DNA from: Scardovia wiggsiae F0424
GTDB taxonomy: Bacteria; Actinomycetota; Actinomycetes; Actinomycetales; Bifidobacteriaceae
DNA: 64,000 nt
Reading direction: 5' to 3'
Assembly (NCBI RefSeq): GCF_000269605.1
Contig: NZ_AKCI01000001.1
Coordinates: 1,426,001 to 1,490,000, forward strand
The position numbers and the translations under genes were made by a program. Below are positions 1 to 64,000 of the stretch, one piece after another (positions within the stretch are counted from its first letter, which is position 1; every line of letters begins with the position of its first letter). A model generated the notes under the pieces. The model was not told where the DNA came from and searched no databases. It worked only from the letters and a program-made list of their open reading frames with translations.

Positions 1-41
1 ACTCCGGCTTTAGCGGCTACATCGTCAATGCTTGCTTTCAT
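1..41 (-). CDS. LacI-family transcriptional regulator, N-terminal fragment cut by the window edge
   Basis: Only the first 13 codons lie in the window, reading leftward from an ATG at 41. They give MKASIDDVAAKAG, the classic opening of a LacI-family helix-turn-helix (DVA..AGVS motif). A purine-rich stretch (AAGGTTAAGG) precedes the start. LacI proteins bind inverted repeats and release them on binding a sugar. The gene is divergent from the sugar importer at 333, and a palindrome at 231-246 lies between them, so it is probably the local regulator of that import and GH31 locus. The ligand cannot be inferred. The call rests on a very short fragment but the motif is distinctive. Confidence 0.75.
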   Translation of the reverse strand, partial: MKASIDDVAAKAG

Positions 42-230
42 CCTTAACCTTCCGTTGCTGCCTGCTTCCCTGTGTGTAGCGCAGGGTACCGGCGCATGCC
101 TGTATGCTATATTCAACCATAGCGGCAGTATCTTCCGGGTATCCGGAGGAAGTGCAAAGGTTTCCCTATAACGACACGCCGGTAATAAAAATATTTTTTA
201 CCCGGATATATTGAATGTAAAGGGTTTCAA

Positions 231-246
231 ATGTAAACCTTTACAT
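231..246. promoter_or_regulatory. Palindromic operator candidate upstream of the sugar ABC importer
   Basis: ATGTAAACCTTTACAT has two perfect 7-bp arms around CC, typical in size for a LacI or GntR operator. A related imperfect copy (ATGTAAAGGGTTTCAA) lies directly before it at 215-230. The right arm contains TTTACA, a possible -35 element for the solute-binding protein gene. Candidate binders are the divergent LacI regulator at the left edge and the GntR at 8247. No other gene is seen in 42-332. Confidence 0.6.
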
Positions 247-332
247 TATTGATTTGGAAAATAGGACATACCCTCAGCAAAGAGGTATCATAGTAGTGCA
301 ATCTAATACTTACAAAGCAGTAAGGAGGATCT

Positions 333-1724
333 ATGAAGATCAGAAAGATAGTGTCATCGGTTATTGCAACCGTTGGCATTTTTGCGTGTGTTGCAGCGTG
401 CGGAAGCGGGAACGGGTCTTCCGGCACCACTGATACGAAAAAAGACAAAGGCCTGCCAACCATGGGGCAGGCGATCACATATAACCCGAACCATCTGGTC
501 AACGGCGGCAAACCGATCTCCCTTGAGTACTGGAGCTGGGGTGACAACGGCACAGACCCTGTATACGACATGGTCAAGGAGTATCAGCGCATATATCCCA
601 ATGTAAAGATCAAAACTGTCAAAGTATCGTGGACTGACTACTGGACCAAGCTCCCGCTGGCGCTTAAAGGTTCCCGCGGGCCTGCGATCTTTAATATCCA
701 TAATTCGTATGATTCGCTGATCCGCCCCTATGCGGCAAACTATGATATAGACAAGTCAGCGCTGGAATCTGATTATGCGACTGCGTCAGTGCACGAAGAT
801 AAGGATGGGAAGGTCAAGTATATTGATTCCGTTATCAATACAGGCAATATCTACTACAACAAGAAGCTGTGGAAAGATGCGGGGCTTACCGACGCTGATA
901 TCCCAACGACCTGGGATGAGCTCCGTGCAGTTGCAAAAAAGCTCGCCAAATGGAACGGCAGCAAAATGACCCAGGCCGGATTCAATTTCAACGGGGATGC
1001 GTACAGCGCCATCTACCAGGGCCTGAATTATCAGAAAGGGCAGCTCCTGTTTGATTCCAGCGGGAAGAAAGCCAACTATGATAACCCTGCGACCAGGGAA
1101 AACCTGCAGTTCCTGAAAGACCTGTACGATAAAGATAAAGTCGGTTCTATCAATTTTGGCAACGATTACATCCAGAGCTTCGGCAACGGCCAGTCGGCAA
1201 TGGTGTATGCCTGGGGCCACATGGAAGGGACCCTGAAAGAGAAATACCCTAAGATAGAGTATGGTATTTTCCCCACTCCGACCTTCGATAAAGGGATACC
1301 ATTCGCTTACGACCGGTATAACGGGGAATCCACTCCCGGCATCAACGCCCGTCAGAACAAGGAACAGCAGGCAGTCGCCCAGGACTTCATCAAGTTCATA
1401 CTTGCTAATGACGTCTATATCCGCAGCGCTGTTAAAGTCCTGAACTCATTCCCCGCCAAGAAAAGCCTGCAGAATGATGCAGAGATACTCAAACAGCCTG
1501 TGATGGCAGCCATCAAACCTCGGGTAGACCGCCTTATCTGGCCGGGGCCTGCACCTGCAACTGTTGAAACAAGCGGCAAGGAAGCTTTCCAGAATGTGTT
1601 CCAGAATGGAAGGCCGATTGGCGAGGCTGTTAAAGATGCCCAGAAGACGATGGACAAAGATATGAAGAATTCAGGTTTCATGTCGATGGAATCCAAGTAC
1701 GGGTTCTACAGCGAACACAAGTAA
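333..1724 (+). CDS. Sugar ABC transporter, extracellular solute-binding lipoprotein
   Basis: This 463-aa protein captures a sugar outside the membrane and hands it to the two permeases downstream. It begins with a lipoprotein signal peptide: basic n-region (MKIRKI), hydrophobic stretch and a lipobox ending VAAC, with the lipidated Cys near residue 23, followed by a Gly/Ser linker. The mature part resembles family 1 solute-binding proteins (ISLEYWSWGD at the start, and NTGNIYYNKKLWKDAG, a common motif in maltose and oligosaccharide binders). A strong ribosome site (AAGGAGG, 322-328) fixes the ATG. It heads an operon with two MalF/MalG-type permeases and a GH31 enzyme, so an alpha-glucoside substrate is likely but not shown. 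No ATPase gene is present, so a shared MsiK-type ATPase is presumably used. Confidence 0.92.
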   Translation: MKIRKIVSSVIATVGIFACVAACGSGNGSSGTTDTKKDKGLPTMGQAITYNPNHLVNGGKPISLEYWSWGDNGTDPVYDMVKEYQRIYPNVKIKTVKVSWTDYWTKLPLALKGSRGPAIFNIHNSYDSLIRPYAANYDIDKSALESDYATASVHEDKDGKVKYIDSVINTGNIYYNKKLWKDAGLTDADIPTTWDELRAVAKKLAKWNGSKMTQAGFNFNGDAYSAIYQGLNYQKGQLLFDSSGKKANYDNPATRENLQFLKDLYDKDKVGSINFGNDYIQSFGNGQSAMVYAWGHMEGTLKEKYPKIEYGIFPTPTFDKGIPFAYDRYNGESTPGINARQNKEQQAVAQDFIKFILANDVYIRSAVKVLNSFPAKKSLQNDAEILKQPVMAAIKPRVDRLIWPGPAPATVETSGKEAFQNVFQNGRPIGEAVKDAQKTMDKDMKNSGFMSMESKYGFYSEHK

Positions 1725-1987
1725 ACGGAGTATCAAATTGTAGGCAGGTAATATCAGGTAATATGAGGCCATAGGGCAGGGGTGTACAGGGCGGGGCTAA
1801 CCCCCTCATCCGGCATCCCTGCAGCCTCCCGGCTCCTGTGCTCACAGGCCCTTATGCCTCTGCAATACCCCTGCAGTACTCCTGTTCTATATATGCATAT
1901 TTTTCCGATTGGGAATATCCCATATACCTCCTTAAACCCGCGTAACACCCTTATATCCGCTTATACATCTGTAAAAGGAGCAGCGCA
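1725..1987 (+). other. Intergenic region between solute-binding protein and permease genes
   Basis: No convincing gene is seen. The stretch 1777-1824 can fold as GCAGGG pairing with CCCTGC around an inner GGGG-CTAA-CCCC hairpin. Stem-loops here often protect or partially terminate the binding-protein transcript so that it exceeds the permease transcript. An AAAGGAG ribosome site at its end serves the permease at 1988. Confidence 0.4.
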
Positions 1988-2911
1988 ATGAAACGCAGCG
2001 ATACCAGGCCTACCGGCAGTCCGGCCCGCCGGAAGCGTTCCGCAGGCCCGGTACTGTCCCGGATCATTACCTTCCGGACAATGGCCGTCACTTTCCTTAT
2101 CGTATATTTTGCGATATTCCTTGTGTATCCGATCTATAAAGCATTCGCAGGGAGCCTCCATGACTGGAACCCGCTGTCGGGCACATATACATGGGCAGGT
2201 CTGGATAATTTCAGGCAGATACTGACGGACAAGCTGTTCTGGAGTGCCATGTGGAATACGGCAGTTTTCACATCAATAAGCACAGTCTGCAGGATCGTCC
2301 TCGGCCTGGGGCTTGCGCTGCTTCTGAGCTCACGGCTGGTGCGCTGCAAGGATACCCTTCGCGGGCTTTTCTATATGCCAACGATTACACCGCTGGTAGC
2401 AGTGAGCTTTGTATGGATGTGGATGTTCGACCCGCAGTTTGGGATGATAGATAAGGTCACAGGGCTCAACGTCAACTGGCTGCATGATGCTGCCTGGGCG
2501 ATGCCGGCTATTATCATCATGACGGTCTGGAAAGATTTCGGGTATGCCACGGTGCTGTATCTGGCCGGGCTTATGAACCTTCCCCGTGATGTGTATGAAG
2601 CCGCGGCAATCGACGGGGCCGGTCCGGTGCAGATATTCTTCAGGATCACCCTGCCGCTGCTCAAGCCTACAACGCTGTTTATCGTCATCACTTCAATGAT
2701 CAGCTATCTGCAGGCATATGTGCAGATACTGGTTATGACGGAGGGCGGCCCGGGAACATCGACCTATACCATCAGCTACCTGATATTCGACCAGGCCTTC
2801 CAGAAATACAATTTCGGCGTTGCTTCGGCTATGAGCGTTGTCCTGTTTGTTTTTACGGGGGCGCTTACCCTGCTTATGTTCAAGGCTTCAGGGGAGTCAG
2901 ACCTGTCATGA
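1988..2911 (+). CDS. Sugar ABC transporter permease, MalF/UgpA type
   Basis: A 307-aa integral membrane protein forming one half of the translocation channel of the importer. After a basic cytoplasmic N-terminus the first membrane segment is near residues 35-55. The ABC permease EAA signature is visible (EAAAIDGAGPVQIFFRITLP, about residues 203-222), which contacts the ATPase. The ATG follows AAAGGAG at a good distance. Its stop overlaps the next permease start by four bases (ATGA), indicating translational coupling. Length and topology fit the family. Confidence 0.92.
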   Translation: MKRSDTRPTGSPARRKRSAGPVLSRIITFRTMAVTFLIVYFAIFLVYPIYKAFAGSLHDWNPLSGTYTWAGLDNFRQILTDKLFWSAMWNTAVFTSISTVCRIVLGLGLALLLSSRLVRCKDTLRGLFYMPTITPLVAVSFVWMWMFDPQFGMIDKVTGLNVNWLHDAAWAMPAIIIMTVWKDFGYATVLYLAGLMNLPRDVYEAAAIDGAGPVQIFFRITLPLLKPTTLFIVITSMISYLQAYVQILVMTEGGPGTSTYTISYLIFDQAFQKYNFGVASAMSVVLFVFTGALTLLMFKASGESDLS

Positions 2912-3732
2912 AACGTCAGCATATTATTACGCAGATCATCTTAACATCCGTGCTGTTTATACTGGCACTGGTTACGGTCATCCCGTTCATCTGGATGTTT
3001 GTTTCCTCGTTCGCCCCTAACAGCGATATCGTCAGTGTGAACGGCGGCCTTTTCCCCGCACCCAGCACACTGGGCAACTATACAGGGATACAGGAGAAAT
3101 TTGATTTCTTCCGCCTGTTTGCCAATTCGCTGTTCATTGCCGGCATCAAAACTGCTGTTGCCATATACACCAGTGCTGCGCTGGGGTTCGTTTTTGCAAA
3201 GATGCGCTTCAGGGGCAGGAACCTGCTGTTTGCAGTTGTTATGGGGACTATGATGATCCCATGGGCTGTTACTATTATCCCGCAGTATGACATGATGGTC
3301 CGGTTCGGCTGGCAGGATACATACCGGGCGCTCATTGTGCCCGGACTTATCAGCGCTTTCGGCATCTTCCTCTTCCGCCAGTCGATTTCGGGGATCCCCG
3401 ATGAGCTTATTGAAGCGGCAAAGATCGACGGCGCATCTGATACCCGGATATTCCACAGGATCATTCTGCCGATGAGCCGCAATACCGTGGCAGCCCTGGC
3501 AATCTTTACGTTCCTGTGGAACTGGGAAGATTATCTGTGGCCGTTCCTTATGATCACTGATGAGAAAAAGCAGCTGCTTGCCGTTGGGCTTAAAGCGTTC
3601 AATGGACAGTACGGTACGGACTATGGCGGCCTTTTCGCTGCAACTTCGCTGGCTATTGTCCCAGTGATCGTTGTGTATGTGATTTTCCAGAAACAGTTTA
3701 TCGCCGGTATTGCTTCAGGGAGCGGGAAGTAG
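2908..3732 (+). CDS. Sugar ABC transporter permease, MalG/UgpE type
   Basis: A 274-aa membrane protein, the second channel subunit of the importer. The first segment (residues 8-30) and the EAA loop (ELIEAAKIDGASDTRIFHRI, about residues 169-188) match CUT1-family permeases. The start overlaps the previous stop (ATGA), so the two permeases are coupled. A 159-bp gap then leads to the GH31 gene, probably in the same transcription unit because no clear terminator is seen between them. Confidence 0.92.
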   Translation: MKRQHIITQIILTSVLFILALVTVIPFIWMFVSSFAPNSDIVSVNGGLFPAPSTLGNYTGIQEKFDFFRLFANSLFIAGIKTAVAIYTSAALGFVFAKMRFRGRNLLFAVVMGTMMIPWAVTIIPQYDMMVRFGWQDTYRALIVPGLISAFGIFLFRQSISGIPDELIEAAKIDGASDTRIFHRIILPMSRNTVAALAIFTFLWNWEDYLWPFLMITDEKKQLLAVGLKAFNGQYGTDYGGLFAATSLAIVPVIVVYVIFQKQFIAGIASGSGK

Positions 3733-3891
3733 CTGCTGCCGCTGCAGATTCGTACTGCATTATGCAGTTTTCCGCGGCAGTCTGCCTCATCCCGCCGCTT
3801 ACCGGGATGGCACGAAACCTGAAAGCACAGTAACATATTGATAAAGGGATACTGATAAAAAGTTCCCGAACTGGGTAAAGACTAAGGAGTA

Positions 3892-6642
3892 ATGGAGCTC
3901 ATGACGCAGTCTGCGGTTTTCCTTTCTTATGCGCATCAGGAGCATCTTTCTGTGCCTCCTGAAAGGGTAGTCCAGGGTGACCGGTGGCGTATCAGTATCC
4001 TCGGCGAAGCACTGATAAGGCTTGAGTGGTCAGACGATAACATATTTGAAGATGCCGCCACTCAGATGGCAGTATGCCGTGATTTCGGTGAAGAAGTGCA
4101 GTTTGATGCGTCGGAGCAGGACGGGCGGCTGGTCATTGATACCCCGGGCCTCCATCTGGTGTATGACCGCCAGCCGTTCAGCAAGGAGGGGCTGAGCATT
4201 GTTGTTAAAGGGGTTCCGGGTTCCCAGTCCAATACATGGCATTATGGCGATGCGCAGAGCGGGAACCTTGGCGGGACTGCCCGCACGCTGGATTTTGCCG
4301 ACGGTCCGGTCAGGCTGGATGCGGGGGTGGCATCGCGCGACGGCTGGGCTGTGATCGATGATTCGGCGTCGAATATTGTTGTTGATGCCGATACGGTGAA
4401 TGGCATCGCGAACCCTTATAAAGCATGGGTCATGCCGCGCAGCCACAGGGAAACTGACATATATTTCTTCGGATATGGGCATCGTTATATTGAAGCTGTA
4501 CAGGATTTCTGCCGGCTGGCCGGCCCGATCCCCCTGCTGCCGCGGTATGCGCTCGGCAACTGGTGGAGCCGTTTTTACAGGTATACCCAGAACAGCTATC
4601 TTGAGCTGATGGACCGTTTCGAAGAGGAAGGCGTGCCGTTTACAGCGGCAGTCATCGATATGGACTGGCATCTTGTGGATATCGATCCTGTGTACGGTTC
4701 CGGCTGGACAGGCTATACGTGGAATACCGGCCTGTTCCCTGACCATAAAGGGTTCCTGCGGGAGCTCCACCGCCGCGGCCTGGCGGCGACGCTTAATCTC
4801 CATCCCAGGGATGGGATCAGGGCTTTTGAGAAGGAATACGCGAGGGTGGCGCAGGAAGCAGGGCAGGATCCCCGGAAAGGGAAGGCTGTCGAGTTTGATC
4901 TCACAGACCCCAGATTCGTCCGTGCGTATCTGGGTATGCATCACCGTATGGAAGATGATGGCGTTGATTTCTGGTGGATAGACTGGCAGCAGGGAGGCGT
5001 TACGCGGCAGCGGGGGCTGGATCCCCTATGGATGCTGAACCATATCCATTATTATGATTCAGGGCGTGACGGGAAGCGTCCGCTGATTTTTTCACGCTAT
5101 GCCGGTCCGGGTTCGCACAGGTATTCCATAGGGTTTTCAGGCGATACGATAGTTTCGTGGAAATCACTGGAATTCCAGCCATACTTCACCTCAACGGCAT
5201 CAAATATCGGATACGGGTGGTGGAGCCATGATATCGGCGGGCATATGCTGGGGTCCTGCGATGACGAGCTTGAAGCCCGATGGTACCAGTTTGGGGCTTT
5301 CAGCCCTGTAAACAGGCTGCATTCAAGCAATTCGCCGTTTTCCGGCAAAGAACCGTGGAATTTCAGGACCGAGGTCCGCGAGTCAATGGACAGTTCACTG
5401 CGCCTGCGCCATGCATTGGTCCCTTATCTGTATACGATGTGCTGCCGTGCAGCTGACACTGCGCGGCCTCTGATAGAGCCGATGTACTGGCAGTCGCCTG
5501 AAAACCTTGAGGCGTATTCAGTCCCCCATGAATACCGGTTCGGCACGGAACTGATTGCTGCACCCATCGTTTCCCCAAACGATCCGCAGGTGCAGCGCGG
5601 GCATACAGATGTCTGGTTCCCCCAGGGGCAATGGTTCGATTTCTTTGACGGCAGGCGGTACAGTGCTGCTCCGGAAACCGGGCGCTGTATGGAAGTATGG
5701 AGGGGGATCGGTAGGATCCCTGTATTCGCACGGTCTGGAGGCATTATCCCTATGCAGGATATGGACGCCGGCAGCGCGCACCATGGGGCGGGAAATCCCC
5801 GCAGTATGGAAGTCCTTGTTTTCCCGGGTTCTGACGGCTCTTTCACAATGCGCGAGGATTCCGGGCAGGCCGGCAGCATGCCTGCCGATACGGTCCTGAA
5901 GCTGGTATGGCGCAGCAGCGAAGGAGGGGATGGCGGATGCAATGGCGAGGCTGCTGCATGGAACAACGGTGACTGCAGCGGCAGCTGCGGCGGTGAAAAT
6001 ACGGTATTTACGATAGGCCCCGTTTCCGGCAGTACACAGGGTATCCCGCAGCAGCGCGACTGGAAGGTCACTTTCAGAGGCGTGTCCGATGTGCCGGGCC
6101 GGGCTGCCGGCTGCAGCCCGGCTGACAGTGATCCTGCTGGCCGTAGGCCAGTTGACAGCGATACTGCTGCTTCGGCAATGGCTGGCGGGAGCGCAGGGGG
6201 CAGAGCTGATGCGGATATGGCCGCCGCTGATAATAAGAACGCGGGTAACGGCAGTGATATCTGCGTGTTTGCCGGCGGCAGACAGGCCAACGCAGAAATA
6301 TCGTATGATAAGCAGACGCTGAGCCTGGAAATCAGGATACCGAACGTCAGCATCGCTGACCAGATCCGTGTGGCGGTCCGCGGCGGGCTGCATATTGCCG
6401 ATGACCCTGTTGACATGGATGTATTTGAGCTGCTGCTCCATGCACAGATCCCCTACATTGCCAAAGATAAGGCGTTCGATGCTGTGCGTAGCCATGGGAT
6501 CGGCGCTGTGGGTACTCTCAGTTCGCTCAGTTATGACCACAGCGGACGGAACGGTGTATGGCAGGACATTCCGGTGTCGGATACAGCCATGCCCGCTGCC
6601 GTTATCCAGGCGATCGAAGAAATACTGTCCCGCGGCGTGTAA
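3892..6642 (+). CDS. Glycoside hydrolase family 31 (alpha-glucosidase-like)
   Basis: A 916-aa cytoplasmic enzyme that should hydrolyse or transfer alpha-linked glucosyl or xylosyl units brought in by the importer. The GH31 barrel carries the probable nucleophile Asp364 in DFWWIDWQQG and the acid/base Asp418 in FSGDT, followed by SHDIGG. The DWQQ form of the nucleophile motif marks a GH31 branch different from the common WxDMNE type, so substrate is uncertain. No signal peptide. A Gly/Ala/Asp/Ser-rich segment (about residues 675-810) interrupts the C-terminal beta domains. The ribosome site AAGGAG (3884-3889) is only 2 nt from the first ATG and 11 nt from a second in-frame ATG at 3901, so either start is possible. 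Confidence 0.88.
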   Translation: MELMTQSAVFLSYAHQEHLSVPPERVVQGDRWRISILGEALIRLEWSDDNIFEDAATQMAVCRDFGEEVQFDASEQDGRLVIDTPGLHLVYDRQPFSKEGLSIVVKGVPGSQSNTWHYGDAQSGNLGGTARTLDFADGPVRLDAGVASRDGWAVIDDSASNIVVDADTVNGIANPYKAWVMPRSHRETDIYFFGYGHRYIEAVQDFCRLAGPIPLLPRYALGNWWSRFYRYTQNSYLELMDRFEEEGVPFTAAVIDMDWHLVDIDPVYGSGWTGYTWNTGLFPDHKGFLRELHRRGLAATLNLHPRDGIRAFEKEYARVAQEAGQDPRKGKAVEFDLTDPRFVRAYLGMHHRMEDDGVDFWWIDWQQGGVTRQRGLDPLWMLNHIHYYDSGRDGKRPLIFSRYAGPGSHRYSIGFSGDTIVSWKSLEFQPYFTSTASNIGYGWWSHDIGGHMLGSCDDELEARWYQFGAFSPVNRLHSSNSPFSGKEPWNFRTEVRESMDSSLRLRHALVPYLYTMCCRAADTARPLIEPMYWQSPENLEAYSVPHEYRFGTELIAAPIVSPNDPQVQRGHTDVWFPQGQWFDFFDGRRYSAAPETGRCMEVWRGIGRIPVFARSGGIIPMQDMDAGSAHHGAGNPRSMEVLVFPGSDGSFTMREDSGQAGSMPADTVLKLVWRSSEGGDGGCNGEAAAWNNGDCSGSCGGENTVFTIGPVSGSTQGIPQQRDWKVTFRGVSDVPGRAAGCSPADSDPAGRRPVDSDTAASAMAGGSAGGRADADMAAADNKNAGNGSDICVFAGGRQANAEISYDKQTLSLEIRIPNVSIADQIRVAVRGGLHIADDPVDMDVFELLLHAQIPYIAKDKAFDAVRSHGIGAVGTLSSLSYDHSGRNGVWQDIPVSDTAMPAAVIQAIEEILSRGV

Positions 6643-6676
6643 CGCCAGTGCTGACGTGGGCAGGGCGAGTCCTATG

Positions 6677-6706
6677 TTGTCAGATATCTGTTATGTTATA
6701 TATAAT
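6677..6706 (+). promoter_or_regulatory. Sigma-70-type promoter candidate for the DUF4862 gene
   Basis: TTGTCA (6677-6682) and TATAAT (6701-6706) are separated by 18 bp. This predicts a transcript start near 6713 and a leader of about 140 nt before the ATG at 6855. It suggests the DUF4862 gene can be expressed apart from the GH31 operon. Confidence 0.6.
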
Positions 6707-6854
6707 ATAGTGTGTACAGCCAATGAGGATACAGGCAGAAGTGTGCTCCCCAGTCTGCACTGACCCATCAGGCTGCCTGATCGGTACGTGTACGGGGGAG
6801 TGCTTCGGGGACATCCCCGCAGAAGCACAATCGTCGAAGATGACGAAAGGAGTT

Positions 6855-7967
6855 ATGATGTCTGGAATGCCATTCGTAGTTGGCGCTTATGCGTCTATGC
6901 CGCCGGACGCTCAGGAACAGGAAGAATATTACAGGATTTTAGGGGAGCAGGATTGGATATCCGGGGCAGAACTGCCGTTCCCGGGCGACCTCGCCGATCT
7001 GGCGATGCTGAAAAAGCTGTCGTATATGCTTCCGGACCATTGGACGCATAATACGGTCACAGCGATACCGGGTACTATGAAACGGGTGTGGGCAGACCCG
7101 GCTGTGGGACTCGCCAGCCGCGACGCCGGCGGACGTGCTGCTGCACTGGAATTTATCCGAAGCATACGTGACGCTGTTGACCGGCTTTCGCAGCTCAAAG
7201 GGAAAAATACAGTTTCGTATATTGAGCTCCATTCCGCCCCTACAGCAGGTGCCTGTGCTGATTCAATGAGGGCATCGCTGGAAGAGGTCCTCCGGTGGCA
7301 GTGGAACGGATCGCGGCTGGCCATAGAACACTGCGACCGCTATATTGAGGGGCAGAAGCCGGAAAAAGGTTTCCTGCCCGTAGAAGATGAAATAGCGGCT
7401 GCAAAAGAACTTGGCATCGGCATTATTATTAACTGGGGCCGCAGTGCTGTTGAAGGCCGCGACGCCGTTGCCCCGTACAGCCATATAGCGCAGGCCGGAG
7501 ATTCCGGCGTGCTTGCAGGAGTTATGTTTTCCGGCGCCTGCCCGGCCGAAACGCAATATGGGTACAGCTGGATTGACGGGCATCTGCCCATGGCCCCTGA
7601 TGAACCTGCATCGCTGATGGATGCTGAACGGATACGCCGGTGCGCTGACCGTGCACGTAAAGCGGGCACGGTGAAGTATCTCGGGGCGAAAGTGTGCGTC
7701 CCTTCCGGCAGCAGCCTGCCTGAGCGCCTTTCGTTCCTCAGGCATATTTATGAAGCCGCGTGCGGAGCCGACACCGGCGGTGAGGGCAGCGATGAGGCCG
7801 GCGCCGGCGGTTATGCTGGAACCGGCAGCAACACCGGAGCCGGGCTCGGGGCAACCGGTGCTTCATTCGCAGCCCCTGCAATTGCGGCTATAGTACTGGC
7901 GGCTGCAGCATGCGCGGCTTCCCTCGTCTGTTCAGTATGGCGCAGGAGGGGTGCGGCCGGATCATAA
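6855..7967 (+). CDS. DUF4862 family protein with a C-terminal transmembrane tail
   Basis: A 370-aa protein resembling DUF4862, a TIM-barrel-like family of unknown activity found in sugar-utilisation loci of Gram-positive bacteria. Family-like segments are VVGAYASMP near the start, GAELPFPGD, and SYIELHSAPT. The start at 6855 is chosen because AAAGGAG lies just upstream; the longer open frame from 6723 lacks one. The last 70 residues are unusual: a Gly/Ala/Thr-rich linker, about 22 hydrophobic residues (FAAPAIAAIVLAAAACAASL) and a terminal WRRRGAAGS, which looks like a tail anchor. No signal peptide, so the barrel probably stays cytoplasmic. The function is unknown; context suggests a sugar-related role. 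Confidence 0.7.
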   Translation: MMSGMPFVVGAYASMPPDAQEQEEYYRILGEQDWISGAELPFPGDLADLAMLKKLSYMLPDHWTHNTVTAIPGTMKRVWADPAVGLASRDAGGRAAALEFIRSIRDAVDRLSQLKGKNTVSYIELHSAPTAGACADSMRASLEEVLRWQWNGSRLAIEHCDRYIEGQKPEKGFLPVEDEIAAAKELGIGIIINWGRSAVEGRDAVAPYSHIAQAGDSGVLAGVMFSGACPAETQYGYSWIDGHLPMAPDEPASLMDAERIRRCADRARKAGTVKYLGAKVCVPSGSSLPERLSFLRHIYEAACGADTGGEGSDEAGAGGYAGTGSNTGAGLGATGASFAAPAIAAIVLAAAACAASLVCSVWRRRGAAGS

Positions 7968-8132
7968 ATACTGCACACTAAGGCGTACACAGACACTAGA
8001 TATTAAAGTATTGTGCAGCGCCGGGTTGGCAGGCCGAAGGCCCGGGTTCCTCCAGTGTTTGCAACGGGTGTTTTATAAGTAAGCACAAGTGTGGGGCAGG
8101 CGTTTCGGCAGCAGTGGCGGGCATCTGTCAGA

Positions 8133-8150
8133 CAGGCGGGTGCCCGCCTG
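8133..8150. terminator. Hairpin terminator candidate between convergent genes
   Basis: CAGGCGGG and CCCGCCTG form a perfect 8-bp stem over a 2-nt core, between the convergent DUF4862 and GntR genes. There is no long T run, so efficiency is uncertain. A 10-bp direct repeat (GGGTTTATAA) follows at about 8159-8185. No gene is seen in 7968-8246. Confidence 0.45.
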
Positions 8151-8246
8151 TTAACTTATGGGTTTATAAAGCCCGCGGGTTTATAAGATGGGCCGGAAAC
8201 TCATCCCAGCCATCCCAGCCACCCTAATTATCCTGGCCGCCTCAAC

Positions 8247-9035
8247 TTACCCCAGGTAGGAATTCAGTATCCCTTCAATAGGCTTGTAGTGTTCCACGAC
8301 AGCATCTCTGTAGGCATCAACATCCCCGGCGATTGCTGCCTGAAGCATGTTGTTATGGGAAGCGGCAGCAGTCCCAAGATTTTCACTGACAGTCAGGCCA
8401 AGCTGGGGAAGGACCGCCATGTGCACCAGCCACAGGCTGTGGGCCAGCTGCTTAAGGACTTCGTTATGGGTCTCATCAAACAGTCGGGAGTGGAATTCAA
8501 TATCCTGTTCAAGGAAAGTTGTATGCTTTTTCGCCTGTTTTTCCATATGTCTGACAAGCTTCTCCAGGTCAGGCCGGGGAGTGCCTTCCATGGCGTCAAC
8601 GACCTGTTGTGCTACCCCCAGGTCGAGGATCCGGCGGACTTGGATCACGTCGCGCAGCTTGGTCAGATTGGCGTCCTGGTTAACTATGGTCCGGAAGCTG
8701 AGTGTTTCAACGAGGGGTTCCAGAGAAAGGTCCCCAACGAATATCCCTTTGCCGTGTATAACTTTGACTATATGGAGGGCCTCAAGTTTGCGGACAGCCT
8801 CGCGTACTGATGACCGCGAGACGCTCAGCTCTTCACATAAGGTTGCCTCGTTGGGCAGCGGATCCCCCGGTGAGAGTTTTTTCTGAATAATATATGATTT
8901 TATGGCATCAATCGCGATATCGTACCGGTTCCGCAATGATGCCGGGGCAGTTTCAGCAGTATCCAGGGGAAGCACGGCCAGTGAAGATAATTGTGATTGT
9001 ATGCGCTGTCCTGCTGATTCAGTTTCATTTGCCAT
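8247..9035 (-). CDS. GntR-family transcriptional regulator, FadR/FCD subfamily
   Basis: A 262-aa DNA-binding regulator. The winged helix occupies about residues 35-100 (GDPLPNEATLCEELSVSRSS, then VREAVRKLEALHIVKVIHGKGIFV), and the rest is an all-helical FCD ligand-binding domain (DVIQVRRILDLGVAQQV...). FCD regulators usually sense organic acids or sugar acids and repress catabolic genes. It converges on the DUF4862 gene and is divergent from the surface-protein region, so either neighbour could be its target. Its ribosome site is weak (GGGGG about 15 nt before the ATG). Confidence 0.9.
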   Translation of the reverse strand: MANETESAGQRIQSQLSSLAVLPLDTAETAPASLRNRYDIAIDAIKSYIIQKKLSPGDPLPNEATLCEELSVSRSSVREAVRKLEALHIVKVIHGKGIFVGDLSLEPLVETLSFRTIVNQDANLTKLRDVIQVRRILDLGVAQQVVDAMEGTPRPDLEKLVRHMEKQAKKHTTFLEQDIEFHSRLFDETHNEVLKQLAHSLWLVHMAVLPQLGLTVSENLGTAAASHNNMLQAAIAGDVDAYRDAVVEHYKPIEGILNSYLG

Positions 9036-9374
9036 ATTTTGTATCCATTTCCCCCAGAAGCAGTTTATGTAAATCGTACTTCGCCGTATGAATATATATA
9101 TGATATCAGATGACAGAGGGCAAAACGCAAGCGCGGTATGAAAACCGATAATTGTAATAACTGAGCGGGATACCGGGGCAGCAGTACAGTGCGCTACAGT
9201 GCCGCAGGGATGATAGTAAAAATACCCGTTATCGCCGGCCTGGTATCCTCGGCCCGTTTTTATTGCGCCTGGCAGCCTTTCTTGGGCGGCTTCCCCTCTC
9301 AGACAGTACCCTCTCTTCTTCCCCTTTTCCTTACTTATTACTTGCTTCCGGTGCTTTTAGTCCGCAAATGTAAC

Positions 9375-9384
9375 GGGGGGGGGG
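9375..9384 (+). repeat. Poly-G tract (10 G) upstream of the first surface-protein gene
   Basis: Ten consecutive G lie 70 bp before the ATG at 9455. TGTAAC directly precedes the tract and TATCAT directly follows it. Tracts of this length change by slipped-strand mispairing, and similar G tracts are known with phase-variable pili in bifidobacteria. Here the tract is outside the reading frame: an in-frame stop separates it from the gene. An effect on promoter spacing or the 5' leader is therefore the likelier mechanism. The rest of 9036-9454 holds no convincing gene. Confidence 0.8.
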
Positions 9385-9454
9385 TATCATGGAAACACAG
9401 TTTTCTAGGGATTAGTGTGAGGAAGGAGTTATTGAAGAAAGGAAGTACGATCAA

Positions 9455-10981
9455 ATGGGTGGTCATACTTATTTAGATACCAGGCGTAAGCCTGCCGTAA
9501 CGAGGTGGGGTGCTGCTGTGGCACTCATCGTTGCAGCGCTTGTAAGTATTGCGGTGCTTGCATCCCCGCAGGTACGTCTGTCTCAGGCATCAGCCGCAGA
9601 GCTAACTGAGAATATCATTACCAGTGCAGAAGTGACTAAAAAAGAGCTGACGCCCCGGAGCTACACGACTCAGCTGAAGATGGGCTTTAAGCTGCCCAGC
9701 GGCATACATGCCGGTGACACATCGACTATCAAGCTCGCTAATACTGATTTCAAATATTATCTTAAACTTGATTTCAATGTTATGAGTTCAAACGGCAGCG
9801 TTGTTGCCAAAGCGCATGTCGACCCTGACACCGGTACGCTGACGCTCACCTATACAGACTATGTTGAGAAGCATTCCGATATAACCGGCAAGATTGATGT
9901 CTCCGTCAAAATTGATACTGACAAGGTAAAAGATTACGGCAAGAAGTCTGTAGATCTTGATGTTAACGGGCACAGGGTCCCGGCAGGTGAGATCAATTAC
10001 GGCCCGTGGAAGGGTGACAACCCGGATGAAGTTCTTGCGAAGTGGTCAAGCGGCAATTATGCGCATAATTATATTACGTACACTCTTCGCGTCAACGCCA
10101 AGGGCGAGGACATGAAGGACGTTACGGTCTCTGATGTCCTCCGTACATATGGACTGACATATGATAAGTCAAGTTTCGAGGTCCTGAAAGGGAGCTGGAC
10201 AGTCAATCCGGCAAGCAAAGCTTTCGAATTCCACCAGCAGGCTGATGTCTCCTCTTCAACGACAGTGAACTTTACTAATGAAGGTAAAGGCGGGTTTAAT
10301 ATCAAACTCGGCAATATTGGTACAGATGGCTACCTGATCAGGTACAAGGTCAATATCAACCATACCCCGCTGAACAGGGAGGCTTTCAAGAACTCTGCGA
10401 AAGTCGATTACAACGGCAACACCAAAGAGGTCAACTGGACCGCTGTATGGGAAACCGGAGGAGGCGAGGCTAATGGTTACAACTATTCTATTAAGATCAG
10501 GAAGACTGATGAGAATGGCGTTCCTCTGAAGGGTGCTGTTTTTGAAGTCAAGCGTGATTCCAGCGGCGAGGTTGTAGGGACTGTGACGACTGACAGCAAC
10601 GGTGCGGTTACGCTCGGCGGCCTGCTTGCTGACAGCTATACCCTTACCGAGATCACAGCCCCTGAAGGGTATGAGAAGGCTGCCCCAGTAAAGATCACGG
10701 CAGGCAACCTTGAAAACGGTGCAAAAACAGCAGAAGTAAAGATTGTTGACAAGAAAATCCCTCCTGTTGTACCGCCTACGCCGCCAAATCCTCCCGCGCC
10801 GCCAGTGGTCCCTCCAACTGTCCCGCCGGCAACGCCTCCGGCCGTCCCGCCGACTCCCAAGCCGCACAAGCAGCTGGCGAGGACTGGGGTAGGCCTGTGG
10901 TCTGTAGCGGCTGCCGGAAGTGCGTTATTCCTTGCTGGGGCAGTACTTATGTTCCGCCGCCGGGCATTAAGGAAGGAATAG
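9455..10981 (+). CDS. LARTG-anchored surface adhesin/pilin-like protein
   Basis: A 508-aa cell-wall protein. It has an N-terminal signal peptide (residues 1-47, cleavage near ASA-AE) and an adhesin-like beta-rich region (about 48-340, similar to collagen/fibrinogen-binding Ig-like folds). A SpaA-type prealbumin-like domain (about 345-432; KLKGAVFEV-like core, ending YTLTEITAPEGY) is likely to form an isopeptide bond. A Pro-rich wall-spanning stretch, sorting motif LARTG (474-478), hydrophobic segment and basic tail (FRRRALRKE) follow. LAxTG signals are the recognised substrate of class E sortases, and one is encoded at 56204. No pilus-specific class C sortase is nearby. A paralogue follows at 11410. 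Confidence 0.9.
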   Translation: MGGHTYLDTRRKPAVTRWGAAVALIVAALVSIAVLASPQVRLSQASAAELTENIITSAEVTKKELTPRSYTTQLKMGFKLPSGIHAGDTSTIKLANTDFKYYLKLDFNVMSSNGSVVAKAHVDPDTGTLTLTYTDYVEKHSDITGKIDVSVKIDTDKVKDYGKKSVDLDVNGHRVPAGEINYGPWKGDNPDEVLAKWSSGNYAHNYITYTLRVNAKGEDMKDVTVSDVLRTYGLTYDKSSFEVLKGSWTVNPASKAFEFHQQADVSSSTTVNFTNEGKGGFNIKLGNIGTDGYLIRYKVNINHTPLNREAFKNSAKVDYNGNTKEVNWTAVWETGGGEANGYNYSIKIRKTDENGVPLKGAVFEVKRDSSGEVVGTVTTDSNGAVTLGGLLADSYTLTEITAPEGYEKAAPVKITAGNLENGAKTAEVKIVDKKIPPVVPPTPPNPPAPPVVPPTVPPATPPAVPPTPKPHKQLARTGVGLWSVAAAGSALFLAGAVLMFRRRALRKE

Positions 10982-11051
10982 CAAAATACTGGAATTGCAG
11001 GCAGGACGCTCTGTGAGCTTTCCTTTCAGAAGCTTTGTCTGTGTGCCATAT

Positions 11052-11079
11052 AAGGGCTGCCTTTGAGGCAGCCCTTTTT
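11052..11079 (+). terminator. Rho-independent terminator of the first surface-protein gene
   Basis: A perfect 11-bp stem (AAGGGCTGCCT with AGGCAGCCCTT) closes a 3-nt loop and is followed by TTT. It lies 70 bp after the stop at 10981, so the two surface-protein genes are separate transcription units, each with its own poly-G tract. Confidence 0.85.
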
Positions 11080-11332
11080 CCGTTGTGCCCCTTTATCTGC
11101 TGTCTGCTGTTACAGCGGCGATGCCGAGACTGCCGGTACGTAGACGCAAAATAGTACATTTACTTTCTGCTATTCCGGCAGCGTTACCGCAGCAAAGCTA
11201 TGAATTTGCGGTATTTCGGCTCAGCATGTGGGGAGAGCGGCTCTTATTTTCCTCATTCCACTCTGAAACCTTTTCTCAAAAAACAAATTCCCTTTATTTC
11301 AGGCAGTTCAGGTATTTAGGCCGCAGTTGTCC

Positions 11333-11343
11333 GGGGGGGGGGG
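11333..11343 (+). repeat. Poly-G tract (11 G) upstream of the second surface-protein gene
   Basis: Eleven consecutive G end 66 bp before the ATG at 11410, nearly the same distance as for the first surface gene. A -35-like TTGTCC (11327-11332) touches the tract, so its length would change the spacing to a downstream -10 in the AT-rich stretch around 11350-11360. No start codon in frame with the gene is found between the TAG at 11317 and the ribosome site, so the tract is probably regulatory rather than coding. Confidence 0.8.
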
Positions 11344-11409
11344 ATCTTAATTGCATACATTCTGGATATAGAAGGAATAGAAGGGTCTTTGAGGAAAGGA
11401 TTGTGTTTT

Positions 11410-13479
11410 ATGAGGAATCATGCGGACACTTCTCTGGCGCGGAAGCCGGAATGGCTTAAATGGATGGGTGCCTGCCTTGCTGCGCTCGCCATCCTTCTTG
11501 GGAGCTTGGGTTTTAACACACTCCGTCTTTCTCAGGCGTCAGCGGCTGAGCTTACGGAGAATATTATTACTGATGCGAGTGTGACAAAAAAAGAGTTGAA
11601 TCCCCAAGACTATACGACGCAGCTGGATATGGGTTTCAAGCTGCCGAATGGTATCCATAGTGGCGATACCTCAACTATTACGCTCCCCGACGACTTCACA
11701 TTCAATGCGAACCTTGATTTTGACGTTAAGAGCAGCGACGGGCATACAGTAGCGAAGGCTCATCTTGATGCTGCGACAGGCAAGATGACCCTGACTTATA
11801 CAGATTATGTAGAATCCCATTCTGATATTACCGGTAAGATTTCTGCAGCTATCAGGATAAAAACTGATAAAGTAAAGACATATGGTAAAAAGGCTATCAA
11901 TCTGGATGTCAATGGGAAGTTCGTCCCTGCTGGTGAGATCAATTACGGACCATGGAATGGGGACAACCCTAATGAAACTATAGCTAAATGGTCAAACACG
12001 GATTATAATACTGGAACGATTAAGTATTTTATCCGTGTGAGTGCCCGGGGCGAAGATATGAAGAAAGTCACAGTTTCTGACACCCTCCGTTCTGCCGGTA
12101 TGTCTTACGACAAGTCCAGCTTTAAGATCACCCGGGGTAAGTGGGTCATGGATCTGGGTATTAAAAGTTTTGTACTTCAAAACGGTACTGATGTTACCGC
12201 TTCAACAGCAATAAATTATACAAATGAAGGTTATGGCGGTTTCAGTATTAATCTTGGAGATCTTGGTACTGATGGGTATATGATTGAGTATAAAGTGAAA
12301 CTTAACCATGCTCCGCTTAATGGTGAACAGTTCAAGAACCGTGTTCTTCTTAATTATAATGACAAAACAGAGGAATTCAACAGCACTGTTACATGGCAGT
12401 CTGCATCCGGCGAAGCTAATGGATATAACTATTCGATCAAGCTCAGGAAAACAGACGTAAACGGCAGGACACTCAAAGGCGCCATATTCAGTGTTGTCCG
12501 TGACAGTTCCGGTGAAACGGTAGGGACGATAACAACAGGTGAGGATGGTACAGGTTCGCTTGGCGGCCTGCTCCGTGACAACTATACTATCACGGAAACT
12601 ACGGCTCCTGACGGGTATGAGAAGGCCGATCCTGTAAAAATTACTGCTGAACAGCTTAAGAATGATGCTAAGACGGCAGAAATAACGGTCGTCGATAAAC
12701 TGGAGGAAAAAACTTCAGTGAAAGTGACGAAAGCCTGGGATGATTCGGATAACACTGACGGTGTGCGCCCGGACTCCGTCCAGGTGCAGCTCCGCGCTGA
12801 CGGCAAGAAAAGCGGAGACCTGGTGACTCTCAATGAGGCAAACCACTGGACTTATACGTGGACAGGCCTTAAGGCTAAGAATAATGGGCAGGATATCAAA
12901 TACACCGTATCTGAAGTACTCCCTGCTAACGGCAAGTATACATTCAAAGTCACCGGTGATGCTGTTTCTGGGTTTATTATTACGAATTCTCATAGGGTGG
13001 AGAGGACTTCTGTTTCTGTTTCCAAGGTGTGGGATGACCGGAATGACCAGGATGGTGTGCGTCCGTCTTCTGTGTCTGTGCAGCTGTATGCGGATGGGAA
13101 GGCTTCCGGTGATCCGGTCACGTTGGATGCGGCTAACAGCTGGAAGCATACCTGGGGTGGTTTGGATAAGAATGCTTCAGGCAAAGCCATTACTTATACG
13201 GTGAAGGAAACCAGCGTTCCGCACGGGTATACGTCGACGATCTCCGGTGATATGGCTTCCGGGTTTACGGTAACGAATTCGCATACCCCGGTGGTGCCTC
13301 CAACGCCTCCGGTTACTCCTCCAACAGTGCCTCCGGCTCCGAAGAAACCACAGCTGGCCAGGACAGGCACAGGCCTATGGGCCATAACAATCGCAGGGAC
13401 AGCCCTTCTCCTTTCAGGTGCGGCATTTATCCTGCGCCGGAAGGATAGGGGACAGCGTAATACTGCGGCGAACAGGTAA
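11410..13479 (+). CDS. LARTG-anchored surface adhesin/pilin-like protein with Cna-B domains
   Basis: A 689-aa paralogue of the preceding protein with extra stalk domains. The ATG at 11410 is preferred over an upstream TTG because GGAAAGGA ends 9 nt before it. Order: signal peptide (to ASA-AE), N-terminal adhesin region very similar to the first protein (same ELTENIIT start), SpaA domain, two Cna-B repeats (VKVTKAWDD...VRPDSVQVQLRADG and VSVSKVWDD...VRPSSVSVQLYADG; probable isopeptide Lys and Glu in each), short Pro-rich wall spacer, LARTG (649-653), hydrophobic segment and RRKDRGQ tail. It should be anchored by a LAxTG-recognising sortase. Two related adhesins behind independent poly-G switches suggest antigenic or binding variation. 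Confidence 0.9.
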   Translation: MRNHADTSLARKPEWLKWMGACLAALAILLGSLGFNTLRLSQASAAELTENIITDASVTKKELNPQDYTTQLDMGFKLPNGIHSGDTSTITLPDDFTFNANLDFDVKSSDGHTVAKAHLDAATGKMTLTYTDYVESHSDITGKISAAIRIKTDKVKTYGKKAINLDVNGKFVPAGEINYGPWNGDNPNETIAKWSNTDYNTGTIKYFIRVSARGEDMKKVTVSDTLRSAGMSYDKSSFKITRGKWVMDLGIKSFVLQNGTDVTASTAINYTNEGYGGFSINLGDLGTDGYMIEYKVKLNHAPLNGEQFKNRVLLNYNDKTEEFNSTVTWQSASGEANGYNYSIKLRKTDVNGRTLKGAIFSVVRDSSGETVGTITTGEDGTGSLGGLLRDNYTITETTAPDGYEKADPVKITAEQLKNDAKTAEITVVDKLEEKTSVKVTKAWDDSDNTDGVRPDSVQVQLRADGKKSGDLVTLNEANHWTYTWTGLKAKNNGQDIKYTVSEVLPANGKYTFKVTGDAVSGFIITNSHRVERTSVSVSKVWDDRNDQDGVRPSSVSVQLYADGKASGDPVTLDAANSWKHTWGGLDKNASGKAITYTVKETSVPHGYTSTISGDMASGFTVTNSHTPVVPPTPPVTPPTVPPAPKKPQLARTGTGLWAITIAGTALLLSGAAFILRRKDRGQRNTAANR

Positions 13480-13495
13480 AAATAAATAAAAGACG

Positions 13496-13528
13496 TGTGT
13501 GGAGCGCCCCATTCAAGCACTCCACACA
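13496..13528 (+). terminator. Terminator-like hairpin after the second surface-protein gene
   Basis: TGTGTGGAG pairs with CTCCACACA (9 bp) just after the stop at 13479. It lacks a clear T run. Confidence 0.5.
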
Positions 13529-13572
13529 TGAGGGCAATTTCTTACTTTGTTGTCCTTCTCCCTAGAAAACAA

Positions 13573-13622
13573 GAAGCGGCCTCCTATACCGGCAGATTAT
13601 CAGCTGTCCGGGAGGCCGCTTC
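13573..13622 (-). terminator. Terminator of the nuclease-like gene
   Basis: GAAGCGGCCTCC and GGAGGCCGCTTC form a perfect 12-bp stem with a 26-nt loop. On the minus strand it is followed by TTGTTTTC, fitting termination of the gene ending at 13647. Confidence 0.65.
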
Positions 13623-13646
13623 CTCTATTATTAGCTTAATAATCGC

Positions 13647-14486
13647 CTATACTCTATACCCAATAACATCATGCTCAACCTGAGCAATGGTATCAGCAGG
13701 GATATCCTCAACTGCCATGCGGTATATGATATTGAGCCGCGGGTTATAAAGCCCGAGGTACTTTACTTCCTGATACTCGGGATGTATGGAATGCAGCTCC
13801 ATACGCCAGTACATGAGCAGCTGCAGAGTTTGCGTATTCTGGATCTTTTTCTTTGCAACTTTGAAATCCCATAGCGTATCTTTGGTGAGGAAGTCGCCAT
13901 CGCCAGTACTGACGTAACCTGTGTAGCCTCCTTCAAAAGTGAGTCCGTCTAAGATTTTTGGCCCGTACTCTTTGAAGAAGCTGCAGGATCGTTCAACCAT
14001 TGTACGGATATTGGCAATTGTGGGAGCGTCAGGTTCAATGCTTTCTACCGGACGATATCGCTCAACTCCTACACGTTTGCAGACATCAAAACCTGTAAGT
14101 TTTACTGCTGCCGTGATTGAATCGGTATCCAGACCCTTGACCTTAGCCAGGAGTGATTCACAGAGTCTCATCTCCCCAATTTCTCTCGCGCCGAGAATGG
14201 AGATCCGGAAGCTGTCTTCTGCCGGTGAACCTGTCATAAAGCGTGTCAGATAGTCAACAGCTGTTCCGACAAGGCCGGGGCCTACATTCTCCTCAGGATT
14301 AAGATCTTCAATACCGCCGCCTTCAAGTTGTGTTGGCATAAATTCTTTAGTATTGATGTATCCGCCGTATGGTTGTTTGATTTTCTTGATACGTTCTGTA
14401 ACAGAAAGCATGCATCCGTTAGAGCGGATATCGGCTTTTGAAATTTCTCCGCTGCGGACTTTTTCCACCATCTCTGCTGGAGTCAT
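13647..14486 (-). CDS. Orphan PD-(D/E)XK (RecB/Cas4-like) nuclease-fold protein
   Basis: A 279-aa protein I cannot assign to a named family. Around residues 200-235 it shows TGDGDFL...TLWDFKVAKK...QLLMYWRM, matching the GxxD, (D/E)xK and QxxxY elements of RecB/Cas4-type PD-(D/E)XK nucleases. The N-terminal 190 residues are unrecognised. The ATG follows GAAGGGA at 7 nt. It is a single gene between two surface-protein genes and a tRNA, without a helicase, methylase or Cas gene beside it. An 8-G run lies 86 bp upstream. It may be a defence or phage-derived nuclease, but function is inferred from the motif only. Confidence 0.55.
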   Translation of the reverse strand: MTPAEMVEKVRSGEISKADIRSNGCMLSVTERIKKIKQPYGGYINTKEFMPTQLEGGGIEDLNPEENVGPGLVGTAVDYLTRFMTGSPAEDSFRISILGAREIGEMRLCESLLAKVKGLDTDSITAAVKLTGFDVCKRVGVERYRPVESIEPDAPTIANIRTMVERSCSFFKEYGPKILDGLTFEGGYTGYVSTGDGDFLTKDTLWDFKVAKKKIQNTQTLQLLMYWRMELHSIHPEYQEVKYLGLYNPRLNIIYRMAVEDIPADTIAQVEHDVIGYRV

Positions 14487-14571
14487 AGGTATTCCCTTCT
14501 ATTGAATTTTAGTATTTAGTTGATTTATGGCTTGATCGTACAGGCGATTCGTTGCCGCTTAAATTCTAATA

Positions 14572-14579
14572 GGGGGGGG
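14572..14579. repeat. Poly-G tract (8 G) upstream of the nuclease-like gene
   Basis: Eight G on the plus strand (poly-C as read by the gene) lie 86 bp before the start at 14486. The tract is shorter than the other three but at a similar distance from a start as the surface-protein tracts. The rest of 14487-14742 contains no gene. Confidence 0.6.
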
Positions 14580-14686
14580 ATTTCTAAGATCAACAATTTA
14601 GTATTCGTGTTTCTTTCAATTATAGATAATCGAATGTTACGGCTATTTGAATTAGCGTTAATTGAGTATGCTTATAGTTGCTGATA

Positions 14687-14710
14687 CTGCCGAAACAGGA
14701 GTTTCGGCAG
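14687..14710 (-). terminator. Hairpin downstream of tRNA-Ala
   Basis: CTGCCGAAAC and GTTTCGGCAG form a perfect 10-bp stem with a 4-nt loop 33 bp after the tRNA 3' end. It probably terminates the tRNA transcript, although no long T run follows. Confidence 0.55.
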
Positions 14711-14742
14711 CGTTCTATTACTGTTTCTTATTTTAATCTTCG

Positions 14743-14815
14743 TGGAGCTGAGGAGAGTCGAACTCCCGACCTCTTCGATGCGAACGAAGCGCGCTACCAA
14801 CTGCGCTACAGCCCC
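14743..14815 (-). tRNA. tRNA-Ala, anticodon CGC
   Basis: The minus strand folds as a cloverleaf. The acceptor stem is GGGGCTG with CAGCTCC plus discriminator A, the D stem GCGC/GCGC, and the anticodon stem CTTCG/CGAAG with loop TTCGCAT. The T arm is GGGAG-TTCGACT-CTCCT. The anticodon CGC reads GCG alanine codons. The gene is 73 nt long and CCA is not encoded. Confidence 0.95.
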
Positions 14816-14937
14816 ATTGGATCCGCCGGTACCAGCATGCCGCTGGTCAGTGCCGTGCTGCCATATGCTGCGGTTACGCTGCCCCGGCAACATTCCATAC
14901 TATACTCGGTGCTCTGGTCCCAGATATGGGGCGAGTG

Positions 14938-15657
14938 TTATTCACCGGCGCCGGTACCGGCAGAAAGCCCCTCCGCACCAGATTCCGCTGCCGCTTCCTT
15001 TTTAGTTTTGCTCTTGATCAGTTTTACTTTGATGAGCCCAACGAAAGTTGGGATGAGGGAGATGAGCAGTATCCCTACTATCACAAGCTCAAAGTGTTTC
15101 TGCACTGCGGGGATGCCGCCGAAGAAGTATCCGAGCAGGGTGAACAGCGAGCCCCAGACCAGCCCCCCAAGTACGCTGAACGGCGCGAACCGGTGCCATT
15201 TCATGCCCGTAATGCCGGCGAAGAACGGCATAAAAGTACGGATAAAGGGGAAGAAACGCCCGAGGAATACCGCAAGCGGACCCCACTTGTCTATCATCCC
15301 CTCGGTTTTGGCGATCCTTTCCGGTGTCAGCGACTTGACTTTGCCGGATTCGACGATCCGCCGGCCGAAGAAATGGCCGATAAAGTAGTTGCACTGATCT
15401 CCCAGGATCGGCGCAGCAAGCAGGATGGGCAGCAGCACAGGAAGGGTAATGGGGTATTTCGAGTCGGCGGCAAAATACCCTGCGGCAAACAGTAGGGAAT
15501 CCCCGGGGAGGAAGGGCATAAACACTACGCCGGTCTCAATGAAGATTATCAGGAAGATAATAGCGTAAGTAGGCCCGAGGCCAAGCATCGTGATCAATCC
15601 GGCGATTGCGGTGCGCGGATCTCTGAGAAGCTGCACAAAAAAGTTAATAACGTTCAC
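14938..15657 (-). CDS. DedA family membrane protein
   Basis: A 239-aa polytopic membrane protein of the DedA/SNARE-associated family, whose members move polyprenyl phosphate or phospholipid across the membrane and support envelope homeostasis. The typical opening is seen (YAIIFLIIFIETGVVFMPFL, then PGDSLLFAAGY), and FLGRFFPFIRTFMPFFAGI matches the conserved F/GRF-x-R-T motif. The start is a GTG preceded by GGGAG. The last 30 residues form a basic then acidic cytoplasmic tail. It stands alone, 190 bp after the mannosyltransferase gene on the same strand. Confidence 0.9.
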   Translation of the reverse strand: MNVINFFVQLLRDPRTAIAGLITMLGLGPTYAIIFLIIFIETGVVFMPFLPGDSLLFAAGYFAADSKYPITLPVLLPILLAAPILGDQCNYFIGHFFGRRIVESGKVKSLTPERIAKTEGMIDKWGPLAVFLGRFFPFIRTFMPFFAGITGMKWHRFAPFSVLGGLVWGSLFTLLGYFFGGIPAVQKHFELVIVGILLISLIPTFVGLIKVKLIKSKTKKEAAAESGAEGLSAGTGAGE

Positions 15658-15847
15658 TGGAACTCCCTTATTGGTATCCGTGCCCTGGCTCCCGTGAGGA
15701 GCCTGTACGATCAGAAACTATATAAGCATACACGATACGCCTGTAACGCCGTCTTTCAGGGCTAAATCTAAACCAGATACTAACAATTACGGATATTAGC
15801 AGCGCCGATACGAAAGCCGGCAATCGGCAGTAGCCTGGTTCCGGCAC

Positions 15848-17617
15848 TTAGATCCAGCTGTACAGCCACATATGTGCCGCCCAAAGCCCGCGGGGGAGCG
15901 GTATCCCTGTCCAGAGCGGGAAGAAGAAAACTGATGTCAGCACTATGGCGGCCACGCCTATGCCTACAATCGCATGGTATGCCCGCTTTTTAAGCTGGGC
16001 TTTGAGCCAGCTTGCCATATATATCACAGACAGGATCACCCAGGGGAGAAGCACTATCGCGTAAAAATTGAATGTTGTGCGATTCAGGTACTGCAGCCAC
16101 GGAAGCCATCCTCCGAGCCAGCCCGCAAATACAGCCCACACCCGCCAGTCTCCGCGCCGGCTTGCAAAATGAACAAGGGCTATGATAATGACCAGGAGCG
16201 CGCACAGCGTCCCGATCCACCACAGCAGGGGATTTCCTAAAGCTGTAACATTGCTGTAACAGGGCGATCCGGGGGATATCGCGCACAGCCCGGTCCCTTT
16301 TGCTGATTCTGACAGCCAGAAGTTCGTCGGGCGGATCTGCAGCGGCCACATCCATGCATTCGCCATATATGGATGCGGTTCGCTCAGGTTAACATGGAAC
16401 TGCCACATCTGGCGGTGGTATTCAACGAACGACCGCAGTGTTTCAGGGAGCCATGTGATCCCTTCCCCGGGATGCGCCGCCGCCCAGTTGTGCATATAGG
16501 AATCCGGATGAATGAACCAGCCGGCCCATGTCGCACAGTATGACAGCGTTGCCGTGGGTACCATATACAGTGCTGCGGGCAGGCCGTCGCGGATAACAGC
16601 GCTTGCGAACCAGAAGCGGTATCCGAGCGTATGCCTGTTATATGCATCCCATAGTACGGAGATAAGGGCGAAAACAGCAAAGAAATATATTCCAGACCAT
16701 TTGATCCCGCAGCTCAGCCCAAGCAATACGGCAGCTGCGAGGCGCCACCATGAGAAGAATACGGATGGTCCGGCTAGGTTTCTTGAGTTTTGAGGAGTCT
16801 GCGGCGAAACGTGATGGGCATCGGCATACGCGGTGAGTTTTGCGAGTGCCCATTCGCGGTGATTGAGCAGGCAGAGGAAGGCTCCAAGTACCAGGCTCAT
16901 AATGAAGATATCAAGGATTCCGGTGCGGCTCATAACTATTCCGAGGCCGTCAATACTCATGAGTATCCCGGCAAGCGCTGCCAGCGGAAGGTTACGGAAC
17001 AGTTTAAGCGCTATGCGGCATATGAGGAGGATGCCTATAGTGCCTGCTGCCGCGGTGGCTACCCTCCATGCGGCAATGTTTCCGGCGCCGCCAAAAAGTT
17101 TGAGCCCCAGGGCTATGAACCATTTCCCCAGGGGAGGGTGGACCACGTTCTCCGCCTGGGGCAGCCAGTTATCGGTCTGCCCTGCTGCGAACAAAGCATT
17201 AACAGCTGTCCCGTGTATGGTTTTCGGCCAGTCCCGCGCTTCTCCCGTCATAAGCATGGTCCAGGCGTCCTTAACGTAATATGTTTCGTCAAAAACCAGG
17301 CCTTTAGGGCTGCCGAGCCGTATAAACCGCAGAAGGCCGCCAAAAATAGTGACTGTAAGCGTGACTATCCAGCCCATCGCCTGCCGCCCGCGGCTAGTAT
17401 GCGTGTAAGCCTGCAGCTGGCTCCATCCGGGCAGCAGTTTCCGATGATGGCTGGGGACCAGAGCTATACGGGAACCGCCGGTACTGCTGCCGTGCAGTAC
17501 GCGCATGCGGGATTTTGTGCGTATACCGGGGTGGTACCGCCGGCCGCATGTACCGGCTGCGGGCCCTGCGCTGCCGGCCCCGTCAATATTATTGCTGCTG
17601 CTCTCGTCTGGTTCCAT
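15848..17617 (-). CDS. Dolichyl-phosphate-mannose-protein mannosyltransferase family (PMT, GT39)
   Basis: A 589-aa multi-pass enzyme that uses a polyprenyl-phosphate mannose donor to O-mannosylate secreted proteins. After an 80-residue hydrophilic N-terminus the first membrane span begins near residue 80. The catalytic acidic loop is visible (LVFDETYYVKDAW, about residues 107-119), followed by many membrane spans, as in actinobacterial Pmt. The start is uncertain: no good ribosome site precedes the ATG at 17617, and a Met near residue 81 could also serve, but it would begin directly at the first span. It lies beside genes for large secreted proteins that could be its substrates. Confidence 0.88.
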   Translation of the reverse strand: MEPDESSSNNIDGAGSAGPAAGTCGRRYHPGIRTKSRMRVLHGSSTGGSRIALVPSHHRKLLPGWSQLQAYTHTSRGRQAMGWIVTLTVTIFGGLLRFIRLGSPKGLVFDETYYVKDAWTMLMTGEARDWPKTIHGTAVNALFAAGQTDNWLPQAENVVHPPLGKWFIALGLKLFGGAGNIAAWRVATAAAGTIGILLICRIALKLFRNLPLAALAGILMSIDGLGIVMSRTGILDIFIMSLVLGAFLCLLNHREWALAKLTAYADAHHVSPQTPQNSRNLAGPSVFFSWWRLAAAVLLGLSCGIKWSGIYFFAVFALISVLWDAYNRHTLGYRFWFASAVIRDGLPAALYMVPTATLSYCATWAGWFIHPDSYMHNWAAAHPGEGITWLPETLRSFVEYHRQMWQFHVNLSEPHPYMANAWMWPLQIRPTNFWLSESAKGTGLCAISPGSPCYSNVTALGNPLLWWIGTLCALLVIIIALVHFASRRGDWRVWAVFAGWLGGWLPWLQYLNRTTFNFYAIVLLPWVILSVIYMASWLKAQLKKRAYHAIVGIGVAAIVLTSVFFFPLWTGIPLPRGLWAAHMWLYSWI

Positions 17618-17776
17618 AGTTTAAGATACCGTGTCTGGCTTGTGATGTGTTCTCAGCCCTATTATATCTGCTGTGTCCAACACGCGGCATGCTTGCCGAT
17701 CCGCAGTACGGTGTGTCCCGGCTGATTTTTATCCACGGGTTTTGTAAAACTGTTTTTAGTATTAATGATATTAATT

Positions 17777-17796
17777 CTCAATATATAATTATTGAG
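17777..17796 (+). promoter_or_regulatory. Palindrome over a -10 box, operator/promoter candidate
   Basis: CTCAATA and TATTGAG are perfect 7-bp arms around TATAAT (17784-17789). A palindrome centred on a -10 sequence is what a repressor-controlled promoter would look like. It would drive the surface-protein gene beginning at 17949 with a leader of about 150 nt. No regulator gene lies beside it. No gene is seen between 17618 and 17948. Confidence 0.5.
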
Positions 17797-17948
17797 GATG
17801 GATTGTGCAGGAAATTGGGCGGAAAGGCAGATAGGTACCGGTAAATACCGGCAGATTTCAGCAAAGGCTGAAAGGCGGCAGCTGATATCAGCAGGCAGTG
17901 GAACGGATGCAGGAAAGCATCAAAAGCAATATCAGAAAAGGATATAGG

Positions 17949-20239
17949 ATGGCGTCAGAACAGACGGAAGGGAAGGGGGTCCTGCAAACAGGAACAGCAG
18001 TGCGGAAAGCAAGCAGGGCAACAGGCGGAAAAGGAAGGTCCTGCTTATTGTGGTCCCTCTGCTTTTAGCGCTTGCGGCAGCCGCAGGGCTTGCTGTAGCA
18101 TACCGGATCGGTATGCGGCAGCACAATGGGCCGCAGGGTACGCAGACATCCCGCATAGCGCGCGGCAGCCATAGCGCACGCGGTGATAACTCCAATCCTT
18201 CTGCTTCGCCCGGTACTGACGGGCGGGAAGGCAGCGATGCCGGCAGCTCCGGACGTGTAAACAGCAGCGGCAAAGGTACCGGCAGCGATGCCGGCGGCGA
18301 TAACAGTATCGAGGATTTCCCCGGCACGGATGTGTACAAGCCGTATATCCCTTCAAACAGTCCCCGCGCGCCGAAGGATGCTGAACGCGGGCAGGGTGCC
18401 GGCAGCACTGCAGCCTCCGACGCAGGCCCCTCCTCTGCGGCAGGCAGAAAGCCCCGGTACGGCAGCTACGTTAAACTGACCTTTGTTGATCAAGCTGAAC
18501 GGAATGGGAAAACCCTGCCGAAGGTCGTTAACGGCGAACTTACGGTCAGCAAGGACGATGTCCCGAATGCATACGGTATCGACACAGAGATCTTCGTGAA
18601 CCGTAACGGATTCCGCAACACAGAGATCCGGGTAAAAGTGCCTTTCTATGCTGAGGCAAGCCATGTCCATGTTTCGGCACAGGATTATCTGAGCAACACT
18701 GCCGCGCAGGTAGCGCTGACCGGTGCTTCAAGCGATATCCATCAGATCACTTTCGCCGACTACCTGAGCCAGCTCAAGCCCCATGGTGCGCAGATATCAG
18801 TCAACGGGACAGAGGTAAATAGCCCTGTTACCGCTGTCGATACTAAAAAAGCTGAGGTAACGGTAAAGCTGCCTGGGAACAGGCATATTTCGGATCTGTA
18901 TATGCAGGTGCGCGGCGCAAAAGAATATATCCTGCGCAACAGTACCTTGGATGATAGCAATGCGCAAAAATATAAGTTTGCTTACGACAGCGGCACAAAT
19001 ACACTGAGATTCTCTGTTGACCCTCTTGACCGTGACTGCGACATACATACGGCTGTCAAAGACGGTGCTATGCCTGACCTGAAGAAAGCAGATATCTCTG
19101 TAGGGTTCGGCAGGGATCATCATGCCAGGTTCAGAGAGCTGCGGGTCGATAATACGAAGCAGGCGGTGGATGCCGGGAATTCGGTGAAGCTGAAACCCGG
19201 AAAGCACGTGTTTACTTTGTATTTCCGTGAACCTTTCCGCGGGAAGATCAAGGAAGTTGTCGTTACCGACCGTGAGCATCGTACAAACCTTGTCCGCAGA
19301 GGGGCGCTGTTTGATGTCGAGGAACAGAAAAACGGATATTACTATTATCTTGGGGCGCTCCTGATAGGGACTGAGCTTCAGTCTGATTCCACGATTGACA
19401 TCGTGTATGAAGACGGGCCGGATTCTCCGGCGCAGGGCCGCGGGCAGGACGGTCTGCAGGGGGATCAGGATGCTTCCGGCCGCGATAAACGGGAGGAGAG
19501 GCCCAGTCCCGGCCCCAACTCTTCAGATACCGGCTCCGCTGACCCTGACGCTATGAAGGAAACCAACAACCTTAAGGATAAATATCCGGCAGTATTCCTC
19601 GAAAGCCCAGGCCTTCTGGCGGTCAACTCCGGTATGACGACTGAGGGCGACATGCTTGACGTGACCGGATTCATCGGGTATGTCAAAGATGATGACGAGA
19701 TCAAAGATATCAATGTCTATCTTGTGGATAACCGGGGAAACATGGTCTCAGACCCGGTCCATCTGACAAAAAATGATGTGACGAAGAAAGCCATCAGCCG
19801 AAGGGCCGGCAGCGCGGCTTACTCGGGTAATGCTTACCTGTTCAGTACCAGGCTGAAAATGACGGCATTCAATATCAATGTCAAAGTTGAAGTTACGACC
19901 AGGAAAGGTGAAACTGCAAGCATCGTCCGGCGTACGTTCTTCGACAAACTGGCTCCGGAAGTGGAATATGAAGTCCATGACCGCGCACCTGATTCTGATT
20001 CCGTGCGCCTGACCGTCAGGTCAACTGACAACTCCCTTAAACTGGGTCTGTATCAGGACGATTCCCTGATCGTAGATGAGGATAAGACCGTTATTTCGTT
20101 TGCGGATGGCGGGGTAGAAGTGGTGAAGGAAATTGTTGTGCCGCTGAAGGCGGGGCAGAATACCATCACCCTTAAAGCAACCGACCTGGCGAATAATCAG
20201 ACGGTTAAGCGGCTTTATGTCTATCGTACAGGCGAGTAA
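17949..20239 (+). CDS. Membrane-anchored surface protein with Ig-like domains; apparent N-terminal frameshift
   Basis: The main open frame encodes about 729 aa from a GTG at 18050, but this cuts into a signal-anchor. Upstream, an ATG at 17949 reads MASEQTEGKG and is then out of frame by one base. A -1 shift or one extra G in the G5 run at 17975-17979 joins it to a residue stretch ending NRRKRKVLLIVVPLLLALA, a well-formed signal-anchor. The full product would be about 763 aa. The exterior has a low-complexity Gly/Ser/Asp linker, a middle region with beta-rich segments, a second linker (about residues 460-505), and a C-terminal Ig-like part ending LKATDLANNQTVKRLYVYR. No sorting motif. Function unknown. 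Confidence 0.65.
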
Positions 20240-20611
20240 CTAATCCATATAGGTATTAGGGATAAAGTATAGGAAAGAATGTCAGTAATACGTACTATCA
20301 CTTTTACTTTATGTGCAAGACGACTAACGATTAATAGCGGATTGAAATGTTTCACTCTTTATCATCTAGCACGGCAAGGATCATAATTATTTTTGCGGCA
20401 TCTTGAGCATCCAGATATGGTAATGATACTTCGTCAGTTGTTGCAGTTAGTTTCACTTTCTCGTGGTGGAATAATCGAGAAACCGGACTGGAAGTTTTTG
20501 TAATAAGCATTATTCGTTTTAATAGTCTGATTAGCTAAGGTATCTTTAGTATTTAGTAACGAATTTGTCATTTTGCATATCTTGGTATGAAAGAAATCGC
20601 TGCATAGAACA
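20240..20611. other. AT-rich intergenic stretch at the left edge of the bacteriocin island
   Basis: The base composition turns AT-rich right after the surface-protein stop and stays so to about 23,130, suggesting a horizontally acquired segment. Apart from the short frame at 20352-20510 and an overlapping 45-codon frame starting further upstream on the minus strand, nothing is recognised. The two overlapping frames could be a decayed gene. Confidence 0.45.
20352..20510 (-). CDS. Small hypothetical protein, possibly a gene remnant
   Basis: A 52-codon frame (starts MLITKTSSPVSRLFHHEK, ends MILAVLDDKE) just downstream of the bacteriocin ABC operon on the same strand. It has no clear ribosome site. 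A second frame (starts MTNSLLNTKD) overlaps its beginning, so the pair may be a frameshifted remnant. The amino-acid composition looks protein-like. I do not recognise it. Confidence 0.3.
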   Translation of the reverse strand: MLITKTSSPVSRLFHHEKVKLTATTDEVSLPYLDAQDAAKIIMILAVLDDKE

Positions 20612-21517
20612 TCACTTATTTAAATAGTCAAAATAAATTGACTCTAAAGAATCGTGCTGCGGCGCTAGAAAATCAAGTGTCGTCTTGGACTCTACTGCGT
20701 ACTGGAATAACTCTCTTGTTGAAATATTCAATGCGATGTATTTATTTTTATGAGTATTATCAGTAACATGTGACACAGATATCCCATGGTAATTGAGTGA
20801 GTCTAATAGGCTTGTTGAATTATCTGGTATACCAAAGACCACAGCATTTTTTTGATACTGAAGATTCTCAAGAGAATCATAAACTTGGATCTTTCCATGG
20901 TTAAGTATTGCTACATGTGTGGCGGTCAGCTCCACTTCACTCATAAGGTGTGATGACAATAATACGCTTTTGCCTTCTTGAGCAAAATTAGTTAATTTCT
21001 TGCGCATCCATGCGACTCCGTTCGCATCAAGTCCATTTATTGGTTCGTCAAGTATGAGCATTTCCGGGTTACCGATTAAAGCTACACCTAGAGCAAGGCG
21101 TTGTTTCATGCCGAGGGATAAATCATCTACACGTTTATTCGCACTAGCCTCTAATGAAATCTGTTTAAGAATATCTTGTGCAGCATGGTCGGGCGATTGC
21201 AGCATAAGCCGATGCGCATGAAGCTCCAGTAATTTTTTACAGGTTAACCTGGTGTCTAACCAAAGTGGGTTAAGCAGTGTACCGATTTTTGTTATCGGAG
21301 AGGGAAGTTTGGGATACCTATCATTGTTGAACAGTGCCTCTCCCTCATCTGATGAGGTGAGACCGCAGATAATATTCAAAAGTGTACTTTTCCCTGCTCC
21401 ATTGGGGCCGAGCAAGCCCACTATCTGTCCTGGCAAAACGTTAAAGGAAATAGAATGAAGTACTATATTAGAGTTATAGGACTTTTTTATGTTTTTAACT
21501 TGGAGTTTCATCGCCAT
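20612..21517 (-). CDS. ABC transporter ATP-binding protein, bacteriocin immunity/export type
   Basis: A 301-aa ATPase of the ABC-2/LanF-like class. The Walker A motif is GPNGAGKST (about residue 37), signature LSLGMKQRLALG (about 132), and Walker B EMLILDEP. The C-terminal extension of about 80 residues is typical of immunity and export ATPases such as LanF or BcrA. The ATG overlaps the end of the permease gene by 10 nt, and a second Met two codons later could also serve. It energises the membrane partner encoded just upstream. With a leaderless bacteriocin at the head of the locus, self-protection, export, or both are the likely roles. Confidence 0.9.
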   Translation of the reverse strand: MAMKLQVKNIKKSYNSNIVLHSISFNVLPGQIVGLLGPNGAGKSTLLNIICGLTSSDEGEALFNNDRYPKLPSPITKIGTLLNPLWLDTRLTCKKLLELHAHRLMLQSPDHAAQDILKQISLEASANKRVDDLSLGMKQRLALGVALIGNPEMLILDEPINGLDANGVAWMRKKLTNFAQEGKSVLLSSHLMSEVELTATHVAILNHGKIQVYDSLENLQYQKNAVVFGIPDNSTSLLDSLNYHGISVSHVTDNTHKNKYIALNISTRELFQYAVESKTTLDFLAPQHDSLESIYFDYLNK

Positions 21518-22236
21518 GGTTTATATGTCCTTAATCGAATTATTCCCAGTAACTGTATCGCAAAAGACCATATGAACAGCCCAATAACACCCCAATACCA
21601 ATGCAGTTGTTGTGAAGAAGTTATCCATATAGTTAGGGAAGCTGGAGTATATTGTAGGAAATGCTGTATAAGAAGCGGATTGATAGCTCCAGATAATGCA
21701 GCTAAGATAGGCAATCCCCACATGATTCCGAGATATACAAATATTGTTCCTGCGGTTGAAATAATTGTGAACCCGAGTCCTGATCCGATGAGTGAATAAG
21801 TAATTGCTAGCAAAAGTATATTTAAGAGGCTAAAAAGCATGTTCTGCAAAGGGACGAAACTTAACTGCAACTTTCCAATTACCACGATAGCTTCGATAAT
21901 ACACCAGTTTATCAAGTAAGCAAGGATGAGAGATGCTACAGAGACTATTGATACGGCGCTGATTCTTCTCAATTGAATTTTGAGTTTATTCGGATTCGCT
22001 AGTATGTCAAGCACTATAGTGCCGTGTGAGAAATAACCTGTTATGGCGACTACCGATAGAATTCCTATTAAAAATGGGGTAGTGTCATCTCCAGCGGTAA
22101 TCGGTATAAGAATACTCGTTCCAGGTTTGCTAGTAAATAGAATCCCCAATCCGAGCGTTAGCTTAAGGCATATAGTAAAAACCGCAATGATCCTAGTTGA
22201 TTGCAGAGCGAGTAATTCTCTTAGATGAGTTGTCAC
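21508..22236 (-). CDS. ABC-2 type permease of the bacteriocin immunity/export transporter
   Basis: A multi-span membrane protein of 242 aa from a GTG at 22236. I prefer this start because AGGGAT lies 7 nt upstream and it follows the previous stop (22262). The open frame extends in phase to 22314, which would give 268 aa and overlap the 83-aa gene. About six hydrophobic segments can be seen. It is coupled to the ATPase by a 10-nt overlap. Sequence-level resemblance to known Lan/Lnq permeases cannot be judged by eye; the assignment rests on topology and context. Confidence 0.75.
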   Translation of the reverse strand: MTTHLRELLALQSTRIIAVFTICLKLTLGLGILFTSKPGTSILIPITAGDDTTPFLIGILSVVAITGYFSHGTIVLDILANPNKLKIQLRRISAVSIVSVASLILAYLINWCIIEAIVVIGKLQLSFVPLQNMLFSLLNILLLAITYSLIGSGLGFTIISTAGTIFVYLGIMWGLPILAALSGAINPLLIQHFLQYTPASLTIWITSSQQLHWYWGVIGLFIWSFAIQLLGIIRLRTYKPWR

Positions 22237-22261
22237 TGGAATCCCTATATTTATTATTTCT

Positions 22262-22513
22262 CTATTTATACTGGTTTTTATTATTTTGGTGATGTTTCGA
22301 AATTGCTGCGCCAATCAACAGTACGATGGTCCCTATAATTAATGACACAACACCAACTAATATACTTTGGGCAAGGAGTATTTCTGAGTGGGATGCGTTT
22401 GTCTCTCGCGTGACATCATCGGTGACTTGGCCTGTTGCATACCACATAAGGAGTCCTGATAATATAGTGAAAACTATCGCTGTAATCCATGCTGGACGAG
22501 ATTTGAAGTTCAT
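22262..22513 (-). CDS. Small two-span membrane protein of the bacteriocin locus
   Basis: An 83-aa protein with membrane spans at about residues 8-26 and 48-70, joined by a short hydrophilic loop (DDVTRETNASHSE) and ending in a basic tail (KHHQNNKNQYK). Its ATG follows AGAAAGG. It begins the operon with the permease and ATPase and is a good candidate for a dedicated immunity or accessory protein. Such small proteins accompany many class II bacteriocins, but no specific family is recognised. Confidence 0.75.
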   Translation of the reverse strand: MNFKSRPAWITAIVFTILSGLLMWYATGQVTDDVTRETNASHSEILLAQSILVGVVSLIIGTIVLLIGAAISKHHQNNKNQYK

Positions 22514-22551
22514 ATTAGGCCTTTCTATAATTTAAAACGTAAATGATTAAT

Positions 22552-22580
22552 GTATTATCTATACTAGTATAATTTGTAAA
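22552..22580 (-). promoter_or_regulatory. Promoter candidate for the immunity/ABC operon
   Basis: On the minus strand, TTTACA (22575-22580) and TAATAC (22552-22557) are 17 bp apart, 39 bp before the ATG at 22513. The spacer contains the palindrome ATACTAGTAT. This would let immunity be transcribed independently of the bacteriocin gene, which ends in its own terminator. Confidence 0.55.
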
Positions 22581-22663
22581 CAGCTATTAATATATCAATA
22601 TTCAAGACGGCCTACTTTACTCTTACCGTAAAAACACCATCCAGAGAATGTGTATAAAAACAA

Positions 22664-22714
22664 TCTGCTACAGCTGTTAGTCAATTTTACTTTAAATGTA
22701 ATAGCTGTAGCAGA
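22664..22714 (-). terminator. Terminator/attenuator directly after the bacteriocin gene
   Basis: TCTGCTACAGCT and AGCTGTAGCAGA form a perfect 12-bp stem (27-nt loop) beginning 15 bp after the bacteriocin stop. On the minus strand it is followed by TTGTTTTTATA. This fits an intrinsic terminator that keeps bacteriocin mRNA short and abundant relative to the immunity genes. Confidence 0.75.
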
Positions 22715-22728
22715 TAGAGAATCAAAGT

Positions 22729-22890
22729 TTATCGGATTCCCAAAAGTCGTTTGATTTGCTTAATGACCCAGTCAATTGCCTGTCCTGCTCCTATCCAGCG
22801 AAGAACAGTCCCTCTATGGGCCCAAGCCCACTGTACAGCTCTTGCGCCGTACCTTGCGAGTATGCTTAAGAGTCTGAAAAATGCACCCAT
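22729..22890 (-). CDS. Leaderless bacteriocin, lacticin Q/aureocin A53 type
   Basis: A 53-aa cationic peptide missed by ordinary gene length cut-offs. It begins MGAFFRLLSILARYGARAVQ, contains WAWAHRG at 21-27 and AGQAIDWV at 35-42, and ends KRLLGIR. As I recall lacticin Q, it has the same length and the same YG.KAVQWAWA.KG and AGQAIDWV.. core, with most Lys replaced by Arg. There is no leader or double-glycine site, so the translated peptide itself should be active. It has seven Arg, two Lys and one Asp (net about +8) and four Trp. Members of this class disrupt membranes without a docking protein. The ribosome site AGAAAGGA is 8 nt before the ATG. A terminator follows, then the membrane/ABC operon. 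Confidence 0.9.
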   Translation of the reverse strand: MGAFFRLLSILARYGARAVQWAWAHRGTVLRWIGAGQAIDWVIKQIKRLLGIR

Positions 22891-22914
22891 TTCTTATATC
22901 CTTTCTTAATTTGT

Positions 22915-22950
22915 CTTACTGGGGCCAGTATCAATACCGGTCCCAGTAAG
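22915..22950 (-). promoter_or_regulatory. Stem-loop in the bacteriocin mRNA leader
   Basis: CTTACTGGG and CCCAGTAAG pair around an inner imperfect stem, 25 bp upstream of the bacteriocin ATG and just before its ribosome site. It could stabilise the mRNA or regulate translation or read-through. No T run follows. Confidence 0.5.
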
Positions 22951-22996
22951 CATTCTTTCATTGGTAAAGGGATGCTACAAATCATGGCCTAAAAGT

Positions 22997-23012
22997 TGTA
23001 ACAAATGTTACA
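22997..23012. promoter_or_regulatory. Palindromic operator candidate of the bacteriocin promoter
   Basis: TGTAAC-AAAT-GTTACA is a perfect 6+6 palindrome about 107 bp before the bacteriocin ATG. On the minus strand a TTAACT / TTATAT-like promoter lies just upstream (about 23,018-23,050), placing the palindrome near the transcript start. No regulator gene is present in the island, so an external repressor would be needed. Confidence 0.45.
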
Positions 23013-23161
23013 TCCGGCAAATATAATATTTTCAGGATTGTTAAGTTAATAATTTTCTCTTTTTAATCGTAATTTAGCTTTGATAAAAGTAAAAGTGTCT
23101 GTGCTATATTACTGTGTATCAGTAGTTTGCCTGCAGCCAGCCAGAGTGATAGGTTACTTGT

Positions 23162-24217
23162 ATGACCGAAACAGATGGGCCAAGCATGGATAATAATGCC
23201 GAGGCGGCAGATAGCCCTGTTGCCGGCGGGCATAGCCCCGGCAGCGTATCCGGCAAGGCTGGCAGTCCCGGCAAAGTGTTTGAAAAGATGCGCGGCAAAG
23301 TAGTGCTTGCTGCTACGCCTATAGGAAACACTGCCGACGCCTCGTACCGGCTTGCAGCCCTTATAGAGAATGCGGATATTATTGCGGCGGAGGACACCCG
23401 CAGGCTGTATGATCTGGCTAACCGTATGGGTGTGCACGTTAGCGGGCAGGTTGTTGCATACCATGACCATAACGAGCGCGGCAAGGCAGATCCGCTTCTG
23501 GACCGTGTGCAGGAAGGCGCAACCGTACTTGTGGTTTCTGATGCCGGGATGCCCACGATCAACGATCCGGGGCTTGCTATTGTCCGGCGTGCGATAGCCC
23601 GCGGCCTTTCTGTTACCTGTGCCCCCGGCCCTTCGGCGGTGCTGGATGCACTGGCGCTGTCAGGGCTGGCCACTGACCGTTTCTGTTATGAAGGCTTTCT
23701 GCCCCGCAGGCATAACGAACGGCTGAAAGCACTCCGTGCGCTTAAGGCAGAAACGCGGACGATCGTGTTCTATGAGGCCCCGCACCGCATCCGTGAGTCG
23801 ATGGATGACCTTTTCAGCGTGTTCGGTCCGGGGCGCTCAATGGCTCTGGCCCGTGAACTGACGAAAGATTATGAGGAAGTCCGCCGCGGTACGATCGCAC
23901 AGATCCGTCAGACTGTAACGGATGATCCGCCTCGTGGGGAGATAGTCCTGGTCATCGCCGGGGCAAGTGCTGAGGAGGCGGCACAGGTTACCGGGCAGGT
24001 TTCGCCGGCTGCGAGTGCTGAGGGCCTCGCACGGGAAGCTGTCCGTTATTCCGAAATGCATAATGTGAAAGTCAAGGATGCTATCGTCCGTATTGTTCAG
24101 GAGCATCCCCTCCCGGACGGTTCATTGCCTAACCGGAAAAAAGTGTATGCCGCAGTACTCGCCCTCAAGGATGTGGGAGCAGAAGATACAGGACCAGAGG
24201 GCATAAAGGGCGCGTGA
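23162..24217 (+). CDS. rsmI: 16S rRNA (cytidine1402-2'-O)-methyltransferase RsmI
   Basis: A 351-aa SAM-dependent tetrapyrrole-methylase-fold enzyme that methylates C1402 in the ribosomal decoding centre. Family motifs are visible: VLAATPIGNTADASYRL (about residues 48-64), ADIIAAEDTRRL, VVSDAGMPTINDPG and the EAPHRI segment. The first 40 residues are a low-complexity extension absent from most homologues, so a start at an internal Met (MRGKVVLAATPIGN, residue 43) is possible. However, the ATG at 23162 follows a GATAGG-type site. It borders the AT-rich bacteriocin island and faces the LRV/AbiEi-like pair. Confidence 0.93.
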   Translation: MTETDGPSMDNNAEAADSPVAGGHSPGSVSGKAGSPGKVFEKMRGKVVLAATPIGNTADASYRLAALIENADIIAAEDTRRLYDLANRMGVHVSGQVVAYHDHNERGKADPLLDRVQEGATVLVVSDAGMPTINDPGLAIVRRAIARGLSVTCAPGPSAVLDALALSGLATDRFCYEGFLPRRHNERLKALRALKAETRTIVFYEAPHRIRESMDDLFSVFGPGRSMALARELTKDYEEVRRGTIAQIRQTVTDDPPRGEIVLVIAGASAEEAAQVTGQVSPAASAEGLAREAVRYSEMHNVKVKDAIVRIVQEHPLPDGSLPNRKKVYAAVLALKDVGAEDTGPEGIKGA

Positions 24218-24227
24218 GACAAGACAG

Positions 24228-24485
24228 TCAGGGCTGATCAAGGGAATCAAAGAGGACAGCAAAGCATTCCTTAACATGGGGCCCTCCGCTTTGTGAAATA
24301 TATTCCAGCAGCTCCGGGGTAGAATTCGGGTTTGCTATAAGCCAGCACCGCAGCTGGGGGATATTGCGTGCTATATACCACAGGATCTCAGCGTCACTGT
24401 GTGATACAGCGACATACGGAGTCAGCTTCAGCGGCGGCGGGGGAGGTGCCGGCATCATGCTACTGATTTTGTATTTTCGCATCAT
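24228..24485 (-). CDS. Small LRV-like (leucine-rich repeat variant) protein
   Basis: An 85-aa protein starting at an ATG-ATG pair preceded by AGGAAAGG, overlapping the end of the AbiEi-like gene by 26 nt. After a Pro-rich stretch (PAPPPPP) it reads LWYIARNIPQLRCWLIANPN, then STPELLEYI, resembling the variant leucine-rich repeats (ARNPxxPxxLLxxLA...LRxxVAxNPNxPxxxL) found in bifidobacterial proteins. The overlap implies translational coupling with its partner. Function unknown. Confidence 0.6.
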   Translation of the reverse strand: MMRKYKISSMMPAPPPPPLKLTPYVAVSHSDAEILWYIARNIPQLRCWLIANPNSTPELLEYISQSGGPHVKECFAVLFDSLDQP

Positions 24486-25347
24486 AAGAGATGCCTTTCC
24501 TGCCTTTCTTGCCGCGCTGGTCTGTGTGGCCGCCGATCTGCGTGGCATTGCCCGATGGGAGATAGCGTTCGCGCTGTGCATCAAGTATTGCCCTGAGCTG
24601 CGGATTGCTGAAACAGATAACCCCTTCGTCATGGCCGGGCCATCGGGGGTGGTCCCACAGCATTTTGAGACAGTCAGTATACGTGAAATTGAATATCCCC
24701 GCGAGTCTACCGATTGACAGGTATGCTTTTTCCTCGGCTTTTTCACTGATGCTCAGGCAGGCAAGGTCGCACGCGGTCCTCACAGGTGAGGTCAGGCGCT
24801 GTGTGCCGAGGTATGACAGATGCTCCTGCGGGATATCCCGGTTGGTGACGCGGATAGCCCGGCCGTATATTGGTGTGCGGAAATGCGACCGCGAGATGAT
24901 ATCAATAGTACGCGGGAAATCACCGCCGACCCATATCCAGGAGGCGACTAACCCGCAGGCAACAGCATTGTAGGGCAGAAGGCTCTGTATGATAGCAGCC
25001 CTCCCCTGGGTGCTTGCCGCCTGGACATTGACGAAAAATGAGTGGTTATCCAGCATTGTGATAGCCCCGGTATTGATAAGGCGTCTCAGACCTATGCTTC
25101 CGCTTATCTGGTTCGCCCTGAAAATCGGTGTCCTGGAGTAGCTGATTTTTCCGCGGAGTACGTAAAGGGCAGAGTTTTTAGGTTCGCTGAGGCTGCGTGT
25201 TATTTCATAGATGTTCTCGGCGAGCGTGAGATCGTCATGGCCGGTGCTGCCTGCAGCCCGGGCCTGCTGCGCAGGGACCCTGCGATTATGCGTATATCCG
25301 CCGGCTGCATGGTGCTGTATTCCTGCAGCGGCCAGTCCTGTTCCCAT
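24460..25347 (-). CDS. AbiEi-like (type IV antitoxin-like) hypothetical protein
   Basis: A 295-aa protein whose architecture resembles AbiEi-family antitoxins. An N-terminal helix-turn-helix-like part (FRANQISGSIGLRRLINTGA, about 78-97) is followed by a region with VAASWIW/GGDFPRTIDIIS-type segments, and SPVRTACDLACL (about 192-203) is a motif typical of these proteins. The ATG follows AAAGGAG at 6 nt, a strong start. No AbiEii nucleotidyltransferase toxin is adjacent; the coupled downstream gene is the small LRV-like protein. It may be an orphan regulator rather than half of a toxin pair. Confidence 0.5.
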   Translation of the reverse strand: MGTGLAAAGIQHHAAGGYTHNRRVPAQQARAAGSTGHDDLTLAENIYEITRSLSEPKNSALYVLRGKISYSRTPIFRANQISGSIGLRRLINTGAITMLDNHSFFVNVQAASTQGRAAIIQSLLPYNAVACGLVASWIWVGGDFPRTIDIISRSHFRTPIYGRAIRVTNRDIPQEHLSYLGTQRLTSPVRTACDLACLSISEKAEEKAYLSIGRLAGIFNFTYTDCLKMLWDHPRWPGHDEGVICFSNPQLRAILDAQRERYLPSGNATQIGGHTDQRGKKGRKGISYDAKIQNQ

Positions 25348-25489
25348 AACGGCTCCTTTATTTTGACATTACAGTTGCCGGCGTTGCACTATCTGTATCT
25401 GTATTGCCGGCTTTGGCGCCGGGGCGTTCCCCGGTACAGCGTTTCAGTTTATGCACTTTTTACGGTTATGGGCCGGAGCTTGAGGAAAA

Positions 25490-25671
25490 TGTGGATAATG
25501 CGGATAAGTCTGTAAGATTGCAAAATTTTTGTGGACAGAGTGCAGCGGATAAACAGGAGGATATTGGTTATCCTCCTTAACCCACAGTGGATAATATATG
25601 ATCCGCAGGTATCCATATGGATAACCCGCGGGATAACTTTATATATATTTTTGTCTGCGTTGATAGGGATA
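25490..25671. promoter_or_regulatory. Cluster of DnaA-box-like sequences upstream of metG
   Basis: In 180 bp there is one perfect DnaA box (TGTGGATAA, 25490-25498) and three one-mismatch copies (TGCGGATAA 25499-25507, AGTGGATAA 25586-25594, TATGGATAA 25616-25624). Weaker ones lie at 25544-25552, 25568-25576 and 25663-25671. An AT-rich stretch (about 25636-25656) follows. dnaA is not in the window, so this is unlikely to be the main origin. It could titrate DnaA or regulate metG. No gene is seen in 25348-25680. Confidence 0.55.
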
Positions 25672-25680
25672 ATCAGCCTT

Positions 25681-27549
25681 ATGAGTCATGTATTAGTAGC
25701 AGTTGCCTGGCCTTATGCGAACGGACCGCGCCATATCGGGCACGTTGCGGGGTTTGGTGTACCGTCAGATGTTTATGCACGGTATGAACGCATGAAGGGC
25801 AATGATGTACTGATGGTCTCCGGGACAGATGAGCACGGTACCCCTATTCTGGTGCAGGCAGAGGCTGAAGGCGTATCGCCGCAGGAGCTCGCTGACCGGT
25901 ATAACCGTGTGATTGCACAGGACCTGTGCGACCTTGGCTTGAGTTATGACCTTTTCACGAGGACTACTACGAAGAACCATGAAAAAGTGGTCCAGTCCAT
26001 GTTCACCCAGTGCCTTAAAAACGGATACATATATAAAGGTACACAAATGGTCGCTATCTCGCCGTCCAGCGGGCGCACGCTCCCTGACCGTTATATCGAA
26101 GGGACCTGCCCCATCTGCGGTTATGACGGTGCACGCGGGGACCAGTGCGATAACTGCGGTAATGGGCTTGATCCCGTTGATCTTATTGACCCGCATTCTA
26201 AAATTAATGGGGAGATACCGCGGTTTGAAGAAACTGAGCACTATTTCCTTGACCTTCCGGCATTAGCTGAAGCGAACCTGGCCTGGCTGAAAACCCGCAA
26301 AGGCTGGCGCACTAATGTGATCAATTTTTCTATTGGCCTGTTTGATGAGGTCAAGCCCCGTGCAATCACACGTGATATTGACTGGGGTATCCCGGTGCCG
26401 GTTGACGGATGGATAGACAATCCCAATAAAAAGCTTTATGTGTGGTTCGATGCTGTTATCGGCTATCTGTCTGCTTCTATTGAATGGGCGCGGCGTAAAG
26501 GCGATCCCGGCTTATGGAGCGAATGGTGGAATAATGCCGATTCCCCGGCTTATTACTTCTTAGGCAAGGATAATATTACTTTCCATTCCCAGATATGGCC
26601 TTCGGAGATACTCGGGTATAACGGCGAAGGCAGTAAAGGCGGAAGCCGCGGTGATATGGGGAAGCTCAATATGCCCTCCGAAGTCGTGGCGTCTGAGTTC
26701 CTGTCCATGGAGGGCAAGAAGTTCAGTTCTTCGCGCGGTATCGTTATTTATGTCAGGGATATCCTTTCGCGGTATCAGGTGGATGCCCTGCGGTACTACA
26801 TTTCAATAGCCGGTCCGGAGTCGTCTGATTCTGATTTCACATGGGCCGAATTCGTCCGCCATAATAATGAAGAGCTTGTGTCCGGCTGGGGCAATCTGGT
26901 CAACCGTGTTGCAGTTCTGCTTTATAAGAATTTTGGCAGGATCCCCCATATCGACCCATCGGATCTGCGCGATATCGATACCGGGATACTGCATACTGCT
27001 GCAGATGGCTTTGAGACAGTCGGCAGGCTGCTGGATAACCAGCACCAGAAAGCAGCGCTCTCCGAAGCCATGCGTATCGTTGGAGAGATCAATAGGTATA
27101 TCTCAGCAACAGAGCCATGGAAAGTCAGGGATGACGAGGTACGCCTCGCAGTTATCCTACATACTGCTGCGCAGGCTGTTATGGATGCCAATACCCTTCT
27201 TGCACCGTTCCTCCCGCATTCTGCGCAGAAAGTCTATGAGGCTTTGGGCGGATCAGGCACGTTCTCTGCCCTGCCGCATCTTGAAGAGGTGTCTGACCTG
27301 GATGATCCCAATTTCACTTATCCTATAATTACAGGCGATTATAAGCTGGGCGTCAATGTACATCCCTGGGGCAGGGAAGCGATCGTTGACGGAACTGAAA
27401 TACACAAGCCTGAACCTGTTTTCCAGAAGATACCGGAGGAAGCTGTTGATGAAGAGCTCAGCCGCTTCAACCAGGGCCTTGCTGAACGTCAGGAGAAGGA
27501 ATCCGCGCGGCTTGAAGCTGAAAAACGGAAACTGAAAACTGCTGAATAA
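25681..27549 (+). CDS. metG: Methionyl-tRNA synthetase
   Basis: A 622-aa class I aminoacyl-tRNA synthetase that charges tRNA-Met. The start at 25681 ([20 protein letters not shown]) fits family length; the open frame extends upstream without support. Visible are the HIGH-type motif ([14 protein letters not shown]), a zinc-finger insert ([18 protein letters not shown]) and the KMSKS-equivalent GKKFSSSRG. The C-terminal EMAP-like tRNA-binding domain is absent, as in other single-domain actinobacterial enzymes. Only a weak ribosome site (AGGGAT) precedes the ATG. It lies downstream of the DnaA-box cluster. Confidence 0.97.
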
Positions 27550-27744
27550 TTAGCGGATGAACAGGTTGTGGTTGAATGGCCGGTTGGGCAAACAGCTAAA
27601 TAGCCGGGCATAAATAGCTGGGCAGCGAGCGGCCAGGCTGCGCGGCATTCACGCGGCATCCGTCCAGTTATTATACCCCGCAGCTCAAAATTCACAGGCT
27701 GTTTTAAGGGAAATCAGGGATAAGCATTAAGGTTAGTGCCGTTT

Positions 27745-27848
27745 AATAATAACTAACAACGTAAAAGTTGGGTAAGAGAATCCTCTCTTAATAATTGAAC
27801 CTTTCTTCTCTCCTTCTCTCTGATAGCCCGGTTTCACCGGGCTTTTTA
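27745..27848 (+). ncRNA. Candidate small RNA with pyrimidine-rich linker and intrinsic terminator (paralogue A)
   Basis: The gap after metG holds CAAC-GTAAAA-GTTG, then AAGAGA-ATCC-TCTCTT, then the pyrimidine stretch CCTTTCTTCTCTCCTTCTCT, and finally AGCCCGG-TTTCA-CCGGGCT followed by a T run. The same order (two hairpins, TGAACC plus a nearly identical C/T stretch, terminator) recurs at 32871-32961. The C/T stretch is complementary to Shine-Dalgarno sequences, as in many regulatory RNAs that block translation. The 5' end is a guess; no clear promoter is seen here. It could instead be only the metG 3' end. Confidence 0.5.
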
Positions 27849-27953
27849 ATTTTCTGCGATCCTGCCCATCCCATCCCAATTCCGCAGACTCCTGCCTGCT
27901 TGAAGCCAGTCCTGTAAGGCCGAGCCTGCGAGCCTGTGTTGAAGCCCGAATCC

Positions 27954-28787
27954 TCACAGTTCAGGATTCATACGTTTTATGTGGTACTGGTATTTATGTA
28001 TCAGCGGATCAAACCCATGCTCGCTGAGCACACTGTGCAGCCGGTCAACATCCCAGGGCTTTACAGTAAGCGTATGGGGTTTCGGCAGCAGATGGAGCGT
28101 CGTAGTAAAATGCCGCAGGACTGTGTCGGGCCGGGTCTTCAGCTGTTCGTTATAACGGCGGGGGAGGACCGCCCTGCTGCGTGCAAGCCGGTTGATCGCC
28201 GTCTGATCGCATAAGAACATCCGTTTTTCAGCGCACAGTTCGCGGCATCCTGCGAATAACCCTGTACTTCGGATTTCGGGCATATTCAGCAGGAGCACAC
28301 CTGAATTGAGATAATCCCCGGGGATCGTGAACCCGGCTGTCGGCATCAGCCTGCCATAGTGGTCAGGAACCCCCGCAATCTGGACGTTGGAAATATCTGC
28401 AGCATAAAGCTCGCCAGGGTCCTTCCGGCATACAACGTCAGTGTCTAAATACAGCATGCGGTCCGGGAGCTCAATGAGATCAGCGTACAGCCGCAGCATA
28501 CAATACGGAGAAAAACGCGTATCCATATTTGCGTATGGCAGCTGGGTATTGAACTGTACGCTTATATCAATAAGTTTCGCGCTGCCCCCGCATGCGGAAT
28601 CCTTTATGAGGCTGTCTATATACGATATATCCCTGCTGTCTATGGGCTTCCATACGTGGCCGGGGGTGGTCAGCGACGCTGTAAGCACATAAACGTTAAC
28701 CGGCCCGCTGGAATGGTCCAGCAACGACAGGACCGAGATGAGCAGCCCATCCCGCATATTGCTGTCTCCGCAGTACAGGATATTCAT
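27954..28787 (-). CDS. Glycosyltransferase family 8 protein
   Basis: A 277-aa cytoplasmic or membrane-associated enzyme that transfers a sugar from a UDP-sugar with retention of configuration (LgtC/GspA type). Seen are the N-terminal MNILYCGDSNMRDGLLISVL, the metal-binding DxD in MLYLDTDVVCRK (about residue 95) and FNSGVLLLNM-like YLNSGVLLLNMPE. The ATG overlaps the upstream acyltransferase stop (ATGA), so it is the third gene of a three-gene operon. With two acyltransferases in front, it may glycosylate a membrane glycolipid, but the acceptor is inferred only. Confidence 0.88.
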   Translation of the reverse strand: MNILYCGDSNMRDGLLISVLSLLDHSSGPVNVYVLTASLTTPGHVWKPIDSRDISYIDSLIKDSACGGSAKLIDISVQFNTQLPYANMDTRFSPYCMLRLYADLIELPDRMLYLDTDVVCRKDPGELYAADISNVQIAGVPDHYGRLMPTAGFTIPGDYLNSGVLLLNMPEIRSTGLFAGCRELCAEKRMFLCDQTAINRLARSRAVLPRRYNEQLKTRPDTVLRHFTTTLHLLPKPHTLTVKPWDVDRLHSVLSEHGFDPLIHKYQYHIKRMNPEL

Positions 28788-29557
28788 GATGCAGGATGCA
28801 CCTTTCTGTAAGCGGCATACTCGTAAGTTGACTCGCTGCTCCTGTCAACCATCGCAGCATATATCTGGTCCCTGAGCTTTTCCGACTTGACGTCCTTCTC
28901 TCCGTCCATTTCGGGGAAGAAAGGGCCGTCAATGTAGACGGTGACCTTCGGGCGCTTGAAAAACCGCCTGCGCTGATATGTTACTGTCGAGCAGAAAACC
29001 GGTACCCCATACCTGACAGGGTATGCAAAGGATTTGGCGGAAAAAGGCCTGATATGCGTGTAGAAAGGCCACACATGGGCCTCAGGATAGATCGCAATGG
29101 CAGTCCCCTCGTCAATCAGGCTGTCCATCCCCTTGTGGAAATCTTCGTGCTGGTCTTGAGTTGTCGGGACGGGGAGCATATTGGCCCATTCGAGGACCTT
29201 GCCGATTACGGGGATGCCGAAATTGGCGGGGCTCATCATAGCGGATACTTTGTTCGGATAATTCAGCGTGATAGTCAGCGCTACATCGCCGAAGGGGAGG
29301 GTATGGTTGCCGTATATGAAAAGGGATTTTCCGGCCCAGGGGCTTAATGCTTCTTTATTGACGAACCGGACACCCAGCCAGATGTACGTGTAAAACCATG
29401 ACACGGCAAAAAAAATCGAGTAGGCACACTGGTACATGAAGCGGAACTTCCCGCCTTCCCTGTGCCATACATGGGAATCTTTGATCTTATACTGCTGGTT
29501 GGCGGTCTCGACCATATCGTCGGTAATGCTTGTATAAAGGTATTTTTTACGGGGCAT
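28784..29557 (-). CDS. 1-acyl-sn-glycerol-3-phosphate acyltransferase family (PlsC-like)
   Basis: A 257-aa membrane-associated acyltransferase. The start at 29557 (MPRKKYLYTSI) lies one base after the previous stop; the open frame continues upstream only by overlapping that gene. It has a hydrophobic N-terminal segment (about residues 38-60), the catalytic NHTLPFGD (NHX4D, about residues 80-87) and IYPEAHVWPF, the substrate-binding EGTR-equivalent region. It probably makes phosphatidic acid or a related lipid. It is coupled to both neighbours. Confidence 0.9.
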   Translation of the reverse strand: MPRKKYLYTSITDDMVETANQQYKIKDSHVWHREGGKFRFMYQCAYSIFFAVSWFYTYIWLGVRFVNKEALSPWAGKSLFIYGNHTLPFGDVALTITLNYPNKVSAMMSPANFGIPVIGKVLEWANMLPVPTTQDQHEDFHKGMDSLIDEGTAIAIYPEAHVWPFYTHIRPFSAKSFAYPVRYGVPVFCSTVTYQRRRFFKRPKVTVYIDGPFFPEMDGEKDVKSEKLRDQIYAAMVDRSSESTYEYAAYRKVHPAS

Positions 29558-29558
29558 T

Positions 29559-30512
29559 CTATCCCTCGGTTTGCGATGGGGATTGCGGCTGCTGCGGCTG
29601 CGGTTCCTGCGGGCTGGATGCATCCTCCTTCTGCCGGGCATTCTCAGGGTGCCAGCCGGCAATATCGGAGACATCAAAGGGGGCATCAAGGGGTTTGCCG
29701 TAAATACGTTCGTACGCTGCCTTCCTTTGGGCATCATCGGCCCGGCGCAGGGCCTTGCTCCTTTCGTCAGCCGGCAGGCTGGGATCCGGGTACAAAGTAT
29801 CAAGGACATGCACTACATAGCGGTTCTTGTTGAATTCAGGGTCAGAAGGCTCCGGTTTCCCTGTATCGATGATCTCTGTGAAAAGCGACACGATAGGGAT
29901 ATTCAGCTGCGCCGCATAGTCGTACACCCCGTGGCGTCCCGGACGCGGCCTGCGGTAGTTGAACCACATCTGCTCCTCAGGATAGATGAGGACAGCCCCT
30001 CCGCCGCGGAAGACGCGCATCAGTGCCTCCGGGAAAAGGTTCGACAGATAGTCATGGTCCTTGGCGATGGGGATAGTATCAAAGTATTTGAGGATAAACC
30101 CGACCCAGCCCGTCATCCTCAGATTCAGGGCCTGGCTGACTACAAAAGTACGTTTCCATCCCGCGCGGCGCATCGCTTCGCGGATCGCCAGATTCTCAAG
30201 AGGATTGAAATGGTTGGCTGTTACAAGTACGCCTTCATGCCTGGAAGCAAGCTCAGACAATTTTTCCAGCCCGTCATATTCTGCAGAGGAGTTGATAATG
30301 CGTTCTGCTACCCGCATCGAGGCCCGGGCGAGGCAGTTATTGACCTTGAACCTGAAAGTACGCATGGAATGAAGCTGTCTGACTGACAGATCAAGTTTTT
30401 CCTGACGGGTAGCTGTCGGGTCTTCAGTTTCGACGGGTTTATAAGGGGTATTATTTTCGATTGCGTGGCGGATATTTTCTGCGACAGCATGCTTGCTTCC
30501 ACCAATGATCAT
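29559..30512 (-). CDS. PlsC-like lysophospholipid acyltransferase
   Basis: A 317-aa protein and first gene of the acyltransferase/GT8 operon. The catalytic motif reads NHFNPLEN (about residues 98-105), where the Asp of NHX4D is replaced by Glu, together with VLIYPEEQMWFNYRRPRPG in the position of the EGTR block. The last 40 residues are a Gln/Pro/Ser-rich tail. The family is clear; the Glu variant resembles a clade seen in bifidobacteria and Firmicutes, and the exact acceptor is unknown. It is divergent from cysK. Confidence 0.82.
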   Translation of the reverse strand: MIIGGSKHAVAENIRHAIENNTPYKPVETEDPTATRQEKLDLSVRQLHSMRTFRFKVNNCLARASMRVAERIINSSAEYDGLEKLSELASRHEGVLVTANHFNPLENLAIREAMRRAGWKRTFVVSQALNLRMTGWVGFILKYFDTIPIAKDHDYLSNLFPEALMRVFRGGGAVLIYPEEQMWFNYRRPRPGRHGVYDYAAQLNIPIVSLFTEIIDTGKPEPSDPEFNKNRYVVHVLDTLYPDPSLPADERSKALRRADDAQRKAAYERIYGKPLDAPFDVSDIAGWHPENARQKEDASSPQEPQPQQPQSPSQTEG

Positions 30513-30713
30513 GGTTGTACCTCTGTCCCTTAAATCGTGCTATCCTCTGGACAGCTTACCTGCAGGCTACAGAACATTAATTTTACCTAAAGGGTTAGAA
30601 ACCCGTGTCTGCCCGAAAATCGCATTATGCTCATAGAGATAGCCGGGCATGTGCTGCGCCGGTATTTCGTTATCCGTTAAGACGGGATACCGTCGGTTAT
30701 CCATAACAGAAAT

Positions 30714-30729
30714 CTTATGCACATGTTAA
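30714..30729 (+). promoter_or_regulatory. Motif shared by the cysK and cysE upstream regions
   Basis: CTTATGCACATGTTAA lies 16 bp before the cysK start. The related CTTATGCATATTAA occurs twice in tandem upstream of cysE (31819-31846). Sharing between two consecutive steps of cysteine synthesis suggests a common operator. Confidence 0.45.
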
Positions 30730-30745
30730 ATATATTGGAGGAATT

Positions 30746-31702
30746 ATGGCCGCCCCGGATGCGCATGACACACCTGTAAAAACATCGAATATCCAGCTTA
30801 TTGGGAATACCCCGCTTCTCGAATTCACCCATTTTGAATCTGACCTGGATCTTAAGGCTAAGGTTTACGGCAAAGTTGAAGCTTTCAACCTGACCGGTTC
30901 CATAAAAGACCGTGCTGCCCTTTATATGATTGAAGCTGCCGAACGTGAGGGGAAGCTCAAACCCGGTTCGACTATCATTGAGCCGACATCGGGCAATACC
31001 GGTATTGCCCTTTCGGCAATAGGGAGCGCCAAAGGATACAAGGTCATCCTTGTTATGCCTGACACTATGTCGGTGGAACGGCGCCGCCTGATGAAAGCAT
31101 ACGGTGCTGAGATAGTGCTCACTGATGGGGCAAAAGGTATTTCCGGCTCTATAGAAAAAGCCGGGGAACTCCTTGCAGAGATTGAAAGTTCCTTTATGCC
31201 TGACCAGTTCTCAAATGCTGCGAATGCGCAGGCACATTATGAGACGACAGGTCCGGAGATTTGGCGTGATACTGACGGCGATGTTGATGTGCTTGTTTCG
31301 GGCGTCGGCACTGGCGGGACGATTACGGGAGCCGGGCGTTATCTTAAGGAACAGGATTCCCATGTGAAAGTGATAGCTGTGGAGCCTAACTCTTCTGCGG
31401 TGCTTTCTGGGGATAAGCCGGGGCCCCATAAGATACAGGGTATCGGCACAGGCTTCATCCCAGGCGTCCTGGATACCGCAGTTTATGATGAGATCATCCG
31501 CATAACCAATGAAGATGCTTTCGCTACCGGTGCCGCTGTTGCCCGGAAGGAAGGTATCCTGGCCGGCATTTCTTCGGGTGCCGCTGTTTCTGCCGCCCTT
31601 CAGATCGCCCAGCGTGAGGAGAATGCGGGCAAGAATATTGTTGTGATCCTTCCGGATTCCGGCGACCGGTACTTGTCTACGCCATTGTTTGCGGCAGAAT
31701 GA
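30746..31702 (+). CDS. cysK: Cysteine synthase A (O-acetylserine sulfhydrylase)
   Basis: A 318-aa PLP enzyme that makes cysteine from O-acetylserine and sulfide. The PLP lysine is in NLTGSIKDRAALYMI (about residue 49-55), the substrate loop is PTSGNTGIALS, the phosphate loop is GVGTGGTITGAGRYL and the end is LPDSGDRYLST. The ATG follows GGAGG at about 5 nt. The partner enzyme gene cysE follows 230 bp downstream on the same strand, giving a complete serine-to-cysteine module. Confidence 0.97.
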   Translation: MAAPDAHDTPVKTSNIQLIGNTPLLEFTHFESDLDLKAKVYGKVEAFNLTGSIKDRAALYMIEAAEREGKLKPGSTIIEPTSGNTGIALSAIGSAKGYKVILVMPDTMSVERRRLMKAYGAEIVLTDGAKGISGSIEKAGELLAEIESSFMPDQFSNAANAQAHYETTGPEIWRDTDGDVDVLVSGVGTGGTITGAGRYLKEQDSHVKVIAVEPNSSAVLSGDKPGPHKIQGIGTGFIPGVLDTAVYDEIIRITNEDAFATGAAVARKEGILAGISSGAAVSAALQIAQREENAGKNIVVILPDSGDRYLSTPLFAAE

Positions 31703-31783
31703 TGGAAAATAAAATAATGGAATAAGTACCGTAAGGCAAATGCGGCGAAACGGCAACGTACCTGTTTTCCCGCGTACAGTATA

Positions 31784-31846
31784 AAGCCTGTCTGTGTCAC
31801 AAAAGTGGTACAGACAGGCTTATGCATATTAACTTATGCATATTAA
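31784..31846 (+). promoter_or_regulatory. Hairpin and tandem 14-bp repeat between cysK and cysE
   Basis: AAGCCTGTCTGT (31784-31795) pairs perfectly with ACAGACAGGCTT (31810-31821). Directly after it CTTATGCATATTAA occurs twice head to tail (31819-31846). The hairpin may end the cysK transcript and the repeats may be an operator for cysE; related sequence lies before cysK. Confidence 0.5.
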
Positions 31847-31935
31847 ACAGATATTTATTTGGCACATCTGGCAGGCATCCTTTTTATAAGGAGGGCGTCC
31901 GCCGGCTTCTCTATGCAGATTGGTATAAGGGTATT

Positions 31936-32772
31936 ATGTCCAATAACGCAGACCTTGACCGTATACGTGAAGCAGTCAATAACGTAGATACTTCGGAGCT
32001 GGAAACGCCGATTGCGGTTCCGGACAGGAAGAAAACTGTTGCGCTGATAAAACTTACACAGGCTGTGCTGCTGCCTCAGTTCTACCACTATAAAGGGCTG
32101 GATCAGGGCCAGGCGCTGGAGGCCCTTTCGGAGCAGATGGAGGCTCAGATCTACCGCGCGCTTCAGATGCATTCCCTTGACTGCTCCCAGTGCGCAAGCC
32201 TCCGCGACAGCTTCCTCGGCTGTCTCGCGCAGATAAAATCAGACGCGATGACTGATATCCGGGCGATCTATAACGGGGATCCCGCAGCGCCGTCCCTTCC
32301 TGAGGTCGTCGTATGCTATCCGGGATTCTACGCCGCATTCATCTATCGGATCGCGCACGTACTCTACAGCCTGGGCATCCCTTATATACCAAGGATCATG
32401 TCTGAGTTCGCACATGAGAAAACAGGGATCGATATCAATCCGGGGGCTTCGATTGGCCAATATTTCTGTATAGACCATGGCACCGGTGTGGTGATAGGTG
32501 AGACCGCGCGTATAGGGTCCCATGTAAAGCTGTATCAGGGCGTTACGATAGGTGCGCGCTCTTTTGATAAGGACAGCAGCGGGAACCCGGTCAAGGGCGG
32601 CAAGCGGCATCCGGATATCGGCGACAGGGCCACTATTTACGCTAACGCTACCATACTCGGCGGGGATACGGTGATAGGGGATGACTGCGTGATTGGCGCG
32701 AATGTATGGCTTACACAGTCTGTTGGCTCTGGGCAGAAGGTATTTTATACGCCGCAAAATCGTTCTCGTTAA
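31936..32772 (+). CDS. cysE: Serine O-acetyltransferase
   Basis: A 278-aa acetyltransferase that makes O-acetylserine for cysK. I choose the ATG at 31936 (MSNNADLDRI) with AAGGG just upstream. An N-terminal helical domain is followed by the left-handed beta-helix of hexapeptide repeats (IDINPGASIGQYFCIDHGTGVVIGE region), the catalytic His in FCIDHGTG (about residue 178) and GKRHPDIGDRATIYANATILGG. The C-terminus lacks the usual tail that binds cysteine synthase and feedback cysteine. It resembles EpsC/SatA-type longer enzymes. Confidence 0.93.
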   Translation: MSNNADLDRIREAVNNVDTSELETPIAVPDRKKTVALIKLTQAVLLPQFYHYKGLDQGQALEALSEQMEAQIYRALQMHSLDCSQCASLRDSFLGCLAQIKSDAMTDIRAIYNGDPAAPSLPEVVVCYPGFYAAFIYRIAHVLYSLGIPYIPRIMSEFAHEKTGIDINPGASIGQYFCIDHGTGVVIGETARIGSHVKLYQGVTIGARSFDKDSSGNPVKGGKRHPDIGDRATIYANATILGGDTVIGDDCVIGANVWLTQSVGSGQKVFYTPQNRSR

Positions 32773-32836
32773 AGGCGTGAGCAGGTATTTCGACGCATAT
32801 AGGCGCATATATGCGACACGCCGAAAAATTGTGAGG

Positions 32837-32864
32837 TTGAAAAATCTCATAGTTATTGTATAGT
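32837..32864 (+). promoter_or_regulatory. Promoter of candidate small RNA B
   Basis: TTGAAA (32837-32842) and TATAGT (32859-32864) are separated by 16 bp, predicting a transcript start near 32871, directly before a hairpin and an intrinsic terminator with no reading frame between. Confidence 0.65.
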
Positions 32865-32870
32865 TATCTA

Positions 32871-32961
32871 TGTCGGCATTGCCGACCAGGTTAAACCTGA
32901 TAACTGAACCCTTCTTCTCTCTTCTCTCTCAACCTCCCATGTTTTGCATGGGAGGTCTTTT
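32871..32961 (+). ncRNA. Candidate small RNA with pyrimidine-rich linker and intrinsic terminator (paralogue B)
   Basis: An orphan promoter is followed by GTCGGC-ATT-GCCGAC, a second short hairpin CAGGT-TAA-ACCTG, the linker TAACTGAACCC plus TTCTTCTCTCTTCTCTCT, and a terminator ACCTCCCATG-TTTTG-CATGGGAGGT with CTTTTT. The linker differs from that of the element at 27745-27848 by only a few bases, although the hairpins differ completely. This pattern (conserved single-stranded C/T segment, variable structured frame) is what a regulatory RNA targeting ribosome sites would show. No known RNA family is recognised. The rest of 32962-33145 shows nothing. Confidence 0.65.
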
Positions 32962-33145
32962 TATGCCCGCTGGGTTTCTGAGTTTGCCTTTTACAGCACC
33001 GCAGCTGTCAGGAAGCTGTGCATTGGACAGAATGGAACAGCAGGTGTTATCGGGCGCTGGTTCAGCGTTGGGTGTTATTTGTTACGGCAGATCCAGAAGC
33101 TGATCCGGAGAGTGTCAGAGGTTTTGTGCGCGGTTGCCAAAGTGC

Positions 33146-33577
33146 TTACAGCGGCAGGGGGAGGAACCGCGATAAATCATCGCGTACCCCTACTGCGCTG
33201 ATATGCCCGGCGTCTTTCTCCTCCTGCCATGTTGTGAACCCGCAGGCCATGCGCAGCCAGACTGCGGGCTCAAGTTCAATAACATCAGGAGGGGTGAGGT
33301 TATGCGGATCGCTTTTGGGGCCTTCGAGTATTTTGACTGCAGCGTAAGGGGCTATACGCAGCTCCACACCGGGGCCCGGTGCCAGTTTTTCCATAAGGAA
33401 CAGCGAGTATCTTACAGCCATCGCGTAATCTTTCCGCGGCAGCTGCGGGGCTATCCCTATGCCGGCAGCGGATTGTCCTGCCTGCCGGGAAGCTTCATTT
33501 TTCCATGTGCGGAGGGCATGTTCGCCCGCAAGGATATCAGAGTCTTTGATCACGGCCATATTACGATTGTGCCACAC
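33146..33577 (-). CDS. Sterol carrier family protein (MDMPI C-terminal-like)
   Basis: A 143-aa soluble protein resembling the actinobacterial sterol-carrier-like family. Seen are AMAVRYSLFLMEKLAPG, then VELRIAPYAAVKILEGP, PPDVIELEPAVWLRMACG, and GHISAVGVRDDLSRFLPL at the end. The family binds small hydrophobic ligands or acts with mycothiol, but its role in bifidobacteria is unknown. The start is either the GTG at 33577 (GAGG upstream) or the ATG at 33559. Confidence 0.75.
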   Translation of the reverse strand: MWHNRNMAVIKDSDILAGEHALRTWKNEASRQAGQSAAGIGIAPQLPRKDYAMAVRYSLFLMEKLAPGPGVELRIAPYAAVKILEGPKSDPHNLTPPDVIELEPAVWLRMACGFTTWQEEKDAGHISAVGVRDDLSRFLPLPL

Positions 33578-33860
33578 CGTCCCGCCTCATTCCTGCGCAT
33601 AGTGTAATATTCGTGTATTGCATGCGTTAGAACGTGCAAAAAATTAAGAAAAGAAATATAATGAGAAGCTGGGCTGGGCGTATGCACTGTATGCCTGGTC
33701 CGCTAGCAGTAGAAATCGGCAGATGGAAATGACTGGTTTCTATAGCTGTCGAAGCTGCATACTTTGCGCAGTACAGTGCCAGCCGCAGGGCAGGGGCATT
33801 ATGCGGAGCGAGGTGTGCGGCAAGGCATATGAATGTGTTAACAACAGAAGGATTATTGTT

Positions 33861-36353
33861 ATGACACAGATTACTGCGCCTCATGAGCAGATCTCAGCTG
33901 AGGCTTTCGCGGATGAAATCCGTGACTATCTTCTTAAAGGGCAGGGAGTTAAACCAGCTGAGGCTAAAGTTGAGGATGTGTATGTAGCAGCAGCTACCGC
34001 AGTCCGCAACCATCTGTTGGATGCATGGGCAAAGACCCGCGAAGATATGGTCAGTGGGAATACCAAAGCCGTGGGCTATTTGAGCGCTGAATTCCTTATG
34101 GGACGCCAGCTTCGCAATGCTCTGCTCAATGCAGGCCTTACAGAGCAGTTTAACAAAGCAGTTGCTGAGCTGGGTTTTGACCCGCACGATGTGATCACTG
34201 CTGAACCTGAGCCGGGCCTGGGTAATGGGGGCCTTGGACGTCTTGCAGCATGCTTTATTGATTCTCTGGCATCTATCGGTGTTCCCGCATTTGGGTACGG
34301 CATCCAGTATCAGTACGGTATTTTCCGCCAGGAATTCGATGATAAGGGCCGCCAGTACGAACGCGCCGATTACTGGCTTGCTAACGAGAACCCGTGGGGC
34401 CATACTGACTATAACCGTGATGTCCGCGTTAATTTTGGCGGGCATGTAGAGGATAACAACGGCAGGCGTGTGTGGAATCCTGACTGGTCTGTCCGTGCGG
34501 TCCCTGTAGATTATCTTGTACCTGGCTATGAATCGGGCCGTGTCAATACTTTGCGTTTATGGACTGCAAAGGCTTACCATGAGATCGACCTGCGCGCATT
34601 CAACCGCGGCGAATATTATCAGGCTGTAGAAAACCAGGTAAAGGCTGAGGATATAACCAAGATCCTGTATCCTGAAGATTCAACCCCCCAGGGCAAGTCC
34701 CTGCGCCTGCAGCAGCAGTATTTCTTCGTTGCCGCTTCACTGCACGACGCTATCCGTACTTTCTATCCGGGGCAGGATAAGCCGGATATGGCTACCTTCC
34801 CGAATAAGATCACATTCCAGCTCAACGATACCCATCCTGTAATCGGGATCCCGGAACTTATGCGTATCCTTATTGATGAATATGGCTATGACTGGGATAC
34901 TGCGTGGGATATCACTACGCGCACTTTCAACTACACATGCCATACACTTCTTCCTGAAGCGCTTGAGATCTGGCCTGCACGCCTGATCAGGGAACTGCTC
35001 CCGCGCCATATGGAGATCATTGAACAGATCAACGAGCGTTTCGTGTCGCTTTTGCAGACGCTGACTGATGACAGTGCAAAGATCGACCGTATGAGGATCG
35101 TGACTTCCGGCGATGATCCGCAGGTCCGCATGGCTTATCTGGCGACTGCCGGCGGCACACATGTTAACGGCGTTGCTGAACTGCATTCCCAGCTTCTGAA
35201 AGATGTGACGCTTCGTGATTTCAGTGACCTTTTCCCGAACAAGTTCACAAATGTTACTAATGGTGTTACCCCCCGGCGCTTTGTGCGCCTTGCCAATCCG
35301 CGTATGTCTGACCTGATCACCGAAGGACTGGGCACAGATACATGGATCTCTGACCTGTCAAAGCTTGAAGGCCTTGTACCGCTGGCGGATGATGGGGAGT
35401 TCGTGCATAGGTTCGCTGAGGTAAAGCGTGCCAACAAGCGCGATTTCGCTGGGTTCGCAAAAGAGCATTATGGTTTTGATGTCAATCCTGACACCATGTT
35501 CGATTCCATGATCAAGCGCTTGCATGAGTATAAGCGCCAGTCACTCAAGATCCTTGCTGTTATCGCCCGCTATGCTTCGCTGAAGTCAGGCGAAACGGAT
35601 GTGAACACCTTCACTCCGCGTACCGTGATTTTCGGGGCAAAGGCTGCGCCCGGCTATGCCATGGCCAAGGAAACGATCCAGCTTATCAACAATGTTTCCC
35701 GTGTTATCAATAATGACCCCGATATCCAGGGCAAGCTGAATGTGCTTTTCCCATGGAACTACAACATTGAGCTTTCCCAGAACCTGATCCCTGCGACTGA
35801 GCTTGACGAGCAGATATCCCAGGCCGGTAAGGAAGCTTCCGGGACAGGCAATATGAAGTTTGCCATTAACGGCGCCCTTACTGTCGGTACTCTTGATGGT
35901 GCGAATGTTGAGATCCGTGAACGGGTTGGCTACGAGAACTTCTTCCTTTTCGGCATGACTGTTGATGAGGTCGAGGCCCTGTATGCTGAAGGCTATGATA
36001 AGGGCATGTCCCGCCAGTATTATGAGAACGATCCCCGCCTGAAGCGTGCAATCGATATGGTTGCTGACGGTACATTCTCTGAGGGCGACCGCAGCACTTA
36101 TCAGAACCTCGTCAATGACTGGCTGAGCAAAGATTACTTCATGACGCTTGCCGATTTCGGAGCCTATATGGATATCCAGAGCGAGATCGAGAAAACGTAC
36201 GCTGATGAAAAGAAGTGGTTCCGCATGGCACTGCTCAACACGGCGCGTACGGGGTATTTCAGCTCAGACCGCTCTATTGAAGATTATCTTGAGCGTGTAT
36301 GGATGACCGGCCCCCTTCCGGAGGATCCGCAGCTGAAAGCACGTGAAAATTAG
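33861..36353 (+). CDS. glgP: Glycogen/maltodextrin phosphorylase
   Basis: An 830-aa GT35 enzyme that releases glucose-1-phosphate from alpha-1,4-glucan ends. The ATG at 33861 (MTQITAPHEQ) follows AGAAGGATT; the longer upstream frame is unsupported. The PLP lysine sits in EASGTGNMKFAINGALTVGT (about residue 670), and GYLSAEFLMGRQLRNALLN near residue 70-90 and NGGLGRLAACFIDSLA are classic phosphorylase segments. Length matches the family. It is monocistronic with a -10-like TATAAT around 33655 upstream. Confidence 0.97.
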   Translation: MTQITAPHEQISAEAFADEIRDYLLKGQGVKPAEAKVEDVYVAAATAVRNHLLDAWAKTREDMVSGNTKAVGYLSAEFLMGRQLRNALLNAGLTEQFNKAVAELGFDPHDVITAEPEPGLGNGGLGRLAACFIDSLASIGVPAFGYGIQYQYGIFRQEFDDKGRQYERADYWLANENPWGHTDYNRDVRVNFGGHVEDNNGRRVWNPDWSVRAVPVDYLVPGYESGRVNTLRLWTAKAYHEIDLRAFNRGEYYQAVENQVKAEDITKILYPEDSTPQGKSLRLQQQYFFVAASLHDAIRTFYPGQDKPDMATFPNKITFQLNDTHPVIGIPELMRILIDEYGYDWDTAWDITTRTFNYTCHTLLPEALEIWPARLIRELLPRHMEIIEQINERFVSLLQTLTDDSAKIDRMRIVTSGDDPQVRMAYLATAGGTHVNGVAELHSQLLKDVTLRDFSDLFPNKFTNVTNGVTPRRFVRLANPRMSDLITEGLGTDTWISDLSKLEGLVPLADDGEFVHRFAEVKRANKRDFAGFAKEHYGFDVNPDTMFDSMIKRLHEYKRQSLKILAVIARYASLKSGETDVNTFTPRTVIFGAKAAPGYAMAKETIQLINNVSRVINNDPDIQGKLNVLFPWNYNIELSQNLIPATELDEQISQAGKEASGTGNMKFAINGALTVGTLDGANVEIRERVGYENFFLFGMTVDEVEALYAEGYDKGMSRQYYENDPRLKRAIDMVADGTFSEGDRSTYQNLVNDWLSKDYFMTLADFGAYMDIQSEIEKTYADEKKWFRMALLNTARTGYFSSDRSIEDYLERVWMTGPLPEDPQLKAREN

Positions 36354-36521
36354 CAGCAGGCACAGAGGCCGGGCATCCTGCTGTCCAGCCTCGCCTGCAT
36401 GGTATCTCTTCCCTGCCTGTGAGTGCGGGCGGCTAGTTTTGCGGGTACAGCCTGCTGATGCTGTTCTGGTACCGGCTGCCTGGAATTGAGCTGGTATCAG
36501 GATGGCTGACAGATGATAAAA

Positions 36522-36559
36522 AGTTTGGGGTTGCCCTCTATAGAGGGCAACCCCAAACT
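36522..36559. terminator. Strong terminator between glgP and the small membrane-protein gene
   Basis: A perfect 19-bp inverted repeat (arms 36522-36540 and 36541-36559, starting AGTTTGGGGTTGCCC) lies between convergent genes. On the minus strand it is followed by TTTTATC, so it ends the gene at 36645 and probably also stops glgP transcription. Confidence 0.85.
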
Positions 36560-36644
36560 GTATCTAATGTGATTATATTATTGGCCTCTAGCCCGCGGCA
36601 GGGGACTAACCAGTACTGAACTGGTACTGAAGAAGTTCGCCTGA

Positions 36645-36863
36645 CTATTCAGCTTTTTCCTGGATCTCTTCAGCAGCTTCGTTTTCCTCTTCATCGTCAA
36701 GATCCAGCTCGACTGGTGATGAGCTGTTCTCCCACGGTTCTTCCCATGGGTCGTACTCAGGGTTCTGCTGCTTATAGATATAAAAGCCAACTAATCCGGC
36801 TAACAGGGCGCCGAAAATCAATGCGAAAAACTTCCAGCCGCTTCCGGACTTGCGTTCGTCCAT
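36645..36863 (-). CDS. Small membrane-anchored acidic protein
   Basis: A 72-aa protein from the ATG at 36863, which follows AGAAAGGAG. One membrane span (FFALIFGALLAGLVGFYIY, about residues 11-29) is followed by a very acidic tail (EEPWENSSSP, DLDDEEENEAAEE). The open frame upstream of 36863 is unsupported. The shape matches small conserved actinobacterial membrane proteins of unknown role. Confidence 0.75.
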   Translation of the reverse strand: MDERKSGSGWKFFALIFGALLAGLVGFYIYKQQNPEYDPWEEPWENSSSPVELDLDDEEENEAAEEIQEKAE

Positions 36864-37192
36864 AAGGGCTCCTTTCTGTAAGGGATGCGTAAGGATCATC
36901 CTTTGCATCAATACCACTATTCTATTCTTATTTTGTGGCGAATGCGTAATAACACGCCGATATTGCCCTGAATTTTTATCTTTGCAGAAATTAACCCTTG
37001 TTAATAAAGGCGTGTCGCGGCGTGTCGAGATAGTGGGGGATGGCTGCGCCTTCTTCTTAGCCTTTTGTACTTAGCCCTTTGCGGTAAAATTCTCTGTATG
37101 GATATGCGGACAGCCGCGGCGTCAGCAGCGCGTATACGCAAGAAAACAGGATCGGCAGCAGCGGCAGCTGCGGTGGTATCGGAGGCAAAAGT

Positions 37193-38101
37193 ATGGTGAA
37201 AAATAAGGCAGAAAGTACCGCCAGAAGGGCGGTAATGGTGCGGGACAACGGTAACCCATACCAGGAACCATCGCGTGGCTCACGTACCGGCGGCAATGGA
37301 TGGTTTCCGGGATCGCCCAGACCGGACAAGGGCCAGCGCAGTTTTGAACGCAAGGTACGCCTGCGGAAGTGGAAGTACGACTGGGAGAACGGCGGCACTA
37401 ATATTACGGTGATCCTTATTGCGTTGTGTACGCTAATATGGGCTGTTGAGGAAATCATGTATTTCATCAGCAGACAGACTCTGGAATCAGCAGCGTCCTA
37501 TGCTGAGCTGATCCCCAGTTTGTCTTTCAGCCGCCCCTGGACTATGCTGACTAACCTGTTCCTGCATGCGGTGCCGGACCCAAGCCATATCCTCTTCAAT
37601 ATGATCTCACTGTATATCGGCGGGATGATGCTGGAACGGCTGCTGGGGCACTGGGAATTCCTCGCATTGTATCTTATAAGCGGGTTTGCCGGATCTGTTA
37701 TGTATGTTATCTGGTGGACGTATTTCGGTTCGGGGAATTTCGAGGCCGTACTCGGTGCGAGTGGCGCGATATTCGGGCTGTTCGGCGCGGCGATAGTGGC
37801 TTCAGCAAAAATGGGCGTGCGATCGGGGATGCAAACAGGGATGCGTTCAAACAATCTGGCCCTTATCATTTTCCTGGGGCTTGTGCTGATCGTCCCTATG
37901 ATGTTTGGAAGGGTAGCGTGGCAGGCCCATATAGGCGGGGCTGCTGCAGGGGCTTTCCTGGCCTGGCTTATGACGTCAGGGCTGCCGGCTCTCCGCGCTA
38001 AAAGCATCGGCAGGCGGATGTGGATCTACGGCAGTGCGTTGTCCGCAGCGCTTGTTGTGCTCTGGCTGGTTTTCGGGCTTTTAGGCCCGCGGCTGGTGTA
38101 G
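37193..38101 (+). CDS. Rhomboid family intramembrane serine protease
   Basis: A 302-aa membrane protease that cleaves substrates within the bilayer. The catalytic Ser is in GASGAIFGLFGAAIV (about residue 187) and the His in WQAHIGGAAAGAFLAW (about residue 245). Six hydrophobic segments follow an 80-residue basic N-terminus, and LFLHAVPDPSHILFNMISLY is the conserved HxxxN region. The ATG is preceded by GGAGG at 7 nt. Rhomboids commonly lie near cell-wall and division genes in bifidobacteria. Confidence 0.93.
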   Translation: MVKNKAESTARRAVMVRDNGNPYQEPSRGSRTGGNGWFPGSPRPDKGQRSFERKVRLRKWKYDWENGGTNITVILIALCTLIWAVEEIMYFISRQTLESAASYAELIPSLSFSRPWTMLTNLFLHAVPDPSHILFNMISLYIGGMMLERLLGHWEFLALYLISGFAGSVMYVIWWTYFGSGNFEAVLGASGAIFGLFGAAIVASAKMGVRSGMQTGMRSNNLALIIFLGLVLIVPMMFGRVAWQAHIGGAAAGAFLAWLMTSGLPALRAKSIGRRMWIYGSALSAALVVLWLVFGLLGPRLV

Positions 38102-38265
38102 GGGGGAAGCCGATAGTATTCCCTATCTTGATCTATTGATTGTGTTAACTGGTTGTAAGCCCGGCAAAATCAGTTAAAAATATTTAATATGCTGCGCGCC
38201 CTCTGAGGATTAAGAGTATATTTGTGCTTGTTAGGAGATATACACTTTGAGCAAGGGAGCCTCAA
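38102..38265 (+). other. cas9 upstream region
   Basis: AT-rich 164 bp with several -10-like stretches (TTTAATAT, TATATT). AGGGAG precedes the cas9 ATG. No gene is seen. Confidence 0.4.
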
Positions 38266-41200
38266 ATGGGTTACAAAGCGCCGCGGAATGATAAAGGCGA
38301 AATAGATTACGGTGTAGGGCTGGATCTGGGCAACGGTTCAGTCGGATGGGTTGCGATGGATAAAGATTATCATCTTATCCGTGCCCGCGGCCATGAACTT
38401 ATTGGTGCAAGGCTGTTTGACCCTGCAAACTCTGCTGAAAACCGCCGCGAGTCTCGTACGACCCGTCGGCGCCTGTCCCGCCGCCGCTGGCGCTTGCGTA
38501 TGCTTGACTCGCTGTTTGCCTCTGAGCTTGCAAAGATTGATCCTAATTTCCTGGCACGCAGGAAATATTCGTGGGTGCATCCGAAGGATGAACAGAACCA
38601 TGAGAACTGGTATGGCAGTATTATCTTTGGTTCCAAAGAACAGGATAAACAGTTTTATAAAGATTATCCGACGATTTATCATTTGCGTAAGAAACTGACG
38701 GAAGATACGGAGCGGCATGATATCCGTGAAATATATGTTGCGATCCACCATATCGTTAAGTATCGCGGCCACTTTCTGAGGGAAGGCGAGATAAATTCTG
38801 AGAATCTGTTTGATCCCGAGGGGTTTGTTGAGCTTATAAAGGATGTTATAAAGCTTAATAATTCTTATGATGAAAGCACCCCGATTTTTGAAGCTTCCCC
38901 TGCTGACGTATCAGAAGCACTTCTTAATGAGCATACAAGCCGGTCTGGCAGGATCGAAGATACTCTTGATAAACTTGATTTTTCTGTTTCAAGGGTTGAT
39001 AAACATGAGCTTAAAGGTATGAGAGATGCTGCCAAGGCGGTTATCGGAGCAATTGTGGGGAATACTGCCGACTTCTCGAAAATATTTAACTTGGATAACC
39101 TGGATAAAGACAGTAAAGATAATTTGAAACTTAAATTCGCTGATTCCAATTTTGATGAGAAGTATGGAGGGGTAGTAGGATCAGGGCTTCTTGATGAAAC
39201 TCAGATTGAGCTGGTTGACAGGATCCACGCTGTTTATGATGCAGTTGCCTTGAAAGGGATATTAGGTGATGCGCATACTATATCTGAGGCGAAAGTGGAA
39301 TCGTATGAAAAACACCGCAAAAATTGGAAGCTGATTAAAGAGGAATTACGGACAAAAGAAAATAAAGATGAAGTTGACCTATGGTATGGGGACCTTTCAG
39401 GCAGGCAGTATAAGAACCCTCCTGATCCTGAGAAAGGTCCTGATGAAGGTTCTAAGAAAGATAGTCCGATCCGTGATTCCGATCAAAAACAGAATCTAAT
39501 TAAAAAGGCAAATGATTATTTTACCGAATTAATTGATGATTCCCAGTTATCAGAGGAACAGAAGAACTGCCTCAAGAATGACATCAATAACGGGCAACTT
39601 TTTCCAGTTCAGAGATCATCTGATAATGGCGTTATCCCGTATCAGATCCATCTGAATGAGCTGCGCAGGATTATTGAGAATCAAAAGCAATACTATCCGT
39701 TCCTTGCTGAGACCTTTATCCGCAAAACGGCTGAAGGCAAAAGCTATGAGGAGAATAAAATTGTTGCCCTTCTGAAATTCAGGGTGCCGTATTATGTCGG
39801 TCCGCTTGTCAGCAAGGAGGATATGGAAGAACATAGCTCCGGTAACTCTGCATATCACTGGATGGCCAGGAATCCGGGGAGGGGCGAGGCTATTACTCCG
39901 TGGAACTTTGATGAAGTTGTTGATAAGGATGAGTCAGGTGCCCGGTTTATCAGTCGTCTGACGGGGACTGACACTTATCTGCTTGGTGAGCCAACTTTAC
40001 CTCAACATTCATTGCTGTATGAAGAATATATGGTCCTCAGTGAGCTGAATAATGTCCGGCTCAATGTACGTCAGGGCAATCACTGGAGTGATAAAAACCG
40101 TCAGCGCCTGTCGTATAAGCAGAAAGAATTTCTTATTGAAAACCTGTTCAAAGAGCATAAGACAGTCACAAGAAAGAGGGCAGAGGATTGCCTCAGCTCA
40201 ATGGGATGCGGAGAAGTACAGCTTTTTGGCCTTTCTGATGAGAAGAAGTTTGCCAGCTCACTGTCTTCGTATATTACGCTCAAAAAAATACTTGGGAAGG
40301 CCTTTGTTGATGATTCCGGCAACTCTGCCATATTGGAGAGGATCATTGAAGTCCAGACTGTATTTGAAGATAGGGAGCCTTTAACCCATCAGCTTTCCCT
40401 CATAGATAGCCTTACCGTTGAACAGCGTAAACAACTAGCTAAAATACACTACACGGGCTGGGGCAAACTTTCCAGGAAATTGCTGACTTCGAAGAAAGGC
40501 AGTTATAAGATCCATTCGCAGAATGAGATTATGCGGACCCAGCATAGCATTATTGATATTATGCGCGGCGATTCATTGAACCTTATTGAAATAATCCGTG
40601 ATAAGAAGATTGGTATCGGTGAATGGATCGATAACGAAAATCTTGATCGGGAAACTGGAGAATCCGACGTTTCAAGGCTTGAATCCGTTTTTGAAGGTAT
40701 AGTGATGTCTCCGCGTGTCAAACGTGGTGTAGTACAGGCTGTAAGGGTAATTGATGATCTTGCGAAGGCTATTGGCAACCCGCCTCAGCGTATTTTTATT
40801 GAGATGGCAGATGAAGTGCAGGCAAGCCAGCGTACAGTTTCACGGTTAAGCAGGCTTAAAGCATTGTATGGCAGCCCTTCGCTCCAGAAGGAATTCAATG
40901 ATCTCAAGGATTTGCGGAAGAGCCTGAATGAGACAAAGGATGCGGACCTGCAGGAGGACAGATTATATCTGTACTATATCCAGCTCGGGAAAGACCTCTA
41001 TACAGGTAAAGAAATCAGTATTGATTCCCTTTCCTCCGCGTATGATATTGACCATATTGTTCCTCAGGCGTTAACGCAGGATGATTCTATTGATAATCGT
41101 GTACTGGTGAGCAGGAAAGAGAACGCTCGTAAAACCGACTCGTATCTATATACTCCTGATCTTATTAAGAATATGAGACCTCTGTGGGGTAAACTGCTTG

Positions 41201-42681
41201 CTGCCGGTCTGATGAGCCAGAAGAAATACGATGCCTTAACGCGAGTTGATGATTTTAAAGATCGCGAAAAACAGCGTTTTGTGCAGCGGTCGCTGGTAGA
41301 AACACGTCAGATCATGAAGAATGTATCAACGATTCTCCGTACTTACTACGGTGAGGATACAAATGTTGTGACCCTTAAATCTTCCATTACGCACGATATG
41401 CGCAAATATTTGGGGTTCCCCTATAAGAACAGGGATATTAATGATTATCATCATGCACAGGATGCCTTGTGCATCTCAGCTGCTGGGCAGTTTATGCTCA
41501 ACCGGCATTTCGTTTCTGGCGGTGAAGTAACTGATGGTGCTTCTAACGCTTATAACATGTATCTGGCTGAATATCTGCAGGAATTCCGCGATGCGAAAGC
41601 TCGTGGAGAGAGGAAAAGGAGTACGGCATTTGGATTTGTAGTTGGTTCTATGAGTTCAAAGGATGATGAGAAACGGACGGATCATCGTACCGGTGAGATC
41701 GTATGGTCTGAAACTAATGCAGAGTATCTCCGTAAGGTAATGAACTATAAGAAGATGCTCATCACGCAGAAGGTAGGCGATGTAAAAACACGCGCCCTTT
41801 ATGATGAAACCCGCTACGGGCATAAGGAATCTTCCGCAAAATCAATAAAATTTGATAATTTGCGTAGAGACACTTCGCTTTACGGAGGATTTTCAGGCGC
41901 TTCTACAGCATATATGATGCTCGTTGAGTATAAAAAGAAAAATAAACTGGTGAGTATTACTGCCCAGGAAGCTTCATTGCTTGCGGTAGCCGATCAAAAA
42001 AATGATACTGTTTCTGTGATGGATGGCATACTTGCTAGTCATGGTTTATCTGGTGCAAAAATCCTTCTACCAAAAATAGTTACAGGGCAGCTGCTGGATT
42101 ATTCAGATGCGCTTGTTACTCTCCAGTCTGCGAGTGAATTGAATACAGCCAGGCAAATGTGGCTGCCGCGGAATGATTATAACGATATAGATATCATTCT
42201 TAAAAGTAAAGACATTGAAGATGCTGCTCATAAGCTGGGATACGATAGTGATACCGTGCATGTTCTTCGACGAATCCAGAAACTTTTTGAAGCCGTGTTT
42301 CGGGTAGCTGAGAGTCAGTTCCCGTTGCATCAGCTTTCGAAAGATCAGCAGGAGGAAATCCTTAGGGATCCTCAAAATTATGGTTTCGGTAGTGCAGTGA
42401 AGCTGCTTGGCGGGTTGCTTAAGGCTTTGCATGCTAATGCTGAGAATACAAACTTGGCAGGTCTGGTTAAGGTGTTGCATGGGGATAAGGAGTACTCTGA
42501 CGATGGAAAGGCGAAGGAATTCAAGAAATTTGGATTCTCGCCACGATGGAGGAGAATAAGCAATCCAACAGGCTTTACTTTGTCTGATTCAGATACCTTT
42601 ATCTATCAGTCTCCGTCTGGTATTTTTGAGCAGAGGGTAACTGTCAAAGAGCTCAAAGAAAAAGCGGATAAGCAGAAATAG
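38266..42681 (+). CDS. cas9: Cas9, type II-A CRISPR endonuclease
   Basis: A 1471-aa RNA-guided nuclease that cuts DNA matching a spacer, with crRNA and tracrRNA. RuvC-I has Asp20 in GLDLGNGSVGW; the Arg-rich bridge helix (RTTRRRLSRRRWRLRML) follows near residues 65-81. RuvC-II has Glu846 in IFIEMADE; HNH has His930 in YDIDHIVPQ; RuvC-III has HHAQDA (His1062/1063, Asp1066). All catalytic residues appear intact. The length is above the usual range for type II-A proteins (about 1340-1400 as I recall) and well above bifidobacterial type II-C enzymes. Csn2 downstream supports II-A. It leads cas1, cas2 and csn2, with the tracrRNA lying antisense between cas9 and cas1. Confidence 0.97.
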   Translation: MGYKAPRNDKGEIDYGVGLDLGNGSVGWVAMDKDYHLIRARGHELIGARLFDPANSAENRRESRTTRRRLSRRRWRLRMLDSLFASELAKIDPNFLARRKYSWVHPKDEQNHENWYGSIIFGSKEQDKQFYKDYPTIYHLRKKLTEDTERHDIREIYVAIHHIVKYRGHFLREGEINSENLFDPEGFVELIKDVIKLNNSYDESTPIFEASPADVSEALLNEHTSRSGRIEDTLDKLDFSVSRVDKHELKGMRDAAKAVIGAIVGNTADFSKIFNLDNLDKDSKDNLKLKFADSNFDEKYGGVVGSGLLDETQIELVDRIHAVYDAVALKGILGDAHTISEAKVESYEKHRKNWKLIKEELRTKENKDEVDLWYGDLSGRQYKNPPDPEKGPDEGSKKDSPIRDSDQKQNLIKKANDYFTELIDDSQLSEEQKNCLKNDINNGQLFPVQRSSDNGVIPYQIHLNELRRIIENQKQYYPFLAETFIRKTAEGKSYEENKIVALLKFRVPYYVGPLVSKEDMEEHSSGNSAYHWMARNPGRGEAITPWNFDEVVDKDESGARFISRLTGTDTYLLGEPTLPQHSLLYEEYMVLSELNNVRLNVRQGNHWSDKNRQRLSYKQKEFLIENLFKEHKTVTRKRAEDCLSSMGCGEVQLFGLSDEKKFASSLSSYITLKKILGKAFVDDSGNSAILERIIEVQTVFEDREPLTHQLSLIDSLTVEQRKQLAKIHYTGWGKLSRKLLTSKKGSYKIHSQNEIMRTQHSIIDIMRGDSLNLIEIIRDKKIGIGEWIDNENLDRETGESDVSRLESVFEGIVMSPRVKRGVVQAVRVIDDLAKAIGNPPQRIFIEMADEVQASQRTVSRLSRLKALYGSPSLQKEFNDLKDLRKSLNETKDADLQEDRLYLYYIQLGKDLYTGKEISIDSLSSAYDIDHIVPQALTQDDSIDNRVLVSRKENARKTDSYLYTPDLIKNMRPLWGKLLAAGLMSQKKYDALTRVDDFKDREKQRFVQRSLVETRQIMKNVSTILRTYYGEDTNVVTLKSSITHDMRKYLGFPYKNRDINDYHHAQDALCISAAGQFMLNRHFVSGGEVTDGASNAYNMYLAEYLQEFRDAKARGERKRSTAFGFVVGSMSSKDDEKRTDHRTGEIVWSETNAEYLRKVMNYKKMLITQKVGDVKTRALYDETRYGHKESSAKSIKFDNLRRDTSLYGGFSGASTAYMMLVEYKKKNKLVSITAQEASLLAVADQKNDTVSVMDGILASHGLSGAKILLPKIVTGQLLDYSDALVTLQSASELNTARQMWLPRNDYNDIDIILKSKDIEDAAHKLGYDSDTVHVLRRIQKLFEAVFRVAESQFPLHQLSKDQQEEILRDPQNYGFGSAVKLLGGLLKALHANAENTNLAGLVKVLHGDKEYSDDGKAKEFKKFGFSPRWRRISNPTGFTLSDSDTFIYQSPSGIFEQRVTVKELKEKADKQK

Positions 42682-42687
42682 TAAGAA

Positions 42688-42837
42688 TAAAAATATCCCC
42701 CTCCTTCAGGAGGGGGATTAAAGCCTTAAGGCTGAGTCTCTAAAGGACCCGGTGAAGCTTGACCGAAGTCTTGCTTTATTTCAATATTCATGTCTATCAG
42801 ATCAATGATTTAGACCTTAGATTGTGACCAACAATCC
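42688..42837 (-). ncRNA. tracrRNA, antisense between cas9 and cas1
   Basis: The plus strand at 42779-42816 resembles the CRISPR repeat (matching TTTCA, ATGTCT, TCAGATCAATGA, TAGACC). The minus-strand transcript therefore carries an anti-repeat complementary to crRNA made rightward. It is followed by GAAATAAAGCAAG, a GACTTCGGTC nexus-like hairpin and a terminator ATCCCCCTCC/GGAGGGGGAT with ATTTTTATT. A -10-like TATACT (42844-42849, minus strand) sets the 5' end near 42837. A further GATTGT/ACAATC hairpin lies at the 5' end. The mismatched AATATTC portion gives the bulge expected for Cas9 and RNase III recognition. Confidence 0.9.
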
Positions 42838-42869
42838 TCTATTAGTATATCACGTTTTTGGAGGTGGTC

Positions 42870-43736
42870 ATGGCGTGGCGGAATATTGTTATAACTAAGC
42901 ATTCCAAAATCTCAGCTAAAATGAATCATCTGGTTATCCTGACGGATGATGATTCATTCCAGTTGCCGCTGGATGATGTTGCGATTATTGTTGTAGAAAC
43001 GACCAGGGCAGTCATCACAACACATGCAATGTCAGAATGCCTGGCGCGTAATATCAAACTGATATTTTGCGATTCTAAAGGTTTGCCGATTGGGGAGAGC
43101 CTGCCTTATAAAATCAATACGAACCGTGTGGCCAATATACGGAAACAGTTTCAATGGGATCAGGAACTCAAAGATATGCTGTGGCAGCGCATTGTACAAG
43201 AGAAAATTGCGCATCAGGCATATGTGCTGAGTGAAATTGACTGCGAAGATGCGGAGACGGTCCGGAGGCTGGCATCTGTGGTTACTGCGGGTGATATGGA
43301 TAACCGTGAAGCTGTGGCAGCCCACATGTACTTCCCTCGGCTGTTTACATATGAGTTTGTAAGAGGAGATGATTCAAACCCTGTGAATGCACTCCTGAAT
43401 TACGGGTATTCGATCATCTTATCGGAAACTTGCCGTCAGGTGGCGCAATATGGATATCTATCTGAGCTCGGCATCCATCATGATAATGACAAGAACCCAT
43501 TCAACCTGGCATGCGACCTGATGGAGCCGTTCCGGCCTTATGTTGATAAGCGTATATATGAGCTTGAAGAAAAAGAGCTGAATCCCGGGACTAAGGTCAA
43601 GCTGGTAGAGTTGCTGAGGGACGAGATCTCTGAGCAGAATACGAATCTTTCACATCTTATTGAGTTGTATGTAAGGGATTCGCTCCGCTACCTTGACGGA
43701 AGTGGAAAACTGCCTGAGTTGGGATTCATACAATGA
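42870..43736 (+). CDS. cas1: Cas1, CRISPR adaptation integrase
   Basis: A 288-aa integrase that, with Cas2 and Csn2, inserts new spacers. The start at 42870 (MAWRNIVITKHSKIS) fits type II Cas1 proteins, with GGAGG five bases upstream; a TTG at 42858 also opens the frame but overlaps that site. Recognisable are the beta-rich N-domain (LDDVAIIVVETTRAVITTHAM) and the catalytic-domain segments ALLNYGYSIILSE and FNLACDLMEPFRPYVD. It overlaps cas2 by four bases. Confidence 0.95.
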   Translation: MAWRNIVITKHSKISAKMNHLVILTDDDSFQLPLDDVAIIVVETTRAVITTHAMSECLARNIKLIFCDSKGLPIGESLPYKINTNRVANIRKQFQWDQELKDMLWQRIVQEKIAHQAYVLSEIDCEDAETVRRLASVVTAGDMDNREAVAAHMYFPRLFTYEFVRGDDSNPVNALLNYGYSIILSETCRQVAQYGYLSELGIHHDNDKNPFNLACDLMEPFRPYVDKRIYELEEKELNPGTKVKLVELLRDEISEQNTNLSHLIELYVRDSLRYLDGSGKLPELGFIQ

Positions 43737-44053
43737 GGTATAGGGTTATGCGTGTAATGGTTTTCTTTGACCTTCCAACAGTAACAGATGCAGACCGGAG
43801 GAATTACCGCCAGTTCAGGAAGTCTCTGATAGAGGAGGGGTTCCTGATGATTCAGGAGTCAGTATATGTGCGGATTGCTACTACACGTGAATCTGCGCAA
43901 TTTCTGGAATCGCGTGTTGCCTCCTTCGTTCCGCCTAGAGGCGTTATCCAATCCCTTATCGTGACTGAAAAGCAATATGCAGGGATGAGATTCCTTGCAG
44001 GGGAGAGCGTTAAAGATATTTCAAATTTCGATACAAAGACGGTGGTCATATGA
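43733..44053 (+). CDS. cas2: Cas2, CRISPR adaptation protein
   Basis: A 106-aa ferredoxin-fold protein that dimerises to scaffold the Cas1 integrase. It opens MRYRVMRVMVFFDLPTVTDA, the standard type II-A Cas2 pattern with the conserved Asp, followed by FRKSLIEEGFLMIQESVYVR. Both ends overlap neighbouring cas genes by four bases (ATGA), so cas1-cas2-csn2 are translated as a block. Confidence 0.96.
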   Translation: MRYRVMRVMVFFDLPTVTDADRRNYRQFRKSLIEEGFLMIQESVYVRIATTRESAQFLESRVASFVPPRGVIQSLIVTEKQYAGMRFLAGESVKDISNFDTKTVVI

Positions 44054-44718
44054 TCTCACGAATCACAATCCCTCCATTAGAGCCTTTTGATTTGGATAAG
44101 GGGCTGAATATTATTAGCACAAACTCGTTGAGTGTATTCTTTTCGCTCTCGCAGGGTATTAAAGGCAAGAACGAAATGATGCATTTTTATGATGATGATA
44201 ATAATCGTATAGAAAAGCTGGAATCTGAGATTTTGCTGGTCGGGGATATTGCTGGAATGCTCAATTATGATGAATGGTTCAAAAAGCAGCTGCTATCTGC
44301 GTATATCAGGGAATTTGATGATGAGCAGCTGGCAGCGCTTCACAATATCCACGCCCAGTTATTTTCTGTACTGGATAAAGCAGCTCTGGATTCAATGCTG
44401 CCAATCGCGTTGAACCAGGAATTTGACACCAAAAATCTTGTGAGTATTTTTAAGCCGACAGTCGACGTGCCGGAGTACGAAAACTTCTATGATGAGATAC
44501 AGGCAGTTATTGATATTGCGGGAGCTTTGTCAGAGAAACGAATGCTTGTGCTGTTTCATATAAGTGAATATTGTACTAATGACCAGCTAGAATATTTAGT
44601 ATCAGATATTAAAAGACAAGAACTACAGGTGCTCTACCTTGAGCGGACTGACCATCTGCTCAGGTTCGGCGACGAAAGAAGCTATTATGTTGATGAAGAT
44701 TTTGTCCAGTTCTCATGA
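44050..44718 (+). CDS. csn2: Csn2, type II-A spacer-acquisition protein
   Basis: A 222-aa ring-forming protein that binds DNA ends during spacer acquisition and defines subtype II-A. Position after cas2 and the size match the short Csn2 class. Sequence conservation is low, but the N-terminal ISTNSLSVFFSLSQGIKGKN and MLVLFHISEYCTNDQLEYLV segments fit Csn2. Only 27 bp separate its stop from the first repeat, so part of the leader may lie within its 3' end. Confidence 0.88.
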   Translation: MISRITIPPLEPFDLDKGLNIISTNSLSVFFSLSQGIKGKNEMMHFYDDDNNRIEKLESEILLVGDIAGMLNYDEWFKKQLLSAYIREFDDEQLAALHNIHAQLFSVLDKAALDSMLPIALNQEFDTKNLVSIFKPTVDVPEYENFYDEIQAVIDIAGALSEKRMLVLFHISEYCTNDQLEYLVSDIKRQELQVLYLERTDHLLRFGDERSYYVDEDFVQFS

Positions 44719-44745
44719 ACTGCTCAGGATACTTCAAGGCTATCG

Positions 44746-46761
44746 GTTTCAGATGTCTGTCAGATCAATGAGGTAGACCACAAGCCAGAACAAATAACTA
44801 CGGTAGATGTAGTTTCAGATGTCTGTCAGATCAATGAGGTAGACCACCTGGCACCTGGTCACTATCGACGATAAGGAGTTTCAGATGTCTGTCAGATCAA
44901 TGAGGTAGACCACGCTGATAATGGCCAATCCGCCAACTTACTGGTTTCAGATGTCTGTCAGATCAATGAGGTAGACCACGCTTGGGAATACTCGTGTTTG
45001 GCAGTGGGGGTTTCAGATGTCTGTCAGATCAATGAGGTAGACCACAGCGTTTAAGAGTATGCAGGAGACGATAGAGTTTCAGATGTCTGTCAGATCAATG
45101 AGGTAGACCACTTAATGACGCGGAATGGCTGCACCGTATGTGTTTCAGATGTCTGTCAGATCAATGAGGTAGACCACGGCCGTGACACTATTAAAGCATT
45201 ACAGCGTGTTTCAGATGTCTGTCAGATCAATGAGGTAGACCACAAACTCACTGTTTTGTAGTGCAACCTCTGTGTTTCAGATGTCTGTCAGATCAATGAG
45301 GTAGACCACACCGAAGTTGGTAGAGACGATGTATCCGAAGTTTCAGATGTCTGTCAGATCAATGAGGTAGACCACTAAGCCTGCTTATCAGCATTATCAC
45401 CGTGAGTTTCAGATGTCTGTCAGATCAATGAGGTAGACCACGTGTTGTCGTGGAGGCCTTTGAAGATGAATGTTTCAGATGTCTGTCAGATCAATGAGGT
45501 AGACCACTCAACGATTTAGAACAGCTTGCACTCAGTAGTTTCAGATGTCTGTCAGATCAATGAGGTAGACCACGATCTCCGGGCGGATCACATCAGGCAA
45601 ATGGTTTCAGATGTCTGTCAGATCAATGAGGTAGACCACTAGCGGCGAATCCTATCGGAACAATAATCGGTTTCAGATGTCTGTCAGATCAATGAGGTAG
45701 ACCACAAAAAATACGACACCACCATCAGCGAAATGGTTTCAGATGTCTGTCAGATCAATGAGGTAGACCACGATAAGGAATTAGCTTCAGCTGAGGAGCG
45801 TGTTTCAGATGTCTGTCAGATCAATGAGGTAGACCACGCGTAGAGGATTTCCAGGCGCAGCGCGAGCGTTTCAGATGTCTGTCAGATCAATGAGGTAGAC
45901 CACCGTTGTTTGTTTTCTTTTTTTGTTTTTTGTGTTTCAGATGTCTGTCAGATCAATGAGGTAGACCACATTCATGATGTCAAGCGACCTCAACAAGATG
46001 TTTCAGATGTCTGTCAGATCAATGAGGTAGACCACTAAGCCTGCTTATCAGCATTATCACCGTGAGTTTCAGATGTCTGTCAGATCAATGAGGTAGACCA
46101 CTCTATTTTTATGCTGGTGAGGTTGGGGTGTGTTTCAGATGTCTGTCAGATCAATGAGGTAGACCACGATCTCCGGGCGGATCACATCAGGCAAATGGTT
46201 TCAGATGTCTGTCAGATCAATGAGGTAGACCACTAGCGGCGAATCCTATCGGAACAATAATCGGTTTCAGATGTCTGTCAGATCAATGAGGTAGACCACA
46301 AAAAATACGACACCACCATCAGCGAAATGGTTTCAGATGTCTGTCAGATCAATGAGGTAGACCACGATAAGGAATTAGCTTCAGCTGAGGAGCGTGTTTC
46401 AGATGTCTGTCAGATCAATGAGGTAGACCACGCGTAGAGGATTTCCAGGCGCAGCGCGAGCGTTTCAGATGTCTGTCAGATCAATGAGGTAGACCACATA
46501 AAGTATCCTTATCCACCACTGACGAGGGTTTCAGATGTCTGTCAGATCAATGAGGTAGACCACTATTAGCACCGTAGACCTGTCCACATTCGAGTTTCAG
46601 ATGTCTGTCAGATCAATGAGGTAGACCACAATAGACGAAATAATACCCGTCAGCCTAGGGTTTCAGATGTCTGTCAGATCAATGAGGTAGACCACGACCA
46701 GGGACCAGCAGTGGGCACAGTCAATGTTTCAGATGTCTGTCAGATCAATGAGGTAGACCAC
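44746..46761 (+). CRISPR. CRISPR array, 31 repeats and 30 spacers
   Basis: The repeat is 36 bp (starts GTTTCAGATGTCTGTC, ends GAGGTAGACCAC) and all units are 66 bp, giving 30-nt spacers. No repeat variation was noticed, including in the last repeat at 46726-46761. The tracrRNA orientation implies rightward transcription with the leader next to csn2. Only 24 spacers are unique. Spacer 10 (45376-45405) recurs as spacer 20 (46036-46065), and the run 13-17 (45574-45867) recurs as 22-26 (46168-46461). Spacer 18 (45904-45933) is a T/G-only low-complexity sequence apart from two C. No protospacer was noticed in the window. Confidence 0.98.
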
Positions 46762-46896
46762 GTGCAAGTAACGGAATACACCCAGTTAATTATAGTTCCT
46801 AAAAGCTAAAATACCAGTAAACCAACAGGTTCAGGAAGGTTCCCGGCAGCTTCGGCATTACTGTCGCCATCGTCATATATTTTGGGTTATGCTGAG

Positions 46897-46910
46897 GTAA
46901 AAATTTTTAC
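46897..46910. promoter_or_regulatory. LacI operator upstream of lacI
   Basis: GTAAAAATTTTTAC is a perfect 14-bp palindrome 21 bp before the lacI start. Near copies occur between lacZ and lacS at 51297-51310, 51451-51464 and 51519-51532. The regulator likely controls itself and both lactose genes. Confidence 0.7.
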
Positions 46911-46931
46911 TGAAGTGTGCAGGAGGTTATC

Positions 46932-47945
46932 ATGGTCACGCTCAGGGAGGTTGCAGAACGGGCCGGGGTATCGCAGAGTACGGTGTCGCGTTTGTTGAAT
47001 GACCCGTCTTTCTCCATCAAGGAGGAGACGAGACGGCGGATATTCCGGGTCTGCGAAGAGCTGGGCTACCGTAATGTGTTCCGCCCCTCGGTTGCAGTGC
47101 TGGATGCGCCGCCTCTCGGCGAGGAATTGCAGGATGCGTATTTCTCTGAATCCCGGAAAGTGCTGTTGGAATGCGCAGATTCAATGGGGTTGGATCGGCC
47201 AACTTTCGTGCATTCGATCCGTGAACTGACAAAGCGGGCATCTGAGTTTGACGGATTCGTGACAGTTGGTGAGAAGGTGTTCCCTGCGGATGATCTGCGG
47301 GCCCTTCATGCGGTACTTCCTCACGGTGTATGCGTAGATACAAACCCCGCGCCGCATCTGTTCGACTCCGTACGTCCGGATCTGTCGCAGACAATGCTGG
47401 ATGCATTGGACGCAATGGTCGCCTCGGGGCGCAGGCGTGTCGCATTCCTTGGCGGTATAGGCAGTATTATGGGGCTGCATAATTATCCGCAGGATCTCTG
47501 CGAACTTGCATTCCGCGAATGGGCTGCACACTTGGGGCTTGATGTGGAAGGCATGGTATACGCATCGGGCAAGTTTACGGTGGAAAATGGGCGCCGTCTG
47601 GCTGAGCGTCTGGTCACAGACCGTCGCGGTAACGGAAATAACGGCAGTACAATGCCGGATGGCCTGATCGTAGCGGCGGATGTGCTGGCAGTGGGTGCAT
47701 TGCAGCAGCTGAATGCGATGGGTATAGCTGTGCCGGATGAGCTGGCGGTAGTAAGCGTTAACGGCCAGTCAATTGCCCGTTACACGTCGCCGCCATTGAG
47801 CTCGTACGTGATTGATCAGTATGAGATGGCGCGCATGGCATTATCTACGCTGATTGACGGATTGAAACATGAGCGTCATCTGCGCCGCCATCTGCTGCTT
47901 ACTACAGAACTGGCAGTGCGGGACAGCTTCATACCGCGAAGCTGA
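46932..47945 (+). CDS. LacI-family regulator of the lactose locus
   Basis: A 337-aa repressor. The helix-turn-helix is at the extreme N-terminus (MVTLREVAERAGVSQSTVSR, then LLNDPSFSIKEETRRRIFR), followed by a periplasmic-binding-protein-like sugar domain. It resembles GalR/EbgR-type regulators that start with a short sensor region. I choose the ATG at 46932 because AGGAGG lies 5 nt before it; a GTG at 46917 precedes that site. It converges on lacZ, and shared palindromes tie it to lacZ and lacS. Confidence 0.92.
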   Translation: MVTLREVAERAGVSQSTVSRLLNDPSFSIKEETRRRIFRVCEELGYRNVFRPSVAVLDAPPLGEELQDAYFSESRKVLLECADSMGLDRPTFVHSIRELTKRASEFDGFVTVGEKVFPADDLRALHAVLPHGVCVDTNPAPHLFDSVRPDLSQTMLDALDAMVASGRRRVAFLGGIGSIMGLHNYPQDLCELAFREWAAHLGLDVEGMVYASGKFTVENGRRLAERLVTDRRGNGNNGSTMPDGLIVAADVLAVGALQQLNAMGIAVPDELAVVSVNGQSIARYTSPPLSSYVIDQYEMARMALSTLIDGLKHERHLRRHLLLTTELAVRDSFIPRS

Positions 47946-48055
47946 TCCGCTGTCCGGCCCGTGCTTTGGTACTCTGGTAAATTGTGTATATATTCCATAT
48001 ATTAATATTACATTTGCAAAGCCTCAAATCAGGATGAGGGTCCCAGCCCCCTGTC

Positions 48056-51265
<3,210 letters not shown>

Positions 51266-51296
51266 TTATCGCAATAAAATTTTCTGCATACTGATT

Positions 51297-51532
51297 ATAA
51301 AATATTTTACTTTTTAATGCAACTCTTATATTTGGCGTTTGTACTATATTGAGTTATCTGAATAGGGGGGATATCAAAGATTGGAGGATAGTTATCTCGC
51401 TTTCTTAAACTTCCTGCTATAGGAATATAACGTCAGTATCGCGACACGCTGTAAAACTTTTTACTTTTTTAGTAAAGCAATATACTTATTTTTACGGGAT
51501 CGGTGAGGTTCCCGCATAATAAAAATTTTTAC
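51297..51532. promoter_or_regulatory. Three LacI-type operators between lacZ and lacS
   Basis: ATAAAATATTTTAC (51297-51310), GTAAAACTTTTTAC (51451-51464) and ATAAAAATTTTTAC (51519-51532) resemble the perfect palindrome before lacI. The first lies 90 bp before the lacZ start and the last 24 bp before the lacS start, so both divergent promoters can be repressed, possibly with DNA looping. No gene is present in 51209-51555. Confidence 0.6.
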
Positions 51533-51555
51533 CAGTCGCAGGGAGGCGTTATATC

Positions 51556-53037
51556 ATGGGCAAAACAACAACGCAGCATATAGGGGATATCCGGACGGCA
51601 CACAAGAAAACTGTAAGGGATATAGTGCAGCGCATCGCCTACGCATTCGGCAATCTGGGCCAGGCAGCATTCTATAACACAATGAGCACTTTTTTCATCA
51701 CGTATGTCACAACAGCCCTGTTCATCAATGTGGACAGGTCGCTTGCCGCGCGGCTGATCTCAGTAATCACAGGATTAGTGGTAGTAATACGTATTGCGGA
51801 AATTTTTCTGGACCCTTTGCTGGGCAACCTGGTTGATAATACAAATACCAGGTGGGGCAGGTTCCGTGTATGGCAGTTCATCGGAGGGCTGGTTCCGTCT
51901 ATACTGCTGGTGATGGTGTTTACAGGCCTTTTCGGGCTTGTAGATGTAAATACGCCCGTATTTATGGTTTTGTTTGTGATAGTGTTCATCCTTTTGGACG
52001 TGGTCTACTCGCTGCGCGATATTTCGTACTGGGGAATGATCCCGGCAATTTCTTCCGATTCTCATGAACGCAGTGTGTATACAGCGTTGGGCACATTCAC
52101 CGGGTCGATCGGCTACAATGGCGTCACTGTGATCGTTGTACCTGTCACCAGCTGGTTCACATGGAAGATCGCAGGGCAAAGCGGGCAGGGGCGGCCCGGC
52201 TGGGCTGCCTTCGCGGTCATTATTGCTGTGCTCGGGCTTCTGACCGCATGGAGCGTAGCATTCGGTACCCGTGAGAACCAGGGCAATCTGCGCGCTAAAG
52301 CTGAGGGCAGCGGCAATCCCATTGAAGCATTCAAAGCTATTGCCAGGAATGACCAGCTGCTGTGGGTGGCACTGAGCTATCTGCTGTATTCGGTAGCTAA
52401 TGTGGCTACTACCGGTGTGCTTTTCTACCAGTTCACATACGTGCTTGGGATGCCGGACAGTTTTTCCCTTGCCGGGGTCATCCCGGTCGTCATCGGGCTG
52501 GTCACCACGCCATTCTATCCGATGCTCAACCGGCACATACCCCGCCGCTGGCTGTACACAGCCGGGATGGTATCCATGATTGCCGGATACATTCTGTTTA
52601 TTGCTGCGCCTGCAAATCTTCCGGCTGTGGTTGCTGCACTCATACTTTTCTATCTGCCCGCGCAATCCATCCAGATGACCGCTATCCTGAGTATGACCGA
52701 TTCCATTGAATACGGACAGCTGAAAACCGGGCGGCGGAATGAGGCCGTCACGCTGTCTGTGCGTCCGATGCTTGACAAGATTGCCGGAGCCCTCTCCAAC
52801 GGTATCGTCGGGTTTGTGGCTGTTGCTGCCGGCATGGTTGGTTCTGCCACAGCCTCCAGCATGACTGCTGATAACATCCGCACATTCAAGACCTTTGCCT
52901 ATTATCTGCCCCTTGGCGGCATTGTCCTGAGCCTCATCGTTTTTCTCCTTACCGTTAAGATCGATGAAAAAATGCACGAGGATATCGTCAGACAGCTCGA
53001 AGGCCAGCTTGCCGCTGATAAGGCAGATGCGGAATAA
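51556..53037 (+). CDS. Lactose/galactoside permease, GPH cation symporter family (LacS type)
   Basis: A 493-aa sugar:cation symporter with about 12 spans. The N-terminal AYAFGNLGQAAFYNTMSTFF, then FITYVTTALF and DPLLGNLVDNTNTRWGRFR are diagnostic of the GPH/MFS_2 family. The C-terminal IIA phosphorylation domain of streptococcal LacS is absent. GGGAGG precedes the ATG. Pairing with lacZ and LacI operators indicates lactose or galacto-oligosaccharide uptake. Confidence 0.93.
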   Translation: MGKTTTQHIGDIRTAHKKTVRDIVQRIAYAFGNLGQAAFYNTMSTFFITYVTTALFINVDRSLAARLISVITGLVVVIRIAEIFLDPLLGNLVDNTNTRWGRFRVWQFIGGLVPSILLVMVFTGLFGLVDVNTPVFMVLFVIVFILLDVVYSLRDISYWGMIPAISSDSHERSVYTALGTFTGSIGYNGVTVIVVPVTSWFTWKIAGQSGQGRPGWAAFAVIIAVLGLLTAWSVAFGTRENQGNLRAKAEGSGNPIEAFKAIARNDQLLWVALSYLLYSVANVATTGVLFYQFTYVLGMPDSFSLAGVIPVVIGLVTTPFYPMLNRHIPRRWLYTAGMVSMIAGYILFIAAPANLPAVVAALILFYLPAQSIQMTAILSMTDSIEYGQLKTGRRNEAVTLSVRPMLDKIAGALSNGIVGFVAVAAGMVGSATASSMTADNIRTFKTFAYYLPLGGIVLSLIVFLLTVKIDEKMHEDIVRQLEGQLAADKADAE

Positions 53038-53128
53038 ACGATCATGGCTATTGGAATATAAAGAGAAGCTGATTGGGGCGGGTAGTGCTGAGCCGTCCGC
53101 CCTTATCCTCTGAGCATTTGTAGTATAC

Positions 53129-53140
53129 GGGGGGGGGGGG
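53129..53140 (+). repeat. Poly-G tract (12 G) upstream of a membrane-protein gene
   Basis: Twelve G, the longest run in the window, lie between lacS and the gene at 53329. A promoter-like TATAAT (53182-53187) follows about 40 bp later, so the tract sits just upstream of the -35 area where length changes could alter activation or repression. The remaining 53038-53328 contains no gene. Confidence 0.75.
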
Positions 53141-53328
53141 TAAGGTCGTTTCTCTAGTTTCCGGTACTCCCATCTAATTTGTATAATAGGGTTATATTTC
53201 CCGATAGGGGTTTTCTTGCGCATATCCGTCCTATTTGCCGCAATGGTACACGCCTGTCAAAGAATCTGAGTATTCGCAGAAACAGATTGCAGGGTTTGAT
53301 TTCACTGCAGTAGAGAAAGGGGCAGCTA

Positions 53329-54060
53329 ATGGCTGATAATAGTTTTATTACGGGTAACATGTCTGCCGATGATGCTGATGGCATATTTGAGGATGAACAT
53401 TTAGGCCATCCCGCGCAGACCCGTGAACCTGCACGCTTGCCGTCGAAGAAAAAACTCATCATTGCAGGTATCGCAATCGTTACCATACTGGCACTTATCG
53501 GTGTGGGTGCGAAGAACTTTATAATACGTGCGCGGCATGAGCAGGAAATCAGACAGGTTACAGAGGATATTAAACGGCGGACCAGCCGGGCCCAGCTAAA
53601 GTATGCTCAGGCAAAAATTGAAGCTGCGATCCTTATTAAGCAGATACAGGTTTCCCCTGTAGCTGATGACGACGAACTTAAAACCGGTGTAGACAGTCTG
53701 CAGAAATCTGCAGATGACCAGCATCCGCAAAACAGGATCGCGTACCTTGTAGGTACAAGGATAATCGGTAAAGAAACGGAAGAACTTAAACTGCTGTATA
53801 TAAATAAACAGTCCGCTAAAGTAGGTGAGATAAGTATACGCTTGCAGGATCTAGTTAACCGTGCCGACAGCTTGAATAGTGCGCCGGACAGCGATAGTAA
53901 AACCCGTATGCTCAAACTTGCTTCCGTGTGGATCAATAGAAATGTAACTATGGATAATATAGGCCGTGCGGCTAAGGCGGCAGATGAGCTGCAACGTCTG
54001 ACTGATGAGGTGCAGAAGGGTGTCGATAATAAGAACACGGCCGGTGTACAGCAACAGTAG
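53329..54060 (+). CDS. Single-span membrane protein with coiled-coil exterior, unknown function
   Basis: A 243-aa protein. A 40-residue acidic N-terminus precedes KKKLIIAGIAIVTILALIGV (about residues 45-65), then an extracellular helical, charged region predicted to be coiled coil (RARHEQEIRQVTEDIKRRTS). The C-terminal half (ADSLNSAPDSDSKTRMLKL onward) is also helical. AAAGGGG precedes the ATG. No family recognised. It sits behind a G12 tract, hinting at variable expression. Confidence 0.75.
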   Translation: MADNSFITGNMSADDADGIFEDEHLGHPAQTREPARLPSKKKLIIAGIAIVTILALIGVGAKNFIIRARHEQEIRQVTEDIKRRTSRAQLKYAQAKIEAAILIKQIQVSPVADDDELKTGVDSLQKSADDQHPQNRIAYLVGTRIIGKETEELKLLYINKQSAKVGEISIRLQDLVNRADSLNSAPDSDSKTRMLKLASVWINRNVTMDNIGRAAKAADELQRLTDEVQKGVDNKNTAGVQQQ

Positions 54061-54064
54061 CCTT

Positions 54065-54100
54065 AACTCATGCCTGCAGCAGTTCCTGCATACATGAGTT
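54065..54100. terminator. Hairpin between convergent genes
   Basis: AACTCATG pairs with CATGAGTT, with an inner TGCAG/CTGCA stem, between the membrane protein and the VOC gene. Probably a bidirectional terminator. Confidence 0.6.
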
Positions 54101-54114
54101 ACTTGATTATTCAT

Positions 54115-54558
54115 CTATGCTGGAAAATATCTGTCCCTGTCAAAACTCGTGATTTCGTATTCGATACCTTCGGAGTCCTTAAAGAAGAAAGCATAATAAT
54201 CCGGACAATAATCAGGGTAGTATTGCGGCTTATGGATAATTTCTGTCGGCAGCTTCCTCACTTCCTCATACACAGCATCCACTTCTTCACGGTTTTCAGC
54301 ATGAAAAGCCAGATGATGCAGCACCCCTGCCTTCCTCCGGTTCGGCTTCTCCCTGCTGTAGGCTTTCCGCTGATTTACCAGCCCTATAGAAATAAGGTTA
54401 TGGTGATACTCTATGATCTTGTACTCATGTGCAGGTACCCGATCGGTCTCTTTCAGTTTGGTATCAAAGCCGAGCAGGGGCAGCAGCCTGTCATAGAACT
54501 TTTCTGCGCGTCCGAGATCTTCCACTGTAATGTGAATGTGGTCAACGCGCGGCTTCAA
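54115..54558 (-). CDS. VOC (glyoxalase/bleomycin-resistance) family protein
   Basis: A 147-aa metal-binding-fold protein. It opens VDHIHITVEDLGRAEKFYDR and ends FFFKDSEGIEYEITSFDRDR, the two halves of the VOC pattern with His7/9 and Glu metal ligands plausible; HHLAFHAENREEVD is the third. The start is TTG, three bases after the crgA stop, with GGGAG at 8 nt, so it is coupled to crgA. Substrate unknown. Confidence 0.88.
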   Translation of the reverse strand: MKPRVDHIHITVEDLGRAEKFYDRLLPLLGFDTKLKETDRVPAHEYKIIEYHHNLISIGLVNQRKAYSREKPNRRKAGVLHHLAFHAENREEVDAVYEEVRKLPTEIIHKPQYYPDYCPDYYAFFFKDSEGIEYEITSFDRDRYFPA

Positions 54559-54561
54559 AAG

Positions 54562-55197
54562 TTACTCCCACCACATCAGGAGGATAAAGCCGATAAAGGA
54601 GATGCCTGCGCCAACAGCCAGGTTCCAGTTGCCGATTGCTGGGATCGGGTACTGGTGGGTGAGATAGAATACTACGACCCACAGGAGGCCGAGGATCAGA
54701 AGTATGCTGAAGAGCGGTACAAGCCACGCAGGGTTAGACTTGGTATTTTCGATAGCTTTTTCTACGCGCCGTGTTTCGTCTTCCTGGCGTTTGGCTATGC
54801 GCTCCATCTGCGGCGTCATATTATCGCTGTTCATACCGTCTTCCAGGCGCTTCATTGCAGCTTCAACAGCCTCAGGGTTTTCAGGCTTGAACTCGTAACC
54901 TTTCTTCTTGCCGCGTCCGAAAAGGCCGCGCGTTTTTTTGCTGCCACTGCCGTTATCGGTGTCGGTACCGGTATCACTCCCGTCCGTCTCATCGCCGGAT
55001 CCCTCGTCTTTGTCCTCGGCAGTTTCTGTTTCAGCATCCCCACCGGCGGTATCACTGTCTGCGCTTCTGCGGTCTGCAGCATCACTGCTGCCATCAGCGT
55101 TATGAGCGTCGCCGTTATCAGCGCTGCTGCCTGCTTCTTCGATGGCTTCAGCGGTTTCTTTGTCCTCAACGATGTTGTCGCTGTTAGCGTCAGTCAT
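54562..55197 (-). CDS. crgA: Cell division protein CrgA with a long acidic N-terminal extension
   Basis: A 211-aa membrane protein. The C-terminal 75 residues match CrgA: NPAWLVPLFSILLILGLLWV, then VVFYLTHQYPIPAIGNWNLA, a second span and a final WWE. CrgA recruits FtsZ, FtsI and other divisome parts in actinobacteria. The first 95 residues are Asp/Glu/Ser-rich low complexity, followed by GRGKKKG, making this protein much longer than the usual 80-100 residues. The ATG follows GGAGAA. It neighbours DUF881, sortase E and pknB, the standard actinobacterial order. Confidence 0.92.
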   Translation of the reverse strand: MTDANSDNIVEDKETAEAIEEAGSSADNGDAHNADGSSDAADRRSADSDTAGGDAETETAEDKDEGSGDETDGSDTGTDTDNGSGSKKTRGLFGRGKKKGYEFKPENPEAVEAAMKRLEDGMNSDNMTPQMERIAKRQEDETRRVEKAIENTKSNPAWLVPLFSILLILGLLWVVVFYLTHQYPIPAIGNWNLAVGAGISFIGFILLMWWE

Positions 55198-55366
55198 GCG
55201 TTCTCCTTAACCGACAAAACGTGATTCCTCAGGGATCACCGTTCCTGTTCAATACCTCAGATCATTCTAATGGTTATACTGGAAGAGAAGAGAGGATACG
55301 TGAATCGACATGTTCGTATAAACTGTTATATAAGCAGCTGCATAACGTTGGGTATTTAGGAGCGAT

Positions 55367-56179
55367 ATGGCATTTTTAAGGAGAGATGGGCGCCGCCAGG
55401 AGCGTGCGTCCAGCCATCGCGCGCCTAGAAAACCATGGTATTCTTCACTTATCACAGTTCTGATCTTTTCTCTGGTAGGCTGGATTTTTATTGTCAACCT
55501 CCAGTCGAATGCTGATTATGTACCCAGCACAAATACCCAGGAACTTCTTGCCCGGCGCGGCCAGCGTGTGACAACCCTGACCGGGGATATAAAATCCCTC
55601 ACCGGCCAGATCGATGTGTTGCGCAAGAACCTCGCTTCCGGTTCATCGGCAGAAACAGGGACTGATAATACGTCCAGCGAGTCAAAGGCTGTGTCCCCCG
55701 CGATTGAGGGGCCTGGGATCACTGTTACCCTGGATGATTCCCCGCTGTGGGAACAGCGCACCCAGAATGGCGATGCAGGGGCCGGCGCCGGCGATAATGT
55801 CAATGATTACGTTGTGCACCAGCAGGATATTGAAGCTGTCGTTAACGCCCTGTGGTCAGGGGGAGCCGAAGCGATGACTATCCAGGGGCAGCGCGTCAAC
55901 ATGTCAACAGTTGTGAGATGCGTGGGGAATGTGCTGCTCCTTGACGGTAAGCAGTATGCCCCGCCTTACACCATCTCTGCTATCGGCGATCCGGACAGGC
56001 TGGGTGCAGCCTTGGATTCCTCAAAGGCTGTCCGGATATATAAAGAGTATGTGAAGGCTGACGGCCTCGGGTTTGATGTTAAAAAGGAAACGAAGCTGCG
56101 GTTCAGTAAAACTGTAGCAACTACGCAGACTTTAAAGTATGCTGCTGCAGTTGGGGCAGCAGGCAGAAGGAACGATTAA
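55367..56179 (+). CDS. DUF881 family protein
   Basis: A 270-aa membrane-attached protein of the DUF881 family, conserved beside division genes in Gram-positive bacteria with unknown activity. It has one N-terminal span (SLITVLIFSLVGWIFIVNLQ, about residues 27-46), a coiled-coil (LLARRGQRVTTLTGDIKSLT) and the DUF881 fold with GPGITVTLDDSPLW and LWSGGAEAMTIQGQRV. AGGAG precedes the ATG. It is divergent from crgA and 24 bp before the sortase. Confidence 0.92.
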   Translation: MAFLRRDGRRQERASSHRAPRKPWYSSLITVLIFSLVGWIFIVNLQSNADYVPSTNTQELLARRGQRVTTLTGDIKSLTGQIDVLRKNLASGSSAETGTDNTSSESKAVSPAIEGPGITVTLDDSPLWEQRTQNGDAGAGAGDNVNDYVVHQQDIEAVVNALWSGGAEAMTIQGQRVNMSTVVRCVGNVLLLDGKQYAPPYTISAIGDPDRLGAALDSSKAVRIYKEYVKADGLGFDVKKETKLRFSKTVATTQTLKYAAAVGAAGRRND

Positions 56180-56203
56180 AGGGATCGATGCGGAGGATAA
56201 GAA

Positions 56204-57433
56204 ATGACTGATAATACACCACAGATGGACAGCGCCACGGATGCCGGTACAGGCTTTGAGTCTGTGATCGGCGATCCGTCGGCTGATAACGCCAATGCTT
56301 CGCAGGCGGGCGGCCATCGCGTATCCGGTTCCCATCGTGCTGCACGCACCGCCTCCTCAAAACGTACTATTTCCGCTGTTGCCGGCGTTATTGGCGAGAT
56401 CCTTATTACCCTTGCAGTGATAGTCGGTTTTTATCTCGCGTGGCAGATGTGGTGGACCGGTGTTATGTCGCAGCGGACGCAAGCCAGTGATGATGAAGTG
56501 CAGACATCATCGTGGACTTCTGCCAAATCGAGCGATAATACATACAGGATCGCCAAGGCCAATCCGGTCAGCACCACCCCCCTTGAGGAGGGGAAGTACC
56601 AGACGAGCAAAATAATGTCCAAGATCTATATACCCCGTTTCGGTGCGAAATGGGTGCGCAATATTGTTGAGGGGACGGATATCCAGCAGCTCAATATGCA
56701 TGGGCTGGGGCATTATTCCGAGTCTCAGAAGGCTGGGGCGATCGGCAATTTTGCGGTAGCCGGGCACCGCGCCGGGTATGGTGAGCCGCTGGCGCATATT
56801 GATGACTTCAAACCGGGGGATAAGATCGTCCTCCGTACGCAGAATTACTGGTATGTGTATGAATATACGAACCACGAGATAGTAGACCCCGAGAATGTGG
56901 GCGTGATTGAGCCCGTCCCCAACCATCCTGGGCAGAAGCCGACCGAACGCCTGATAACGCTGACCACCTGCGAACCGCGGTACGCATATATCACTGCAGC
57001 GCACCGCTGGATCGCCTACGGGAAACTGGTATCCTGGTCGCGCGTTTCAGAAGGTGTCCCGAAGGAGCTGGCTTCAAAAGCGCGTGACGGCCAGGTCGTA
57101 TTTGCCCAGGAAGAAGGTACTACAGTGCTTCCGCCTGATATGTCGCATATCGCTCTCGCTTCCCTGCTTTCATACGTGGTAGTCTATCTGGCGGCGCTCG
57201 CTGTGTGGCGCTACCGCGGAGTCAGGAAATACCTGGGTACGGCAAAAGAGAAACGTCCCGTGTTCAGCCTTTACGGCTGGCTTACCCGGATACAGCCGGG
57301 GCCGCTCCCGGTGCGTATAGTCCTTGTACTGCTGCTGTGTGCAACGCTTATAGCGGTATTCTTCCAATGGGGATACCCATGGATGGCGCAGAACCTGCCG
57401 TTCCTTCAGCTGACTTCGAATTATGTAGGCTAA
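56204..57433 (+). CDS. Class E sortase
   Basis: A 409-aa transpeptidase that attaches secreted proteins to the peptidoglycan. The N-terminal cytoplasmic region (about 60 residues) and first span (ILITLAVIVGFYLAW) precede the sortase barrel. The catalytic His is in FAVAGHRAGYG, Cys in LITLTTCEPRYAYI and Arg nearby in AYITAAHRW. Two C-terminal spans (about residues 320-340 and 380-400) are typical of class E. This class is reported to favour LAXTG signals, matching the LARTG motifs of both adhesins at 9-13 kb. Its stop overlaps the convergent pknB end by four bases. Confidence 0.93.
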   Translation: MTDNTPQMDSATDAGTGFESVIGDPSADNANASQAGGHRVSGSHRAARTASSKRTISAVAGVIGEILITLAVIVGFYLAWQMWWTGVMSQRTQASDDEVQTSSWTSAKSSDNTYRIAKANPVSTTPLEEGKYQTSKIMSKIYIPRFGAKWVRNIVEGTDIQQLNMHGLGHYSESQKAGAIGNFAVAGHRAGYGEPLAHIDDFKPGDKIVLRTQNYWYVYEYTNHEIVDPENVGVIEPVPNHPGQKPTERLITLTTCEPRYAYITAAHRWIAYGKLVSWSRVSEGVPKELASKARDGQVVFAQEEGTTVLPPDMSHIALASLLSYVVVYLAALAVWRYRGVRKYLGTAKEKRPVFSLYGWLTRIQPGPLPVRIVLVLLLCATLIAVFFQWGYPWMAQNLPFLQLTSNYVG

Positions 57434-59460
57434 TCCTCAGGATCAGACCCTGTAGTGATCACGATAGCGGTATTTGAAGCGATCTGCGAATCGGAGATAT
57501 TCTCCAGCTTCTTTCCGCCGAAGGTCACAGTATCAACAGGATCGCTGACTTTCCCGCTGATCGTTACGTTTGTAAAACCTAGCTCTCTCAGGTGTGATTC
57601 AAGTTCCGAGCCTGTCCCCGCGTATTTGCTGAGGCTGCTCTGGGACGGGGTGTCGATCATCTTAGGACCGGAAGAGATATACACTGTAATAGTTGCCCCC
57701 TGTGAAACGGTTGACCCTTCTGCCGGATTGACCCGGGTAACGTTCCCTGCAGCTACGGAATCTGAATTCTCCGGCATGATATTAGTATTGAATCCGTTGT
57801 TATTGAGCCGGCGGACAGCTTCGTTTCGTGGCTTGCCGACAAGGCCTGTCGGCACTGTAGTCTGGCCGGTAGAAATATACAGTATGACTGAAGTGCCCTG
57901 AGGCTGCTGGGTCCCTGACGCAGGGTCCGTGCGCGTAACATGGTCTTTTTCTACAGTCGCAGAATTTTCAGTAGCCACTGATGACACTTTGAACCCTGCG
58001 GAAGTAAGGGCTGAGGTAGCTGCCTGCTGTGTCATCCCCTTGACATTTGGTATCGTCCGGGCCCTAGGGCCGGAAGAGAACCATACGCGGACAGTGCTGC
58101 CTTTTGCTACGCGGGTACCCCCTGTAGGATCTTGCCGGGTAAAAGTCCCGCGCGGTTCCGATGAGTTATCGTCTGTCTCCTGCTGGAAATGCAGCCCGGC
58201 AGACTCGATAGTCTCTTTTGCCGTTGAAGCAGACATGCTTGAATCGATAGTGGGGACGCTGACAAGGTTATTCTGCGAATTATAGACAAACCAGATGCCG
58301 AGCATAATAGCAGCCAGTGCTGCGATCCCAAGGATCACGCTGATGATAATAATATTGCGGCGCTTTTTCTTATCCTGCTCCTCTTTCCTCGCCAGGGCCC
58401 GCGTGCTGGTCCCTGCTGCTGCGCCGGAAGCGCTGTCGGCTGCGGCAGGGCCGTATGCCGCGGGAAGGGATCCTGTAGAAAGGGTGCTGGTCTGCTCTAC
58501 TGAGGCCTGAGGCATTGCGGCAGTCTGCGGGACATCCTGTGCCTGCGAAGTTTTCGACAGGTCTGTCAAGGGATGTGCGTTTGCTGCGATCGGCATACCG
58601 CCATGCGCAAGCGTCACGATATCTTGCCGGAAAGCCGCGGCATCGGCATACCGGTTCTCTGTATCTTTTGCCATTGCCTTGGCAACAATAGAATCCCAGC
58701 GCTTATCGAGCCCGGGGACGAGCGTGCTGATTGGCGTCGCCGTTTCTGAAACGTGCTGGTATGCGATTGCTACGGCAGAATCTCCAGTGAAAGGCGGTTT
58801 CCCGGTAAGCATTTCATACAGTACACATCCTGCGGAATACAGGTCAGACTTTGCCCCTACCTGCTCGCCGCGGGCCTGCTCCGGGCTCAAATACTGCGCG
58901 GTCCCTACAACGCCCTGGTTCTGCGTCATTGTGGCCGATGAATCATCCATCGCCCTGGCGATCCCGAAATCCATGACCTTAACTGTGCCCTGGTCGCTGA
59001 TCATAATGTTCCCAGGCTTGATATCCCGGTGGATTATCCCCATGCGGTGCGAATAATCAAGCGCATTCAATACGCCGATCATTACCTGCTCAGCATCCTG
59101 CGGGCTCAGCGAGCCATTGACCTGAATGATATCCCGGAGGGTCTGCCCCTTGATATATTCCATAACGATATACGGGACCTGTACTGTGTTGCCTGCCGCG
59201 TCTTCCAGCTGTTCTTCGCCTGAATCATAGATAGAAACGATATTAGGGTTGTTCAGCTGTGCCACAGCACGGGCTTCGCGGCGGAAGCGGGTAAGGAAAA
59301 TGCTGTCCTCGGCGAGGTCGCTGCGCATTATCTTGATAGCAACGGTACGTCCCAGGCGGGTGTCAGTGCCTATATGGACCTGCGCCATCCCGCCATGGCC
59401 GATGAGCTCTCCAACCGTATACCGTCCGCCTGCGAGGGACTGGGGAATAAACATACTCAT
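57430..59460 (-). CDS. pknB: Serine/threonine protein kinase with PASTA domains (PknB)
   Basis: A 676-aa membrane kinase that phosphorylates division and wall proteins. The kinase domain (about 10-275) has the Gly-rich loop (IGHGGMAQVHIG), HRDIKPGNIM, MDFGIA (Asp of the DFG equivalent) and GTAQYLSPEQA. One span (about residues 371-392) leads to four extracellular PASTA repeats that bind peptidoglycan fragments; the last is degenerate. It overlaps pknA by four bases. Confidence 0.96.
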   Translation of the reverse strand: MSMFIPQSLAGGRYTVGELIGHGGMAQVHIGTDTRLGRTVAIKIMRSDLAEDSIFLTRFRREARAVAQLNNPNIVSIYDSGEEQLEDAAGNTVQVPYIVMEYIKGQTLRDIIQVNGSLSPQDAEQVMIGVLNALDYSHRMGIIHRDIKPGNIMISDQGTVKVMDFGIARAMDDSSATMTQNQGVVGTAQYLSPEQARGEQVGAKSDLYSAGCVLYEMLTGKPPFTGDSAVAIAYQHVSETATPISTLVPGLDKRWDSIVAKAMAKDTENRYADAAAFRQDIVTLAHGGMPIAANAHPLTDLSKTSQAQDVPQTAAMPQASVEQTSTLSTGSLPAAYGPAAADSASGAAAGTSTRALARKEEQDKKKRRNIIIISVILGIAALAAIMLGIWFVYNSQNNLVSVPTIDSSMSASTAKETIESAGLHFQQETDDNSSEPRGTFTRQDPTGGTRVAKGSTVRVWFSSGPRARTIPNVKGMTQQAATSALTSAGFKVSSVATENSATVEKDHVTRTDPASGTQQPQGTSVILYISTGQTTVPTGLVGKPRNEAVRRLNNNGFNTNIMPENSDSVAAGNVTRVNPAEGSTVSQGATITVYISSGPKMIDTPSQSSLSKYAGTGSELESHLRELGFTNVTISGKVSDPVDTVTFGGKKLENISDSQIASNTAIVITTGSDPED

Positions 59461-60542
59461 TGTGCATCTTCCTTAGTGTTGCTGTCATTATTGCGGTCAA
59501 TATGCATACCGGCTTCACCTGTAGTGCCGGCACCCGGAGTACCGGGATCCGTATCAGAAGCGTAAGGTTTGACAACCACCCTGTGGTCGTACTGATCAAG
59601 GATAGTCCCGTCTTTGAACATGAAGTACCGGGGGATCACCATATCGCTGCGTACCCTCCGCAGTTTGAAATTGCCGGTGATCTCGTTGAATTCCCCGGTA
59701 GCGGCACGGGCTTCCTTGTCAAGGATCCGCCTTTCGATCCTGCCCAGTTCCTTAGCAACTTCGAGGGCGGATTTCGGTCGGTCATGCGGATCCTTTGCCA
59801 GCATACGCATAACGTATTCCCTCAGCTGGGGGTCAATGCTGTCGGGGAGGGGAGGGACGGGGGAATTTACGTGGGCTGCTGCAATATCAACAGGGGTACG
59901 GCCTGTAAACGGCCTGTGCCCGCATAGCCCTTCATATGCCACCACGCCCAGGGAATAGATATCTGACTGGGGGGTAGCAGGTTCGCCCTGCGCTTGCTCG
60001 GGGGAGATATACTGCGCGGTTCCCACGACCATGCCGTCCTGTGTGATCTGCCCCTGGTTCGTGGAACGCGAGACCCCGAAATCTGTGATCTTTACTTCGC
60101 CCTCATGGGAGACCATAATATTCGCCGGTTTCACATCACGGTGGATGACCCCATGCAGATGCGCCACGTGGAGCCCTCGGGCAGTCTGGATAAGTATCGG
60201 CAGCAGCCGGGTCGGCCTGATGGCGCCTTTGGCTTTGTAAATATCTGACAGGGAAGGGCTTGGGATATATTCCATGATGATAAAGCCGATGCCGTCAGTT
60301 TCATAGTATTCAAAGAGCGCGGCAATATTCGGATGCGCAAGGTTGGCAGAATTGTGCGCTTCGAGCCGCAGCCGCTGGAGTTTCGTATTCTCCCCGGACA
60401 GGTCGCTTCTCAGAGCTTTGATTGCTACAGGCCTGCGCAGTTCAATATCATGGCCCTTCCAGACCTCGCCCATACCGCCCTGGGCGAGCCGGCGGTCTAA
60501 ACGGTAACGGCGATGTATCAGCTGCCCCTCAACGAGTTTCAT
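59457..60542 (-). CDS. pknA: Serine/threonine protein kinase (PknA)
   Basis: A 361-aa kinase lacking an obvious membrane span, unlike mycobacterial PknA. The Gly-rich loop (LAQGGMGEVWKG), HRDVKPANIM, TDFGVSR and GTAQYISPEQA mark the catalytic core. The C-terminus (about 280-361) is low complexity with Asp/Thr/Asn. It overlaps pbpA by 14 bases and pknB by four, in the conserved order for regulating cell shape and division. Confidence 0.95.
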   Translation of the reverse strand: MKLVEGQLIHRRYRLDRRLAQGGMGEVWKGHDIELRRPVAIKALRSDLSGENTKLQRLRLEAHNSANLAHPNIAALFEYYETDGIGFIIMEYIPSPSLSDIYKAKGAIRPTRLLPILIQTARGLHVAHLHGVIHRDVKPANIMVSHEGEVKITDFGVSRSTNQGQITQDGMVVGTAQYISPEQAQGEPATPQSDIYSLGVVAYEGLCGHRPFTGRTPVDIAAAHVNSPVPPLPDSIDPQLREYVMRMLAKDPHDRPKSALEVAKELGRIERRILDKEARAATGEFNEITGNFKLRRVRSDMVIPRYFMFKDGTILDQYDHRVVVKPYASDTDPGTPGAGTTGEAGMHIDRNNDSNTKEDAQ

Positions 60543-62007
60543 GGAGATACTCCTGCATCAGCTGTTTCATGATAGGGCCGGCACTGTCCGCACCCAGCTT
60601 GGTTGTCCCCGTGACGACGACACTGATAGCTATTCTGGGGTTATCTGCAGGGGCAAAAGCCGTGATCCATCCGTTATTCGTCCGTTTATCCAGTCCTACC
60701 TGGGCAGTGCCGGTTTTAGCCGCGATAGTAATCCCGGGGAGTTTCAGGTTCGGTGCCTCTTTAGTAATGACGCTTTGCATCGCTGTATTCAGGGAGGATG
60801 CCGTGTCCTGCGAGATCCTGTCTGAAGTCAGTGCTGTGGTGGAGCGTGTGGAGATGACGCTCAGGTCGCTGGAACGCACCCTGTCCACCAGAGTCGGGTG
60901 CAGCACAACCCCACCGTTTGCAATTGCAGCAGTGATCATAGCGTTAAGCAGAGGGGTCTCTTTAGTATCCCCCTGGCCTATGGCAGACAAGGCAAGGCGG
61001 TCATCGGAAAGGGTGTCAGGGAATACTGAAGGGACAGAAGCCATCGGCGTCCCCAGAGTATCATTCCCGTCAACAACGATGGAAGAGCCGAAGCCCATTT
61101 TCTTCGCCATATCAGAGATGGTATCTTTCCCCAAAGCAACTGCGAGCTGGGCAAAAGCGGTATTGGAGGAATATGCTATCGCATCGGAAAGGGATATTTT
61201 CCCGTTAGCACCGTCAGCTGCGTGTGAAGTATTGGTTAGCTGGGTACTGGTCCCGGGAAGCGTGTAGGACGCCCCTGCGGGGATCTGGGAATCGAGTGTA
61301 TATTTCCCGCTCTCCAGCGCTGCGGCTGCAACTACAAGCTTAAAAGTCGATCCGGGGGCAAAGAGCTGGCGTGTAGCGTTATTGATGATAACGCTGTCAG
61401 AACCGCCTGACAGCTGGCTCCATGCAGCATTGGCAGCCTGTGTGTCATGGGTAGCGAGGGAATTCGGATTGTAGCTGGGCGTGCTGACCATTGCGAGGAT
61501 ACGGCCTGTAGAAGGCTCAATAGCAACAACAGATCCTCTTTTGCCTTTCATAAGGTTGTAAGCCAGCGTCTGCAGCTTCGGATCAATGGAAGTCTCAATT
61601 ATTGCGCCTTTGCTCGTGCTACCCTCAATAAGGGATTTAGTGCGGTCAATCCACAGGCTGTCGCTCAGGCCGCTCAGCTGCTGGTTCCGGCTTGCTTCGA
61701 TCCCGTACCGTGCCCGCTGGTTGATAGAAACGAATCCGGTTACCGGCGCATACACATCACCCTGAGGGTAAGTGCGCTGATACTGGAATGCGTCGTTTAC
61801 TTTCGTGGATGTTGCCAGGACTGTGCGCCCGTCGTTGGCAAGTATCGGCCCGCGGTCAACAGCAAACTCATTGTACAGTGCGCGCACATTCCGCGGGTCA
61901 GCGTTGAGGGAGCTGGACCGGACGACCATAATAATGGAACTTGAGATACCAAGTATGGCCATAAGTGCTACAACGATGTTAAATATACGGCGAAGGTTGG
62001 CATTCAT
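60529..62007 (-). CDS. pbpA: Class B penicillin-binding protein (PbpA)
   Basis: A 492-aa transpeptidase that cross-links peptidoglycan. It has an N-terminal anchor (FNIVVALMAILGISSSIIMV), the SxxK active-site Ser in APGSTFKLVVAAA, SxN in YSSNTAFAQL and KTG in AAKTGTAQVG. The size and operon position match actinobacterial PbpA, an elongation or division enzyme paired with the SEDS protein upstream. Confidence 0.95.
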   Translation of the reverse strand: MNANLRRIFNIVVALMAILGISSSIIMVVRSSSLNADPRNVRALYNEFAVDRGPILANDGRTVLATSTKVNDAFQYQRTYPQGDVYAPVTGFVSINQRARYGIEASRNQQLSGLSDSLWIDRTKSLIEGSTSKGAIIETSIDPKLQTLAYNLMKGKRGSVVAIEPSTGRILAMVSTPSYNPNSLATHDTQAANAAWSQLSGGSDSVIINNATRQLFAPGSTFKLVVAAAALESGKYTLDSQIPAGASYTLPGTSTQLTNTSHAADGANGKISLSDAIAYSSNTAFAQLAVALGKDTISDMAKKMGFGSSIVVDGNDTLGTPMASVPSVFPDTLSDDRLALSAIGQGDTKETPLLNAMITAAIANGGVVLHPTLVDRVRSSDLSVISTRSTTALTSDRISQDTASSLNTAMQSVITKEAPNLKLPGITIAAKTGTAQVGLDKRTNNGWITAFAPADNPRIAISVVVTGTTKLGADSAGPIMKQLMQEYLHETR

Positions 62008-63692
62008 TGTTCTTCCTTCCGTTCCCCGCTGAGGTCAATAACTTCTGTAGCTTCTTCCGAAACCGCCGGCGTGTCCGGGGCAGGGCTGCCCGATGCGGAG
62101 ATGCCTGATGCGGTGCTGTCTGTTGCTGCAGGGCTGTCCCCTTCAGATGCTGCAGGTCGCTCTTCAGCATCCATGCCGGGGAACTCGCGCGTTTCTGCAG
62201 GCTCTGAGACCTCCTCTGCGCCTGCTGCCGGATGGCTGTCACGGGTGAAAACATGGCGTCCTCTTGGCGCCGCATCCCGCTGGTCTCGCTCCTCAATCGC
62301 CTCCTCAAGCGCGCGGCGTTTTTCATTCGCCTGGAGCGCTTCGAGCGCTTCCATGGCCACAGTATCGGTAAGTTTATCGTCCTGCGGTTTATGGGCGTCG
62401 TTAGATACGATCAGGATGATGAATGCCAGGATCATATTGGCCGTCAGGCTTGATCCCCCTGCTGCCATATAGGGAAGTGTCAGACCTGTCAGAGGTATGA
62501 CAAGGGTGATGCCGCCTACAACTATGAATACCTGGAAAGCCATGGTAAATACCAGACCGGCAATAAGGAGTTTGCCGAACCCGTCTTTGATCTTCAGGGC
62601 TGTTATGATCCCGGCAGCAATGATAATAAGGTAGATACTGAGGATGGCAAGGATACCGGTAAGCCCGAGCTCTTCGCCCAGCGATGAGAAGATGAAGTCT
62701 GAATTTGCCAGAGGGGTTATGCCCGGATGCCCTTTGCCGAGGCCGGTCCCAAACGTCCCGCCGCTTGAAAGCCCGAAAATGCCTTTGACAAGCTGTTCTG
62801 ATCCTCCGACGGCAGTATAGACGGAATCATCAAAAGGATGCAGCCATGCGGTGATACGGTTCTGGACATGGCCAAACAGCCGGGAAGCGGCTGCAGCGCT
62901 TACTCCGAAGAATACCAGCCCAATGAGGATCCAGCTGGAGTGCCCGGTGGAAACGTACAGCATACAGACAAACATCGCGAAGAAGAGCAGCGACGTCCCT
63001 AGGTCGCGCTGGAGGACAAGCACGCCCATGCATAACGCCCATACGATAAGGATCGGCCCCAGGTCGCGCAGCCGCGGAAGCCGCATCCTCAGGAATTTAC
63101 GCCCGCCTACTGCGAGCTGGTCACGATGGTCGAAAAGGTACCCGGCGAAAAAGACGGCGATAAAGAGTTTGGCGAATTCTGCCGGCTGGACAGTGTGGGA
63201 GCCTATCCCGATCCATATGCGGGCCCCGCCAATGGTCTTTCCCAGCCCGGGGACCATAGGGGAGAACATCAGCAGTATCCCGATGACCATGCTGGTGTAG
63301 GAGAACTTGCGCAGCAGCCGGTAGTTGCGCAGCAGTATTGACAGCGCGGCACATATTACGAGGGCAATGATCAGCCAGATGATCTGGTTCATGCCTGCGT
63401 TGATGGCACCGGAACCGCGGGTGCGGTTTTCATGGTCAATGCGGATGATCTCAGTTATCCCTATAAGTGACAGCAGGATAACGCAGAAAAATATGAGCTG
63501 TGAAGAATACCGCTGGAAAGTGCACAGCACTACCCATACTGCCACGATGACCGCGAACATGACAGTGAGCGGAAGCATGTAACGCGAGGGGATGGTCCCA
63601 TTTATCCGCATGAACATCTGGAACAGCCCCAGTGCTGTGATCGCAAAAATGAAGATCAGCATAAAAGATTGCCGGACGCGGTTCCCTATCAT
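62004..63692 (-). CDS. SEDS peptidoglycan polymerase, FtsW/RodA family
   Basis: A 562-aa ten-span glycan polymerase partnering PbpA. Visible are the PAEFAKLF motif (VQPAEFAKLFIAVFFAGYL), the conserved DLGTS in RDLGTSLLFFAM, and the C-terminal IPLTGLTLPYMAAGGSS. About 130 residues of Glu/Ala/Ser-rich cytoplasmic tail follow the last span. In this operon the gene is often annotated rodA or ftsW; sequence alone does not decide. The four-base overlap with pbpA indicates coupling. Confidence 0.93.
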   Translation of the reverse strand: MIGNRVRQSFMLIFIFAITALGLFQMFMRINGTIPSRYMLPLTVMFAVIVAVWVVLCTFQRYSSQLIFFCVILLSLIGITEIIRIDHENRTRGSGAINAGMNQIIWLIIALVICAALSILLRNYRLLRKFSYTSMVIGILLMFSPMVPGLGKTIGGARIWIGIGSHTVQPAEFAKLFIAVFFAGYLFDHRDQLAVGGRKFLRMRLPRLRDLGPILIVWALCMGVLVLQRDLGTSLLFFAMFVCMLYVSTGHSSWILIGLVFFGVSAAAASRLFGHVQNRITAWLHPFDDSVYTAVGGSEQLVKGIFGLSSGGTFGTGLGKGHPGITPLANSDFIFSSLGEELGLTGILAILSIYLIIIAAGIITALKIKDGFGKLLIAGLVFTMAFQVFIVVGGITLVIPLTGLTLPYMAAGGSSLTANMILAFIILIVSNDAHKPQDDKLTDTVAMEALEALQANEKRRALEEAIEERDQRDAAPRGRHVFTRDSHPAAGAEEVSEPAETREFPGMDAEERPAASEGDSPAATDSTASGISASGSPAPDTPAVSEEATEVIDLSGERKEEQ

Positions 63693-64000
63693 CAGTTCGC
63701 CTCCGCTGTGCTTGAAGGTGTATCTGATGCTGTACCCGGTGAGGCCGTACCCGTATCTGTGCCGGTACCGCCGGTCTCAGAAGCGGCATTCTGTATATTG
63801 GCATGTATATGCTGCCTGGCAGCGCCCAGCGAATCAGTAACGATCCCCTGCCGAAGCTGTTGCTGCCATACCGGGGACAGCCTTGATACGCGGATATTCG
63901 TTTTTTCCTCAACATGTGACAGGCTGATACCGAATATATTTGTAGGTACGCCTCTGTAGATGGCGACTACGCCGTCGCTCTCGCCTATATAGTACCGGGT
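63692..64000 (-). CDS. pstP: PP2C-type phosphatase PstP, C-terminal fragment
   Basis: The frame enters from the right edge and ends at 63692, overlapping the FtsW/RodA start (TGATG). The visible 102 residues read YYIGESDGVVAIYRGVPTN, then IFGISLSHVEEKTNIRVSRL, which matches the extracytoplasmic C-terminal part of PstP-type PP2C phosphatases. A Thr/Ser/Gly-rich tail follows. The phosphatase domain lies outside the window. It reverses PknA/PknB phosphorylation and normally starts this operon. Confidence 0.85.
   Translation of the reverse strand, partial: TRYYIGESDGVVAIYRGVPTNIFGISLSHVEEKTNIRVSRLSPVWQQQLRQGIVTDSLGAARQHIHANIQNAASETGGTGTDTGTASPGTASDTPSSTAEAN

Follow-up and report, generated by a model that had tools for sequence, protein, structure and literature searches.

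A small gene cluster beside rsmI

In the 64-kb stretch of the Scardovia wiggsiae F0424 genome that we analysed (the window), we detected a 53-codon gene on the minus strand that runs from an ATG at 22890 to a stop ending at 22729, with genes for a small membrane protein and an ABC transporter downstream of it (Table 1). Its product is MGAFFRLLSILARYGARAVQWAWAHRGTVLRWIGAGQAIDWVIKQIKRLLGIR, and on the plus strand this interval is interrupted by an internal stop. The earlier note on this DNA had placed the gene at exactly these coordinates and had described a ribosome site, a terminator and an adjacent membrane/ABC operon, all of which we recovered. These genes occupy an insert with a GC content of about 0.34–0.43 over 20.2–23.2 kb, against 0.51 for the whole window, flanked on one side by rsmI (23162–24217) and on the other by a gene for a 729-aa protein (18050–20239). 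The latter gene, on the plus strand between a mannosyltransferase gene and the insert, encodes an N-terminal hydrophobic segment, matches no Pfam family above threshold, and is missing from the corresponding site in both sister species. The S. wiggsiae F0424 genome is a single contig of 1,550,817 bp, compared with 1,797,862 bp in S. inopinata JCM 12537 and 1,890,857 bp in Parascardovia denticolens DSM 10105; all three strains come from human dental caries (PMC5540593).

Table 1. Features of the peptide gene cluster, with positions in the 64-kb window
Feature	Position	Strand	Evidence or remarks
Near-perfect palindrome, 36 bp	22915..22950		Repeat search, RNA folding, genome-wide count
Ribosome-binding site AGAAAGGA	22899..22906	-	Upstream of the peptide ATG; read from the sequence
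Leaderless bacteriocin core peptide gene, 53 codons	22729..22890	-	NF033881, PF11758, identity to lacticin Q, model matches to 2n8p, 6sif and 2n8o
Terminator-like hairpin, 17-bp arms followed by TTGTTTTTA	22663..22715	-	Repeat search and folding; between the peptide and transporter genes
Small membrane protein, 83 residues, two hydrophobic segments	22262..22513	-	ORF, ribosome site GAAAGG
ABC-2-like permease, 242 aa	21508..22236	-	GTG start at 22236, ribosome site AGGG
ABC transporter ATPase, 301 aa	20612..21517	-	Profiles; 36% identity to Corynebacterium jeikeium pKW4, 55% to P. denticolens
Remnant of YdbS/DdE-like bPH_2 protein, C-terminal half, first part missing	20355..20522	-	tblastn, shuffles, alignment
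Putative remnant, start of YdbT/DdF-like bPH_2 gene, about 20 first codons recognisable	20221..20355	-	tblastn, gene order, junction

The small membrane protein is probably an accessory or immunity protein; its matches to NCBIfam and Pfam profiles all fell below threshold, and no recognisable homologue occurs in the clusters compared. Beyond it, the permease and ATPase genes provide an adjacent, dedicated ABC transporter. The longest permease ORF opens at a TTG at 22314, though the GTG given in Table 1 is the probable start, and the protein resembles the ATPase-adjacent permeases of C. jeikeium pKW4, Curtobacterium and P. denticolens; a plasmid search returned no relatives of it. The best family for the ATPase was the lantibiotic-protection ABC ATPase TIGR03740, at 184.5 bits under a cut-off of 309.75, so that it is related to this subfamily rather than a member of it. 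Against defence-system profiles, the ATPase gave generic ATPase matches only and the core peptide gave none.

Directly upstream of the peptide ribosome-binding site, in the leader between it and rsmI, lies the palindrome, which folds as RNA at -23.6 kcal/mol (z -6.4) and is present in a single copy genome-wide. Its role is presumably regulatory, as a regulator-binding operator or an mRNA hairpin; the leaders of the Curtobacterium and C. jeikeium genes have no comparable hairpin. Directly past the stop codon comes the terminator-like hairpin, which a consensus-terminator pattern scan misses, its loop being longer than 8 nt. In Curtobacterium and C. jeikeium, too, the core gene is followed by strong hairpins, and the lactolisterin BU core gene also has a terminator directly after it (PMC6249370).

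An aureocin A53/lacticin Q family peptide

The core peptide matched both NCBIfam NF033881 (the profile for class IId bacteriocins of the aureocin A53 family; 78.5 bits, E 2e-22, cut-off 27 bits) and Pfam PF11758 (65.6 bits, E 3.5e-18, cut-off 25 bits), with both matches spanning the full peptide length and exceeding the curated cut-offs. Its top PDB sequence match was lacticin Q (2n8p; E 2e-19, residues 1–53), followed by epidermicin, aureocin A53 and, weakly, BacSp222. The S. wiggsiae peptide and lacticin Q are 55% identical across all 53 positions without gaps, in agreement with the 29 of 53 matches that the earlier note had given, and family key positions are conserved. There is no leader peptide: the alignments to lacticin Q and epidermicin start from the first residue, and the ribosome-binding site adjoins that ATG. 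The peptide is cationic, with a charge of about +7.6 and a pI of 12.0, and contains four Trp; as had been noticed beforehand, Arg replaces most of the Lys, with 7 Arg beside 2 Lys where lacticin Q has 8 Lys and no Arg. A structural model built from seven related peptides (pLDDT 88) placed helices at residues 2–11, 16–24, 26–34 and 39–50, which predicts a compact four-helix, saposin-like fold. The sole significant or near-significant fold matches of this model were lacticin Q, epidermicin and aureocin A53 (2n8p, 6sif and 2n8o; TM 0.75–0.84, Z 7.8–9.8). Profile matches, sequence identity, the predicted structure and the surrounding genes thus all support membership of the lacticin Q/aureocin A53 family. 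The earlier note had proposed a lacticin Q-type leaderless bacteriocin in a bifidobacterial genome and had set a profile search as the test; the host does belong to Bifidobacteriaceae, and the similarity to leaderless bacteriocins lies far above the cut-offs.

Comparison with known systems shows which features are shared. Lacticin Q itself (Lactococcus lactis QU 5; lnqBCDEF) has the same length, the same number of Trp residues and the four-helix fold predicted for S. wiggsiae, and a two-part ABC transporter adjoins its gene as well; it differs in its lower pI (10.1), and the S. wiggsiae system differs in its actinobacterial host and decayed accessory PH genes. The closest relatives we found, in three Curtobacterium genomes (60–62% identity), are also Arg-enriched peptides of 53 residues with an adjoining permease-ATPase-PH block, but these loci have transporter genes that diverge from the core gene, an intact PH gene, and a core peptide with Lys instead of Trp at position 23. 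Plasmid pKW4 of C. jeikeium shares with S. wiggsiae a hairpin 3' of the core gene and the order small membrane protein, permease, ATPase, YdbS-like and YdbT-like PH downstream of the peptide, at identities of 36% for the ATPase, 19% for the permease and only 35% for the peptide; unlike the S. wiggsiae cluster it is plasmid-borne, its PH genes are intact, and an extra ORF immediately precedes the gene for the small membrane protein. Compared by published description, Bifidobacterium tibiigranuli likewise has a lacticin Q-like core peptide with an ABC transporter, but its operon includes a PH-domain protein (PMC11580447). The lactolisterin BU cluster also has four genes (core, ABC ATPase, permease-like accessory and immunity protein) and a terminator after the core gene, but it differs in gene order and immunity protein and lies on a Bacillota plasmid (PMC6249370).

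The peptide family was present in 1 of 189 Bifidobacteriaceae genomes, S. wiggsiae F0424 (one strain of the species), so the search for bifidobacterial homologues that the earlier note had suggested recovered only the genome from which the peptide came. It was again the sole match among 396 sampled Actinomycetota genomes, and the family is therefore rare in Actinomycetota. Six plasmid relatives were found at 35–42% identity, including those of Lactiplantibacillus plantarum (42%), Parageobacillus (39%), Staphylococcus epidermidis (37%) and C. jeikeium. Phage records and viral contigs contained no relative of the peptide, and a phage or viral origin was dropped on this ground. The suggestion of an undescribed actinobacterial bacteriocin overstates the novelty: Hourigan et al. 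(2024) described 97 core peptides resembling aureocin A53 in Actinomycetota, one of them from a Bifidobacterium tibiigranuli assembly with 49.1% identity to lacticin Q, and found two synthetic actinobacterial peptides active (PMC11580447). The main text of that paper does not name Scardovia, and we found no publication linking Scardovia with aureocin A53. The S. wiggsiae peptide is new, then, and its kind is already known, leaderless bacteriocins in Actinomycetota having been published in 2024.

Remnants of PH-domain genes and the sister loci

As read from the sequence, the S. wiggsiae cluster is truncated, with its PH-domain genes reduced to fragments. The YdbS-like remnant lies just 3' of the ATPase gene and matched the S. 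inopinata protein at a tblastn E of 1e-9 over the whole window, and the score of its alignment to the C. jeikeium protein was reached by 0 of 1000 shuffles. It is also the best place for the C. jeikeium YdbS-like protein in both the window and the genome (genome E 0.018). The match to YdbT-like proteins is weaker, with a tblastn E of 0.001 obtained within the segment only; the frame there begins VKHFNPLLIVSRLA, where the compared YdbT-like proteins have MKSFHPLMIISRLV. Taken with gene order and the junction, this weak match suggests that the segment is probably the start of a YdbT-like gene. At the PF03703 threshold, no intact bPH_2 protein was found in the S. wiggsiae F0424 genome, while 65 of the 189 Bifidobacteriaceae genomes have matches, those of both congeners included. 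The YdbS/YdbT-like accessory feature of the family is thus represented in S. wiggsiae by fragments only (20221–20522). This is not decisive for family membership, because the lactolisterin BU cluster has no described PH protein (PMC6249370), but it does mean that production of the peptide is not to be taken for granted.

The sister species carry other parts of the same gene set. In S. inopinata the corresponding site, between rsmI and a protein O-mannosyltransferase gene, holds two bPH_2 genes in the same orientation, with products of 178 and 409 aa, and we found neither the peptide nor an ABC transporter there; this pair of PH genes (locus L017, 8676–10438) persists without the peptide or ABC genes. 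In P. denticolens the site is empty, with rsmI and the mannosyltransferase gene about 200 bp apart, and a permease, an ATPase (55%) and YdbS-like and YdbT-like genes lie elsewhere on the chromosome, without a peptide. The permease is split there across two overlapping frames (L025, 5086–5803), which suggests a frameshift. Another bifidobacterial genome (G012; L038, 1879–3587) encodes relatives of the ATPase (50%) and of the permease (27%) but neither a peptide nor PH proteins; the pair is possibly an orphan immunity transporter.

The ancestral operon probably comprised genes for the peptide, small membrane protein, permease, ATPase, YdbS-like PH protein and YdbT-like PH protein, as in C. jeikeium pKW4. 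The simplest reading is a single six-gene operon type that was lost piecemeal, and differently, in the three sister species. Because the transporter proteins (39–55% identity) are less alike than rsmI products (71–74%), repeated acquisition of parts is a possible, less simple history.

Proposed export and immunity without PH proteins

Characterised relatives differ in what they need to leave the cell. Lacticin Q forms huge toroidal pores without a receptor, its secretion depends on lnqBCDEF, and LnqEF alone confers minimal immunity (PMC4155820). Deletion of either PH protein, DdE or DdF, traps enterocin DD14 in the cell, which it poisons (PMC8657885). Lactolisterin BU, on the other hand, functions with three helpers, one of them an immunity protein and the others an ABC ATPase and a permease-like protein (PMC6249370). 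Set against one another, the export needs of lacticin Q and enterocin DD14 and the arrangement of lactolisterin BU mean that export in S. wiggsiae could be lost or could be lactolisterin-like. The ABC pair is intact and immunity through LnqEF is known, and S. wiggsiae should therefore still be protected.

With somewhat better than even confidence, we read the 53-codon gene as a bacteriocin core gene, its product being a single-peptide leaderless (class IId) member of the aureocin A53/lacticin Q family, with an ABC pair that most likely both exports this peptide and protects the producer without PH proteins. By analogy with characterised relatives, the peptide would be active as translated, with its formyl-Met kept. 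Its face of Arg and Lys may bind the anionic membranes of Gram-positive neighbours, where it would open receptor-free toroidal pores. The permease-ATPase pair, being LnqEF-like, could expel the peptide from the producer's own membrane and so give at least minimal immunity. Export by this pair in place of the PH proteins seems the most likely arrangement, with reduced or lost secretion nearly as likely.

The main alternative is that PH-dependent export was lost, so that the peptide is no longer secreted and its gene is silent or decaying, while the ABC pair is kept as immunity to related bacteriocins of oral neighbours. We regard this as a real possibility, though short of an even chance. The fragmentary PH genes, the genome-wide lack of a bPH_2 protein (PF03703) and the dependence of enterocin DD14 on PH proteins for export (PMC8657885) all speak for it, as do the peptide-less partial clusters of relatives (PH alone in S. 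inopinata, ABC with PH in P. denticolens, ABC alone in G012), and the strong 5' hairpin could mean repression. Set against this, the peptide ORF, ribosome-binding site and terminator are intact and family key positions are conserved, and selection would quickly remove an actively toxic peptide that the cell could not export. Intactness of the ORF is not decisive, since a frame of 159 nt may escape neutral disruption for a while: in a neutral simulation at 0.05 substitutions per site, the peptide ORF alone stayed open at a frequency of 0.57, and all four ORFs did so at about 0.01. Four open frames beside collapsed PH genes mildly favour function and are supportive only.

It is very improbable that export is helped in trans by PH-like or other products of chromosomal genes outside the cluster; divergent PH proteins may escape the PF03703 profile, but no candidate was found, PF03703 matches are absent genome-wide, and the C. 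jeikeium YdbS-like protein finds its best genomic match in the remnant itself, beside the ATPase gene. That the frame is no gene and resembles bacteriocins by chance or composition is, for all its shortness, effectively ruled out by full-length profile matches at E 1e-18 to 1e-22, gap-free 55% identity to lacticin Q, the ribosome-binding site and terminator, and syntenic transporter genes.

Returning to the reading of a functional leaderless bacteriocin, we propose, tentatively, that S. wiggsiae secretes and tolerates the peptide with only the small membrane protein and the ABC transporter, after natural loss of the PH proteins. If this is true, the PH export step would be dispensable or replaceable in an aureocin A53-type system, which bears on the unsettled question of how leaderless bacteriocins leave the cell. 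S. wiggsiae and its relatives form a natural series in which PH genes were lost with peptide and ABC genes kept, PH genes were kept with peptide and ABC genes lost, or ABC and PH genes were kept without the peptide. As a candidate antimicrobial, the peptide, which comes from an oral species associated with caries, is short and accessible by chemical synthesis.
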